DNA from: a virus
DNA: 43,126 nt
Virus record (IMG/VR): IMGVR_UViG_3300042261_000100
Coordinates: 1-43,126 of that record
Strand: one strand, 5' to 3'
A program made the position numbers and the translations under genes. Below, one piece after another: positions 1 to 43,126 of the stretch (within the stretch, counting starts at the first letter, position 1; each line of letters starts with the position of its first letter). The notes under the pieces are model-generated. The model did no database searches. It was given only the letters and a program-made list of their open reading frames with translations, and was not told the DNA's origin.

Positions 1-254
1 TTTGGTCAGGCGTTGCAACCACATTCGGTGTAGGTACAACAGCTTTGGCTACTAAATTCACAGCTGCTGGTGCAGTTGATGGCGCTGCTGTTGGTGTACT
101 TTCAGTTACTCCAGGTACTGATGCTACTCGTACAGGTGCATTTATTGATGTAGGTACAACAGACGTTAAGATTGCTGTTACATCAACAAACACAGGTACA
201 GGCACTGGCGTAATTACAGTTCGCTACTTACAAGCTAACAATCTAACATCATAA
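1..254 (+). CDS. C-terminal part of a small virion (head/decoration-like) protein, cut by window edge
   Basis: The reading frame is open from base 3 to the TAA at 252-254, so the 5' end lies outside the window. The TTG at 45 could be taken as a start, but the residues before it (WSGVATTFGVGTTAL) have the same character as the rest, so it is more likely internal. The visible part is rich in Thr, Gly, Val and Ala with short beta-strand-like runs and no Cys. A 13-base string beginning gtaggtacaaca occurs twice (about 30 and 152), giving an internal repeat. The next gene follows after a short gap. It may be a capsid decoration or head-fibre protein; that is inferred from position and composition only. 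Confidence 0.7.
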   Translation, partial: WSGVATTFGVGTTALATKFTAAGAVDGAAVGVLSVTPGTDATRTGAFIDVGTTDVKIAVTSTNTGTGTGVITVRYLQANNLTS

Positions 255-266
255 TAGGAGCCAATT

Positions 267-545
267 ATGGCTATTCAAACAGATGTTATGGCTAAAAGCT
301 TGACGACGACTGGTAGCGTATATGGCGCTCGCGCACGTGTACGTGGCATGGTAATCGTTCCAGGCACAGGCGCAGGTAGTGTTGTGTTGAAAGATGGCGG
401 TGCTTCTGGTACTACTATTATGACTATCCCTACCACAGCGCTTGGCGAGCCATTCAATGTGCTAATTCCAGCAGACGGTGTTCTGTTCGAAACTAGCGTT
501 TACGCAACATTGACTGACGCAGGCGTTACGGTATTTTATGGCTAA
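267..545 (+). CDS. Small beta-rich structural protein, likely head-associated
   Basis: A 92-residue protein with an AGGAGCC ribosome-binding site a few bases before the ATG. It is rich in Val, Gly, Thr and Ala with alternating hydrophobic residues, and ends in VTVFYG. It resembles the small cement or decoration-like proteins that follow capsid genes in podovirus-like genomes, but I do not recognise a named family. Its last 8 bases overlap the next gene in another frame. Composition and lack of a signal peptide fit a virion component. Confidence 0.75.
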   Translation: MAIQTDVMAKSLTTTGSVYGARARVRGMVIVPGTGAGSVVLKDGGASGTTIMTIPTTALGEPFNVLIPADGVLFETSVYATLTDAGVTVFYG

Positions 546-810
546 GAAACAGGTAAATTTATCTGTTGGCAAAGGTGAGAAGTTACCAGTCTCGAAAGGG
601 GCTGGTCTTACCGCTAAAGGCCGTGCTAAGTATAACCGTGAGACCGGTTCTAACCTGAAAGCTCCGGCACCTAACCCAAAGACTAAAGCAGATGCTGGAC
701 GTCGTAAATCGTTTTGTGCGCGGATGTCAGGTATGCCAGGCCCTATGAAGGATGAGAAAGGTCGTCCAACACGTAAGGCAGCCTCATTGAAAAGGTGGAA
801 TTGCAAATGA
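538..810 (+). CDS. Basic conserved phage protein, DUF6321-like
   Basis: A 90-residue basic protein with the recognisable features LTAKGRAKYNRETGSNLKAP near residues 25-44 and a C-terminal part with RRKSFCARMSGMPGPM and SLKRWNCK. This pattern is conserved in many tailed phages, where it is annotated DUF6321 or as a hypothetical virion protein. Lys/Arg richness suggests contact with DNA or an acidic partner, which is inference. The ATG lies inside the end of the preceding gene, and the TGA overlaps the next start by ATGA, so these genes are translationally linked. Confidence 0.85.
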   Translation: MAKKQVNLSVGKGEKLPVSKGAGLTAKGRAKYNRETGSNLKAPAPNPKTKADAGRRKSFCARMSGMPGPMKDEKGRPTRKAASLKRWNCK

Positions 811-1001
811 TTCACAAGCTATCCGAGATTAATGACCACACTAAACATGTTATGGATTGGACTTCGATTGGTATTATGTTAGGTTCATTAATTCAAATAT
901 TGCCTTCTATTGCAGCAGCATTATCAATCGTATGGACAGTTATTCGTATTTACGAGACTAAGACTGTTCAAGGTTGGCTAAAGAAAGGAAAAACGAAATG
1001 A
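807..1001 (+). CDS. Single-span membrane protein, candidate class II (T7-type) holin
   Basis: A 64-residue protein. I chose the ATG at 807, which overlaps the upstream TGA and has AAAGGTGG before it, rather than the GTG at 795. A short polar N-terminus (about residues 1-17) is followed by one long hydrophobic stretch (about 20-45, containing SIAAALSIVWTVIRIYE) and a basic tail ending KKGKTK. This layout resembles T7-like small holins, which form lesions in the inner membrane to release endolysin. A second membrane protein sits beside the endolysin at 17496, so which is the functional holin is open. Confidence 0.7.
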   Translation: MIHKLSEINDHTKHVMDWTSIGIMLGSLIQILPSIAAALSIVWTVIRIYETKTVQGWLKKGKTK

Positions 1002-1093
1002 TTGTTAATCCAAATGGTCAAGCACCTAAGAAACCTGAGACTCCAGCGGAGCCAGTAGCAACAAAGAAAAAGACTAAGAAAGATGCCGAGTAA
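998..1093 (+). CDS. 31-residue Pro/Lys-rich small protein
   Basis: This short frame reads from the ATG at 998, overlapping the upstream TGA as ATGA, to the TAA at 1091-1093. The protein starts MIVNPNGQAPKKPETP and ends in a Lys-rich stretch finishing KKDAE. It fills what would otherwise be an 80-base gap in a region with almost no gaps, and GGAAAAACGAA precedes the start. The next gene begins inside it at 1083. Function is unknown; it may be a small virion-associated tail. The support is positional, so confidence is moderate. Confidence 0.55.
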   Translation: MIVNPNGQAPKKPETPAEPVATKKKTKKDAE

Positions 1094-1502
1094 ATCAAAA
1101 GCTCAGCATAATCTAATGGCGATGGTTGCCCATGATAAGGCAGCCTCAAAGCGATTAGGTATTCCACAATCCGTCGGCAAAGACTTTACAGCTGCTGACA
1201 AAGGCAAAAAGTTTAAGGAGGGCGGTATGGCTCTATTCAAAGGTAAAGAATCTAAAGCTGAAGAAATGGCAGAAGCTAAAGCTGTTAAATCAGGTAAGCT
1301 CACTCCAGCTCAATATGCTAAGGGTGAAAAGAAAGAAGGCCATGGCGCTGGCGCTTTAGCTAAAGGCAAAGCACTCAAATCAGGCAAGTTATCTGCTGAA
1401 AAATACGCAGGTGAAGGCATGAAGTGCGGTGGTAAAGTTAAGAAATACGCTCGCGGCGGTGGTATTGAAGTACGTGGTAAAACTCGTGGAAAGATGGTGT
1501 AA
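1083..1502 (+). CDS. Basic Lys/Gly-rich small phage protein with GGGIEVRGKTRG tail
   Basis: A 139-residue protein starting MPSKSKAQHNLMAMVAHD, an N-terminus I know from many aquatic phage proteins of unknown function. The middle holds two copies of a K-A-x-K-S-G-K-L-x-x-x-x-Y-A unit (about residues 68-80 and 98-110). The C-terminus carries KYARGGGIEVRGKTRGKMV, almost repeated in the next gene. The high positive charge suggests binding to DNA or to the capsid interior; this is inference. It starts inside the 31-residue gene upstream. Confidence 0.85.
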   Translation: MPSKSKAQHNLMAMVAHDKAASKRLGIPQSVGKDFTAADKGKKFKEGGMALFKGKESKAEEMAEAKAVKSGKLTPAQYAKGEKKEGHGAGALAKGKALKSGKLSAEKYAGEGMKCGGKVKKYARGGGIEVRGKTRGKMV

Positions 1503-1743
1503 TTATGGCTGATAAACCACAAGATAAGAGCTTCATGACTAAGGTCAAGGAGTATGTTATTGGTACTCCTGAGCAGAATAAAAAAGCTGCTGAAGAGATG
1601 AAGGCTCAGGATAAGAAGAATCCTGACAGTACTCAAGCTAAGATTAACAAGGCAACCAACTATAGCGGCTATAAAAAGGGCGGCAAAGTTAAGTGCATGG
1701 CTCGTGGCGGTGGTATCGAGGTACGTGGTAAAACACGAGGCCG
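1429..1743 (+). repeat. Direct repeat encoding the GGKVK-ARGGGIEVRGKTRG module
   Basis: DNA around 1429-1491 and 1681-1743 encodes almost the same 20-residue module at the ends of two neighbouring genes, with long identical strings such as ggtggtattgaagtacgtgg against ggtggtatcgaggtacgtgg. A partial third copy occurs at about 1859-1875. The differences are mostly at third codon positions, so the protein sequence is what is kept. Confidence 0.8.
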
Positions 1744-1753
1744 TTTTGTATGA
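1505..1753 (+). CDS. Basic small protein, paralogous tail to upstream gene
   Basis: An 82-residue protein. The N-terminal part (MADKPQDKSFMTKVKEYVIG) may form an amphipathic helix. The C-terminal 25 residues hold KKGGKVK followed by MARGGGIEVRGKTRGRFV, matching the end of the preceding protein both as protein and as DNA (about 1681-1743 against 1429-1491). The stop overlaps the next ATG (ATGA). It is probably packaged or assembly-related given its location among head and connector genes, but no function is known to me. Confidence 0.8.
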   Translation: MADKPQDKSFMTKVKEYVIGTPEQNKKAAEEMKAQDKKNPDSTQAKINKATNYSGYKKGGKVKCMARGGGIEVRGKTRGRFV

Positions 1754-1950
1754 GAGCCTCTCGTGGCATGGGGATTATCAATCCCAAGAAGATGCCTGGG
1801 GCTAGAGGTAAAACGATTGTTCGTAAGGACAAGCCTCAGTTTGTAAAAGAATATAAAAAGGGCGGTAAGGTTAAGTATGCTTATTGCGATGCTTGTGACC
1901 GCACAATTGATCAATGCATCTGCGGAATGCGGGGCGCTAAAGGTAAATAA
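1750..1950 (+). CDS. Small basic protein with CxxC/CxC putative zinc site
   Basis: A 66-residue protein starting MRASRGMGIINPKKMPGARG, an N-terminal pattern common in aquatic phage genomes. It shares the KKGGKVK segment with its two upstream neighbours. Near the C-terminus YCDACDRTIDQCICGM gives a Cys-x2-Cys-x5-Cys-x-Cys arrangement that could bind one zinc ion. The start overlaps the upstream stop by ATGA and the stop overlaps the next start by one base. The function is unknown; a small structural or assembly role is inferred. Confidence 0.8.
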   Translation: MRASRGMGIINPKKMPGARGKTIVRKDKPQFVKEYKKGGKVKYAYCDACDRTIDQCICGMRGAKGK

Positions 1951-2678
1951 TGGCAATTACAACTACAGTATCAGGCACCAGTACATTCAACCTAGATCTA
2001 AACAATCTAGTCGAAGAGGCTTTTGAGCGCTGTGGTTCTGAATTGCGCACAGGTTATGACCTGCGAACAGCACGTCGTAGCCTTAATTTATTGACTATTG
2101 AGTGGGCTAATCGCGGGATTAACCTTTGGACTCTCGAGCAGATTTCCATTCCATTAGTGCAAGGAACGATTACGTATGACCTTCCGGTTGATACTATTGA
2201 TTTGCTTGATCATGTGGTGCGTACGGGAACTGGTCAAAACCAAACAGATATCAATATCACCCGTATCAGTGAGTCAACTTACATTACGATCCCTAATAAG
2301 AATGCTCAAGGACGTCCTATCCAAGTTTGGATAAATCGCCAATCAGGTGCTGACTACCCTACAACAGGTGTTAAATACCCACAGATTAACGTGTGGCCTG
2401 CCCCAGAACAAAGTAGCTACTATACGTTTGTTGCGTATAGATTACGTCGCATCCAAGATGCGGGTGAAGGCGGCTCACACATGCAAGACCTACCTTTCCG
2501 CTTCCTTCCAGCTATGGTAGCTGGTTTGGCATACTACTTGAGTCTGAAAATCCCTGGCGCTTTCGAGCGTTCGCAGTACTTAAAAGCTGAGTATGAGCAA
2601 GCTTATCAACTTGCGGCGGACGAGGATAGAGAAAAAGCCGCGCTACGATTAGCGCCTAGACAGCAGTTCATGAGGTAG
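1950..2678 (+). CDS. Head-tail connector/adaptor protein (P22 gp4-like tail accessory factor)
   Basis: A 242-residue protein. The N-terminal region (about residues 18-60) has the helical pattern EEAFERCGSELRTGYDLRTA followed by NLLTIEWANRGINLW. I recognise this as the conserved start of the tail accessory or head-tail adaptor proteins that sit under the portal ring in short-tailed phages (P22 gp4 group; functional analogue of T7 gp11). The middle is beta-rich, and the C-terminal 60 residues are again helical. Its place among connector genes agrees. The family assignment is from memory. Confidence 0.75.
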   Translation: MAITTTVSGTSTFNLDLNNLVEEAFERCGSELRTGYDLRTARRSLNLLTIEWANRGINLWTLEQISIPLVQGTITYDLPVDTIDLLDHVVRTGTGQNQTDINITRISESTYITIPNKNAQGRPIQVWINRQSGADYPTTGVKYPQINVWPAPEQSSYYTFVAYRLRRIQDAGEGGSHMQDLPFRFLPAMVAGLAYYLSLKIPGAFERSQYLKAEYEQAYQLAADEDREKAALRLAPRQQFMR

Positions 2679-2680
2679 CT

Positions 2681-3103
2681 ATGCCTAGTAAGTATAGCTC
2701 AGGAAAATTTGCGATTGCCCAATGTGATCGCTGTGGTTTTCGGTATAAGTTATCGCAGTTAAAGCGATTGGTTATTAAGACTAAGAATGTTAATATTCTT
2801 GTGTGTCAGGATTGCTGGGAACCCGATCAGCCGCAGTTGCAACTTGGTATGTACCCGGTGAATGACCCGCAGGCGGTAAGAAATCCACGACCAGATCTAG
2901 GATATTACCAGTCAGGTCTGAATGGCTTGCAATTAACGGATGTAACAAACCCTAATCCTAACTCGACTGGGGTACCGTTAGTCGGTAGTCGTGTGATTCA
3001 GTGGGGATGGGCCCCAGTAGGATTAAATGACCCATTTAATTTAGAAGTAAACCAATTGGTTGCCGTATCTGCTGAAGGTAGTGTAACCGTATCAACAACA
3101 TAG
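2681..3103 (+). CDS. Zinc-ribbon structural protein near the head-tail connector
   Basis: A 140-residue protein with two Cys pairs, QCDRCGFRY (about residues 14-22) and VCQDCWEPDQPQLQ (about 41-54), which together look like a treble-clef or zinc-ribbon site. The following segment GMYPVNDPQAVRNPRPD is a pattern I recall from conserved structural proteins of podovirus-like phages. The C-terminal half is beta-rich and ends SVTVSTT. GAGG precedes the start. Its place between the connector and another adaptor supports a virion role; the precise role is unknown. Confidence 0.75.
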   Translation: MPSKYSSGKFAIAQCDRCGFRYKLSQLKRLVIKTKNVNILVCQDCWEPDQPQLQLGMYPVNDPQAVRNPRPDLGYYQSGLNGLQLTDVTNPNPNSTGVPLVGSRVIQWGWAPVGLNDPFNLEVNQLVAVSAEGSVTVSTT

Positions 3104-3112
3104 GAGTTTAAA

Positions 3113-3304
3113 ATGGCGTTCAAATCAGGTGCACAAGGCATTAACACAAAAGGCAAAACCAAAGGTAAACAACTAGGTATTGACGGTGCTAAGTTAGGTA
3201 TCGATGGTGGTGTTTCAAAAGGCGGTAAAGCTAAGACTGTAACTTCTGCGGCAATGAAGAAGGTTGGTCGTAACATGGCTCGCGCAATGAACCAGAAAGG
3301 TTAA
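3113..3304 (+). CDS. Small basic Gly/Lys-rich protein
   Basis: A 63-residue basic protein preceded by a good AGGAG site. It contains TKGKTKGKQ and two close copies of the LGIDGxKLGIDGG type around residues 20-33, then a Lys/Arg-rich end (MKKVGRNMARAMNQKG). It belongs with the other short basic proteins of this region by composition, although it lacks the full GGGIEVRG motif. No family is recognised. A capsid-internal or DNA-contacting role is possible but not shown. Confidence 0.75.
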   Translation: MAFKSGAQGINTKGKTKGKQLGIDGAKLGIDGGVSKGGKAKTVTSAAMKKVGRNMARAMNQKG

Positions 3305-3306
3305 TC

Positions 3307-3525
3307 ATGGCTGAATATAAACAACCACAGACAGTAGCAAATCCGAATATTGGGTTTGATATTGATCCCAACACACTGAAAGCTGGTGACGTTGGTAAAA
3401 ACGCAGGTACACCTCGCGTGAGCTTGGGTAACCCAGGCCGTAATGAAGTTAAGACTTCAGGCGTTGTACAACGCGGTGCAGGTGCAGCAGTCCGCGGTAA
3501 AACATCACGTGGTCCTTTAGCATAA
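3307..3525 (+). CDS. Small protein with RGKT-type C-terminal motif
   Basis: A 72-residue protein that follows its neighbour after 2 bases. The N-terminal half is polar (MAEYKQPQTVANPNIGFDID); the C-terminal end AGAAVRGKTSRGPLA resembles the VRGKTRG ending of the proteins at 1083 and 1505. This suggests a shared C-terminal tag on several virion-region proteins. No family is recognised. It sits directly before an adaptor gene with an 8-base gap and a GGTAGAT sequence. Confidence 0.75.
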   Translation: MAEYKQPQTVANPNIGFDIDPNTLKAGDVGKNAGTPRVSLGNPGRNEVKTSGVVQRGAGAAVRGKTSRGPLA

Positions 3526-3533
3526 GGTAGATA

Positions 3534-4166
3534 ATGAATTACGCCCAGTTAGTTGCTGAGATTCAGAGTTATACAGAGAATCAGTTTCAGACTGATGATA
3601 TAAACACGTTCATTAAGCAAGCAGAGCAGCGTATTTATAACTCAGTGCAGTTTCCTGCTATTCGTAAGAATATGACCGGTACGACTACACCGAACAATAA
3701 ATACCTGACCTGTCCGGCTGGGTGGCTATCTACGTTCTCATTAGCTGTTGTTGACCCAACAACTAGCGACTATGACTACTTGTTGAATAAGGATGTTAAC
3801 TACATTCGTGCAGCATATCCAAAAGCGACTGATACAGGTAAACCTCTATATTATGCACTGTTTGACCAAAATACGTTCATTCTGGGTCCGACACCAGATA
3901 ACAATTACACTATGGAGCTTCATTTTTACTGTTATCCTGAGTCTATTGTTACTGCTGGTACTACTTGGCTTGGTGATAATTTTGACTCCGCATTACTATA
4001 TGGGGCTCTTTTGGAAGCGTATACGTACATGAAGGGCGAAGCTGACGTGCTAGCTAATTACAACGCTCGTTATAACGAGGCGATGGCACTACTCAAACAA
4101 CTTGGTGACGGTAAAGACCGTCAGGATGCTTACCGTTCTGGTCAAGTTAGGTACCCAGTACAATGA
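3534..4166 (+). CDS. Phage adaptor protein, SU10-adaptor-like
   Basis: A 210-residue protein. The N-terminal helix region (FIKQAEQRIYNSVQFPAIRK, about residues 26-45), a central beta part beginning PNNKYLTCPAGWLSTF, then GKPLYYALFDQNTFILGPTP and a helical C-terminus match the pattern of the phage adaptor proteins known from SU10 (Pfam SU10_adaptor). Those form a ring between portal and tail nozzle. The ATG at 4163 of the next gene overlaps its stop. Two adaptor-like proteins (this one and 1950) would be consistent with a short-tailed particle. Confidence 0.7.
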   Translation: MNYAQLVAEIQSYTENQFQTDDINTFIKQAEQRIYNSVQFPAIRKNMTGTTTPNNKYLTCPAGWLSTFSLAVVDPTTSDYDYLLNKDVNYIRAAYPKATDTGKPLYYALFDQNTFILGPTPDNNYTMELHFYCYPESIVTAGTTWLGDNFDSALLYGALLEAYTYMKGEADVLANYNARYNEAMALLKQLGDGKDRQDAYRSGQVRYPVQ

Positions 4167-4582
4167 TTACACAAACATTATGCAACGTCTTTAAACTCAA
4201 TCTTTTAAAAGGGTTAGAGGATTTTGACGTTGGTTCAGCGTACACATATAAGATCGCGTTGTATGACGCTAATGCGGATTTAAGTGCTGACACATTGATT
4301 TACACAACGAGCAATGAGGTAACAGGCACAGGATACACAGCTGGTGGAGCAACGCTTACTAAAGTAGCTCCCAGTTTAAGCGGATCAACAGCCATTGTAA
4401 CGTTCAGTAATGTTACTTGGAATCCAGCTAGTTTCACTACTAGAGGGGCGTTGATATATAATGCCACAACGAATGCAGCAGTTGCTGTACTAAATTTTGG
4501 CGAAGATAAAACCGCAGTGAATACATTCACTGTAACTTTCCCAGTGGCGGACGCAAACACTGCCATTATTCGCATTTCTTAG
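4163..4582 (+). CDS. Small beta-rich virion structural protein
   Basis: A 139-residue protein, Thr/Ala/Val-rich, with YKIALYDANADLS, EVTGTGYTAGGATLT and ARGALIYN-like segments (here TTRGALIYNATTNAAVAVL). I recall this pattern in conserved hypothetical structural proteins beside tail genes in aquatic phages. Alternating hydrophobic residues over the full length fit an all-beta fold. It overlaps the upstream gene by ATGA and is followed by an AGGAG site for the next gene. A role in the tail or fibre base is inferred from position. Confidence 0.7.
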   Translation: MITQTLCNVFKLNLLKGLEDFDVGSAYTYKIALYDANADLSADTLIYTTSNEVTGTGYTAGGATLTKVAPSLSGSTAIVTFSNVTWNPASFTTRGALIYNATTNAAVAVLNFGEDKTAVNTFTVTFPVADANTAIIRIS

Positions 4583-4591
4583 GAGTTAAAT

Positions 4592-5200
4592 ATGTTACAA
4601 AAAGAACAAGGCGGGTTTGGCGATAGCGCAACAATTACGTTGAATGCTGGCGCCACAAAAGATGAAACAGTAGGCATTGAAGGCCACTACCACGTAGAGT
4701 GCCGTGATGCAGCAGGTAACCTTAAATGGGAAGAGTCATTCCCTAATTTGGTTAATGCGGTTGGTAAAGAGCTTATGCTCGATACACTACTTAAAGGCTC
4801 AGCATACACAGTGACTGGCCCATACTTAGGCTTGATCGATGGTGGCTCCCCAACATTTGCAGCTTCAGATACAATGACCTCACACTCAGGTTGGACAGAG
4901 TTTGTTAACTACACAGTTGGCGGTTCAGCAGTGCGCGGTACAGCAGTATTTGCTTCAGCTACATCATCAGGCACAACACCAACTAACGTAACAACTTCAG
5001 CAGCTTCAGCAATCACATACACTATTACCGGTGCAGGTGGTACAGTAGGTGGTTGTTTCTTAGTAACTGGCTCAGGTGCTTCAAGCACTCAAAGTAATAC
5101 TGGCGGTACCTTGTATTCAGCTGGTGCTTTTGGTACAGCTAAGATTACTACAGCTGGCGATACAGTATCAGTAACATATAGCACAACCGCTACTAGCTAA
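4592..5200 (+). CDS. Beta-rich tail/fibre-region structural protein
   Basis: A 202-residue protein with a strong AGGAG site. The N-terminus contains GHYHVECRDAAGNLKWEE and NLVNAVGKELMLDTLL, recognisable in many phage proteins next to fibre genes. The C-terminal half is a Ser/Thr/Gly/Ala-rich beta region (about residues 110-200). It probably belongs to the tail, at the start of the fibre block. No enzymatic motif is visible and the exact function is unknown. Confidence 0.75.
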   Translation: MLQKEQGGFGDSATITLNAGATKDETVGIEGHYHVECRDAAGNLKWEESFPNLVNAVGKELMLDTLLKGSAYTVTGPYLGLIDGGSPTFAASDTMTSHSGWTEFVNYTVGGSAVRGTAVFASATSSGTTPTNVTTSAASAITYTITGAGGTVGGCFLVTGSGASSTQSNTGGTLYSAGAFGTAKITTAGDTVSVTYSTTATS

Positions 5201-5211
5201 GGAGGCCTTTA

Positions 5212-6336
5212 ATGGCTCTAGCGTTACATGATCGCGTCAGGCAGGGAGGTACGGCTAACACAACCGTTAGCTTTACCTTATCCTCTACTGTCCTTGGATT
5301 CCAGGACTTTACTGTTATTGGTAACGGTAATACTACCTATTATGCGGCTACTGACGCTGCAGGTGATTGGGAAGTCGGTATTGGTACATATTCAACGACA
5401 GGTCCTACGCTAACTCGTACGTTAATCCTATCCTCTAGCAATTCAGGTAGTGCCGTTACGTTCTCAGGACCGATTGAAGTCTGGGTCACATACCCGTCTG
5501 AGAAGTCAGTTAACCTTGATGATTCTGGTAATGTCAGTGCTTTAGGAACAGTTGCTTCAGGTACGTGGCAAGGTTCTACCGTAGGTGTCGCATATGGCGG
5601 TACAGGCGTAACATCATCTAGTGGTGCTAATTCAGTAGTTCTTCGCGATGCAGACGAGAACATTGTTGTAAACAGTGTTACTCAAGAGCTAACAAAAACA
5701 GCATCAGCAGGCGGCACAACAACGCTTACAGCCGCATCATCCCATTTCCAAGTACTAACAGGCACAAGCGCACAGACATACAAGCTGCCAGATGCCACAT
5801 CATTACCTACAGGATCTACCTGGGTATTTGATAATGACTCTACACAAAACCTGACAGTCACTGATAACGCAAATGCAACCATTGATGTTGTCGCTCCAGG
5901 TGGCTATTCAACGGTAGTGCTAGAAGCTAATGGCACGGTAGCTGGAGAATGGCTTCGTTATGGCATGATCCCTGCGGAAGTTAACTGGGGTACCAACAGC
6001 CTAGATTTGGGTGGTTCTACAGTTGTAACTAACGGTATCTGGCATGGCACAACAATTGCGACAGGCTACGGTGGTACAGGTTTAACTACATTCTCAGCTG
6101 CCAACTATGCGCTGTATTCAACAGACGCATCAACATTGGTTGCAGGTACATTACCAATTGCAGCAGGCGGTACAGGGCAAACAACAGCGAATGCAGCATT
6201 TAATGCACTAGCGCCAGATCAATCAACACATTCTGGACAATATTTAACAACGGATGGCACAAACACTTCATGGGCGAATGTAACTGCAGGCGACCCAGCT
6301 GGCACAGCGCTGTTCTTATCAACAATGATGGGCTAA
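5212..6336 (+). CDS. Tail fibre-like protein with GGTG repeats
   Basis: A 374-residue protein with a near-perfect AAGGAGG ribosome-binding site. The N-terminal ~100 residues (LGFQDFTVIGNGNTTYYAAT, then WEVGIGTYSTTGPTLTRTLI, ending VWVTYPSEKSV) match a common fibre N-terminal module. Repeated AYGGTGV/GYGGTGL/AAGGTGQ units near residues 125, 285 and 325 are typical of trimeric fibre shafts. The last part is a small Ala/Thr-rich domain. It is a candidate receptor-contact or fibre-base component. It opens the 10-kb fibre block. Confidence 0.8.
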   Translation: MALALHDRVRQGGTANTTVSFTLSSTVLGFQDFTVIGNGNTTYYAATDAAGDWEVGIGTYSTTGPTLTRTLILSSSNSGSAVTFSGPIEVWVTYPSEKSVNLDDSGNVSALGTVASGTWQGSTVGVAYGGTGVTSSSGANSVVLRDADENIVVNSVTQELTKTASAGGTTTLTAASSHFQVLTGTSAQTYKLPDATSLPTGSTWVFDNDSTQNLTVTDNANATIDVVAPGGYSTVVLEANGTVAGEWLRYGMIPAEVNWGTNSLDLGGSTVVTNGIWHGTTIATGYGGTGLTTFSAANYALYSTDASTLVAGTLPIAAGGTGQTTANAAFNALAPDQSTHSGQYLTTDGTNTSWANVTAGDPAGTALFLSTMMG

Positions 6337-6339
6337 TTT

Positions 6340-6666
6340 ATGACAACCTATACCAATACCTCTTATGTAGCAAAAAGCGTAGGGACATCAGCGTCTACAT
6401 TGACTACAGTTGCAAGTGCAACGACAGCTACACTAACAAGCTTGGTGGTAGCGAATACAACAACTTCACCGATTACCTGTGATGTGTATTTCACACGTTC
6501 TGCTACTGATTATTACCTAGTTAAAACAGCCACGGTTCCAGTAGGCGGATCTCTTGAGGTTATGCAAGGAAATAGGATAGTATTGATAGCAAGTGATGCG
6601 TTGAAAGTAGTGACAAGCGCAGCGTCTTCTGCAGATGTAGTTGCATCAGTTCTTTTAGCAGCGTAG
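6340..6666 (+). CDS. Small beta-rich virion protein in the fibre block
   Basis: A 108-residue Thr/Ala/Ser-rich protein with CDVYFTRSATDYYLVKTA and VPVGGSLEVMQGNRIVLIAS. The second segment is a pattern I have seen in small phage structural proteins predicted to be beta-barrels placed between fibre genes. It starts 3 bases after the upstream stop and is followed by AGAGG for the next gene. It may be a fibre cap or baseplate-like spike part; this is inference. Confidence 0.7.
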   Translation: MTTYTNTSYVAKSVGTSASTLTTVASATTATLTSLVVANTTTSPITCDVYFTRSATDYYLVKTATVPVGGSLEVMQGNRIVLIASDALKVVTSAASSADVVASVLLAA

Positions 6667-6674
6667 AGGTTTAA

Positions 6675-7517
6675 ATGGCATATATCGGCAACCAGCAGCA
6701 AAACCAAAGCTACTCACCTGGCGTTGATTATTTCAACGGTACTGGCTCAACGACTGCGTTTACATTAAGCCGTCCTGTAGCGTCTGTTTATCAAATCCAA
6801 GTAGTTGTTGAGAACGTCCCACAAAACCCAAGTTCTGCGTACACAGTGAGCGGAAACACGCTTACATTCACCAGCGCACCACCAAGTGGTACAAATAACA
6901 TTTATGTAAACTACACTAGCCCTAATACGCAGGTAGTTCAGCCAGGTCAAGGTACAGTTGGGTTAAGCCAAATTTCTGCTACTGGCACACCATCTAGTTC
7001 AACATATTTACGTGGCGATAACACTTGGGCAACTTTAATAACTTTTGATTCAGGCACCACAATGTTGTTTGCGCAAACATCGGCGCCAACTGGATGGACA
7101 AAATCTACATCACATGACAATAAAGCTTTAAGAGTTGTCAGCGGATCAGCTAGTTCAGGAGGTTCTGTTGCATTTACAACAGCTTTTGCTAGTCAAACTC
7201 CATCAGGTTCAGTTAGTGTAAGTGGAACTGTAGGAGCAACAACACTTACAACTAGCCAAGTTCCAAATGCTACAGGCACCTTAGTACAACAAGGCAATAG
7301 AGCGGGATTGCAATCGGGGACTGGAGTATTTTCTGGTGTTGGTTCAACTGCATATGCGCAGGTAGGAGCTGGTTCAGTTCCTGCTTCATTTAACTTTAGT
7401 CTTGGGTTTGGCGGTGGTTCTCATGGTCACTCATTTAGTGGATCAGGTTCGTTTTCAGGAACAGCAATCAACTTAGCAGTTCAATATGTTGATGTAATTA
7501 TTGCAACAAAGGATTAA
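6675..7517 (+). CDS. Tail fibre protein, MxYIGNQ N-terminal module
   Basis: A 280-residue protein. Residues 1-95 begin MAYIGNQQQNQSYSP and hold GSTTAFTLSRPV and APPSGTNNIYVNY; the fibre at 9271 has the same module. Residues 96-120 contain the linker SSSTYLRGDNTWATL. The rest (MLFAQTSAPTGWTK, later LAVQYVDVIIATKD) is a collar-like tip domain with Gly/Ser-rich loops. By eye the coding sequence turns more AT-rich at about 7040, where the tip begins, suggesting a domain swap. Two small AT-rich genes follow and may have come with the tip. Confidence 0.8.
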   Translation: MAYIGNQQQNQSYSPGVDYFNGTGSTTAFTLSRPVASVYQIQVVVENVPQNPSSAYTVSGNTLTFTSAPPSGTNNIYVNYTSPNTQVVQPGQGTVGLSQISATGTPSSSTYLRGDNTWATLITFDSGTTMLFAQTSAPTGWTKSTSHDNKALRVVSGSASSGGSVAFTTAFASQTPSGSVSVSGTVGATTLTTSQVPNATGTLVQQGNRAGLQSGTGVFSGVGSTAYAQVGAGSVPASFNFSLGFGGGSHGHSFSGSGSFSGTAINLAVQYVDVIIATKD

Positions 7518-7518
7518 C

Positions 7519-7815
7519 GTGGAATTAAAACCAGGAAACTTTTGCCCTTTAATCAAAGAAGATTGTGTAGGACTTAAATGTTCTTGGTTTACGCAAGTTC
7601 GCGGCACTAATCCAAATACTGGGAAAGAAGTAGATGAATGGGCATGTGCAATGGCATGGATGCCAATTATGTTAATCGAAAATAGTCAACAACAAAGACA
7701 GACTGGTGCAGCAGTTGAATCATTTAGAAATGAAATGGTTAGAGCCAATGAAACTTCAAATCAAGTTTTGTTAAGGGCTGCTGAAATGTCAAAAAATTTG
7801 ATAGAGGTTAAATAA
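7519..7815 (+). CDS. Conserved Cys-containing small protein following a fibre gene
   Basis: I chose the GTG at 7519, with AAAGGA five bases before it and one base after the upstream TAA; the frame extends to a TTG at 7501. The 98-residue protein starts MELKPGNFCPLIKEDCVGLK and has Cys residues in CPLIKEDC, KCSWF and WACAMAW, which could form a metal site. The C-terminal half is helical (GAAVESFRNEMVRANE). I recall this family from phages but know no function. Codon composition is AT-rich like the preceding fibre tip. Confidence 0.7.
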   Translation: MELKPGNFCPLIKEDCVGLKCSWFTQVRGTNPNTGKEVDEWACAMAWMPIMLIENSQQQRQTGAAVESFRNEMVRANETSNQVLLRAAEMSKNLIEVK

Positions 7816-8060
7816 TGAAATTAACAGTAATTCCAGCAGATAAGTCAGTATATTTGGATGGTAAGTTTCAAAAAGAGCTTGAATGGAAAGGCACGCCAAA
7901 AAATGTTCATGCCTTGCAATGGAACAATGTTAAAGGCTGGATTGAATATATTTCAGACGATGATGGTAATAAATTGCCTAATGAACTAATTACAGAATTA
8001 CCAAAATGGGCATTAAATGCTGTAACTGCATGGGAGGCAGCTGAGGCTGCAGAAGAATAA
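7815..8060 (+). CDS. Small protein after fibre gene, possible fibre assembly factor
   Basis: An 81-residue protein starting MKLTVIPADKSVYLDGKFQK, followed by NVHALQWNNVKGWIEYISDD and an acidic helical tail ending EAAEAAEE. Small proteins with the HALQWN...GWIE pattern are common directly downstream of fibre genes and are sometimes annotated as tail fibre assembly proteins. Start and stop overlap the neighbours by one base (TAATG). The assembly role is inferred from context. Confidence 0.7.
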   Translation: MKLTVIPADKSVYLDGKFQKELEWKGTPKNVHALQWNNVKGWIEYISDDDGNKLPNELITELPKWALNAVTAWEAAEAAEE

Positions 8061-9271
8061 TGGCTATCTCTAAAATCGGCACAAACGGACTAGACCAAAC
8101 GGGCGACCTAGAGCTTGGCGCAACAGGTAATGTAGGGATTGGTACAAGTAGTCCTAGTTATAAGTTGGATGTAAAACGTAGTGGAGCTACAACTGGAGTT
8201 ACTGCACATTTTAGTAATGATGATGATGATTTATTTATAATAAATACCAATAGTTCTATAGCAAAAATATCTGGTGATAGCTCTGGAAATTATGCGTGGG
8301 GATTTAATTCGTATAACGGATATGTTGCAAGTTACACCAATGGCACAGAACGTATGCGTATTGATACTAATGGCAATGTATGCATTGGAACCTCCACAGC
8401 TGGGGCGCAACAACTTACCATTTCATCATCTGCTTCTGGAAGCAGTGAAACAGGAATAGTACTTACAAATACGACTACTGGCGGTAGAACATACGAAATT
8501 ATTACTGGCGGCACTGGTGGTGGATTTGCTAACGGAAGTTTTGGTGTCTGGGATAGAACTGCTGGCGCAGCACGCATGGTAATTACATCCACAGGGATTA
8601 CAAACTTTTATGGCGGCGGTGGTGGCCCACAAGTTCGTTTAAGAGCTGGTGGAGACATGCAAATCTATACTGCTGGTGAATCATATGCAGCTAGTCTTTG
8701 GTGTGATGACCCAGTTGCAGGGATGGCTACCACAGATTATTTATGGATAGATAGATTAAATCTAAACCAACAAAAAGCTGGTTACGATAGACAATGGGAT
8801 AACTATCCAAGTATCTCAGTTAGAAACGATACAACAGCAGGGCCGCAAGGCGAGTTTAGGATTCATGGTATCAATGGTGTAAGTGGTGGTGACTATTCAA
8901 TAAACCTTAGAATTGATGGATCTTTGATTCAAGGTTCTGATGCTAGAAGAAAAACTAACATTGAGCCAATTAAAAATGCGCTTGATACAGTAACCAAACT
9001 AAAAGGCAAAAAGTTTAATATCATAAACAGAGATGGTGATTTAGACCCATTTAGAAAAGATAAAAAACAGTTTGGATTCATTGCTCAAGAATGCGTAGAT
9101 GTGATTCCTGAGGCGGTAACACACTATGAAGAGGCTGATACTCCAAATGAGAATGGCTGGGCTTCTGCATATGCGGTTGATTATCCATCAATAGTTGCAT
9201 TGCTTACAGAAGCAATCAAAGAACTTAATGAAAAAGTTAAAACGCTAGAAGCCAAATTGGAAAATAAATAA
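8060..9271 (+). CDS. Tail fibre/spike protein with C-terminal S74 self-cleaving chaperone
   Basis: A 403-residue protein. The N-terminal part has GNVGIGTSSPSYKLDV (residues 23-38), the usual lead-in of this class, and a similar unit at about 105-111. Residues 293-403 form an S74 intramolecular chaperone: GSDARRKTNI holds S293 and K298, the expected Ser-Lys dyad for autocleavage. It is followed by FGFIAQE (338-344) and YPSIVALLTEAIKEL, ending in a coiled-coil helix. The domain folds the trimeric fibre and is then cut off. The body between is probably receptor-binding. It is by eye AT-rich compared with adaptor genes. Confidence 0.9.
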   Translation: MAISKIGTNGLDQTGDLELGATGNVGIGTSSPSYKLDVKRSGATTGVTAHFSNDDDDLFIINTNSSIAKISGDSSGNYAWGFNSYNGYVASYTNGTERMRIDTNGNVCIGTSTAGAQQLTISSSASGSSETGIVLTNTTTGGRTYEIITGGTGGGFANGSFGVWDRTAGAARMVITSTGITNFYGGGGGPQVRLRAGGDMQIYTAGESYAASLWCDDPVAGMATTDYLWIDRLNLNQQKAGYDRQWDNYPSISVRNDTTAGPQGEFRIHGINGVSGGDYSINLRIDGSLIQGSDARRKTNIEPIKNALDTVTKLKGKKFNIINRDGDLDPFRKDKKQFGFIAQECVDVIPEAVTHYEEADTPNENGWASAYAVDYPSIVALLTEAIKELNEKVKTLEAKLENK

Positions 9272-10425
9272 TGTCATATATCGGCAACCAACCTACATCT
9301 ACAGCGTTCGTCACTGATACCTTTAGCGGTAACGGAAGTACTGTCGCATTCACAATGTCTGTGGCACCAGCTACGACCACATCTATCCTTGTTTCGATTA
9401 CAGGCGTACTGCAAGATCCATCGACCTACAGCGTTTCAGGTACAACACTGACCTTCTCAGCTGCGCCGCCAAGTGGTACTGGCAACATCTCTGTTCGCTA
9501 CCTAGGCATACCTGCATCAGGCGTGACAACAACGGCATACAGAACCGTTACCGAGTTCACAGCGACAGCGGGACAGACATCATTCACAACACCATCATAC
9601 ACAGTAGGCTACATCAACGTCTATCGTAACGGCGTGCTTCTAGGCAGTGCAGACTATACAGCCACAACAGGAACGACAATAGTACTGACAGCAGGTGCCA
9701 GCGCAGGTGACTTGGTAACGACAGAGAGCTTCTATGTGAGTTCTGTGTTGAATGCCATCCCCGCAACAGCTGGTGCAGTTAATTCATCGTATCTTTCTCC
9801 AAATCTCACACTCGGTGGTACCACTATATTAGGTAGCGGAGGGGCTGTAGTTCCTTCATGGACTACTGCTGGTAGGCCAGCTTCGCCAACAATTGGTCAA
9901 TATGGGTATAACACTACAACCGCAGGGCTTGAGTTATATGGAACAAATGGGTGGACTCAGATTACAAATGGCCCATCAATGGCAGCATATGCAACAGTAG
10001 TTACATCTATTCCAAATACAGTAGGTGTGATATTTACGATGAATGCAAAAGTGTATGATACCAATACCTGTTTTAATAATACAGGAAGCACAGTAACGTT
10101 AAATGGATTATCAGTTCCAGCATATGCATTTTGCCCTAATGTTCCAGGATATTATCAAATAAATCTAAGTTTCTATATTCCAATGTCAACAACTACTACA
10201 TGTCAAGGATACATTTATAAAAATGGTGGATTGTATGCATTAGGATATGGTGGATTTAGCGATGGAACTAACAATTTATCAGGTGCATCAACTGCTGTAT
10301 ATTTAAATGGTTCTGGCGATTATATTCAAGTTGGATGTTGGCAAAATTCAGGAGTTACAAAAAATAATGCTCTTAATGGAACCGTAGGTACATTCTTCAA
10401 TGCTTCATTTATGAGGGGTGCATAA
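9271..10425 (+). CDS. Tail fibre protein, MxYIGNQ module with C1q-like tip
   Basis: A 384-residue protein. Residues 1-85 (MSYIGNQPTSTAF, later GSTVAFTMSV and APPSGTGNISVRYLG) are paralogous to the start of the fibre at 6675. A second module (FTATAGQTSFTTPSYTVGYI, then NVYRNGVLL) follows at about 92-165. The C-terminal ~150 residues include PGYYQINLSFYIPMS and VGTFFNASFMRG, a C1q/TNF-like jelly-roll pattern typical of adhesive tips. By eye the DNA becomes more AT-rich from about 9780, matching the tip boundary. It overlaps the upstream stop by one base. Confidence 0.8.
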   Translation: MSYIGNQPTSTAFVTDTFSGNGSTVAFTMSVAPATTTSILVSITGVLQDPSTYSVSGTTLTFSAAPPSGTGNISVRYLGIPASGVTTTAYRTVTEFTATAGQTSFTTPSYTVGYINVYRNGVLLGSADYTATTGTTIVLTAGASAGDLVTTESFYVSSVLNAIPATAGAVNSSYLSPNLTLGGTTILGSGGAVVPSWTTAGRPASPTIGQYGYNTTTAGLELYGTNGWTQITNGPSMAAYATVVTSIPNTVGVIFTMNAKVYDTNTCFNNTGSTVTLNGLSVPAYAFCPNVPGYYQINLSFYIPMSTTTTCQGYIYKNGGLYALGYGGFSDGTNNLSGASTAVYLNGSGDYIQVGCWQNSGVTKNNALNGTVGTFFNASFMRGA

Positions 10426-10426
10426 C

Positions 10427-11359
10427 ATGACAAAAGCAGTCTCAATAGCTCAATCAGCCGCATCAGGCGTAACCGTAGGGTTTCGTAACCGTTTGATCAA
10501 CGGAGCCATGCAAATTTGGCAGCGAGGGACTACATTTAGTAGTGATTACACAGCAGATAGATGGCAAATAGCTGGCACAAGCATGACAGCAGCAAGAAGC
10601 ACAGATGTACCAAGTACAGCTTTTCAATATTCAATGTCATTTACAGGAAGCAGCAGCGCTCATATTAAGCAAAAAATAGAATCATATAATTGTTATGATC
10701 TTGTTGGTCAATCAATTACTATTTCATTTTGGGCAAAACAGACTGTTGGCGCTGGATCCAATGGGATTGGGGTAGATTTATATACGCCAAATTCTGTAGA
10801 TAATTATGCGGCAGTTACAAAAATAGCTGGAACCACACTTACAACGACAAATGCATGGGCATTTTACTCAGTTACATTTACCAACTTGGCTTCAAGTGTG
10901 ACTAATGGACTTCAACCGCTGATATACTTTCCAAGCGCATCTTCGCAGACAGTTATATTTACAGGCGTACAGCTTGAAGTCGGCACATCAGCCACTAACT
11001 TTGATTACAGACCATACACTACTGAATTGCAGTTGTGTCAGCGGTACTGTGTTAGATGGAAAGATGGAAGAATTGCAGTGGGAGGGTGGAATAGTACTAC
11101 ATCAGCAGACGTTATGATGAAAACCCCCGTTACCATGAGAGCTACGCCTTCAGTAACAGCATTAGCAAACGGGCAATTATTAAATATGGCAGTGGCATGG
11201 TATAACATTACGTCAGTAACTATTAACCCTGAAAGCATTCCTGATATTGTCGGAGTAACTGCTATTGTATCTACGTCTGGAGCCGCTCAAGGTAAAGTCG
11301 CTATTCTTGGTGGTGGTGGCGGTAGTCAGCCTGATTATTTATTCACTGCGGAGTTATAA
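10427..11359 (+). CDS. NGAM-type fibre tip / carbohydrate-binding-like protein, copy 1
   Basis: A 310-residue protein; I use the ATG at 10427, just after the upstream TAA, although the frame continues to a GTG at 10418. Near the N-terminus FRNRLINGAMQIWQRGT marks a family common in phage adhesins. The centre (SITISFWAKQ, later WAFYSVTF, GVQLEVGTSATNFDYRP) is a beta-sandwich pattern resembling carbohydrate-binding modules. LQLCQRYC then leads to a distinct C-terminal domain. A paralogue lies at 11536. Probably binds host surface glycans; function inferred from family. Confidence 0.8.
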   Translation: MTKAVSIAQSAASGVTVGFRNRLINGAMQIWQRGTTFSSDYTADRWQIAGTSMTAARSTDVPSTAFQYSMSFTGSSSAHIKQKIESYNCYDLVGQSITISFWAKQTVGAGSNGIGVDLYTPNSVDNYAAVTKIAGTTLTTTNAWAFYSVTFTNLASSVTNGLQPLIYFPSASSQTVIFTGVQLEVGTSATNFDYRPYTTELQLCQRYCVRWKDGRIAVGGWNSTTSADVMMKTPVTMRATPSVTALANGQLLNMAVAWYNITSVTINPESIPDIVGVTAIVSTSGAAQGKVAILGGGGGSQPDYLFTAEL

Positions 11360-11536
11360 ATGTATAAACTTCTAAAAGATAATTTATATAAAAAAGAATT
11401 TGGTGTAATCAAATTGAATGATGATGGCTCTACAACTAGCTTTATATTCGACCCCGCCAACACAGATTACCAGGCATATTTAGCATGGCTAGCCGAAGGC
11501 AATGAACCAGAACCCGCAGATGAGGTAACAGAATAA
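11360..11536 (+). CDS. 58-residue MYKL protein paired with fibre, copy 1
   Basis: The ATG at 11360 directly follows the TAA at 11357-11359, and the TAA at 11534-11536 overlaps the next ATG. The protein starts MYKLLKDNLYKKEFGVIKL and contains FDPANTDYQAYLAWLAEG near residues 30-47, with an acidic end. The same motif occurs in the small gene at 12610. The FDPANTDYQ...YLxWL pattern is known in short proteins beside fibre genes, often called fibre assembly-like. It is absent from longer-ORF calls because it is under 60 residues. Confidence 0.8.
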   Translation: MYKLLKDNLYKKEFGVIKLNDDGSTTSFIFDPANTDYQAYLAWLAEGNEPEPADEVTE

Positions 11537-12609
11537 TGGCACTTACCACCGTAGACCAAGGGCTACTAAACAGCTACGCCCAATATACAGGCTTCAAGAA
11601 TCGTATTATTAACGGTGCGATGATGATTGACCAGCGTAAGGCAGGGGCAAGCAATACATTCTCATCATCCTATACATATTTTTTGGATAGATTTGTTGCT
11701 TGGGGAAATGTTTCTAGTAGCACAACAATTCAACAAGTAGCTGACGCACCAGCAGGTTTTTACAATTCACTGAAGATTACTGTAGGGACAGGTGCAACGC
11801 CATCAGGATCTGATTATGGAAGATTGCAACAGCCTATCGAGGGTTTCAACTGGCAAGACATGCGGTGGGGATTTTCTGATGCCAAATCAATTACTATTTC
11901 ATTCTGGGTTAAGTCAAGCCTAACTGGTACATTCGGCTGTGGAATGCAAGGACAGACTTATTTTTATAGTGGCTCATACACAATTTCATCAGCTAACACG
12001 TGGGAATACAAAACAATTACCATTGCTGGATACACATCAGGCGGAACTACAGAATTTCCAGTAAATAACAGCGCTGGAGCTATCTTGTTTTTTGACTTAG
12101 GTGAAGGCCCATCACGTAGTTTGACGGTTAATACATGGACACTTAATGCTTCTTTTAGTATGAATGGTCTGACTGGCGGGACTAAAGTTTTGGCAACATC
12201 TGGTGCGACATGGCAGTTGACTGGAGTGCAGATAGAAAAAGGCTCTACAGCTACATCATTTGACTATAGACCTTATGGAACTGAGTTGGCTTTGTGTCAG
12301 AGGTATTATTGGAAAATGTATAATGACCCCTATAATACTTTTGGGTGTGGCTATGCTAATAGTGCAACTCAGGCAACTATTCAAATAAATTATCCATGCC
12401 AAATGAGAGCTAACCCAACATTTGCGATAGGCGGAAACATAAGAACAATTCCTACTGTATCTACAGTAACAGGAATTCCTTATAGTCAAGTAGGTTTGTT
12501 ATCAGGTTATGTCGGTTTTACTGGCTCTGGATTAACAACTAATGCAACTTGTTTAGTTGGTGCAAACAATGACACAACAGCATATTTATCGGCATCATCG
12601 GAGTTATAA
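11536..12609 (+). CDS. NGAM-type fibre tip / carbohydrate-binding-like protein, copy 2
   Basis: A 357-residue paralogue of the protein at 10427. Residues 18-40 hold GFKNRIINGAMMIDQRKAG; the middle has SITISFWVKSS, WEYKTITIAGY and GVQIEKGSTATSFDYRPYG; then ELALCQRYYWKMY leads to a divergent C-terminal domain. The shared framework with different ends suggests alternative receptor-binding specificities. It starts inside the stop of the small protein before it and is followed by a second MYKL protein, so the fibre-plus-small-protein unit is duplicated. Confidence 0.8.
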   Translation: MALTTVDQGLLNSYAQYTGFKNRIINGAMMIDQRKAGASNTFSSSYTYFLDRFVAWGNVSSSTTIQQVADAPAGFYNSLKITVGTGATPSGSDYGRLQQPIEGFNWQDMRWGFSDAKSITISFWVKSSLTGTFGCGMQGQTYFYSGSYTISSANTWEYKTITIAGYTSGGTTEFPVNNSAGAILFFDLGEGPSRSLTVNTWTLNASFSMNGLTGGTKVLATSGATWQLTGVQIEKGSTATSFDYRPYGTELALCQRYYWKMYNDPYNTFGCGYANSATQATIQINYPCQMRANPTFAIGGNIRTIPTVSTVTGIPYSQVGLLSGYVGFTGSGLTTNATCLVGANNDTTAYLSASSEL

Positions 12610-12765
12610 ATGTATAAATTATCTTTAGACCCAACAACAAAACAAACACATTCTGTAATCCGCACAACAGACGGAGCTTGCATCCCATTCGACCCAGCAA
12701 ACACAGACTACCAAGCCTATCTAAAATGGCTTGAAGATGGCGGTGTCCCAGAGGCTGCTGACTAA
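12610..12765 (+). CDS. 51-residue MYKL protein paired with fibre, copy 2
   Basis: The ATG at 12610 follows the TAA of the fibre with no gap, and the stop overlaps the next ATG by one base. The protein begins MYKLSLDPTTKQTHSVIRTT and has PFDPANTDYQAYLKWLEDGG, aligning with the copy at 11360. An 18-base string (gagttataaatgtataaa) spanning fibre end and gene start is identical at both copies. A fibre assembly or capping role is inferred from constant pairing. Confidence 0.8.
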   Translation: MYKLSLDPTTKQTHSVIRTTDGACIPFDPANTDYQAYLKWLEDGGVPEAAD

Positions 12766-13664
12766 TGTTCGGTATTTCATCCTTCTCTCAAACGCCTTTT
12801 GCTTCCCTAGCTGGGACGGCGCACGTTGTCTCGCTCAGCGAGAACGTAGGGATGAATGACACTTCCACACAGCTTTGTGCACTTCTTATGGCAAAGGTTG
12901 AGCCTGTCGTAATGAACGACCTCAATTCAGACCAAAACATTTTTATTGGTACTGTTAACGAGAACGTAGGACTTGCAGATACAACCACGCAGCAAAGCAA
13001 CTACTTGCAATCAATCACAGAAGACGTGCTTCCTGCAGATACACAAACAATCGCCGCGCAGTTTGCAGCTAGTCAAACCGAAGATGCGACGATCAATGAC
13101 GTGCTGGTACCATATTTTGCTGCAGTTGAAACACGTGTTGAACCATTCACAATGGCTGATGTTATTTCTATTACTGCGCAGTTCCAAGCAAGTATGACTG
13201 AGGCTTCAACAATCGCGGACACCATCGTAGGTTCAGCAGGGTTCAACGTAGCTAGAACAGAGAACTTAACAGCTGCAGATGCTGCATCGATCATTGCAGG
13301 GTTCGCTCAGAGTGTAACGGAAAACATCACACTTGCTGACATTGAAACCATCATTTCAATGTATTTCTTTACGATTATTGAGAGCTTAGATTCAGCTGAA
13401 GCCGCAACAATTACAGGTAACTTCTTATCAAGCATCACTGAGAACGTAAACCTTGCTGACACAAGCACACAACAATTTAGCTTCTTAGAAACGATAACAG
13501 AGTCGTTCAGCATGCTAGACGTGCATTATCCACGTGGTTGGATCAAGATTGACGACAGTCAAACAGCAAGTTGGGCTGCAATCTCAGACAGCCAGACACC
13601 AGGCTGGGTAGACGTAAATGATTCGCAGGCTGGCTCATGGGTACTAGTTGACGACAATCAATAA
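12765..13664 (+). CDS. Tandem 20-residue repeat protein of the fibre block
   Basis: A 299-residue protein starting MFGISSFSQTPFASLAG, a lead-in I recall in phage fibre-region proteins. From about residue 24 to 255 it is built from 11-12 repeats of about 20 residues with the approximate form TENxxLADTxTxxxxFxxS. The end consists of four shorter repeats of the type WxxIxDSQ (about residues 259-299). No Cys-based scaffold is present except one Cys near 37. It probably forms an elongated fibre or shaft component. It is acidic and Thr/Ala-rich. Confidence 0.8.
   Translation: MFGISSFSQTPFASLAGTAHVVSLSENVGMNDTSTQLCALLMAKVEPVVMNDLNSDQNIFIGTVNENVGLADTTTQQSNYLQSITEDVLPADTQTIAAQFAASQTEDATINDVLVPYFAAVETRVEPFTMADVISITAQFQASMTEASTIADTIVGSAGFNVARTENLTAADAASIIAGFAQSVTENITLADIETIISMYFFTIIESLDSAEAATITGNFLSSITENVNLADTSTQQFSFLETITESFSMLDVHYPRGWIKIDDSQTASWAAISDSQTPGWVDVNDSQAGSWVLVDDNQ
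12834..13530 (+). repeat. Tandem 60-base coding repeats
   Basis: About 11-12 degenerate units of roughly 60 bases encode the TENxxLADT repeat. Phrases such as gagaacgta and cttgctgaca recur at the unit starts (12840, 12958, 13330, 13440). Divergence between units suggests an old expansion rather than a recent slippage. Confidence 0.75.
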
Positions 13665-13704
13665 GTTATGATGTAAAATAGCACAAAAATCAAAGGATTA
13701 AATT

Positions 13705-14517
13705 ATGGCAAGTACATATTCACCACTTCTAAGAATTCAGTTGATTGGTACTGGCGACCAGTCAGGTACTTGGGGTACAACGACTAACGTCAACTTAGGC
13801 ACGCTTATTGAAGAAGCCATCGCAGGTACTGCGACTATTGATGTGTCTGTAGCTAACGTAACCCTAACGGATTATGATGGTGTGACTGACCAAGCGCGTT
13901 GTGCTGCCTTACGCATCACAGGTACTCCAGGTGCTTCACGAGACATCGTTGCTCCAGCAACAAGTAAACTGTATGTAGTGGCTAATGGTTCAGATGCTGC
14001 AGTCGTACTTAAAACATCAGCATCAACAGGGCTTACAGTGCCTAGCGGTGAAGTGTATCTAGCCTACTATGACACAACATCATTAGACTTCCGCTTAGTT
14101 GGTCGTGCTTCAAGCTCAGCTAACACAGCTAACACATTGGTACTTCGAGATGGTTCAGGTAACTTCGCTGCAGGTACAATCACTGCGAACCTCACAGGTA
14201 ATGTGGCTGGTACGCTAACAGGCACTATCGCATCAACGACAGTAGCAACAACACAATCTGCAGGGGACAATTCTACAAAAGTAGCAACGACTGCTTATGT
14301 AAAAACCGCGGTGGATAATGCGACAGGTTCACTAGGGACTATGTCCACACAGAACGCTAACAGCGTGGCTATTACTGGCGGTACGATTGCAGGTGTGGCA
14401 ATTTCATCTAGTACGATTGGCGGCTTGACAGTAGGTACAAACGCTACAGGTAACAGAACAGTTTCAACATCAGCCCCTACAGGCGGTTCTGATGGGGATA
14501 TTTGGTATCAATACTAA
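13705..14517 (+). CDS. Tail fibre-like protein
   Basis: A 270-residue protein with AAAGGA before the ATG after a 40-base gap, the largest between late genes. The N-terminal ~130 residues (LLRIQLIGTGDQSGTWGTTT, then VNLGTLIEEAIAG, later TVPSGEVYLAYYD) are a well-conserved phage fibre module. After that come shaft-like NLTGNVAGTLTGT and TTAYVKTAVDNA, and it ends GGSDGDIWYQY. It probably forms part of the tail fibre network. The TAA overlaps the next ATG by one base. Confidence 0.85.
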   Translation: MASTYSPLLRIQLIGTGDQSGTWGTTTNVNLGTLIEEAIAGTATIDVSVANVTLTDYDGVTDQARCAALRITGTPGASRDIVAPATSKLYVVANGSDAAVVLKTSASTGLTVPSGEVYLAYYDTTSLDFRLVGRASSSANTANTLVLRDGSGNFAAGTITANLTGNVAGTLTGTIASTTVATTQSAGDNSTKVATTAYVKTAVDNATGSLGTMSTQNANSVAITGGTIAGVAISSSTIGGLTVGTNATGNRTVSTSAPTGGSDGDIWYQY

Positions 14518-15152
14518 TGGCTAAACTATATACAAAAGTCAGCGGGGCATGGCAGCCAGTTAAAATTATCGCGGTTAAGTCTGGTGGCGTATTCCGATAT
14601 ATTAAAGCTGCATGGATAAATCAAGGTGGTACATGGCGATTGTTCTACGGTAATAACTCCGGCACACAAACATTTAGTGTAGGTTCGACTTCATGGACAG
14701 TGCCTGACGGTGTGTATTCGATTACTATCACGGGTTGTGGTGGTGCAGGTCCAGGCGGTGGTGGTGACGGCGGGGCTAACTATAATGGTCCAGGCGCAGG
14801 TGGTGGCGGTGCTAACTTAATCACATATACCTATAGTGTCACACCAGGAACAGTATTAGCAATTACCGTAGGTGCAGCAGGTACGCCTCCAACTTTCTCA
14901 GCGCAGACAGGGTCTAATGGTCAACCAACAACTGTATCAGGTACAGGGGTGTCCTTTGCTACAGGAGCGGGTACTGCTGGTGCGGGTTACTACGCTGGTC
15001 GCGCTGTAGGTATCGGGGCTAACGGTGCGAATAATGGTTCGATTCCTGGCGGCGGTGCATCTACTAACGGCGGTGCTAACGGCGGTTCAGGTGGTGGTTA
15101 TGAGCAAGGTGGTTATCCAGGAGATAACGGAAAATTATCCATAACATATTAG
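14517..15152 (+). CDS. Glycine-rich fibre/adhesin-like protein
   Basis: A 211-residue protein from the ATG at 14517; an in-frame TTG at 14502 is less likely. The N-terminus (MAKLYTKVSGAWQPVKIIAV, then GGTWRLFYGNN) resembles small tail-tip modules. From about residue 55 it is very Gly-rich (GCGGAGPGGGGDGG and similar), a pattern seen in phage adhesin tips that form polyglycine helices. It ends GDNGKLSITY. The downstream oxygenase frame starts inside its last 19 bases, in the -1 frame relative to this one. Confidence 0.8.
   Translation: MAKLYTKVSGAWQPVKIIAVKSGGVFRYIKAAWINQGGTWRLFYGNNSGTQTFSVGSTSWTVPDGVYSITITGCGGAGPGGGGDGGANYNGPGAGGGGANLITYTYSVTPGTVLAITVGAAGTPPTFSAQTGSNGQPTTVSGTGVSFATGAGTAGAGYYAGRAVGIGANGANNGSIPGGGASTNGGANGGSGGGYEQGGYPGDNGKLSITY
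15119..15124 (+). promoter_or_regulatory. Ribosome-binding site AGGAGA for the ATT-started oxygenase
   Basis: AGGAGA lies 9 bases before the ATT at 15134 and inside the end of the glycine-rich fibre gene. No ATG, GTG, TTG or CTG occurs in the oxygenase frame between the stop at 15125 and the ATG at 15293, so this site is the best sequence support for an unusual start near 15134. Confidence 0.55.
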
Positions 15153-15685
15153 AAGGTTTAGTTGATTCCGAGTTAGCTGATAAGCTTGAAGAAGCTATAG
15201 GGGGATATACAATCCCCTGGGTTTGGCAGGCATCTTCTAAATATGGGCGTGATATATTAGACATAAGAGGCCCTGACTTTCAGTTTATTCATATGTTGTA
15301 TGTGAATGGGGAAATAAAGTCACCTTACTATAGTTTAGTAGAATTGGTGCTTCGCGAATTTGAGGCGCATACAGGCTTAACGGTCAAATCAGTGTTTAAG
15401 GTCAAGGCTAACTTACTGCCTAAACAGACATTGACTGAGGCGGAACTAGAAGAAACGGTTCATGTAGATCTGCATAAGACAGATAAAAATTACATAACCT
15501 TAGTGTATTATGTCCTTAACTCAGATGGCAATACGATCGTATTTGATGATGGCAAAGAGGTTTGGTTAAAAGCAAGTCCTGTGAAGGGAAATGCTGTATG
15601 GTTCCCGTCACATATGGAGCACAGAGCGACGCCTCCACAAGGGCATAAACGAAGAGTCGTACTAAACATAATTATGGAAGTATAA
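15134..15685 (+). CDS. 2-oxoglutarate/Fe(II)-dependent oxygenase (prolyl hydroxylase-like), non-ATG start
   Basis: The ATG at 15293 would give only 130 residues, but the frame is open to 15128 and the extra codons read like the normal N-terminus of the family: NILEGLVDSELADKLEEAI, then YTIPWVWQAS. I therefore start at ATT 15134 (183 residues) with AGGAGA 9 bases upstream; ATC 15137 or ATA 15146 are alternatives. Metal ligands are H110 and D112 in VHVDLHK and probably H163 in MEHRATPP; R173 or R174 would bind 2-oxoglutarate. Such enzymes hydroxylate protein or small-molecule substrates. The target may be a neighbouring fibre, which is inference. Confidence 0.75.
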   Translation: MIHNILEGLVDSELADKLEEAIGGYTIPWVWQASSKYGRDILDIRGPDFQFIHMLYVNGEIKSPYYSLVELVLREFEAHTGLTVKSVFKVKANLLPKQTLTEAELEETVHVDLHKTDKNYITLVYYVLNSDGNTIVFDDGKEVWLKASPVKGNAVWFPSHMEHRATPPQGHKRRVVLNIIMEV

Positions 15686-15686
15686 C

Positions 15687-16169
15687 GTGAAAAAGATTAT
15701 CGCATATCTATTCTTAGCGTTCTTTTTTGGCTTCGGTATTGGGTCATGTATGAATATGGCTTTTGCTGAGACCACTGTGATTGAATATAAAGGTCAACCT
15801 GTACCCAGCGCTATGGCGCCAGTAATGAGCGCAATGAATCCAAAGATGTGCCGAACAGGTGTATCTGGGGGCGCTAACACAGGGGTGTTCTCTGTAAGTG
15901 GTGGGATCACTATCATTGATGAGAATTGTGAACGAGTTATTTTGGCTGAGACGTTAGCCAATCAAGGCTTAAAGGTAGCTTCAGTATCTGTGCTCTGCCA
16001 AGATAAGCGAGTATGGCGCGGTATGGAGATGGGCGGTAGTCCTTGCCCTATTGGTGGTGCGGTAGGTGACGCTGCGCGACAAGCTTGGTATCAACTCCAT
16101 CCTGATTGGTTCGAGGAATTATATGGCCCGACTTTTGTTTTGCCTATCTCTACTACTAGGAGCGAATAA
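15687..16169 (+). CDS. Exported conserved phage protein with signal peptide
   Basis: A 160-residue protein starting with GTG and GGAAG upstream. MKKIIAYLFLAFFFGFGIG is a signal sequence; cleavage after AFA (residue 27) would leave ETTVIEYKGQPVPS. IGSC at about 18-21 could also act as a weak lipobox. The mature part holds KGQPVPSAMAPVMSAMNPKM, DENCERVILAETL and SVLCQDKRVW with several Cys, a pattern I know from phage proteins near lysis genes. It probably acts in the periplasm or outer membrane. Exact function unknown. Confidence 0.75.
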   Translation: MKKIIAYLFLAFFFGFGIGSCMNMAFAETTVIEYKGQPVPSAMAPVMSAMNPKMCRTGVSGGANTGVFSVSGGITIIDENCERVILAETLANQGLKVASVSVLCQDKRVWRGMEMGGSPCPIGGAVGDAARQAWYQLHPDWFEELYGPTFVLPISTTRSE

Positions 16170-17133
16170 TGCATATGCTTGGTATTGTACTTACACGCCT
16201 ACTCAACAAGGGTACATCTCTAATCTGCAGTGCTATGACATTGATCCGGTCTATGCTGTCCAAAATTACTGGTGCCCTTACCACCCTCAAGACCCGATTT
16301 GCGCACCACCGCCTCCTGCTTGTGTTGACACAGTCGAATATCAGTCGCTTGCGTGCCAACCTCATTACAGCGGTGTCGTTAATCAAAGCAGGCACTACTC
16401 CTGTGCTACAGAGTCTTTTAGCGCTTGGACAACTACTTCTGACAACTGCACGCCAGATCCTCCAACGTGCCAAACAAGTGTTCAAGAAAGACAAGTAGCA
16501 TGTCAAGATGGGTTCGTGGGATCTATAACGCAGCAGCAAACTTCAACATGTCCGGATCCCTACGGGCAGCCGCTGGCAGGACAATGGATAGAGGTAGCGA
16601 ACTCGTGCGAGAAAGCGCTGACAAACCCAACAAATATAGCGAGTCCAATCTCGCCAGTGAGTCCGCTAAACCCGTCCAACATGGTTGCACCTGTCATAGT
16701 GCAAGAACCTGTGACTGTAGAGACGGCGAGTGTGCCGACAACGACGGAGAGTGCCCCGACTGCAAATGCTACAACTGCGGATGCGAAAGTCGAAACAAAG
16801 CAAGACACACCGACTGTAGTTGCACAGCCTGCACAGGATACGCAGACTACATCGATAGCACCAACAACACCCCCGGGAAAGACACTGGTACCCGGATTCG
16901 GATTAGTGATGAGCCTCGAGCTTCTGAACGCCCCAGTGCAAATTCAACAAGTACAATTGAATACATTACTGGAATACAGTCAGGAGTTACCGTATGAGCT
17001 TGGAGGAAATCAAGGAGTCTTACTCGAATTTATCAGCGACAATGAAGTTGCTGCTTACTTTGCTGCTCGCGGGCGGTGGGAGCACGATCTGGTACGTGGT
17101 TACGTTTTTCAACGACTCCCAAGCTACGATTGA
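16123..17133 (+). CDS. Exported Cys-rich protein with two 4-Cys repeats
   Basis: I use the ATG at 16123 (336 residues), with GAGGAA before it, because it begins a clean signal peptide MARLLFCLSLLLGANNAYA. The mature N-terminal half has 12 Cys, including two tandem 4-Cys units (about residues 64-115 and 116-165) of the thrombospondin-like form C-x9-C, then C, then W and C. A Pro/Thr/Ala-rich linker (about 170-260) follows, then a C-terminal part with VPGFGLVMSLELLNAP. It overlaps the upstream gene by 47 bases and the downstream gene by 140 bases in another frame. Likely periplasmic or surface; function unknown. Confidence 0.65.
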   Translation: MARLLFCLSLLLGANNAYAWYCTYTPTQQGYISNLQCYDIDPVYAVQNYWCPYHPQDPICAPPPPACVDTVEYQSLACQPHYSGVVNQSRHYSCATESFSAWTTTSDNCTPDPPTCQTSVQERQVACQDGFVGSITQQQTSTCPDPYGQPLAGQWIEVANSCEKALTNPTNIASPISPVSPLNPSNMVAPVIVQEPVTVETASVPTTTESAPTANATTADAKVETKQDTPTVVAQPAQDTQTTSIAPTTPPGKTLVPGFGLVMSLELLNAPVQIQQVQLNTLLEYSQELPYELGGNQGVLLEFISDNEVAAYFAARGRWEHDLVRGYVFQRLPSYD

Positions 17134-17494
17134 GTTTGCAAAGAATTATAAGCCGTACGACGACGCTGCCGTGAAAGAACTTATTACTAAGACCAACACA
17201 GAGATTCTCACCCGCAATGCGGCTTTAGAGCAAGAGAATGCTAAACTACGCGCAGAAGTTGCAGCGGCACAAAGCGCTTTAGTCCAGGCGGCTGGACAAC
17301 TAGCTAGGGTACAAGAAAAGGCTAGTGAAGCTGCTGTATCTGCAACTGAAGCGAAGACAATATCATTGGGTACTCAACGCGAGACACAGGCGATGCTTAC
17401 GTCAATTCGTGAAGAGGTTAGAACCACTAAGGAAGGCTTAGAAGCACGCATGAAAGCGTTGCAGAAAGCCACCGTTAACCCATTAGGAAATTAA
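16994..17494 (+). CDS. Membrane-anchored coiled-coil protein, candidate inner-membrane spanin
   Basis: A 166-residue protein with a strong AGGAG seven to eight bases before the ATG. Residues 1-16 are polar, about 17-40 form one membrane span (MKLLLTLLLAGGGSTIWYVV), and residues about 65-160 are a long Ala/Glu/Lys/Gln coiled coil. This N-in, C-out layout beside holin and endolysin genes resembles inner-membrane spanins such as Rz, which help disrupt the outer membrane. There is no sequence match that I recognise. Its first 140 bases overlap the upstream Cys-rich gene. Confidence 0.65.
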   Translation: MSLEEIKESYSNLSATMKLLLTLLLAGGGSTIWYVVTFFNDSQATIEFAKNYKPYDDAAVKELITKTNTEILTRNAALEQENAKLRAEVAAAQSALVQAAGQLARVQEKASEAAVSATEAKTISLGTQRETQAMLTSIREEVRTTKEGLEARMKALQKATVNPLGN

Positions 17495-17495
17495 T

Positions 17496-18014
17496 ATGCT
17501 GACACTTATCACTACACTTATATCGTTTTTATCAGGCGGGATGCCTAAGCTATTGGACTTTTTCCAAGACCGTTCAGATAAGAAACATGAGGTTGCACTG
17601 GCACAGTTGCAAATACAACAACAACTAGAGTTGCAGAAAGCTGGCTTTGTAGCTCAAAAAGAATTAGAGGAGGTTCGCCTCGATGAAATCAGAACACAAA
17701 CCAACGCGGATATGCGTATCACAGAGATTGAAGCAGAAGCTAACCAACGCAGCGCTATGTATGCGCACGACATTGCAATCGGTCAAGGTGCGGCTCAGTG
17801 GGTTATTAATATGCGAGCTGCTGTTCGTCCTGCTATTACTTTCGGGCTGTTTGCTCTTCTTGTTTTTGTGGACGTCTTTGGATTTTATTACGCAATTCAT
17901 ACTAAAGTTCCTTTCGATGTAGCCTTGCACCTATTATGGGATGACGAGACTCAGATGATCTGGGCTTCTGTTGTGGCTTTCTGGTTTGGTACTCAGGCGT
18001 TTCAGAAAAAATAA
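17496..18014 (+). CDS. Putative holin, GTA holin-like with C-terminal membrane spans
   Basis: A 172-residue protein. The short hydrophobic N-terminus (MLTLITTLISFLSGGMPKLL) leads into a Lys/Glu/Gln-rich helix (about 25-90), then two membrane spans: AITFGLFALLVFVDVFGFYY (about 113-132) and MIWASVVAFWFGTQAF (about 153-168), ending QKK. Three hydrophobic segments and the RPAI...WFGTQA signature resemble the three-span holins known from gene-transfer agents and phages. Its position directly before the endolysin supports a role in lysis timing. The stop overlaps the endolysin start by one base. Confidence 0.7.
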   Translation: MLTLITTLISFLSGGMPKLLDFFQDRSDKKHEVALAQLQIQQQLELQKAGFVAQKELEEVRLDEIRTQTNADMRITEIEAEANQRSAMYAHDIAIGQGAAQWVINMRAAVRPAITFGLFALLVFVDVFGFYYAIHTKVPFDVALHLLWDDETQMIWASVVAFWFGTQAFQKK

Positions 18015-18475
18015 TGAAGGCGAGTGAACAATGCTTAAAGCTGCTAGCGCATCATGAAGGAGTCCGACGGAAGCCTTATCGTTGTCCTGCTGGTTTGTGG
18101 ACTGTTGGTGTTGGTCATCTCATTGGTGATGGTCGTAGCTTACCTGATAGCTGGAATCGCACATTTAGTCTAGAGGAAGTGTATGCAATATTGGCTCAAG
18201 ATGTCGTACGATTTGAACGAGGGGTCTCACGTCTTATTACTCTACCGCTTAAACAGTATGAGTTTGACGCTATTCTATCTTTTGCTTTCAACCTTGGCCT
18301 TGGCACACTTCAGAAAAGCACGTTGCGTCAGAAGCTTAATCGCGGCGATAAAGAAGGTGCTATTGAAAGTCTCCTCAAGTATAATAAAGCCGGGGGTAAG
18401 GTCCTGAAAGGACTAGATAATCGTCGTAAGGACGAGGCAGCATTGTTTATGGGTAAATATCATGGCACTCTCTAA
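18014..18475 (+). CDS. GH24 endolysin (T4-type lysozyme)
   Basis: A 153-residue muramidase that cleaves the glycan of host peptidoglycan at lysis. The catalytic segment is HHEGVRRKPYRCPAGLWTVG: E15, C24 and T30 give the spacing E-8-C-5-T, where many members have Asp at the second position. VGVGHLIG follows. FAFNLGLGTLQKSTL and GLDNRRKDEAALF are conserved C-terminal lobe segments. Length is normal for the family. No signal peptide is seen, so export depends on the holin. Its last 14 bases overlap the next gene. Confidence 0.92.
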   Translation: MKASEQCLKLLAHHEGVRRKPYRCPAGLWTVGVGHLIGDGRSLPDSWNRTFSLEEVYAILAQDVVRFERGVSRLITLPLKQYEFDAILSFAFNLGLGTLQKSTLRQKLNRGDKEGAIESLLKYNKAGGKVLKGLDNRRKDEAALFMGKYHGTL

Positions 18476-20402
18476 ACTAGTTTTTAAACCAGGTATCAAT
18501 CGAGATCAGACTAACTATGCTTCTGAAGGTGGCTGGTATGACTGCGATAAGGTACGGTTTCGTTCTGGCTTCCCTGAAAAGATTGGTGGCTGGACAGTTC
18601 AGACACTGCAACAGTACGTTGGCTCCGCACGTGCCATTTATCCATGGATTGCATCTAACGGTCAGCAGATTACGGCATTAGGTACGAACCAAAAAGTATA
18701 TCTTGTAGTGTCTTCTAACTTAGTCGACATCACCCCAATTCGCGTAACCTACACACATAGTACCTCACCATCGACTGACAACTGTTTTGGAGCAACCAAC
18801 GGTTCAACCACAGTCACGGTAACGATTATTGCACACGGTGCGGTTGAAGGCGACTATGTAACATTTAGTGGGGCTGTTGGGTTTGCGGGCATTCCTGCTG
18901 GTGACCTTAACAAAGAATTTAAGGTTAGTAATGTTACCTCAAACACATTTGATATTACTGTAGCAACCGCAGCGACTAGCACGGCTTCAGGTGGTGGCAC
19001 TTCAATCACTGCAGCGTTCCAAATCAATATCGGTAACTATAATGTTACTGCAGGGTATGGCTGGGGTGCAGGTACATGGGGACGTGGTGCTTGGGGTTCA
19101 GGTACAACAACGCCTGTATATCAACCAGCACGGTTAGAGTTCTTCCAGAACTTCAATGATAGTTTGCTATTTAATATCAGTGGTGGAGATATTTACTATT
19201 GGGCGTTTGATGCAGCATTTAACACTCGCGCTGTGAAACTCTCGTCTGTAGCAGGGGCTCTCGCTGTGCCGCAACAAGTAGGTAAAATCTTGTTTGCCTC
19301 TACAGGTCACTTGATCGCGCTTGGTTGCACGACTTATGATCCGGCGGCACCTTCACCTAATTATCTAGGTACATTTGACCCATTGATGGTTCGTTGGGCT
19401 AACGTGGATGCCGACATCGGTCCTGAACCAGAGAATTGGAAACCAGAACTTACAAATACTGCGGGCTTCTTTAGGTTGCAAGCGGGTTCTGAAATTGTAT
19501 CAGCTATCAACACCCGTCAAGAAACATTGATCTGGACTAACACAGCACTCTACTCTATGCAGTTCTTGGGTACTGCTGAAGTCTTCGGACAACAACCATT
19601 GTCTGCACATATCTCGATTATGGGGCCTAATGTAGTCGCTGGTGCTAACAACGTTACCTATTGGATGGGTAATGATAAGTTCTATAGCTACTCTGGTCGT
19701 GTGGATACGTTACCATGCACACTACGTCAATATGTTTTCACGAATATCAATCGCACACAGGGTCAGATCTTTTTCTCTGGCACAAATGCACAGTTTAACG
19801 AGGTCGTATGGTTCTACTGTTCTGCTGGGTCATCTGAGATTGATCGGTATGTGATCTATAACTACGCTGAGAATATTTGGTATTTCGGCACAATCGGTCG
19901 TACGTGTTGGGTAGATGCAGGTAATACACAGTTTCCATTAGCTGCTAAATCTGGTTGGGTTTATCAACATGAAGATGGACATGACGATGGTCAACCGCTA
20001 GGTGCGCCTCCTGTAGGGATCAATGCGTACATCCAATCAGCTGATGTAGATATTTCTGATGGTGAGCAGTTCATGTTGTTACGTCGTATCATTCCTGACG
20101 TTAACTTTACTAGCTCAGACTTAGCTAACTCGGTGACTGGTGCAGCTTTGACACCAGAGGTTACTATGACTGTTGGGGTTCGTAACTTCCCAGGTGCAGT
20201 TTCTGCGACTACTAATGCAAGCAGTTTGACTACAGCCCGTGATGTTGTAACTACTGCAACAATCGATCAATATACAAACCAGGTATTCGTACGAGCACGT
20301 GGACGTCAAATGAACTTTAAGATTGGTTCAACAGATGTTGGGGTGCAATGGCAGTTAGGTATGCCTCGCTTCGATGCAAGACAGGATGGTCGTCGTGGCT
20401 GA
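18462..20402 (+). CDS. Large tail protein, nozzle/stabilisation-like (P22 gp10 / T7 gp12 type)
   Basis: A 646-residue protein beginning MALSKLVFKPGINRDQTNYA, followed by EGGWYDCDKVRFRSGFPEKI. This N-terminus is characteristic of a large tail protein widely annotated as phage tail or stabilisation protein in podovirus-like genomes. Repeated WGxG and beta-rich segments (YNVTAGYGWGAGTWGRGAWG, about 198-217) fit a beta-propeller nozzle, the role of P22 gp10 and T7 gp12. It lies after the lysis genes and before a C1q-like protein. The overlap with the endolysin suggests coupled translation. Confidence 0.75.
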   Translation: MALSKLVFKPGINRDQTNYASEGGWYDCDKVRFRSGFPEKIGGWTVQTLQQYVGSARAIYPWIASNGQQITALGTNQKVYLVVSSNLVDITPIRVTYTHSTSPSTDNCFGATNGSTTVTVTIIAHGAVEGDYVTFSGAVGFAGIPAGDLNKEFKVSNVTSNTFDITVATAATSTASGGGTSITAAFQINIGNYNVTAGYGWGAGTWGRGAWGSGTTTPVYQPARLEFFQNFNDSLLFNISGGDIYYWAFDAAFNTRAVKLSSVAGALAVPQQVGKILFASTGHLIALGCTTYDPAAPSPNYLGTFDPLMVRWANVDADIGPEPENWKPELTNTAGFFRLQAGSEIVSAINTRQETLIWTNTALYSMQFLGTAEVFGQQPLSAHISIMGPNVVAGANNVTYWMGNDKFYSYSGRVDTLPCTLRQYVFTNINRTQGQIFFSGTNAQFNEVVWFYCSAGSSEIDRYVIYNYAENIWYFGTIGRTCWVDAGNTQFPLAAKSGWVYQHEDGHDDGQPLGAPPVGINAYIQSADVDISDGEQFMLLRRIIPDVNFTSSDLANSVTGAALTPEVTMTVGVRNFPGAVSATTNASSLTTARDVVTTATIDQYTNQVFVRARGRQMNFKIGSTDVGVQWQLGMPRFDARQDGRRG

Positions 20403-21081
20403 GCTTAAAAAATTAGAGTCACCCGCAGCGCCTAACCTTCCTATTGCACCTACGCAATATGATGGAGTGCACTTTGATATTTTAAACAACGTACTTCGGT
20501 TATATTTTAACCGTCTAGCCGAAGCGCTCAAGGCACTGTTTGGTACCAATGGTGGTAAATATATGCAGTTTCCTCATATTGCTGCTTCCGATACAACAGA
20601 TCAATACGCTGGTGGCAACAACACTCCTACAAAGATTAAATGGGATACATTAGAATCAGGTAGCGGATTTACATTAAATGCAACAAATACTGCAACTGCG
20701 GAGCAGAGCGGTACGTACAAGATTGATTATAGTCTTCAGGTTGTGAATACAGATAATGTTGCACATGATGTTGTTGTGTGGTTGGAAGTAACAAATGGTG
20801 GCACAACTCAAGTGCCTAATTCAGCTAGTAAATTTACTATACCTGCTCGTAAAAGTGCAGGGGTTCCTACATTTGTAGTAGCTTATTCTTCCGTTACGTT
20901 TGATATGGTGACTGATGAACAAGTAGCGTTATGGTGGGCTACTGATATGGCTTATAACCCAGTTGGACCAGTTGATGGAATTTATATTGAGGCTATTCCC
21001 ATGCAAACAGTTCCTTATGCTCACCCTGCAGCACCATCAGCAATAGGCTCAATAACGTTTGTATCAGGCCCAACAGCATGA
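20395..21081 (+). CDS. C1q-like virion protein
   Basis: I choose the GTG at 20395, giving 228 residues starting MAELKKLESPAAPNLPIAP, the usual start of this family; the frame extends to ATG 20374 and 20386. The conserved DILNNVLRLYFNRLAEALKA (about residues 26-45) is an alpha-helical N-terminal segment. From about residue 55 a beta-sandwich with SGTYKIDYSLQV and DVVVWLEVTNGG resembles C1q-like domains that trimerise in fibres. It overlaps the tail nozzle gene by 8 bases and probably attaches to the tail. Confidence 0.75.
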   Translation: MAELKKLESPAAPNLPIAPTQYDGVHFDILNNVLRLYFNRLAEALKALFGTNGGKYMQFPHIAASDTTDQYAGGNNTPTKIKWDTLESGSGFTLNATNTATAEQSGTYKIDYSLQVVNTDNVAHDVVVWLEVTNGGTTQVPNSASKFTIPARKSAGVPTFVVAYSSVTFDMVTDEQVALWWATDMAYNPVGPVDGIYIEAIPMQTVPYAHPAAPSAIGSITFVSGPTA

Positions 21082-21112
21082 TATTATTGGTAAAACACAG
21101 TTAGGAATTCTT

Positions 21113-22870
21113 ATGGCAACCCGACAAATCGCTCAAGGATTAGCAGGACTAGGCAGACACGGAGACTCCGTATTGGTTCATATGCAACCATCAGAGGTTG
21201 CAGGACTGCAGGCCCTAGCTAAATCACAAGGTACTTCTCTTACAGTTAACCCAGATACAGGGCTTCCAGAAGCATTCAGTTTAGGTGGCTTCTTCAATTC
21301 ATTATTACCTTCTATTGTAGGTTTAGGCGTTGGAGCTGCGGGTGGACCAATGACTGCCGGTATCTTAGCTGGTGCTGCGACAGGTGCATTAACTAATAAG
21401 AAGAACCCGTTGATGGGTGGTGTAATGGGTGGTCTTGGTGGGTATGGCGGTTTTGGAATTGGCAATGCTTTACAGGGCATGGGGGCAGCTAATGTAGCTG
21501 CTAATCCAGAAGGCTTTCAAAACGCAGCTGCATTAGAGGCTTCAAAATCAGCTGGCACAACAGGTGTTGGTAATAGTATCGCTGACGGAAATGCAATCAT
21601 AAATCAAACCGCTACCGATAATCTTCGCGCTTTCGGTATGGATCAGAATGCTTTGGCTATGGATGCGGCTAAACAAAACTTATCCAATGCTTGGCAAGGT
21701 ACTAAAGATTTAGCTACAGGCCAGGAAGGTGCTTGGGGGAGTTTTAAACAGGCGCTTAACCCAACAGGTGCCGCAGTATCTGATTTGTCTGCTGGTACTA
21801 AATTAGGCATGCCTTTAGTTGGAGGTGTTCTCGGTGGATTAGAACCTTCTGATATTTATGGTAACCCGATTAAACCCTCTGATGCAGGTAAATATGATCC
21901 ATATTCAAGACTAAATCTAGCTGGCGACACAGGTCTTCGCTTATACGCATCTGGCGGTCCAGTATCTTTTGCTGACGGTGGTGATGCACTTAAAGGCGGC
22001 GGTGCCGAAGCTATGCAAGGTTCAGGTCTTTTACCTTTAGATGTTTCAGACATCAATGCTAAATATGGATATAACCCAGAATCATACGCTCAACCAGCTC
22101 CAGAGAATAGAGCTTTTGGTACTAGTCTTGGTAGTTATGGTGGTTTACATTCAATGATTAGACAGGCTGGTATGCCTTCTGTTGAGCCTCCAAAATTAGG
22201 CTTATTTGCATCTAATGAACAGATTGAAGCTGCACGTACAGCATATGAACAACAACTTGCTGCAGCTATGGCAGGTCGTGGTGGTATGGGTAGTACAGCT
22301 AACGCTCCGCAAATGGCTCGCAGTATGGGTACGCTTTCAGGTGGTCCAGCAACTACGACTACTACTGGCATCGCAGGGCTAACTGGTATGGGTTCAACAG
22401 CTGCTACAGCGCCAACCGCGTCAACCGCAGAGACTGCATTATCTCGACTTAACCTGAATAAGAACTACGCAACAGGTGGTTCTATTGCCACAGGTGGTAT
22501 TCGTGATTTGTACTCTAGTCCTGATGATCAAACTAACGGTGCAGCACTGAGTCGCGACGGGTATGGCTTAGGTCGTTTGCAATCTATGGCTGACGGCGGT
22601 ATTGCTAGTTATGCTAAAGGCGGTTATTTAGATGGTCCTGGTGATGGCATGAGTGATGATATTCCTGCTACTATTGAAGGTAAGCAACCAGCTCGTTTAG
22701 CTGATGGTGAGTTTGTTATCCCTGCAGATGTGGTGTCACATCTAGGTAATGGTTCAACTAAAGCAGGCTCACAAAGATTGTATGGTATGTTAGATCGCGT
22801 TCGTAAGGCACGTACTGGCTCAACCAAGCAAGGTCGCAAGATTAATGCGGCTAAACTAATGCCAGCATGA
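21113..22870 (+). CDS. Glycine-rich virion protein, possible internal/ejection component
   Basis: The ATG at 21113 has AGGA six bases upstream; the frame extends to 21059. The 585-residue protein starts MATRQIAQGLAGLGRHGDSV. Residues about 60-140 are a hydrophobic Gly/Ala-rich region that could insert in membranes. YASGGPVSFADGG and YATGGSIATGG repeat a Gly-rich motif, and the C-terminal ~90 residues (DDIPATIEGKQPARLADGEF, then VIPADVVSHLGNG) are a conserved phage module of unknown function. It precedes the T7-like internal protein set and may be part of it. Confidence 0.75.
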   Translation: MATRQIAQGLAGLGRHGDSVLVHMQPSEVAGLQALAKSQGTSLTVNPDTGLPEAFSLGGFFNSLLPSIVGLGVGAAGGPMTAGILAGAATGALTNKKNPLMGGVMGGLGGYGGFGIGNALQGMGAANVAANPEGFQNAAALEASKSAGTTGVGNSIADGNAIINQTATDNLRAFGMDQNALAMDAAKQNLSNAWQGTKDLATGQEGAWGSFKQALNPTGAAVSDLSAGTKLGMPLVGGVLGGLEPSDIYGNPIKPSDAGKYDPYSRLNLAGDTGLRLYASGGPVSFADGGDALKGGGAEAMQGSGLLPLDVSDINAKYGYNPESYAQPAPENRAFGTSLGSYGGLHSMIRQAGMPSVEPPKLGLFASNEQIEAARTAYEQQLAAAMAGRGGMGSTANAPQMARSMGTLSGGPATTTTTGIAGLTGMGSTAATAPTASTAETALSRLNLNKNYATGGSIATGGIRDLYSSPDDQTNGAALSRDGYGLGRLQSMADGGIASYAKGGYLDGPGDGMSDDIPATIEGKQPARLADGEFVIPADVVSHLGNGSTKAGSQRLYGMLDRVRKARTGSTKQGRKINAAKLMPA

Positions 22871-23280
22871 AACGCGTAGAGGTAGTACCACCACATTATG
22901 TTTATCACGTCTGGGATCAAGTAGGTCCGCTATTAGAACGTGGCTTAGCTAAATCGGGTGGGGAATATACTGCCGAGCATCTTAAAGTATATCTGACTCA
23001 AGGGATGCAGATGTTAGTGGTAATTATTGATGATGAGCAAAAAGTGCATGGTGCAGTCTCAGTGTTATTTAATAACTACCCAAATGACCGTGTAGCGTTT
23101 ATCACCTCAGTAGGTGGTAAGGCCTTAGTAGATCAAGAATTATGGCAGCAATTTGAAAACTGCATGCGACAAAACGGCGCGACCTTAATCAGGGGTGCTG
23201 CATATGAATCAGTTGCAAGACTTTGGAAAAAAGCATTTGGCGTAGAACAACGCTACGTCATCGTGGAGAAACAATTATGA
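22867..23280 (+). CDS. GNAT-like protein, counterpart of T7 gp13
   Basis: A 137-residue protein. The central part (MLVVIIDDEQKVHGAVSVLF, then DRVAFITSVGG) and the order of strands and helices resemble GNAT acetyltransferases. A GNAT-like fold is reported for T7 gp13-type virion assembly proteins, and the gene sits at the same place in the order. A clear Q/R-x-x-G-x-G/A acetyl-CoA loop is not visible, so catalysis is doubtful. The start overlaps the upstream stop by ATGA, as does its own stop with the next gene. Confidence 0.7.
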   Translation: MKRVEVVPPHYVYHVWDQVGPLLERGLAKSGGEYTAEHLKVYLTQGMQMLVVIIDDEQKVHGAVSVLFNNYPNDRVAFITSVGGKALVDQELWQQFENCMRQNGATLIRGAAYESVARLWKKAFGVEQRYVIVEKQL

Positions 23281-24368
23281 GTTTACTAAGTGGTGGTTTT
23301 TGGGAGGTTTTTAACCCTCTTCGTGTTGTTAAGCATCTGACCTTCTGGGGCGGTGGTGGCGATTCTGGTGGCGGTGGTAATACTACATCAACATCATATT
23401 CAACCAACCTTCCTGAATATGCACAACCGTATTACCAAGAGCTCTTAAAGCAGACTGGTAAAGAAGTATTTACTACTGATGCCTCAGGCACAGTAACAGG
23501 CATGAAGCCAGCATCAGGAATTCCCCTGCAAACAGTTGCTGGATTTAACCCCCTCCAAACCACTACTCAAGCACAGGTGGCAGGATTAACTAGACCTGGT
23601 GAATTTGGTCAAGCATCTACGGGGCTTACTGCAGGTCAAACACTAGGCTATGGAACAGCATTAAGCGGTTTAGGCCAAGCATTTATGTATTCACCAACTA
23701 CGGCAGGTACTTTTGGTTCAGCTGAGGCTGCAAGATATATGTCACCATATGCTTCAGCAGTTACTGATCAAGCTGTTCGAGAAGCACGCCGCTCTGGAGA
23801 TATTGCTAGAACTAGTAGCGCAATGAGCGCTATCGGACGAGGTACTTTTGGTGGTGCTCGCCAAGCTTTAATCCAATCAGAAGCAGACCGTAACCTAGCA
23901 CAAAACATTGCGGATATCCGTGCTAAAGGTGCGCAAGAAGCATACACAAACGCACAAGCTCAGTTCAATGCTGATCAAGCGCGTCAACAACAAGCACAAC
24001 AATACGCAGCAACATTAGGCTCTCAATTAGGCCTAGCAGGATTACAAGCTGGTGTCGATACATCGGGCAAATTAGGCGCACTTGGTACAGAACAACAAGC
24101 GGCAGATTTGGCAAGACTTACAGCTCAAGGCGCAACAGGTGCAGAACAACAAGCGCTTGCGCAAAAACAAGCAGACATCGAATATCAAAACAAGATGGCG
24201 CAACAGAACTATGCAAAACAACAGTTGCAGTTCTACTCAGATATTTTACGTGGCAATGCAGGTGCTTTGGGTTCAACTCAAGTACAATACACACCAGCAC
24301 CATCAACTACATCACAAATCGCTGGTCTTGGGTTGGCTGGCTTAGGTTTAGCTAAGGCGTTAGGATAA
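23277..24368 (+). CDS. Internal virion protein, gp14-like
   Basis: I start at ATG 23277 (ATGA overlap) for 363 residues; the frame continues to 23223. The N-terminus has MSLLSGGFWEVFNPLRVVKH and a Gly-rich patch. The middle contains SAMSAIGRGTFGGARQALIQ (about residues 182-201), a conserved feature of internal proteins in this phage group, then a long Gln/Ala-rich helix (about 210-325) and a hydrophobic C-terminus (AGLGLAGLGLAKAL). Helical Ala/Gln composition fits ejectosome proteins such as T7 gp14. Function is inferred. Confidence 0.75.
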   Translation: MSLLSGGFWEVFNPLRVVKHLTFWGGGGDSGGGGNTTSTSYSTNLPEYAQPYYQELLKQTGKEVFTTDASGTVTGMKPASGIPLQTVAGFNPLQTTTQAQVAGLTRPGEFGQASTGLTAGQTLGYGTALSGLGQAFMYSPTTAGTFGSAEAARYMSPYASAVTDQAVREARRSGDIARTSSAMSAIGRGTFGGARQALIQSEADRNLAQNIADIRAKGAQEAYTNAQAQFNADQARQQQAQQYAATLGSQLGLAGLQAGVDTSGKLGALGTEQQAADLARLTAQGATGAEQQALAQKQADIEYQNKMAQQNYAKQQLQFYSDILRGNAGALGSTQVQYTPAPSTTSQIAGLGLAGLGLAKALG

Positions 24369-24371
24369 GTC

Positions 24372-26021
24372 ATGAATATTAACAAGCTCGTGGATGCGTT
24401 AAAGAATGTACCAGATCAGGTATTGATCAGCTATGTAAAAGACGGTAATCCACAGGTGCCGTCAGTAATGGCGCTTGCTGAACTTAACCGTCGTAAAGAG
24501 ATTCGTGCTTCAGCACCTACTAATGCGCCAGCACCTACACAAACCGTAGCTGATCAAATTACTGCCGATACCCAAGGTGTTGCAGGTCTTCCTGTACCTG
24601 AAGAAATGTATGGCGAACAGTCAATGGCTGCTGGTGGGATCGTGTCATTCGCAGGTGGTGGTAGCACATCACAAGACGTTGCTTATGGTAATGCCTTAGA
24701 CCAATCATTTCTAGGTTGGATGCCTCGTGCGGGTATGGCGACGATTAGTGATGTGGTAGGTTTGCCAGGCCAGCTAGCATGGGTTCGTGACCCTAAAACA
24801 GGTAAGTTGATGCGTCGATATGAAATGGAAGGTTGGATGCCTAAAGTTTCAGGGTTTGAAGAGTCTGAAGCAGCCCGTCGCTTAAAAGGCGAGTCACGTT
24901 ATGCTGAGTTACGTGGTGCTGAGAAAGCCCAATCACCTGCATCACAAGCAGGTATCCGCAGTGTTGTTGAGCAAGGTATGGTGGATCGCCCAGCTTACGA
25001 GACTGTTATGAACATGCCAGACGTACCAGCTGCCGCAGCTCCAGTAGGTAAAGGCGGTATCCGTGATGTTGTTAGATCAACTGCAGGTACAGGTGCGGCA
25101 GGTGCAGGTCCTCGTTCAAATGTAACTCCAGCACCAGCAGTTGGTGCTTATGAAGATGTCCGCTTTAAACCAGTGACCTTAGATGAAGCTGGCTATGAGG
25201 CAGTTATGCCTGCCGAACGTAGTATGCGTGACTACGCTGCAGAGTTCAAAGCAGAATTAGGTGAAGACCCAGGTCGGGCAGCGATGAAAGAACGTCTTGC
25301 TGCTATGCAAGCTAAAGGTGAGAAAGAAGCTGAACAAGCACCATGGATGGCTTTGGCTAAAGCTGGTTTGAGTATGGCTTCAGGTAAGTCACAATTTGCA
25401 TTGCAGAACATCGCTGCTGGTGGCGCTGAAGGTCTTAAAGACTATGCAGAAGCTCGCGATAACTTACGTAAAGCTGAAGAACGTCGATTTGAACTTGAGT
25501 CTAAAGTGGCTCAGGCTGAACGCGCAGAACAACTTGAAGCTATCCGCTCAGGTTCTGAAAGCAAGCGTTATGATGACCAAGCACGTCGTACAATCAGATT
25601 ACAAAAACAATCTGATAAGGCTAATATTGCCGCTATCAATGCTAAAGGCGAACTTGATGCAGTCGAGAAACGCTATGGCTTGCAACAGAAAGATAGAGAA
25701 TTGGCAGTTACCCAAGAGCATTATCGTGCGATGGCTAAGGCATACAACAAGACTCCTGCAGAAATTCAGATGGTTGACCTGTATGCTAAGTCTAAGAAGA
25801 TTCCTTTCGACCAAGCTTTTGAGGCAGTGATGGGTATGAAACATCCTGGCTCTGGCGGTTTAGATGAGGATACAATCTTGCGTGCGTATTCGAACGGTAT
25901 TAAAGATGCTTCGATTGATCCAGCAACAACATCATATGCAGCATTCAAAGCACAAATTATGGGCGGCGGCGCACCCGCTACCGATTACAGTAAATGGGGT
26001 TCACCTAAAGTAGGAAAATAG
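24372..26021 (+). CDS. Internal virion protein, gp15-like
   Basis: A 549-residue protein starting MNINKLVDALKNVPDQVLIS, then VPSVMALAELNRRKEIR and MAAGGIVSFAGGGS (about residues 85-98), features common in large aquatic phage proteins. Most of the second half is a charged coiled-coil (about residues 285-450) with many Glu, Arg, Lys and Gln. It has two paralogous short segments, AGIRSVVEQGM and GGIRDVVRSTAG. Position third in the internal set matches T7 gp15. It is probably packaged under the portal and ejected into the host. Confidence 0.7.
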   Translation: MNINKLVDALKNVPDQVLISYVKDGNPQVPSVMALAELNRRKEIRASAPTNAPAPTQTVADQITADTQGVAGLPVPEEMYGEQSMAAGGIVSFAGGGSTSQDVAYGNALDQSFLGWMPRAGMATISDVVGLPGQLAWVRDPKTGKLMRRYEMEGWMPKVSGFEESEAARRLKGESRYAELRGAEKAQSPASQAGIRSVVEQGMVDRPAYETVMNMPDVPAAAAPVGKGGIRDVVRSTAGTGAAGAGPRSNVTPAPAVGAYEDVRFKPVTLDEAGYEAVMPAERSMRDYAAEFKAELGEDPGRAAMKERLAAMQAKGEKEAEQAPWMALAKAGLSMASGKSQFALQNIAAGGAEGLKDYAEARDNLRKAEERRFELESKVAQAERAEQLEAIRSGSESKRYDDQARRTIRLQKQSDKANIAAINAKGELDAVEKRYGLQQKDRELAVTQEHYRAMAKAYNKTPAEIQMVDLYAKSKKIPFDQAFEAVMGMKHPGSGGLDEDTILRAYSNGIKDASIDPATTSYAAFKAQIMGGGAPATDYSKWGSPKVGK

Positions 26022-26023
26022 AC

Positions 26024-29000
26024 ATGCCACTCTACAGCATTCAAGGGCCTGACGGTAAGACTTATTCTATTGAGGGCCCTGAAGGGGCTAGCAAAGAGCA
26101 GATTGTTGATGCGATTCAATATAAGCTATCTCAACAACCTAAGATCCGTCAGAACAAGTCACTTCTTGCCGACATCGGCACAGATATCAAACGTGGTGTT
26201 CAAGAGCTACCTGGTGCAGTTACTGGGTTAGCTGACATTCCGTTTGGCGCTGCCTTTGGCATGACTCCAGTTAGCCGTTTGGCTACTAAGGCTGGTGAGC
26301 TTACAGGTTTTGAGCCTGCTAAATGGGCAGAAGCAGCTAAGCAACAATACTCTCCAGAGCGTCAAGCTGCAGAACAAGCTATTGCAGAAGCCGAAGGAGT
26401 TGCTGGCACAGCTAAAGCCTATCTACAAAACCCTCGCGCATTGGCAGGGGTAATCACAGAAGCGTTACCTGCTACATTAGCTGGTGGTTTTGCTGGTCGT
26501 GCGGCTGGTACAGCCATGAAAATTGCATCACCTGCAATCCGTACTGGTTTAGGTGAAGGTGCTATTAGTTCTGGTATGTTGATGGACACTGCTACTCAAG
26601 GCGGTGAGAACCAAGAAGACGTACGTCGTAAAGCAATAGCTGCCACAGGTGCAGGTTTATTTACAGGTGCTATTGGCGCTAAGAGCGCAGCATTGTCACG
26701 CCGCTTGGGTATCGTAGACCCTGAGTCTATATTTAATCTTCCTATGGCGAAGAGCCTTTCCCAAGCCGAAATCGATAACTTCCTAGGTGCTGCTAACCGT
26801 AGTTTAGGACAACGTGTTGGTTTAGGTTTGGTCAAAGAAGGTTTGCTTGAAGAGCTTCCTCAATCTGTACAAGAACAGATGTTCCAAAACTGGGCTGAAG
26901 GCAAGCCTATCATGGAGAATGTAAGCAAAGCTGCTGTATCAGGTACCTTGGCTGGTGCTGGTATGGGCGGTGGGTTCAACGCGTTTATGCGTGGTCCTCG
27001 TAAGGAAGAAATCCAAGCTGAAGTAGAACGTCGTCGTGTAGAGAATGCTAAACGTATTCAGACTAACCTAGACCGTATGGCAACTGAAGCCATGGGTGGT
27101 ACTCGTGAATCACGTGCATTAGAAGCTCGTGAACTCCAGGCTGCACAAGCAGAGCGCGATACTGACCTTGAAGGATACTACCGTCTAAACGATGAGCAGT
27201 TACGCCTACGCCAAGAATTAGATGCTGCGTTAGCAAAGAGCTCTGCAGACCAAGAATCAAACAATCGTATTCTTAATATGGCAACCTCATCACAGGGTGT
27301 CAAAGAGTTGCGTGCTGGGTTCAACAACCTATTCAAGCTAGAAAGCCCTGAAGAAGCTGCTCGCGTCAAAGCGACGTTGAACCAACTCGATCAAAAGTTC
27401 AAGCAAGAAGAGAACTACGAGAAAGACCTAGCTAAGAAAGACCCTGCTGTATATAACAAGTTACTTGCATTCAAGACAACGATGGATGCCTATGACCTAT
27501 TGGGTATCAATTCACAAACTGATTTATACAACCGCTCTCTCGACGAGCTACAAGCTGCCCGTAATGAACACGAGACTCGCATGGCTGATGCTAAGCTACC
27601 GAAGTCAAAACAAGCGCTTTACACGCAAATCGCGGACATGCTGGATGATGCTATCGAGAACAATGCTGAAGTTAAGCAACAAAGAGAAGCGACTCGCCTA
27701 GCTGCGGAGCAAGCTGCAGCTGCTAAACAAGAACGTGCTGCTATCATGGCACGTATTGACGCGACAGAAAGAGAGAAAGCAAATGCTGAACGACAAGCTA
27801 AACTTGAAGCGTTACGTACGCCTGAATCTCGTCAAGCATATTTGGCACAACAAGAAGCTGCAGCTGCTGCAGAACAACCTCAAGCGGTTCCTGAACAAGC
27901 TTGGCAACAACCTACAGAAGTTATGCCGTCTGAAGAAGACCTATGGCGTCAGCAACAAGCCGACGAAGCAGCAGCCTTCGAACTACAAGAGCAGTATGCA
28001 CAACCAGAAGCAACGGCAGTTGAAGAAGAGCCAACCGGCACAGAAGCGCCAAAAGCTCAACAAGCCCTCTTCACCGCAACAGGTAAACCTACTCAAGCGG
28101 CGCTCCGTGGAGCTCCAGTCTCCGTCGGGGAAGGTGCGACTATCAACCAGCGAGATATCTCAGGCGATGAGCTGTCTAATCAACAACAAGCGACCAGAGC
28201 AAAAGCGACTAAAGGAGCTGGATTACGACCAGTGGATGCTGATCTCGGATTGGCTAATATCCCTGCAGCTGGAACTAAAAGAGGCGCAGAAGGTAAACCA
28301 GGTGCACTAAAACCAGAACTACGTAAAGCCATGCTTGAAGCTGAGGCACAAGCTGATGACTACCTAGCTAGGAAGAGTCTTGAAGAAGATTACAAAGAAG
28401 CGCAATTACGTGCTGAAGAGCCTAACGAGGATTACTACGACCCTGATGCATTCTTGTATTCTAAGAAAGCTAAAGGCGAGCCTAAGGTTGTTTCAGCTAA
28501 GATGCGTGAAGACTCTACAGAGCCTACGACAGTTGAGCGTTTGCAAAATACAGTTAAGGGTTGGTTCAACCCAGTATGGTATCGCAACGCGTCTAAGAAT
28601 GGCTGGCTGCAAATCGTTGACGGTACAATCAATGAGTCAGATTTACCTGAAGCAATCAAAGCTGCTAATCAAGATGCTAAGGCTGTGTTCACACCTAATG
28701 GTAAGGTATATCTATTTGCTGGCAGTATTCCTAAAGGCAACGAGCTTGGCGTTGTATTGCATGAGATCGGTGAGCATAAGGGTCTAGAGAATCTTATTGG
28801 TAAAGATAAGGTCGTTCAACTCGCGAATCGCATTCGCAATATGGCTGAAGGTAAGGGTAAAGATGCTGAGATTGCCAAGCGTGCACTTGCTATGGCTGAA
28901 GGTGAGAAGGCTGGCGACAAGGAATTGATCGCTTACTTTACTGAAGTTGCTGTAAATAACTATGGCATGAAGCCAGGTGGCAAGAATAAACCTGAGTTTG

Positions 29001-31816
29001 GTAAAGCTATTGGTTGGTTGCAAGACTTATGGAACAGCCTATCTAAAGCGTTGGCTGCCTTACATTTCAACCCTGAAGCTATCAAAGGTCAGGATGTAGT
29101 TGACTTGCTATATGGTGCAGCGCGTCTTGAAATGGGTGAGAACCGTCCAGCACAAGCAGAAGCTGCCGCTGAAGATGCAGATGTCATGGCATCACGTATC
29201 CAACAATTATCGCCTGAAGAATCACGCATGCTAGAAGACATGGGTGTGAAACCATTCCGTGTTAAAGGTAAGGAAACTGTACGTGAGCAGGTTGTAGATC
29301 TGATGGGTGGTCCGATGACCTTCCGTGACTGGATGGATCGCGTTGGCGTTAAGATGGTTGGTCCGTTGTATGCTATCCACCGTAAGATGACTCAAGCCTA
29401 TGGTCCTGATTCGTTCTACAACAAAGAGACTAAGAAATTCCACGGTCACTTGGCTGCTCAGCACTCACTTAACTCTATGTACTTTGCATCAGGTGCGGTA
29501 CGTGAAGGCACAATGGAGATTGACCCAGAGACAGGTGCTCCTATCATTGTTGCTAAAGACGACAATATGCCTAAACTAGTCGGTGACTATGACGCGCTAC
29601 GTAAAGCGATTGAGGCTGATGGTAACTCACCAGCCATGTCATATCAGTTGGCATCGTTTGCTATCCTTGCTGACCGTTATAAACAACTGCAAAAAATGGG
29701 TCAGAAGACTCATGCAGAGTTCCCCGAAGCTTCATACAAGCTAGGTAAGGACATTCAAGCTAAGTACGCAAACGAGTTCAACGCATGGCGTGAGACATGG
29801 AATAACATCCGTCAAAACAAACGTCAGGGTTTAGTTGCATCTGGCTTGTATACACCTAAAGAAGTCGATACCTTATTAGACCGTCTCGAGTATGTGCCTT
29901 TGTACCGTATCAAAGACAGTGAAGGTATGGACGCTGTATTCATGCGCAATCTACTATCTGCGAACTTCGAGCAACACTTGCAGTTTGGTACGGAAGGCTA
30001 TGATGTAGCTGATGTTATGGGCAACATTCTCAAGAATGAGATGTGGCTTTACAAGCGGATCATGCATAATAACACCACTAACTTGCTTGTTGATGACCTT
30101 GAGCAAATGGAGAAAGACTTCGGTCCAGACTTCGGTGGGCACTATGTTCCTGCTGTACAGAAAGATAACGACAACGTTATTAAGTTCTTGCGTGATGGCG
30201 AAGTGAAGTACTTCAAGGTAAACAATTCAAACGACATGGCGATCTTCGAGAGCGTGCCAGTTATCAACAACACAGCGATGCGTATTGGTAACATTATTGG
30301 TGCTACGCTACGTCGAGGCATCACAGTTACTCCTTCATTCTGGTATCGTCAGGCTTGGCAGGACGCGGAACGCGCTTGGATGCAGGGTGGTAGTAAGCAA
30401 AGCTTCTTGAAGTCCGTTGGCACGAACGTGCAACAACAGCTAGCTAACGTAAGTAAAGAGTCTCCACTTGCAGCTGAAATGCGTAAGATGGGTATCGTTG
30501 GTCAGGTAGATTTCCAAGACAGTTTTGATCACTGGATGAATAACATCTTGGGTCGTACTGATGATGGCTGGATGGGTAAGGCTAATAAATGGATTGAGAA
30601 GGCTGAACGCCTAGCGCAAAACTCAGACCTAGCTGCTCGTGCCTCTGTATATAAAGCTGCATTAGACGATGGATACAGCAAGCAAGAAGCTGCGTTGAAA
30701 GCTCAGATGATGATTAACTACAATCATAAGGGCACTTCCTCCTTCTTACGCTACATGCTAGCCACTGTGCCTTTCGTAAACGCTAAGATTCAATCTGACT
30801 GGCGTTTGGTTGACGCGTTGAAGGGTAACATCCCAGGAGTGTCTAAGGATCAGGCTAAGCAGTTGCTAATGATGAAGGTTGCTAAGTTCGCAGCGTTTAC
30901 CGCCTTGTATGCTATGGCACGCAGTGGTGATGATGACTACGAAGATGCCTCAGATGAGACACGTGACCGTAACTTCCTTATTGGTGGTATCAAGGTGCCA
31001 GTCTCACCTGAATATTTGGCATTGAAGGCAGCTATTGAGCACTCATATCGCACGATGTCTGACCAAGAGTTCGAGACTCCTGAGAAGTTCCGTCATGCAA
31101 TGGCATCAGGCGCTATGAACTTGGTGACTAGCCCAACGGATATCATGCCTTCTCTAGTCAAGCCAATGATTGAGAACACAACGAACTACTCATTCTTTAC
31201 TGGTCGCCCATTGGTAGGTATCAACTTAATGAATAAAGATACCAATATGCAGTATGTCAAAGGGCAGACTTCTGAACTAGCTAAGCTAATGAGTGATGTG
31301 GGTCAGGCTATTTTGGGTAATGATATGAACGTAAGCCCGATCAAGATTGATAACTTCATCCGTGGGTTCTTCGGTTCAATGGGACAGGACGTGTTATTCA
31401 CATCCAATATGATTGCTGATGGCTTGTCAGATGTAGAGCGCCCAGCAGCTAAGTTGAATCAGTTGCCTGAAATCGGTGCTATGTTCTACGACCCACAAGG
31501 CAGTCAACGTAAGGGTGACTACTACCAGCTACGTGATAAGGTTGAGGCTAAGTACAACACATTCCTAGATTTGCGTAAGACAAACCCTGAACGTGCCCGT
31601 GAATATCGCGAAGAAAACAAAGAGTTGATTCGTTTGATGCCAGCACTTAACGCTATTGGCAATCAGTTGGAGAACCTACGTGCGCGTAAGAATCGCATTA
31701 TCGAGTCTTCACAAATGAATGCTGATGAGAAACGGGATGCGCTAGATAAACTTGCCGAACAAGAGAAACGTATCGTTGGGTCTCGCGTTCAACAGCTCCG
31801 AGCTAGACTGGAATAA
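26024..31816 (+). CDS. 1930-residue ejection/internal virion protein, gp16-like, with HEIGEH motif
   Basis: The largest gene. The N-terminus MPLYSIQGPDGKTYSIEGPE with GASKEQIVDAI is a conserved start. Residues about 130-220 contain Gly/Ala-rich hydrophobic segments, about 325-670 a long coiled-coil and Glu/Gln-rich region. VVLHEIGEHKGLENLIG places H913-E914 and H918, followed by ELIAYFTE with E967: a zincin-like HExGxH pattern seen in polyvalent phage proteins. Residues about 1530-1610 (NSDLAARASVYKAALDDGYS, then LNYN-type segment and PFVNAKIQSDWRL) resemble the LPD38 region. It ends in a basic coil. Position equals T7 gp16; it may form a DNA-ejection channel. Confidence 0.75.
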   Translation: MPLYSIQGPDGKTYSIEGPEGASKEQIVDAIQYKLSQQPKIRQNKSLLADIGTDIKRGVQELPGAVTGLADIPFGAAFGMTPVSRLATKAGELTGFEPAKWAEAAKQQYSPERQAAEQAIAEAEGVAGTAKAYLQNPRALAGVITEALPATLAGGFAGRAAGTAMKIASPAIRTGLGEGAISSGMLMDTATQGGENQEDVRRKAIAATGAGLFTGAIGAKSAALSRRLGIVDPESIFNLPMAKSLSQAEIDNFLGAANRSLGQRVGLGLVKEGLLEELPQSVQEQMFQNWAEGKPIMENVSKAAVSGTLAGAGMGGGFNAFMRGPRKEEIQAEVERRRVENAKRIQTNLDRMATEAMGGTRESRALEARELQAAQAERDTDLEGYYRLNDEQLRLRQELDAALAKSSADQESNNRILNMATSSQGVKELRAGFNNLFKLESPEEAARVKATLNQLDQKFKQEENYEKDLAKKDPAVYNKLLAFKTTMDAYDLLGINSQTDLYNRSLDELQAARNEHETRMADAKLPKSKQALYTQIADMLDDAIENNAEVKQQREATRLAAEQAAAAKQERAAIMARIDATEREKANAERQAKLEALRTPESRQAYLAQQEAAAAAEQPQAVPEQAWQQPTEVMPSEEDLWRQQQADEAAAFELQEQYAQPEATAVEEEPTGTEAPKAQQALFTATGKPTQAALRGAPVSVGEGATINQRDISGDELSNQQQATRAKATKGAGLRPVDADLGLANIPAAGTKRGAEGKPGALKPELRKAMLEAEAQADDYLARKSLEEDYKEAQLRAEEPNEDYYDPDAFLYSKKAKGEPKVVSAKMREDSTEPTTVERLQNTVKGWFNPVWYRNASKNGWLQIVDGTINESDLPEAIKAANQDAKAVFTPNGKVYLFAGSIPKGNELGVVLHEIGEHKGLENLIGKDKVVQLANRIRNMAEGKGKDAEIAKRALAMAEGEKAGDKELIAYFTEVAVNNYGMKPGGKNKPEFGKAIGWLQDLWNSLSKALAALHFNPEAIKGQDVVDLLYGAARLEMGENRPAQAEAAAEDADVMASRIQQLSPEESRMLEDMGVKPFRVKGKETVREQVVDLMGGPMTFRDWMDRVGVKMVGPLYAIHRKMTQAYGPDSFYNKETKKFHGHLAAQHSLNSMYFASGAVREGTMEIDPETGAPIIVAKDDNMPKLVGDYDALRKAIEADGNSPAMSYQLASFAILADRYKQLQKMGQKTHAEFPEASYKLGKDIQAKYANEFNAWRETWNNIRQNKRQGLVASGLYTPKEVDTLLDRLEYVPLYRIKDSEGMDAVFMRNLLSANFEQHLQFGTEGYDVADVMGNILKNEMWLYKRIMHNNTTNLLVDDLEQMEKDFGPDFGGHYVPAVQKDNDNVIKFLRDGEVKYFKVNNSNDMAIFESVPVINNTAMRIGNIIGATLRRGITVTPSFWYRQAWQDAERAWMQGGSKQSFLKSVGTNVQQQLANVSKESPLAAEMRKMGIVGQVDFQDSFDHWMNNILGRTDDGWMGKANKWIEKAERLAQNSDLAARASVYKAALDDGYSKQEAALKAQMMINYNHKGTSSFLRYMLATVPFVNAKIQSDWRLVDALKGNIPGVSKDQAKQLLMMKVAKFAAFTALYAMARSGDDDYEDASDETRDRNFLIGGIKVPVSPEYLALKAAIEHSYRTMSDQEFETPEKFRHAMASGAMNLVTSPTDIMPSLVKPMIENTTNYSFFTGRPLVGINLMNKDTNMQYVKGQTSELAKLMSDVGQAILGNDMNVSPIKIDNFIRGFFGSMGQDVLFTSNMIADGLSDVERPAAKLNQLPEIGAMFYDPQGSQRKGDYYQLRDKVEAKYNTFLDLRKTNPERAREYREENKELIRLMPALNAIGNQLENLRARKNRIIESSQMNADEKRDALDKLAEQEKRIVGSRVQQLRARLE

Positions 31817-31843
31817 AAAAAGCCCCAACGGGGGGTTGGGGCT
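31815..31843 (-). terminator. Intrinsic terminator of the minus-strand operon, between convergent arms
   Basis: AGCCCCAAC (31821-31829) pairs with GTTGGGGCT (31835-31843) around a five-base loop. Read on the minus strand the 9-bp stem is followed by TTTTTTT (31821-31815), a complete intrinsic terminator. On the plus strand there is no T run after the stem, only AAAGTCC, so stopping of late transcripts here is less certain. The T run overlaps the stop codon of the 1930-residue gene. Confidence 0.9.
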
Positions 31844-31862
31844 AAAGTCCTACTTTGGAGAG

Positions 31863-31881
31863 CAAGGAATCAAATTCCTTG
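31863..31881. other. Short perfect hairpin next to the terminator
   Basis: CAAGGAAT (31863-31870) and ATTCCTTG (31874-31881) form an 8-bp stem with a CAA loop. GTCC at 31846 and GGAC at 31881 could extend the structure. It lies in the 87-base space between the two convergent arms. It may serve as a second stop, mRNA 3' protection or a processing element. A fragment of tRNA T-arm was considered but does not pair correctly. Confidence 0.5.
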
Positions 31882-31903
31882 GACGGGAGTATACACGACT
31901 GGA

Positions 31904-32101
31904 CTAAATACGCCAAATCCTGACCCCGTACATGCCTTTATAGGCTACTTTCTCTATCCGCAGGTTAACCTTGTATGCTTCTGCTAATCGCGTGGCTTCT
32001 CGTTTGATTTCTGTATCCTCAAGGCAGGGGACAAAGAAGCTGTCCCCCACTGTCATATCAGCTATCGGTAGTTCCACTAAGTTCAGTATTGATTGCGTCA
32101 T
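31904..32101 (-). CDS. Small conserved phage protein (SFFVP motif)
   Basis: A 65-residue protein with a strong GGGAGGAC site before the ATG at 32101. It contains DMTVGDSFFVPCLED and ends GMYGVRIWRI; proteins with the GDSFFVP...GVRVWR pattern are widespread in phages and have no assigned function. It is the last gene of the minus-strand operon and overlaps the primase-helicase end by 44 bases in another frame. It may be a small DNA- or protein-binding factor, which is speculation. Confidence 0.8.
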   Translation of the reverse strand: MTQSILNLVELPIADMTVGDSFFVPCLEDTEIKREATRLAEAYKVNLRIEKVAYKGMYGVRIWRI

Positions 32102-34931
32102 TTAAGTCCTCCCCGAACTCACCTTCAAATATCAACACATGCACCGCTGGTGCGTTCACGCCTGTACCTCGCATGATGCGTAGCTTATCAACCCCTTTAT
32201 GCACAATGCCACCTTGAATCTTAGTAACCGCAGCATTGAACGGGATCTGCCTACGAACACAGTAATCTTTAAACGCACTGCGAACAATATACATGATGTT
32301 AGTGTCAGGCTCGTATCGACCAACAATCTTGATGTTCGGATTGAATATCGGTGCATTCGGTAGCTGTGTTCTTGCGTCTAGCTTACCATTGATTTGCAAG
32401 ATAGCGCCTTTATTATCACTCAAGAACTCACCCAAGATGCTCTTATAGTCTAGCGCTTCACCATCCACTTCAGTGCGCTTAGCTTGTGCAAGCTGGATTA
32501 GGTACTCAAACAATGCATCAATATCCCAGTCGATAATACCTAGGCTTTTTGCAATGTACCCACCAGTTAGCATAGCTGAGAAACCACAGACCCAAAACCG
32601 TTCCTTAGACTTGGTGCCTAGTAACTTGTTAACCTTTGATTTAACTTTCTTGAGTAACTCTTTGACGCCTTTAGGATCTTTGGTAATTGCCTTTAGGTAT
32701 ATCTCACCAGCGATACCATAGTTGTGTTCTAGTACAACCTTCAGACCTTGTGCATAATCAGGGTCTAACTGCTCAGCCTGCATAATCTCAATCTCAAATA
32801 ACCGCATGAGTTCAGGATCTGCATTAGCCTTACGTGATGTTAGTTTGTCTGACATAGACGCATTAGATGACATGATATTGAGTGATGCCCACCATGTTTG
32901 GTTAACGCGTTCTTTATTGGCACCTGATTCTAGACGGTTACGACCACGACCTTCAGAGAAGCTATATATCATTTCTGACGTTTCATCGGGGGTGATGTTA
33001 GTCATCTCATCCTGACATATAGGTAGGTTGTTCATTATTCCGAAGCGATGCGTTCTAGCAGCGATTGTGTCAGCTTTACGCAACATGAGGTAATTAGTAT
33101 TACCATACACCGAGTTAATGAAGTGCTGGATAAGCGTCTTACCAGTACCCGAGTCACCAGCGATTAGATTGATTGACAACCCATGCTCACCTGTAAACTT
33201 CATAAGCGGAGCACCGAAAGCTGCTAGGGCACCTAGCTGATGCTTCTCCCAACCCTTACGACCTAACACCTTCATGACAGATTTCCACTCGTCATAACTG
33301 CCTTTAGGTTCTAACCACTGGGCTAGGTTTATCGTTTGCGTTGATGGTGGGCTAGATCTAAGGGTAGTACCTGCAATCTCGCGACGTCCGCAGATAAACA
33401 CGGAGTCATTATCATGCCAACCAAACTGGGCTCTAGATTGCTCACGTTTCATACGTTGCTGTAGTTCAGCATTCGCAGCTAGGATGTAAGACATAATACC
33501 TTCCATTTTCTTCTTACCCGCAGTCACGCCATGATGCCCAAGGGCGTCACGTAATTTATCTGCGGAACCAATATACTTCAATGGGATGGCAAACTCTTGC
33601 AAACCATCCATAGGTAAAACTAGGTTGAATAAGACAATCTCGCCGTCGTTCGCGTCATTGATACGGCGCATCACAAATAGGTCGTGCTCATACACTAAAT
33701 CAACTACTGGGTTACCTGCTTCATCTTTATTGTTGCGGTAGATACCGCCAGTCACACCACGTTCATATGGAAACGGTAGCTTAGGAAATACAATCTTCTG
33801 CGGAGTGGCTACGATCGGTGCTTGGCTCTCTTGAGCACTCTCTTGTGGAGGTGCTGGAATCTCGACTTCATTGCTCTTAGCAAATACAGTATATGCGCCT
33901 AACTGAATAGGGCTAGTGATGTTACCTTTGTGTGGGCAGTTAGCACATGCTTCTGACCAGTTCTCTTCAAACGTGATACATTTATATGGACCTTTGGTCT
34001 CGGTTGCTTTACGTTCAGTTGCTTCTGCACTGTAATCAGGATGCTTAGATGAGATCTTATGAATGGCGACGTCACGGTCTTCACACACATTCGCAATAGA
34101 TAACACGGCACGCCAGCGTGGTTCTTCCAACGTAGCAGCATCAACGATGCCAACACGGATTTGATTACAGCCTTCGCCTTTTAAGCTCTTGCTTGCAATC
34201 GTAGAGAACTTGGCTGACTTGTTGCCCAATAAGGCTTTAGTCGTTTCATCTAACTCACGGCGTGGCGCATTTAAGAATGCAGCCATAGGATCAACACCAG
34301 CTTCCTTAGCAGCTTCGCGCAAAGGAGTTTCAAACTGGGTCAAGCTGATTGGTTCAGGGATGACTTCGCTTGCAAACTTAACTACTTCGTTACGTTTAAT
34401 GTTTGGTGTATTAGGCACGCGTAACACACGTGCTGCATCTGCTGGTACCGCAGGGTCAATATACAACTCCTTGGCGATACATAGCTTTTTGAACTGATTC
34501 GCGATAGGTTCCCAAGCGTCCTTACTAAGTGCTGTATCAAGCACCCAATAGATATGCCAGCCACCACCCGAATCAACCATAATAGGTTGAGGTAGTCCTG
34601 TGTCGTTAACAAATTTCTCAACAGCTACGTAGGCGTCAGCTTTAGTTAAGTAACCAACCTTCTTGTCAAACTTATCGGCGTCACCGCAGTCAATATCGAG
34701 ATAGAATGATTTGAGCTCTTGTGCGTTATCTTTTGTACGAGCTGAGCCATCCTTAAACGATGCTAATGCGAAATATGTATTGAGACCTTGTTTGACTGAT
34801 TGACCAATTAACCCTTTAGCTTCTTCTAGTGTTGTTGCGAACTTCTGAATGACTTTTTTATCTTTGATTCCAACTATGCAGTATGTGCCCCCTCTTGGCA
34901 CAACGGAATCGATAAAGTCCATTGCTTTCAT
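32058..34931 (-). CDS. Primase-helicase: primase-polymerase domain plus DUF927-like helicase
   Basis: A 957-residue protein with GGGGGA before the ATG. The N-terminal archaeo-eukaryotic primase-like domain has YLDIDCGD (D79, D81), SGGGWHIYW (H126) and YIDPAVPADAARVLRVP (D159). A small Cys cluster (C318, C329, C332) separates it from the helicase. The C-terminal ATPase has Walker A AGDSGTGKT (591-599) and Walker B-like ICQDEM (D641, E642), matching DUF927-type helicases. It would unwind DNA and prime replication for the family A polymerase. The last gene but one of the operon; a structured leader precedes it. Confidence 0.88.
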   Translation of the reverse strand: MKAMDFIDSVVPRGGTYCIVGIKDKKVIQKFATTLEEAKGLIGQSVKQGLNTYFALASFKDGSARTKDNAQELKSFYLDIDCGDADKFDKKVGYLTKADAYVAVEKFVNDTGLPQPIMVDSGGGWHIYWVLDTALSKDAWEPIANQFKKLCIAKELYIDPAVPADAARVLRVPNTPNIKRNEVVKFASEVIPEPISLTQFETPLREAAKEAGVDPMAAFLNAPRRELDETTKALLGNKSAKFSTIASKSLKGEGCNQIRVGIVDAATLEEPRWRAVLSIANVCEDRDVAIHKISSKHPDYSAEATERKATETKGPYKCITFEENWSEACANCPHKGNITSPIQLGAYTVFAKSNEVEIPAPPQESAQESQAPIVATPQKIVFPKLPFPYERGVTGGIYRNNKDEAGNPVVDLVYEHDLFVMRRINDANDGEIVLFNLVLPMDGLQEFAIPLKYIGSADKLRDALGHHGVTAGKKKMEGIMSYILAANAELQQRMKREQSRAQFGWHDNDSVFICGRREIAGTTLRSSPPSTQTINLAQWLEPKGSYDEWKSVMKVLGRKGWEKHQLGALAAFGAPLMKFTGEHGLSINLIAGDSGTGKTLIQHFINSVYGNTNYLMLRKADTIAARTHRFGIMNNLPICQDEMTNITPDETSEMIYSFSEGRGRNRLESGANKERVNQTWWASLNIMSSNASMSDKLTSRKANADPELMRLFEIEIMQAEQLDPDYAQGLKVVLEHNYGIAGEIYLKAITKDPKGVKELLKKVKSKVNKLLGTKSKERFWVCGFSAMLTGGYIAKSLGIIDWDIDALFEYLIQLAQAKRTEVDGEALDYKSILGEFLSDNKGAILQINGKLDARTQLPNAPIFNPNIKIVGRYEPDTNIMYIVRSAFKDYCVRRQIPFNAAVTKIQGGIVHKGVDKLRIMRGTGVNAPAVHVLIFEGEFGEDLNDAINTELSGTTDS

Positions 34932-34960
34932 GTAAATCCCCCAAAGTAGTGTGCAGAGAA

Positions 34961-35030
34961 AAGAGGTACTGGCAGAGGATGTTGGGGGGCAACACCCCTC
35001 TTCGTCACGTTAAACTAGCCAGTATCTCTT
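34961..35030 (-). promoter_or_regulatory. Nested stem-loop between SSB-like gene and primase-helicase
   Basis: AAGAGGTACTGGC (34961-34973) pairs with GCCAGTATCTCTT (35018-35030) in 13 bp with one G-T pair. Inside it, AGAGGATGTTG (34974-34984) pairs with CAACACCCCTCT (34990-35001) apart from a bulge. In the minus-strand RNA it lies between the SSB stop and the primase ribosome-binding site, and the outer stem is followed by CTTTTCTC. It may be an attenuator, a processing site or part of a replication origin. Confidence 0.65.
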
Positions 35031-35056
35031 ATCGTCAGAGAGTAGTAAGTTTGCTC

Positions 35057-36007
35057 TTACACGTCCCATTCGTCAAGAAGGTTAGAGATGTCCTGATTTA
35101 CTTCCGGAGTCTCTGCCTTTGCTGCACTTACTACCACAGGTTCAGGGATCGCCTGTTCTGCTTCTACTACTTGAGGTTCTTCTACAACAGGAGCTGGGGC
35201 AGGTGCTGCCTTAGCTTTAGCCTTCGGTGCTTCGATAGCTTTTGGCTCTTCAGCAGGTGTTGAGAATGGCTCTTCTTTCACGCCGTCTGTTTGTGACACA
35301 GTCATTGTGATTGCACGTTTAGCATCTTCTGATTCGCCTTTTGATTTGCATGTTTGGTACTCAGCTTCAGTCAATGGACGCGCAGCGCTAAATGTTAGTT
35401 TAGGTGTTGCTGATGCCGTATCAAAACGCATCTCTGTTACCACAGAACCGATAGGTAGTTTGTATTGTGCCAAGAAGCGAGCATACGCTTGCATAGGCAT
35501 CTTCTGACCTTGGTTAGCTTCACCGAAAATACTTGTTGCAGGTAATGACAACTGATACACGTCACCTGACATATCGCCTTCTAATACAACAGCAACACGT
35601 TGGCTATAACGGCATGCACGTGAGTCGCCTTGACCTGAACCTTTGATGTTCTGTGGGCATGACATACATGTCATAGCTTGTGGTTCTGTGATGCTTTCAT
35701 GTGGTTTAGCGCCATCAGGTGACCAGCATACTGGAGCCTTAGCATCTGCCTTCTCATCGTAAGTGCCTTCATAGTAAGTACGACCAACAACTGATGAAGC
35801 TACGATAACTACATTCATAGCACGGTCTTCATTGACCATCAATTCTTCGCCGTTCACCATCATGCGGAATACGCTGCCTTTGATAGAGATACGTTTACCA
35901 CCGCCACCACCATTACCAGCGAGGTTCTTGGTTGTTTCGTCTAGCTCAACATTTTGTAGGTATGAAGGTAAGCCAGCTTGATTGTTAAATAATGCAATGT
36001 TACTCAT
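35057..36007 (-). CDS. Single-stranded DNA-binding protein (gp2.5-like), putative
   Basis: A 316-residue protein with GGAGAG before ATG 36007, inside the end of the HTH gene. The N-terminal ~210 residues are beta-rich, with GSVFRMMVNGEELM and a Cys cluster (CMSCPQN...ACRYSQR, about residues 114-135) that could bind metal. A Pro/Ala/Glu-rich linker (about 240-300) leads to an acidic tail NLLDEWDV, the usual partner-docking end of SSB proteins. It protects single strands and would recruit replication enzymes. The family is inferred from layout and context, not from a catalytic motif. Confidence 0.75.
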   Translation of the reverse strand: MSNIALFNNQAGLPSYLQNVELDETTKNLAGNGGGGGKRISIKGSVFRMMVNGEELMVNEDRAMNVVIVASSVVGRTYYEGTYDEKADAKAPVCWSPDGAKPHESITEPQAMTCMSCPQNIKGSGQGDSRACRYSQRVAVVLEGDMSGDVYQLSLPATSIFGEANQGQKMPMQAYARFLAQYKLPIGSVVTEMRFDTASATPKLTFSAARPLTEAEYQTCKSKGESEDAKRAITMTVSQTDGVKEEPFSTPAEEPKAIEAPKAKAKAAPAPAPVVEEPQVVEAEQAIPEPVVVSAAKAETPEVNQDISNLLDEWDV

Positions 36008-36176
36008 TTGTCTCTCCTGTGATGTATTTAATCAATGTTTCTTTATGAATCCTGTATACACGCCCGACGCGCTTTGCAGGGATAACACCTGTTTCAATCA
36101 ATTTATATAGCAGCTTTTTATCAATGCGTAAGAACGCAGCTGCCTCTTGTGTAGTGAGGACTTCTTTGTCTTCCAT
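36000..36176 (-). CDS. Small excisionase/MerR-type helix-turn-helix protein
   Basis: A 58-residue protein read from ATG 36176 to TAA 36000, too short for most gene callers. VLTTQEAAAFLRIDKKLLYK, followed by LIETGVIPAKRVGRVYRIHK, is the winged-helix pattern of the excisionase family (helix_turn_helix_17). Such proteins bind DNA at att sites or operators. Its start overlaps the upstream stop (TAATG) and it overlaps the SSB start by 8 bases, so it is co-translated. No integrase gene is in the window, so a transcription regulator is as likely as an excisionase. Confidence 0.9.
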   Translation of the reverse strand: MEDKEVLTTQEAAAFLRIDKKLLYKLIETGVIPAKRVGRVYRIHKETLIKYITGETNE

Positions 36177-36580
36177 TACAACTCCTTTCGTGGCTTGTAG
36201 ATTTTAATATCGTATGAACGGTCACAGTTCATTGCTGGTGGTAAGTCGTCGGCGTGGTCTGCCAACCATTCCTTCATGTTCTTCTGTGCGATACGTTGCT
36301 CAAATAGATGAAGTGCCCCGTGTTCTTTGACGTACTCATTGAATGCACCAAAATCACTGCACCAATAGCGTTCTTTGACGTAACGGGAAATTGTACCATG
36401 CTTGGTCTTGATGCTTTCGGCACCTTGGTCTTTACACATGGCGAGTAGTTGCTGAGAAACCAGCTTCTGTTTTTCTTCGAGTGCAGCATCTTCTTCATCG
36501 AATGCTGACTTTAGTTCTGCACGTTTCGCCTTAATTTTCATGTAAACCTCGGCTAGACGATCTGCTGTAATCGCTGTCAT
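36176..36580 (-). CDS. Conserved replication-region protein of unknown function
   Basis: I use ATG 36580 (134 residues) with GGAGAG seven bases upstream, not the longer frame to 36637, which would run through the promoter. The first half is a charged coiled coil (VYMKIKAKRAELKSAFDEED, then LEEKQKLVSQQLLAMC); the second has KTKHGTISRYVKERYWCSDF and LPPAMNCDRSYDIKIYKPRK. I recall this family from aquatic phages beside SSB and polymerase genes. Its pattern suggests a host-nuclease inhibitor (Gam) or coiled-coil accessory role, but there is no proof. Confidence 0.8.
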   Translation of the reverse strand: MTAITADRLAEVYMKIKAKRAELKSAFDEEDAALEEKQKLVSQQLLAMCKDQGAESIKTKHGTISRYVKERYWCSDFGAFNEYVKEHGALHLFEQRIAQKNMKEWLADHADDLPPAMNCDRSYDIKIYKPRKEL

Positions 36581-36608
36581 TATGCTCTCCTTATAGTATG
36601 ACGTATGT

Positions 36609-36637
36609 ATATTAAATGTTATTAGCGTCGTTGTCAA
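36609..36637 (-). promoter_or_regulatory. Sigma70-type promoter inside the minus-strand operon
   Basis: On the minus strand TTGACA (36637-36632) is a perfect -35 box, followed after 17 bases by TAATAT (36614-36609), a fair -10 box. It is placed between the SNF2 stop (36653) and the start of the 134-residue gene (36580). It would drive that gene, the HTH, the SSB-like protein and the primase-helicase. AAGTAT occurs at 36636, 36646 and 36662, the first two 10 bases apart and covering the -35 box, a possible operator. Confidence 0.75.
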
Positions 36638-36652
36638 GTATCGTAAAGTATT

Positions 36653-38338
36653 TTAAGTCCTAAGTATATCCTCATATAAATGAATTAAGCTCTCGTGGCT
36701 ATCCACGCGTTTGTCTAGCATTGTGTACATCTTTTCTTCTGCTGCGCTACCCTGCAACATAAACACAGTTACCTTCGTATCCTGACCATTACGGTGGGCA
36801 CGGGCATTAGCCTGCAAGTACGTCTCAACTGATGAAGTTGGTCCGAACCATATGACTGAACTGGCGGCTGTAAGCGTAATACCGTGCGAAGCAGCTTGTG
36901 GCTGGATAACGATAACCTTAGTGTCAGGGTTCTCTTGGAAGTCCTTAATAATCTCACCACGTCTAGCAGGCGACACATCACCATGGATGAATGTAGTCTT
37001 AACACCCTTTGCTTCTAGGTGGTCTTTGATAAGCTCGATGGTGTGTCTGAATGGTGCGAACACAATAGACTTCTTAGGTGACTCCTCGATAATCTCGTCC
37101 ATCACGGCTAGGCGGTTGGATGCATCAAATCGTAGGACTTCTCCACTATCCGAATACACAGCACCACATGAGATCTGTAATAGCTTATTGAGTTTAGCTG
37201 CTGCGTTAACCGAACTGACTTCCTCACCTGCTGCTGACATCAGCATCTGTGCCTTCATGGTCTCGTAGTAATGCTTCTGTTGTGCAGTCATCTCGACGTC
37301 ACGTCTTACATACATAATCTCAGGTAAGTCTAAGCACTGCTCTTTAGTAAATCGGATAGCAGGTTGTAGTGCGTTAAACACAATATCCTTAGACCGTGGG
37401 CGTGGTACCCACTTATACATCGTAATCTTTTGCATCACGAGGTCACGCCATTGGGTAAAGTATTTAGGTACACGGTCAGGGCATACTAGCTTGGCTAAGC
37501 CGTACGCATCTTCAGGGGATTGTGCAGCAGGGGTGCCCGTCATCATCCATAGTCTTGCGTTCGTAGCAGTCAGCACCTTATTAAAAGCCTTCCAACGACG
37601 AGTGCTAGTTGTCTTTAGGTTGTTCGCTTCATCAACAATGATTAGGTCAAACCCACCAGCCATGATGTCATCAATAACCACCTCAATACCATCATAGTTA
37701 ATAATAACGAACTCGGCTTCTGACTTAACCACCTTTGACCGTTGCAGTTTCGTACCATGCGCGATACCTACCTTACGATGCATCACTGACCTGAACAGGT
37801 CTTCCTTCCAAGCAGCATGCATAATTGAGATAGGGCACACGACAAGCACACGATGGACTAAGCCACGCTTCATAAGGTAGTCAGCAGCCCACGCTGCTGA
37901 ACAGGTCTTGCCTGTACCTTGTTCTGATAGTAAGAAGCATTTGTCGTGGGTAGCTAGGAATTCAGCTGTGGTGCGCTGATGAGACATCGGCTTGTAAATG
38001 CCAGTCCAATCATATTTATGTAAGGGGGCAGGGGGTGCCTTCTTGAAACCCAGTCTGTGCAAGGTTCGCACTTCGTCGTTTCCCCAATATACAAGCACCT
38101 CATCGATGTCTGAATTGGGGAGACGACCTAAGATTTTACTGCGAGGGATTTCCTCTAGTATTTTATCCGCTAGTCTAGTTCTTATTTTTAGTGCGCGATT
38201 TTCTACGATGTCCATTATCTGACTGATTTTCACTTGGATTTCTGAGTCGGAGGTTGCCTCTTGCTGAACTTCCTCCAGCACGTAGGGGTTTGACATGGTC
38301 GATGTCTTTCCCTGTGCGATCGATGCCGCGTTTATCAT
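36653..38338 (-). CDS. SNF2-type DNA helicase
   Basis: A 561-residue superfamily 2 ATPase. ATG 38338 is preceded by AGGAGAG five bases upstream, supporting the full length; M15 at 38296 is an alternative with a weaker site. Motifs: Walker A SEQGTGKT (138-145), motif II VDEAN (235-239), motif III MMTGTP (265-270), and motif VI QANARAHRNGQ in the last 60 residues. It may remodel protein-DNA complexes or unwind DNA at forks, as UvsW-like proteins do. The first ~55 residues are encoded in a 164-base overlap with the HNH gene. Phages with family A polymerases often carry such helicases. Confidence 0.9.
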   Translation of the reverse strand: MINAASIAQGKTSTMSNPYVLEEVQQEATSDSEIQVKISQIMDIVENRALKIRTRLADKILEEIPRSKILGRLPNSDIDEVLVYWGNDEVRTLHRLGFKKAPPAPLHKYDWTGIYKPMSHQRTTAEFLATHDKCFLLSEQGTGKTCSAAWAADYLMKRGLVHRVLVVCPISIMHAAWKEDLFRSVMHRKVGIAHGTKLQRSKVVKSEAEFVIINYDGIEVVIDDIMAGGFDLIIVDEANNLKTTSTRRWKAFNKVLTATNARLWMMTGTPAAQSPEDAYGLAKLVCPDRVPKYFTQWRDLVMQKITMYKWVPRPRSKDIVFNALQPAIRFTKEQCLDLPEIMYVRRDVEMTAQQKHYYETMKAQMLMSAAGEEVSSVNAAAKLNKLLQISCGAVYSDSGEVLRFDASNRLAVMDEIIEESPKKSIVFAPFRHTIELIKDHLEAKGVKTTFIHGDVSPARRGEIIKDFQENPDTKVIVIQPQAASHGITLTAASSVIWFGPTSSVETYLQANARAHRNGQDTKVTVFMLQGSAAEEKMYTMLDKRVDSHESLIHLYEDILRT

Positions 38339-38450
38339 AATCTCTCCTAGCCTTTTGGCGTTCTAATTGATCCTTAGTCTCGCCTCTAGCTTTTTGTTTT
38401 TGGTATTCATGTTTCCACACTGATGGTGGGGTTGGTTTCTTTCTTGGCAT
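38175..38450 (-). CDS. Small HNH endonuclease
   Basis: A 91-residue basic protein with GGAGATAGCC before its ATG. RRDYDKRGIDRTGKDIDHVK, then GGSSARGNLRLRNPSENQSD, is an HNH pattern: D51-H52, N66 and N75 are the likely active-site positions. The N-terminal 45 residues are Lys/Arg/Gln-rich. It could nick DNA during recombination or packaging. Its last 164 bases are shared with the SNF2 gene in a different frame. The conserved core lies partly in the overlap, so both frames appear to be under constraint. Confidence 0.8.
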   Translation of the reverse strand: MPRKKPTPPSVWKHEYQKQKARGETKDQLERQKARRDYDKRGIDRTGKDIDHVKPLRAGGSSARGNLRLRNPSENQSDNGHRRKSRTKNKN

Positions 38451-38452
38451 GG

Positions 38453-39106
38453 CTATCTCCTCTTGGGCTTCCAGTACTCACATGATTTATGCGGACACCA
38501 GCTACACAGTCCTGATGGGTTAGGATTCCATGTTTCCGTCTCCGCGCATGCCATAATGATAGCGCGTTTTGATTGCCATTGCTTTAATATTGCAGTGAAC
38601 TGGTCACGGGTATATTCCCGTTTAACCAATACGTTATGCAGTAAGAATAAGAGTGCGCCTGATACTTTTAAAACAGCTGGGAACTTAGCAAAGACCATAG
38701 CAGCCATAAGCTCAAGTTGAGCTGGATCAGGATACTTAGCACTACCAGTTTTATAGTCAATGACACGGGCTTTATCTCCATCAACGATTACTAAGTCAGC
38801 GATACCACGATACATGCGCTCGTCAGAGTCGAACGGCACAGCTTGCCCGTCCTTATTGATTGCCATCTCAAGCTCACAGTACTTGTCGCCAGGGTATGCG
38901 TTTAACTTATCCAGTATAGGTTTGAAGCGCACGTGACCACCGAGAGGCTTACCGTCACGGATATACTCCTCACATGCGGTGTGAACCTCTTTACCATACA
39001 GGGTGGCGTCAGTATCCTCGTGCGGATATGCTTTTAAGATATTTACTTGATAGTACTTCCGAGGGCACGACTCAAAGGTCTTAACCGCACTAAAGGATAA
39101 TTGCAT
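38453..39106 (-). CDS. RecB/Cas4-like PD-(D/E)XK nuclease with predicted Fe-S cluster
   Basis: A 217-residue nuclease. GKEVHTACEEY gives H42, RGIADLVIVDGDKARVIDYK gives D104, D117 and K119, which together form the usual RecB-family active site. C14 in ESCPRKYY and C201, C204 and C209 in LCSWCPHKSCEYW are placed as in Cas4 and AddB Fe-S domains. Length fits Cas4-like exonucleases. It may process DNA ends for replication or recombination. No CRISPR array or Cas1 is present, so a CRISPR role is unlikely. A good GGAAGG site precedes the ATG. Confidence 0.9.
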   Translation of the reverse strand: MQLSFSAVKTFESCPRKYYQVNILKAYPHEDTDATLYGKEVHTACEEYIRDGKPLGGHVRFKPILDKLNAYPGDKYCELEMAINKDGQAVPFDSDERMYRGIADLVIVDGDKARVIDYKTGSAKYPDPAQLELMAAMVFAKFPAVLKVSGALLFLLHNVLVKREYTRDQFTAILKQWQSKRAIIMACAETETWNPNPSGLCSWCPHKSCEYWKPKRR

Positions 39107-39312
39107 TACGTACCTTCCATTAAGATTTTTTTGGCTTGTAGTGCCTCGAAGGTGGTGTTTAATGACCCTGATAGGTACGTATGGTACCCATACTCGAATA
39201 TTACATTCATTATTTCTTGAACTGTTATGTTCGGATAGGTAAACATATCCCCTCGAATTTGATCGGTAAGTCTTCTGTCGTCTTCTCCAGTAACTTCACA
39301 TACATATCGCAT
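39106..39312 (-). CDS. Small unknown protein between nuclease and polymerase genes
   Basis: A 68-residue protein starting MRYVCEVTGEDDRRLTDQIR with GGAGATG upstream. It overlaps both neighbours by one base (TAATG and ATG at the stop). The sequence holds EIMNVIFEYGYHTYLSGSLN and a Lys-containing helix at the end. No family is recognised. Its tight placement between the polymerase and the RecB-like nuclease suggests that it is translated with them; a small accessory subunit is possible. Confidence 0.7.
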   Translation of the reverse strand: MRYVCEVTGEDDRRLTDQIRGDMFTYPNITVQEIMNVIFEYGYHTYLSGSLNTTFEALQAKKILMEGT

Positions 39313-41228
39313 TACTTAGCATCTCCATAGGATTCAGCGATACCACCTTCGGCATCTAATGGTAAGTCAGGTGCCCAATCAGGTGGGGTTCTCATTGTAG
39401 TTAGTAGGTCTTCTAAAGCACGCTCGGCATTGTCTTCTTCAACAAGTAAAAGAATCTCGTCATGCACAGTACCAACAACACGATACTTCCTACTTATACT
39501 TACAATAATCTCCGCCATGATATCACGTGCTAATGACTGTGTACAACGCTGGAATACTTTACTACCGTATACCTTGTCGCGCCCGTGTCTTTGCTGGTAT
39601 GTGTACTCGTCCTTGCCTGTTTCCTTGTTCTTGGTTTTCTTCAAATCAGGATAGGTTAGCACCATCCCGTTAGGTTTAATCAGACCGTTTACGTTGAACA
39701 TGAGCGCAGCTGCGTCTTTAAACGCAGGACCAATATGCACCACGTCGTTATGGCAGTACGTTTTGGTTTGGTCTTGCAACAAAGCATCTAAGACACTGGT
39801 TCCCTTATTCCACATATCTACAACCTTCGCGTAGTCGGTGCGGTACAGCTTGGTTAGGTTCATCGCCTCTTGGTCAGTAATGATGTTGGCGCCCTTACTT
39901 TGAATACGGATGGTGTTCTTCAGCTTGGCTGCACCTGTGCCATAAATCAATGATAGTGACGCACACTTACCTACAAAACGCATCGGGTCTTTCTTTCCAA
40001 TAGATTCATATGGCACGTTGTAAGCGCGAGATGCGAAGTCTCGGTACAGGTCGATACCTTGCTTGATTAACTCCAGCTTATCTTCCTGCCCTGCTAGCCA
40101 TAGCCCTAGACGCAACTCAATGTTACTAAGGTCGGCTACTACAAGTTTGTATCCCGCGGGGGCGTGAATCGCATAGCGGAGCGCATCGGACGGTTTGGGA
40201 TTGTCAGGGTCAATCCGTGATAGATTTTGCGGGTTAACATCGAAGCCAGACCACCTGTGGGTGACAGATGCACCAGAATACTTGAGTGGGAATGGAAAGG
40301 TACCCCGCTCGGAGATGGCAAGAAATGCTTCCGCACGCGTAATCCCAATCGTAGATTTAAATCCCATTCGTGCTGCGTAAAGAGCCTGTATAGTTGGATT
40401 CGGGTGATCTTCCAGTACCGTAAACTCCTCATCGGTTTTAGCGAAAGCATACGTTTCTTTACCTGTTGTCGCACTGATCTTTTTCGGTGGCTCAACTCCG
40501 TTCTCCTTTAGTAGCTGTGCAAACTTCTCATTACTCATGAGTTGCTTCTTGAGTTCTTCTTCATTCTTGATACCCAATGCATTCATAAGACGTAGCATCA
40601 AGTTACGACGGTTCAGTCCTAGTTCATACAGGGCTTTCTCTAAGATTTTTTTCTCTAGCTTGAGTGCTGGCTCTGTGAACATGCGAACCGTGAGGTCAAT
40701 CAGCTTGAGTTCTTTCTTACTAAACTGTGGCATCATGAACCGCGCTAGGGTGTAGGTTAACTCCACGTCATTACGGCAGTACTCACCATATTCAGCTAAC
40801 TCACGTGGTGAGAAATCTAGCCTGCGCTTGCCAATCGCCTTGAGAACTTCCTCGCCCTTCTGCCCGATACCATACAGCTTGGCTGTGTTCTTTAGACTGC
40901 ATGACTCATTGATACCATGTAGGACGTTAGCCATTGATAGCGTATCAACGATACGAGCAGGTTTGATGTTGTATATCCAGTTAAGGATAGCCCCGTCGAA
41001 GTGCGCGTTCTGTGCACATATAGCATTGTTAGGGATGTCAAACTTCTGTAGGAATTTCTTAGTCTCTTTGAAGTCACCGCTAAACCACTCAGTCTCGCCG
41101 TCATTCACTTTAACTGCAACACCAATCGTCTCGAACTGCGGAGACCTGATGTATTCCTCGGTCGTTATCTTAGATAGACTAAAGGCTCTATCGTAAAAGG
41201 TCTCAAAATCTAGGGTAATTAGGTTCAT
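39312..41228 (-). CDS. polA: Family A DNA polymerase with 3'-5' exonuclease
   Basis: A 638-residue replicative polymerase. The exonuclease domain has LDFET (D7, E9), AQNAHFD (N74, D78) and YCRND (D154). The polymerase domain has motif A VVADLSNIELRL (D366, E371), motif B RFVGKCASLSLIYG (R417, K421, Y429) and motif C GTVHDEI (H589, D590, E591). No 5'-3' exonuclease is present. In motif B the residue equivalent to E. coli Phe762 is Leu425. It would work with the primase-helicase and SSB. It overlaps the upstream small gene by 26 bases. Confidence 0.95.
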   Translation of the reverse strand: MNLITLDFETFYDRAFSLSKITTEEYIRSPQFETIGVAVKVNDGETEWFSGDFKETKKFLQKFDIPNNAICAQNAHFDGAILNWIYNIKPARIVDTLSMANVLHGINESCSLKNTAKLYGIGQKGEEVLKAIGKRRLDFSPRELAEYGEYCRNDVELTYTLARFMMPQFSKKELKLIDLTVRMFTEPALKLEKKILEKALYELGLNRRNLMLRLMNALGIKNEEELKKQLMSNEKFAQLLKENGVEPPKKISATTGKETYAFAKTDEEFTVLEDHPNPTIQALYAARMGFKSTIGITRAEAFLAISERGTFPFPLKYSGASVTHRWSGFDVNPQNLSRIDPDNPKPSDALRYAIHAPAGYKLVVADLSNIELRLGLWLAGQEDKLELIKQGIDLYRDFASRAYNVPYESIGKKDPMRFVGKCASLSLIYGTGAAKLKNTIRIQSKGANIITDQEAMNLTKLYRTDYAKVVDMWNKGTSVLDALLQDQTKTYCHNDVVHIGPAFKDAAALMFNVNGLIKPNGMVLTYPDLKKTKNKETGKDEYTYQQRHGRDKVYGSKVFQRCTQSLARDIMAEIIVSISRKYRVVGTVHDEILLLVEEDNAERALEDLLTTMRTPPDWAPDLPLDAEGGIAESYGDAK

Positions 41229-41568
41229 CTTCGCTGTTCCACTTTCTATTTTCTTCCATCAATTTTTTCATTATCTCGAACTGCGTACGCGTTACGTGGA
41301 GTTTTCTAGATGCCTGTATCATACCTTCCTCTACTTCGGATTCTGACTCGTCGGGTACGCCCAGTAACTCCTTTCCCAACTCGACTAGAAGTCGCTCCTT
41401 CCTAGCCTGATTCATTGCTTGCGTTAGGAATATCTGTTCGGCATCATCTGCGTACTCAATCGCAGAGTCAATAATATCCTCGAGCTTATCTAAGTTCTCA
41501 AAGTCTTGCGCGACTAGCTCAGCCAATCGTCTGTATATGTCATGTATGACTGGTTTCTCAAAGTGCAT
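41203..41568 (-). CDS. Unknown acidic helical protein upstream of polymerase
   Basis: A 121-residue protein with a strong GGAGGG site before the ATG at 41568. It is mostly helical: IYRRLAELVAQDFENLDKLE, then DDAEQIFLTQAMNQARKERL. The C-terminal ~40 residues (ASRKLHVTRTQFEIMKKLME) look like a small helix-turn-helix-type end but without a clear motif. It is acidic overall. Its last 26 bases overlap the polymerase gene. No family is recognised; it may regulate or assist the polymerase. Confidence 0.75.
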   Translation of the reverse strand: MHFEKPVIHDIYRRLAELVAQDFENLDKLEDIIDSAIEYADDAEQIFLTQAMNQARKERLLVELGKELLGVPDESESEVEEGMIQASRKLHVTRTQFEIMKKLMEENRKWNSEDEPNYPRF

Positions 41569-41993
41569 TATGGTTTCCCTCCTAATAGTCCTGCAGCTGC
41601 TTGGGCAGCTTGCGCTTGTAGTAACCCATGTTGCGCGTTCATCTGTGCCTGTTGTGCGTTGTAGTATCCGCCTGGGGTTGTTAAACCTATGGGAATAGGT
41701 GAAGGTGGTGGAACTCGCGTGCCTGTTGACATCTTAACTGAGCTACGTGCATATGACGGCATACCTAGCATATCCTCACCCGCTTCTTTGTCTAACTCTA
41801 GGGTAGCCCCTATCACCTTGAGGCGTTCTACATTTAGTTTCTTGACTTGATGTCTGACCCATATCTGCTCAATCCATGAGCACTCACGTAATACCTCTGC
41901 TTGGTACTCACCCCATGATGAGTCCGTGATACGCGTTAAGTCCTTACGGATGCTTTCAATAAACTGTTTCGGTAACTCTCCAATGAATAGCAT
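41568..41993 (-). CDS. Unknown protein with Gln/Ala-rich C-terminal tail
   Basis: A 141-residue protein with AGGAGAC before the ATG. Residues 1-95 are helical and charged (KQFIESIRKDLTRITDSSWG, then CSWIEQIWVRHQVKKLN). From about residue 98 a Pro-rich segment (PPPSPIPIGLTTPGGYYNA) and a Gln/Ala-rich tail ending AAGLLGGKP follow, which is unusual for a replication-region protein. The tail could be a flexible binding segment. No family is recognised. It sits between the VRR-NUC gene and the next unknown gene. Confidence 0.75.
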   Translation of the reverse strand: MLFIGELPKQFIESIRKDLTRITDSSWGEYQAEVLRECSWIEQIWVRHQVKKLNVERLKVIGATLELDKEAGEDMLGMPSYARSSVKMSTGTRVPPPSPIPIGLTTPGGYYNAQQAQMNAQHGLLQAQAAQAAAGLLGGKP

Positions 41994-41994
41994 C

Positions 41995-42294
41995 TTAGTC
42001 TCCTTTAATATGTTTGATTAGAAACTCCAGCGACTCTAGGTTGCTCTCGTTAATCACAAGCGCATGACCTCCATGCTGGCGGATATTATTTAACTCACGT
42101 TCTTGCAATAGGGTCGGCTTATTGTCACCAGCTTTAGCTTCAATCGCTATGAAGTGACTTTTGAAACAGGCGATAATGTCAGGGATGCCTGCGCGTCCCA
42201 TACCTGCTTGAAATGGTGAGAAGTGATAGACGTCATAAGAGTCCAGCAATTTCTTGATCTTCGCTTTGACTTTCGCTTCCTGAGTTTGTGCCAT
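41995..42294 (-). CDS. VRR-NUC nuclease
   Basis: I use ATG 42294 (99 residues), which has GGAGAG six bases upstream; the frame extends to 42348. GIPDIIACFKSHFIAIEAK carries the VRR-NUC active-site positions D39, E52 and K54, and LLQERELNNIRQHGGHALVI has the conserved Gln and GG. Such nucleases cleave branched or Holliday-type DNA structures, as in phage recombination or in FAN1. It overlaps the upstream zinc-finger gene by 62 bases. It is one of several nucleases in this arm. Confidence 0.88.
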   Translation of the reverse strand: MAQTQEAKVKAKIKKLLDSYDVYHFSPFQAGMGRAGIPDIIACFKSHFIAIEAKAGDNKPTLLQERELNNIRQHGGHALVINESNLESLEFLIKHIKGD

Positions 42295-42733
42295 ATCTAG
42301 CTCTCCATAAATCTGATATATGTTGTGTTGGTATTCCAGCAGTAGCAATCGTAATCTGATACTGCAGTATTTCTTCCGCTCGTTGTTGGTTCAGCTTGCG
42401 TCCAGCTATCGCACGCTTGGTTCGGTCATTGACCACCATAGACTTAGCTGCACGCTTCTCTAATTCCTTTAAGCGATTGCGGTTTGGTAGCGTAAACTTT
42501 TTGAAGTCACTAATCAACTGTCTTATCTTTTGTGTCTCTAATTTTAGTCTGCGCTCGGTAATCTCGATGTCAGCCAAGGTCAGCATCTTTAGCTTCTTAC
42601 GGACACGACGCTTATCAACGCGCCACTGCCTACGCTTACGACATTCCCTACATAGCTTACTCCACCCCGACCGATTGTCTGCGTGAAACATTTCTTCAGG
42701 GTGGTCTTGCTTACATACAGTACAGTTACGCAC
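42233..42733 (-). CDS. Basic zinc-finger protein, endonuclease VII-like N-terminus
   Basis: A 166-residue basic protein starting with GTG and GGAGGAC upstream. CTVCKQDHPEEMFHADNRSG, then CRECRKRRQWRVDKRRVRKK (Cys 4, 7, 28 and 31), is a CxxC...CxxC zinc site like the N-terminal part of recombination endonuclease VII-type proteins, although the catalytic H-N-H residues are not evident. The middle is a long Arg/Lys-rich helix. It probably binds DNA. Its last 62 bases overlap the VRR-NUC gene in another frame. Confidence 0.75.
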   Translation of the reverse strand: MRNCTVCKQDHPEEMFHADNRSGWSKLCRECRKRRQWRVDKRRVRKKLKMLTLADIEITERRLKLETQKIRQLISDFKKFTLPNRNRLKELEKRAAKSMVVNDRTKRAIAGRKLNQQRAEEILQYQITIATAGIPTQHISDLWRARYGTNSGSESQSEDQEIAGLL

Positions 42734-43126
42734 TTTGACTGTCCTCCATAGTTATCGAGAACCCGCCATAGTAACCGTTATGCTCGTTATGAGTCTCAAT
42801 CACAAAAGAACCCTTGCTTGTGATAATGTCGATAAACACACACTCATGATACTCATCGCTACCATCCTCAAGGTAGTGTGCTTCCTTTACATCCATATCA
42901 GTAAACGTCGCATCAAAATAGTCAGGCAGGTTATCCGATGTATGCATGTAACGATTCTCACAGCATGACTGACCCTCATCAGCTAGGCTCATGATAGAAC
43001 CATCCGCAAAAAAGAACTTGAGGACGTTGTCCTCAATCTCGAGATGCTTAATCACCTTGTCTCGGTTGCGTTTAAAGATGAACAGATTACGATCATCTTG
43101 CCCTATGTATTCCCATGTGGTCTCAC
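42726..43126 (-). CDS. DUF7448-like protein, 5' end possibly outside the window
   Basis: From GTG 43055 the protein has 109 residues, but the frame is open to the window edge (43124) and the extra codons read ETTWEYIGQDDRNLFIFKRN, so the true start may be further right. ADEGQSCCENRYMHTSDNLP and VFIDIITSKGSFVIETHNEH, then NGYYGGF, are recognisable as DUF7448, a beta-rich phage protein family without a known function. It is the first gene seen of the minus-strand arm, and its end overlaps the next gene by 8 bases. Confidence 0.8.
   Translation of the reverse strand, partial: ETTWEYIGQDDRNLFIFKRNRDKVIKHLEIEDNVLKFFFADGSIMSLADEGQSCCENRYMHTSDNLPDYFDATFTDMDVKEAHYLEDGSDEYHECVFIDIITSKGSFVIETHNEHNGYYGGFSITMEDSQSA

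Follow-up and report, generated by a model that had tools for sequence, protein, structure and literature searches.

An oxygenase gene in an uncultured phage encodes its family N-terminus ahead of any standard start codon and may begin at ATT

The window analysed here, the 43,126-nt stretch that spans IMG/VR virus record IMGVR_UViG_3300042261_000100, carries a gene for a predicted 2OG-Fe(II) oxygenase whose coding region begins about 53 codons before its first standard start codon. It is essentially certain that these 53 codons are coding, homologous to the N-termini of related phage proteins and integral to the enzyme's structure, and hence that they form its true N-terminus. How they come to be translated admits several readings, and the one that we favour, with a probability of roughly 0.6, is that the gene specifies a free-standing protein of 183 residues whose synthesis begins at a near-cognate codon, most likely ATT 15134. 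The relevant features, all on the + strand and numbered along the window, are as follows.

14520–15152 (second codon onward), +: glycine-rich tail fibre or minor tail-type protein; Pfam PF21722 (Gly_rich_2) matches residues 54–204 of 210
15119–15124, +: AGGAGA, a Shine-Dalgarno-like site that precedes ATT 15134 by 9 nt; it occurs nowhere else on the + strand of the window
15134–15136, +: ATT, the most likely initiation codon, as suggested by homologue start positions and Shine-Dalgarno spacing
15137–15139, +: ATC, the second-best candidate start, from homologue start positions; Shine-Dalgarno spacing 12 nt
15134–15292, +: N-terminal extension of 53 codons, lost if ATG 15293 is called; profile test, AlphaFold model, homologue conservation
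15134–15685, +: gene for a predicted 183-residue 2OG-Fe(II) oxygenase of the phrog_274 family with HxD...H and R intact; phrog_274, PF13640, AlphaFold, Foldseek
15293–15295, +: ATG, the first standard start, within the beta strand of residues 50–57; poor Shine-Dalgarno pairing (-0.7 kcal/mol)

A codon-by-codon reading established that the oxygenase frame opens directly after a TAA at 15125–15127 and occupies 15128–15685 on the + strand. As the preliminary description of this DNA had stated, ATG, GTG, TTG and CTG are all absent from 15128–15292, and ATG 15293, exactly 53 codons beyond ATT 15134, is the first standard start in the frame; its further claim that standard start rules would truncate the gene is supported, the first start available to them lying 53 codons inside. 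Open stretches of this kind are not rare, as 19 of the 224 window ORFs of at least 55 codons likewise contain no standard start among codons 1–55; it is the homology of the stretch, not its openness, that exceeds chance.

Several lines of evidence agree with the earlier identification of the product as a 2OG-Fe(II) oxygenase. The phrog_274 profile matches residues 7–181 (E 5e-28), and PF13640 (2OG-FeII_Oxy_3) matches with 31.8 bits against a cut-off of 27 (E 3e-7). Counted from the ATT, residues H110, D112, H163 and R174, corresponding to the HxD...H iron triad and the 2OG-binding arginine, are invariant in an alignment of 56 sequences. An AlphaFold model computed with these 56 sequences (pLDDT 93.8) adopts the double-stranded beta-helix fold, and Foldseek aligns it with 2OG oxygenases of the prolyl-hydroxylase type (P4H/PHD2; E about 1e-7, TM 0.5–0.65). 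Among predicted viral structures, the best matches are free-standing proteins of about 180 aa that align over their entire length; a sequence-profile search of the PDB with the oxygenase gave no match. In the model, the protein shares with the P4H of P. putida (4iw3/4j25) and with PHD2/EGLN1 both the fold and the order of the residues that bind metal and 2OG, at an identity of only about 15–18%. Members of phrog_274, e.g. QPB08075.1 of Synechococcus phage S-H9-1, have in common with the window protein an N-terminal (I/V)(I/V)DN...FPW motif as well as the C-terminal HxD...H...R, and the full-length match runs from residue 7 to residue 181; unlike the window gene, however, they start at ATG, GTG or TTG. 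On sequence and modelled structure, then, the gene product is a predicted 2OG-Fe(II) oxygenase of the phrog_274 family. That family is itself labelled 'DNA endonuclease V', and the label 'DNA endonuclease V/DenV' recurs in many cyanophage records (e.g. our loci L001–L007). Since PF13640 is matched by 52 of the 56 aligned members, and a 2OG oxygenase fold is predicted, the label is likely a propagated misannotation of an oxygenase family. One of these records also illustrates truncation despite an available standard start: gp204 of Synechococcus phage S-WAM1 (L007, NC_031944.1, 36279–36770) is annotated from 36468, and its family N-terminus starts at ATG 36279.

Homologues were gathered from cyanophages, from loci reached via a neighbouring structural gene and from direct scans, and numbered 65 after removal of near-duplicates. 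Two partial matches (L165, L170) were excluded from this set, as the match begins well inside the protein; in both, the ORF contains an upstream ATG. All 65 carry the N-terminal motif region that in the window lies before ATG 15293, and their starts (61 ATG, 2 GTG and 2 TTG) lie 1–17 residues, mostly 1–5, upstream of the column of I7. Scored by itself against a profile of the 65 homologues from which the window protein had been left out, the extension reaches 14.5 bits (E 0.003), more than any of 2000 shuffles (best 8.4) or any of the other 224 window ORFs (best 9.1). Joined to the remainder of the protein, it lifts the score by 29 bits (158.6 for the full protein versus 129.4 for the truncated form); it raises the phrog_274 match by 23 bits. 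In the AlphaFold model the extension forms a helix at residues 12–23 (confidence about 95–98) and strands at residues 30–32 and 50–57. These results bear out the earlier proposal that the 53 extra residues are the family N-terminus. Codon usage does not locate the start, in that the extension (0.4 bits over 46 codons) and the remaining part (-1.7 over 130) are equally atypical and both fall below the typical genes of the phage.

Translation from ATG 15293 would yield a truncated enzyme of 130 residues. This codon is the first that a standard rule would accept, the HxD...H and R lie downstream of it, and the truncated protein still matches phrog_274 with 76 bits. However, homologues beginning at the corresponding residue, which would have spoken against the extension, were sought among the 65 and none was found. 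As ATG 15293 encodes residue 54, inside the strand of residues 50–57, a start there would cut that strand and drop a helix of a confident model. Its Shine-Dalgarno pairing is nearly nil, weaker than at about 92% of random sites, and the preceding 140 bases would be conserved coding sequence without use. We consider a start at this ATG improbable.

Where upstream of ATG 15293 translation begins is less sharply constrained. Early MAFFT alignments disagreed, placing either KIIHN or ILEG of the window protein on the IIDN of its homologues; a gap-free alignment with the closer homologues sets ILEG on IIDN, which moves the expected start to I3–N6. Relative to the I7 column, ATT 15134 stands at -4, a position at which 9 of the 65 homologues start, and ATC 15137 at -3, shared by 10 of the 65; ATA 15146, at position 0, is the starting point of none. 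Homologue starts thus fit ATT and ATC equally well, and the preference for ATT comes from Shine-Dalgarno spacing. Of the original claim of an ATT start, initiation upstream of ATG 15293 stands, and the choice of ATT over ATC turns on that spacing.

The AGGAGA was correctly placed 9 bases before the ATT, but as a Shine-Dalgarno site it is weaker than had been implied. Its duplex with the anti-Shine-Dalgarno sequence (-7.4 kcal/mol) is on par with those of the better genes of the phage and is equalled or exceeded at about 10% of random positions, an AGGAGA-N9-ATH pattern is expected 0.72 times by chance per window, and 10 nt separate AGGAG from ATT, versus 6–7 nt at the phage's strong sites. The same bases also encode Pro-Gly-Asp of the fibre protein, and the motif may for that reason be a matter of chance. 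A weak hairpin takes in part of it. Around the site, TTATCCA...TAAC occurs twice, 22 nt apart, at 15112–15145, and GTTATC-CAGGA-GATAAC can form a small hairpin; this repeat and hairpin could reflect chance or the trace of an insertion junction.

As the window gene contains no standard start at the expected place, near-cognate initiation is the most likely solution. According to this model, the complete, free-standing oxygenase would start at about 15134, inside the final 19 nt of the glycine-rich fibre gene; members of the oxygenase family commonly overlap the gene before them, by 1–26 nt. Initiator fMet-tRNA would read an AUH codon, with ATT 15134 as first choice and ATC 15137 as second, and the AGGAGA, together with ribosomes that finish the fibre at TAG 15150, would assist initiation in a form of coupled translation. 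Output of the oxygenase would be low. We infer that translation starts at ATT, that it is coupled to termination of the fibre and that expression is low. AUU starts have been documented in infC and pcnB of Escherichia coli (PMC9410913) and are repressed by IF3 (PMC5472188), and re-initiation near an overlapping stop is known to couple genes, an effect that a Shine-Dalgarno sequence increases (PMC2268962). The window gene resembles infC and pcnB in pairing a presumed AUU start with an upstream Shine-Dalgarno-like site (PMC9410913, PMC5472188). In the E. coli genes, however, the AUU starts are experimentally shown and regulatory, whereas the window offers one uncultured phage sequence of which no second copy was found, and its more distant homologues use standard starts in place of the ATT. 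ATT starts, though rare, are thus already known, and this gene would add an instance.

The main and serious rival to ATT initiation is that a standard start is normal for this gene and is missing from the single contig through a base error, a consensus of mixed strains or a recent mutation that removed it, such that the extension is still the true N-terminus and no special initiation is needed. In each of the 65 non-redundant homologues a standard start lies shortly before the motif, which gives no support to a non-standard start as a property of the family; the window gene is the sole sampled member that lacks a standard one. Furthermore, the sequence is represented by one IMG/VR contig for which we found no second copy as a cross-check, and we estimate the priors of true ATT starts and of consensus errors to be similarly small. 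On the other hand, the gene displays no other damage, its frame running uninterrupted to the stop codon and retaining every catalytic residue, and the sequence as given presents a Shine-Dalgarno-like site in workable register for the ATT. The weights assigned to this rival and to the ATT start are judgements rather than computed values; we regard an error or start loss as a real possibility, though the less probable of the two.

The preliminary description had also raised a -1 frameshift near GGA AAA TTA at the fibre end, which would generate a fibre-oxygenase fusion. The oxygenase frame does lie at -1 to the fibre frame with an overlap of 8 codons, an A_AAA tetramer there permits P-site slippage, and a Shine-Dalgarno-like site is located upstream. 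Yet the overlap holds no X_XXY_YYZ heptamer, all seven in-frame heptamers failing the pattern, and downstream structure is neither strong nor well placed (folding z -0.6 to -1.7, with the nearest stem about 24 nt off). The fibre gene, whose ATG at 14517–14519 overlaps the stop of the preceding gene, ends in ...NGKLSITY at TAG 15150–15152; GKLSITY is a normal fibre end directly after the Pfam domain match, and a fusion would replace it. The homologues, moreover, are all free-standing, with none fused in frame to its upstream gene, and none of those examined directly follows a glycine-rich fibre. A search of the fibre-oxygenase junction for Rfam elements returned none. Lacking a slippery heptamer, a stimulatory structure and a fused homologue, the frameshift was not borne out, and it is the least probable of the readings considered here.

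Returning to near-cognate initiation of a free-standing enzyme, the surroundings of the gene suggest a history for it. A single-protein scan of viral contigs detected no close relative for the oxygenase, none was found in plasmids, and searching with a degenerate DNA pattern that encodes TIPWVWQA recovered no second copy. L089, the record closest to the window at the gene that follows the oxygenase immediately (81% identity), is without the oxygenase, and consequently no start codon can be read from a near strain. Because of this absence, and because codon usage is atypical along the entire gene, the oxygenase resembles a passenger gene that was picked up recently between the fibre and the lysis genes, and its original start was possibly lost on insertion into the locus. 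It is tempting to speculate that an auxiliary oxygenase, recently acquired into a fibre-lysis cassette, truly initiates at AUU within the fibre end, with discrimination by IF3 and coupling to late fibre translation keeping the enzyme low; we advance this fuller scenario tentatively, and with less confidence than the near-cognate start itself.

AUU initiation is known in very few genes, and from a clear phage case it would follow that viral genomes retain near-cognate starts and that genes using them are cut short by gene callers. The finding is mainly a gene-caller pitfall, and start checking by homology recovers 53 residues of enzyme core.

Other parts of the neighbourhood merit mention. At 12765–13664 the window encodes a 299-aa protein of degenerate SxTENVxLADT-type repeats, without a Pfam or PHROGs match. 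Successive fibre-type genes at 10418–11359 and 11536–12609 have matches to one and the same C-terminal part of phrog_4492; two similar fibre-type genes also stand in tandem in L089, pointing to repeated fibre modules. Downstream of the oxygenase, a + strand reading frame at 16066–17133 encodes a secreted, cysteine-rich protein of 355 aa and shares about 140 nt with the next gene (16994–17494, +), which is read in another frame; L089 and a second record, L090, conserve both frames.
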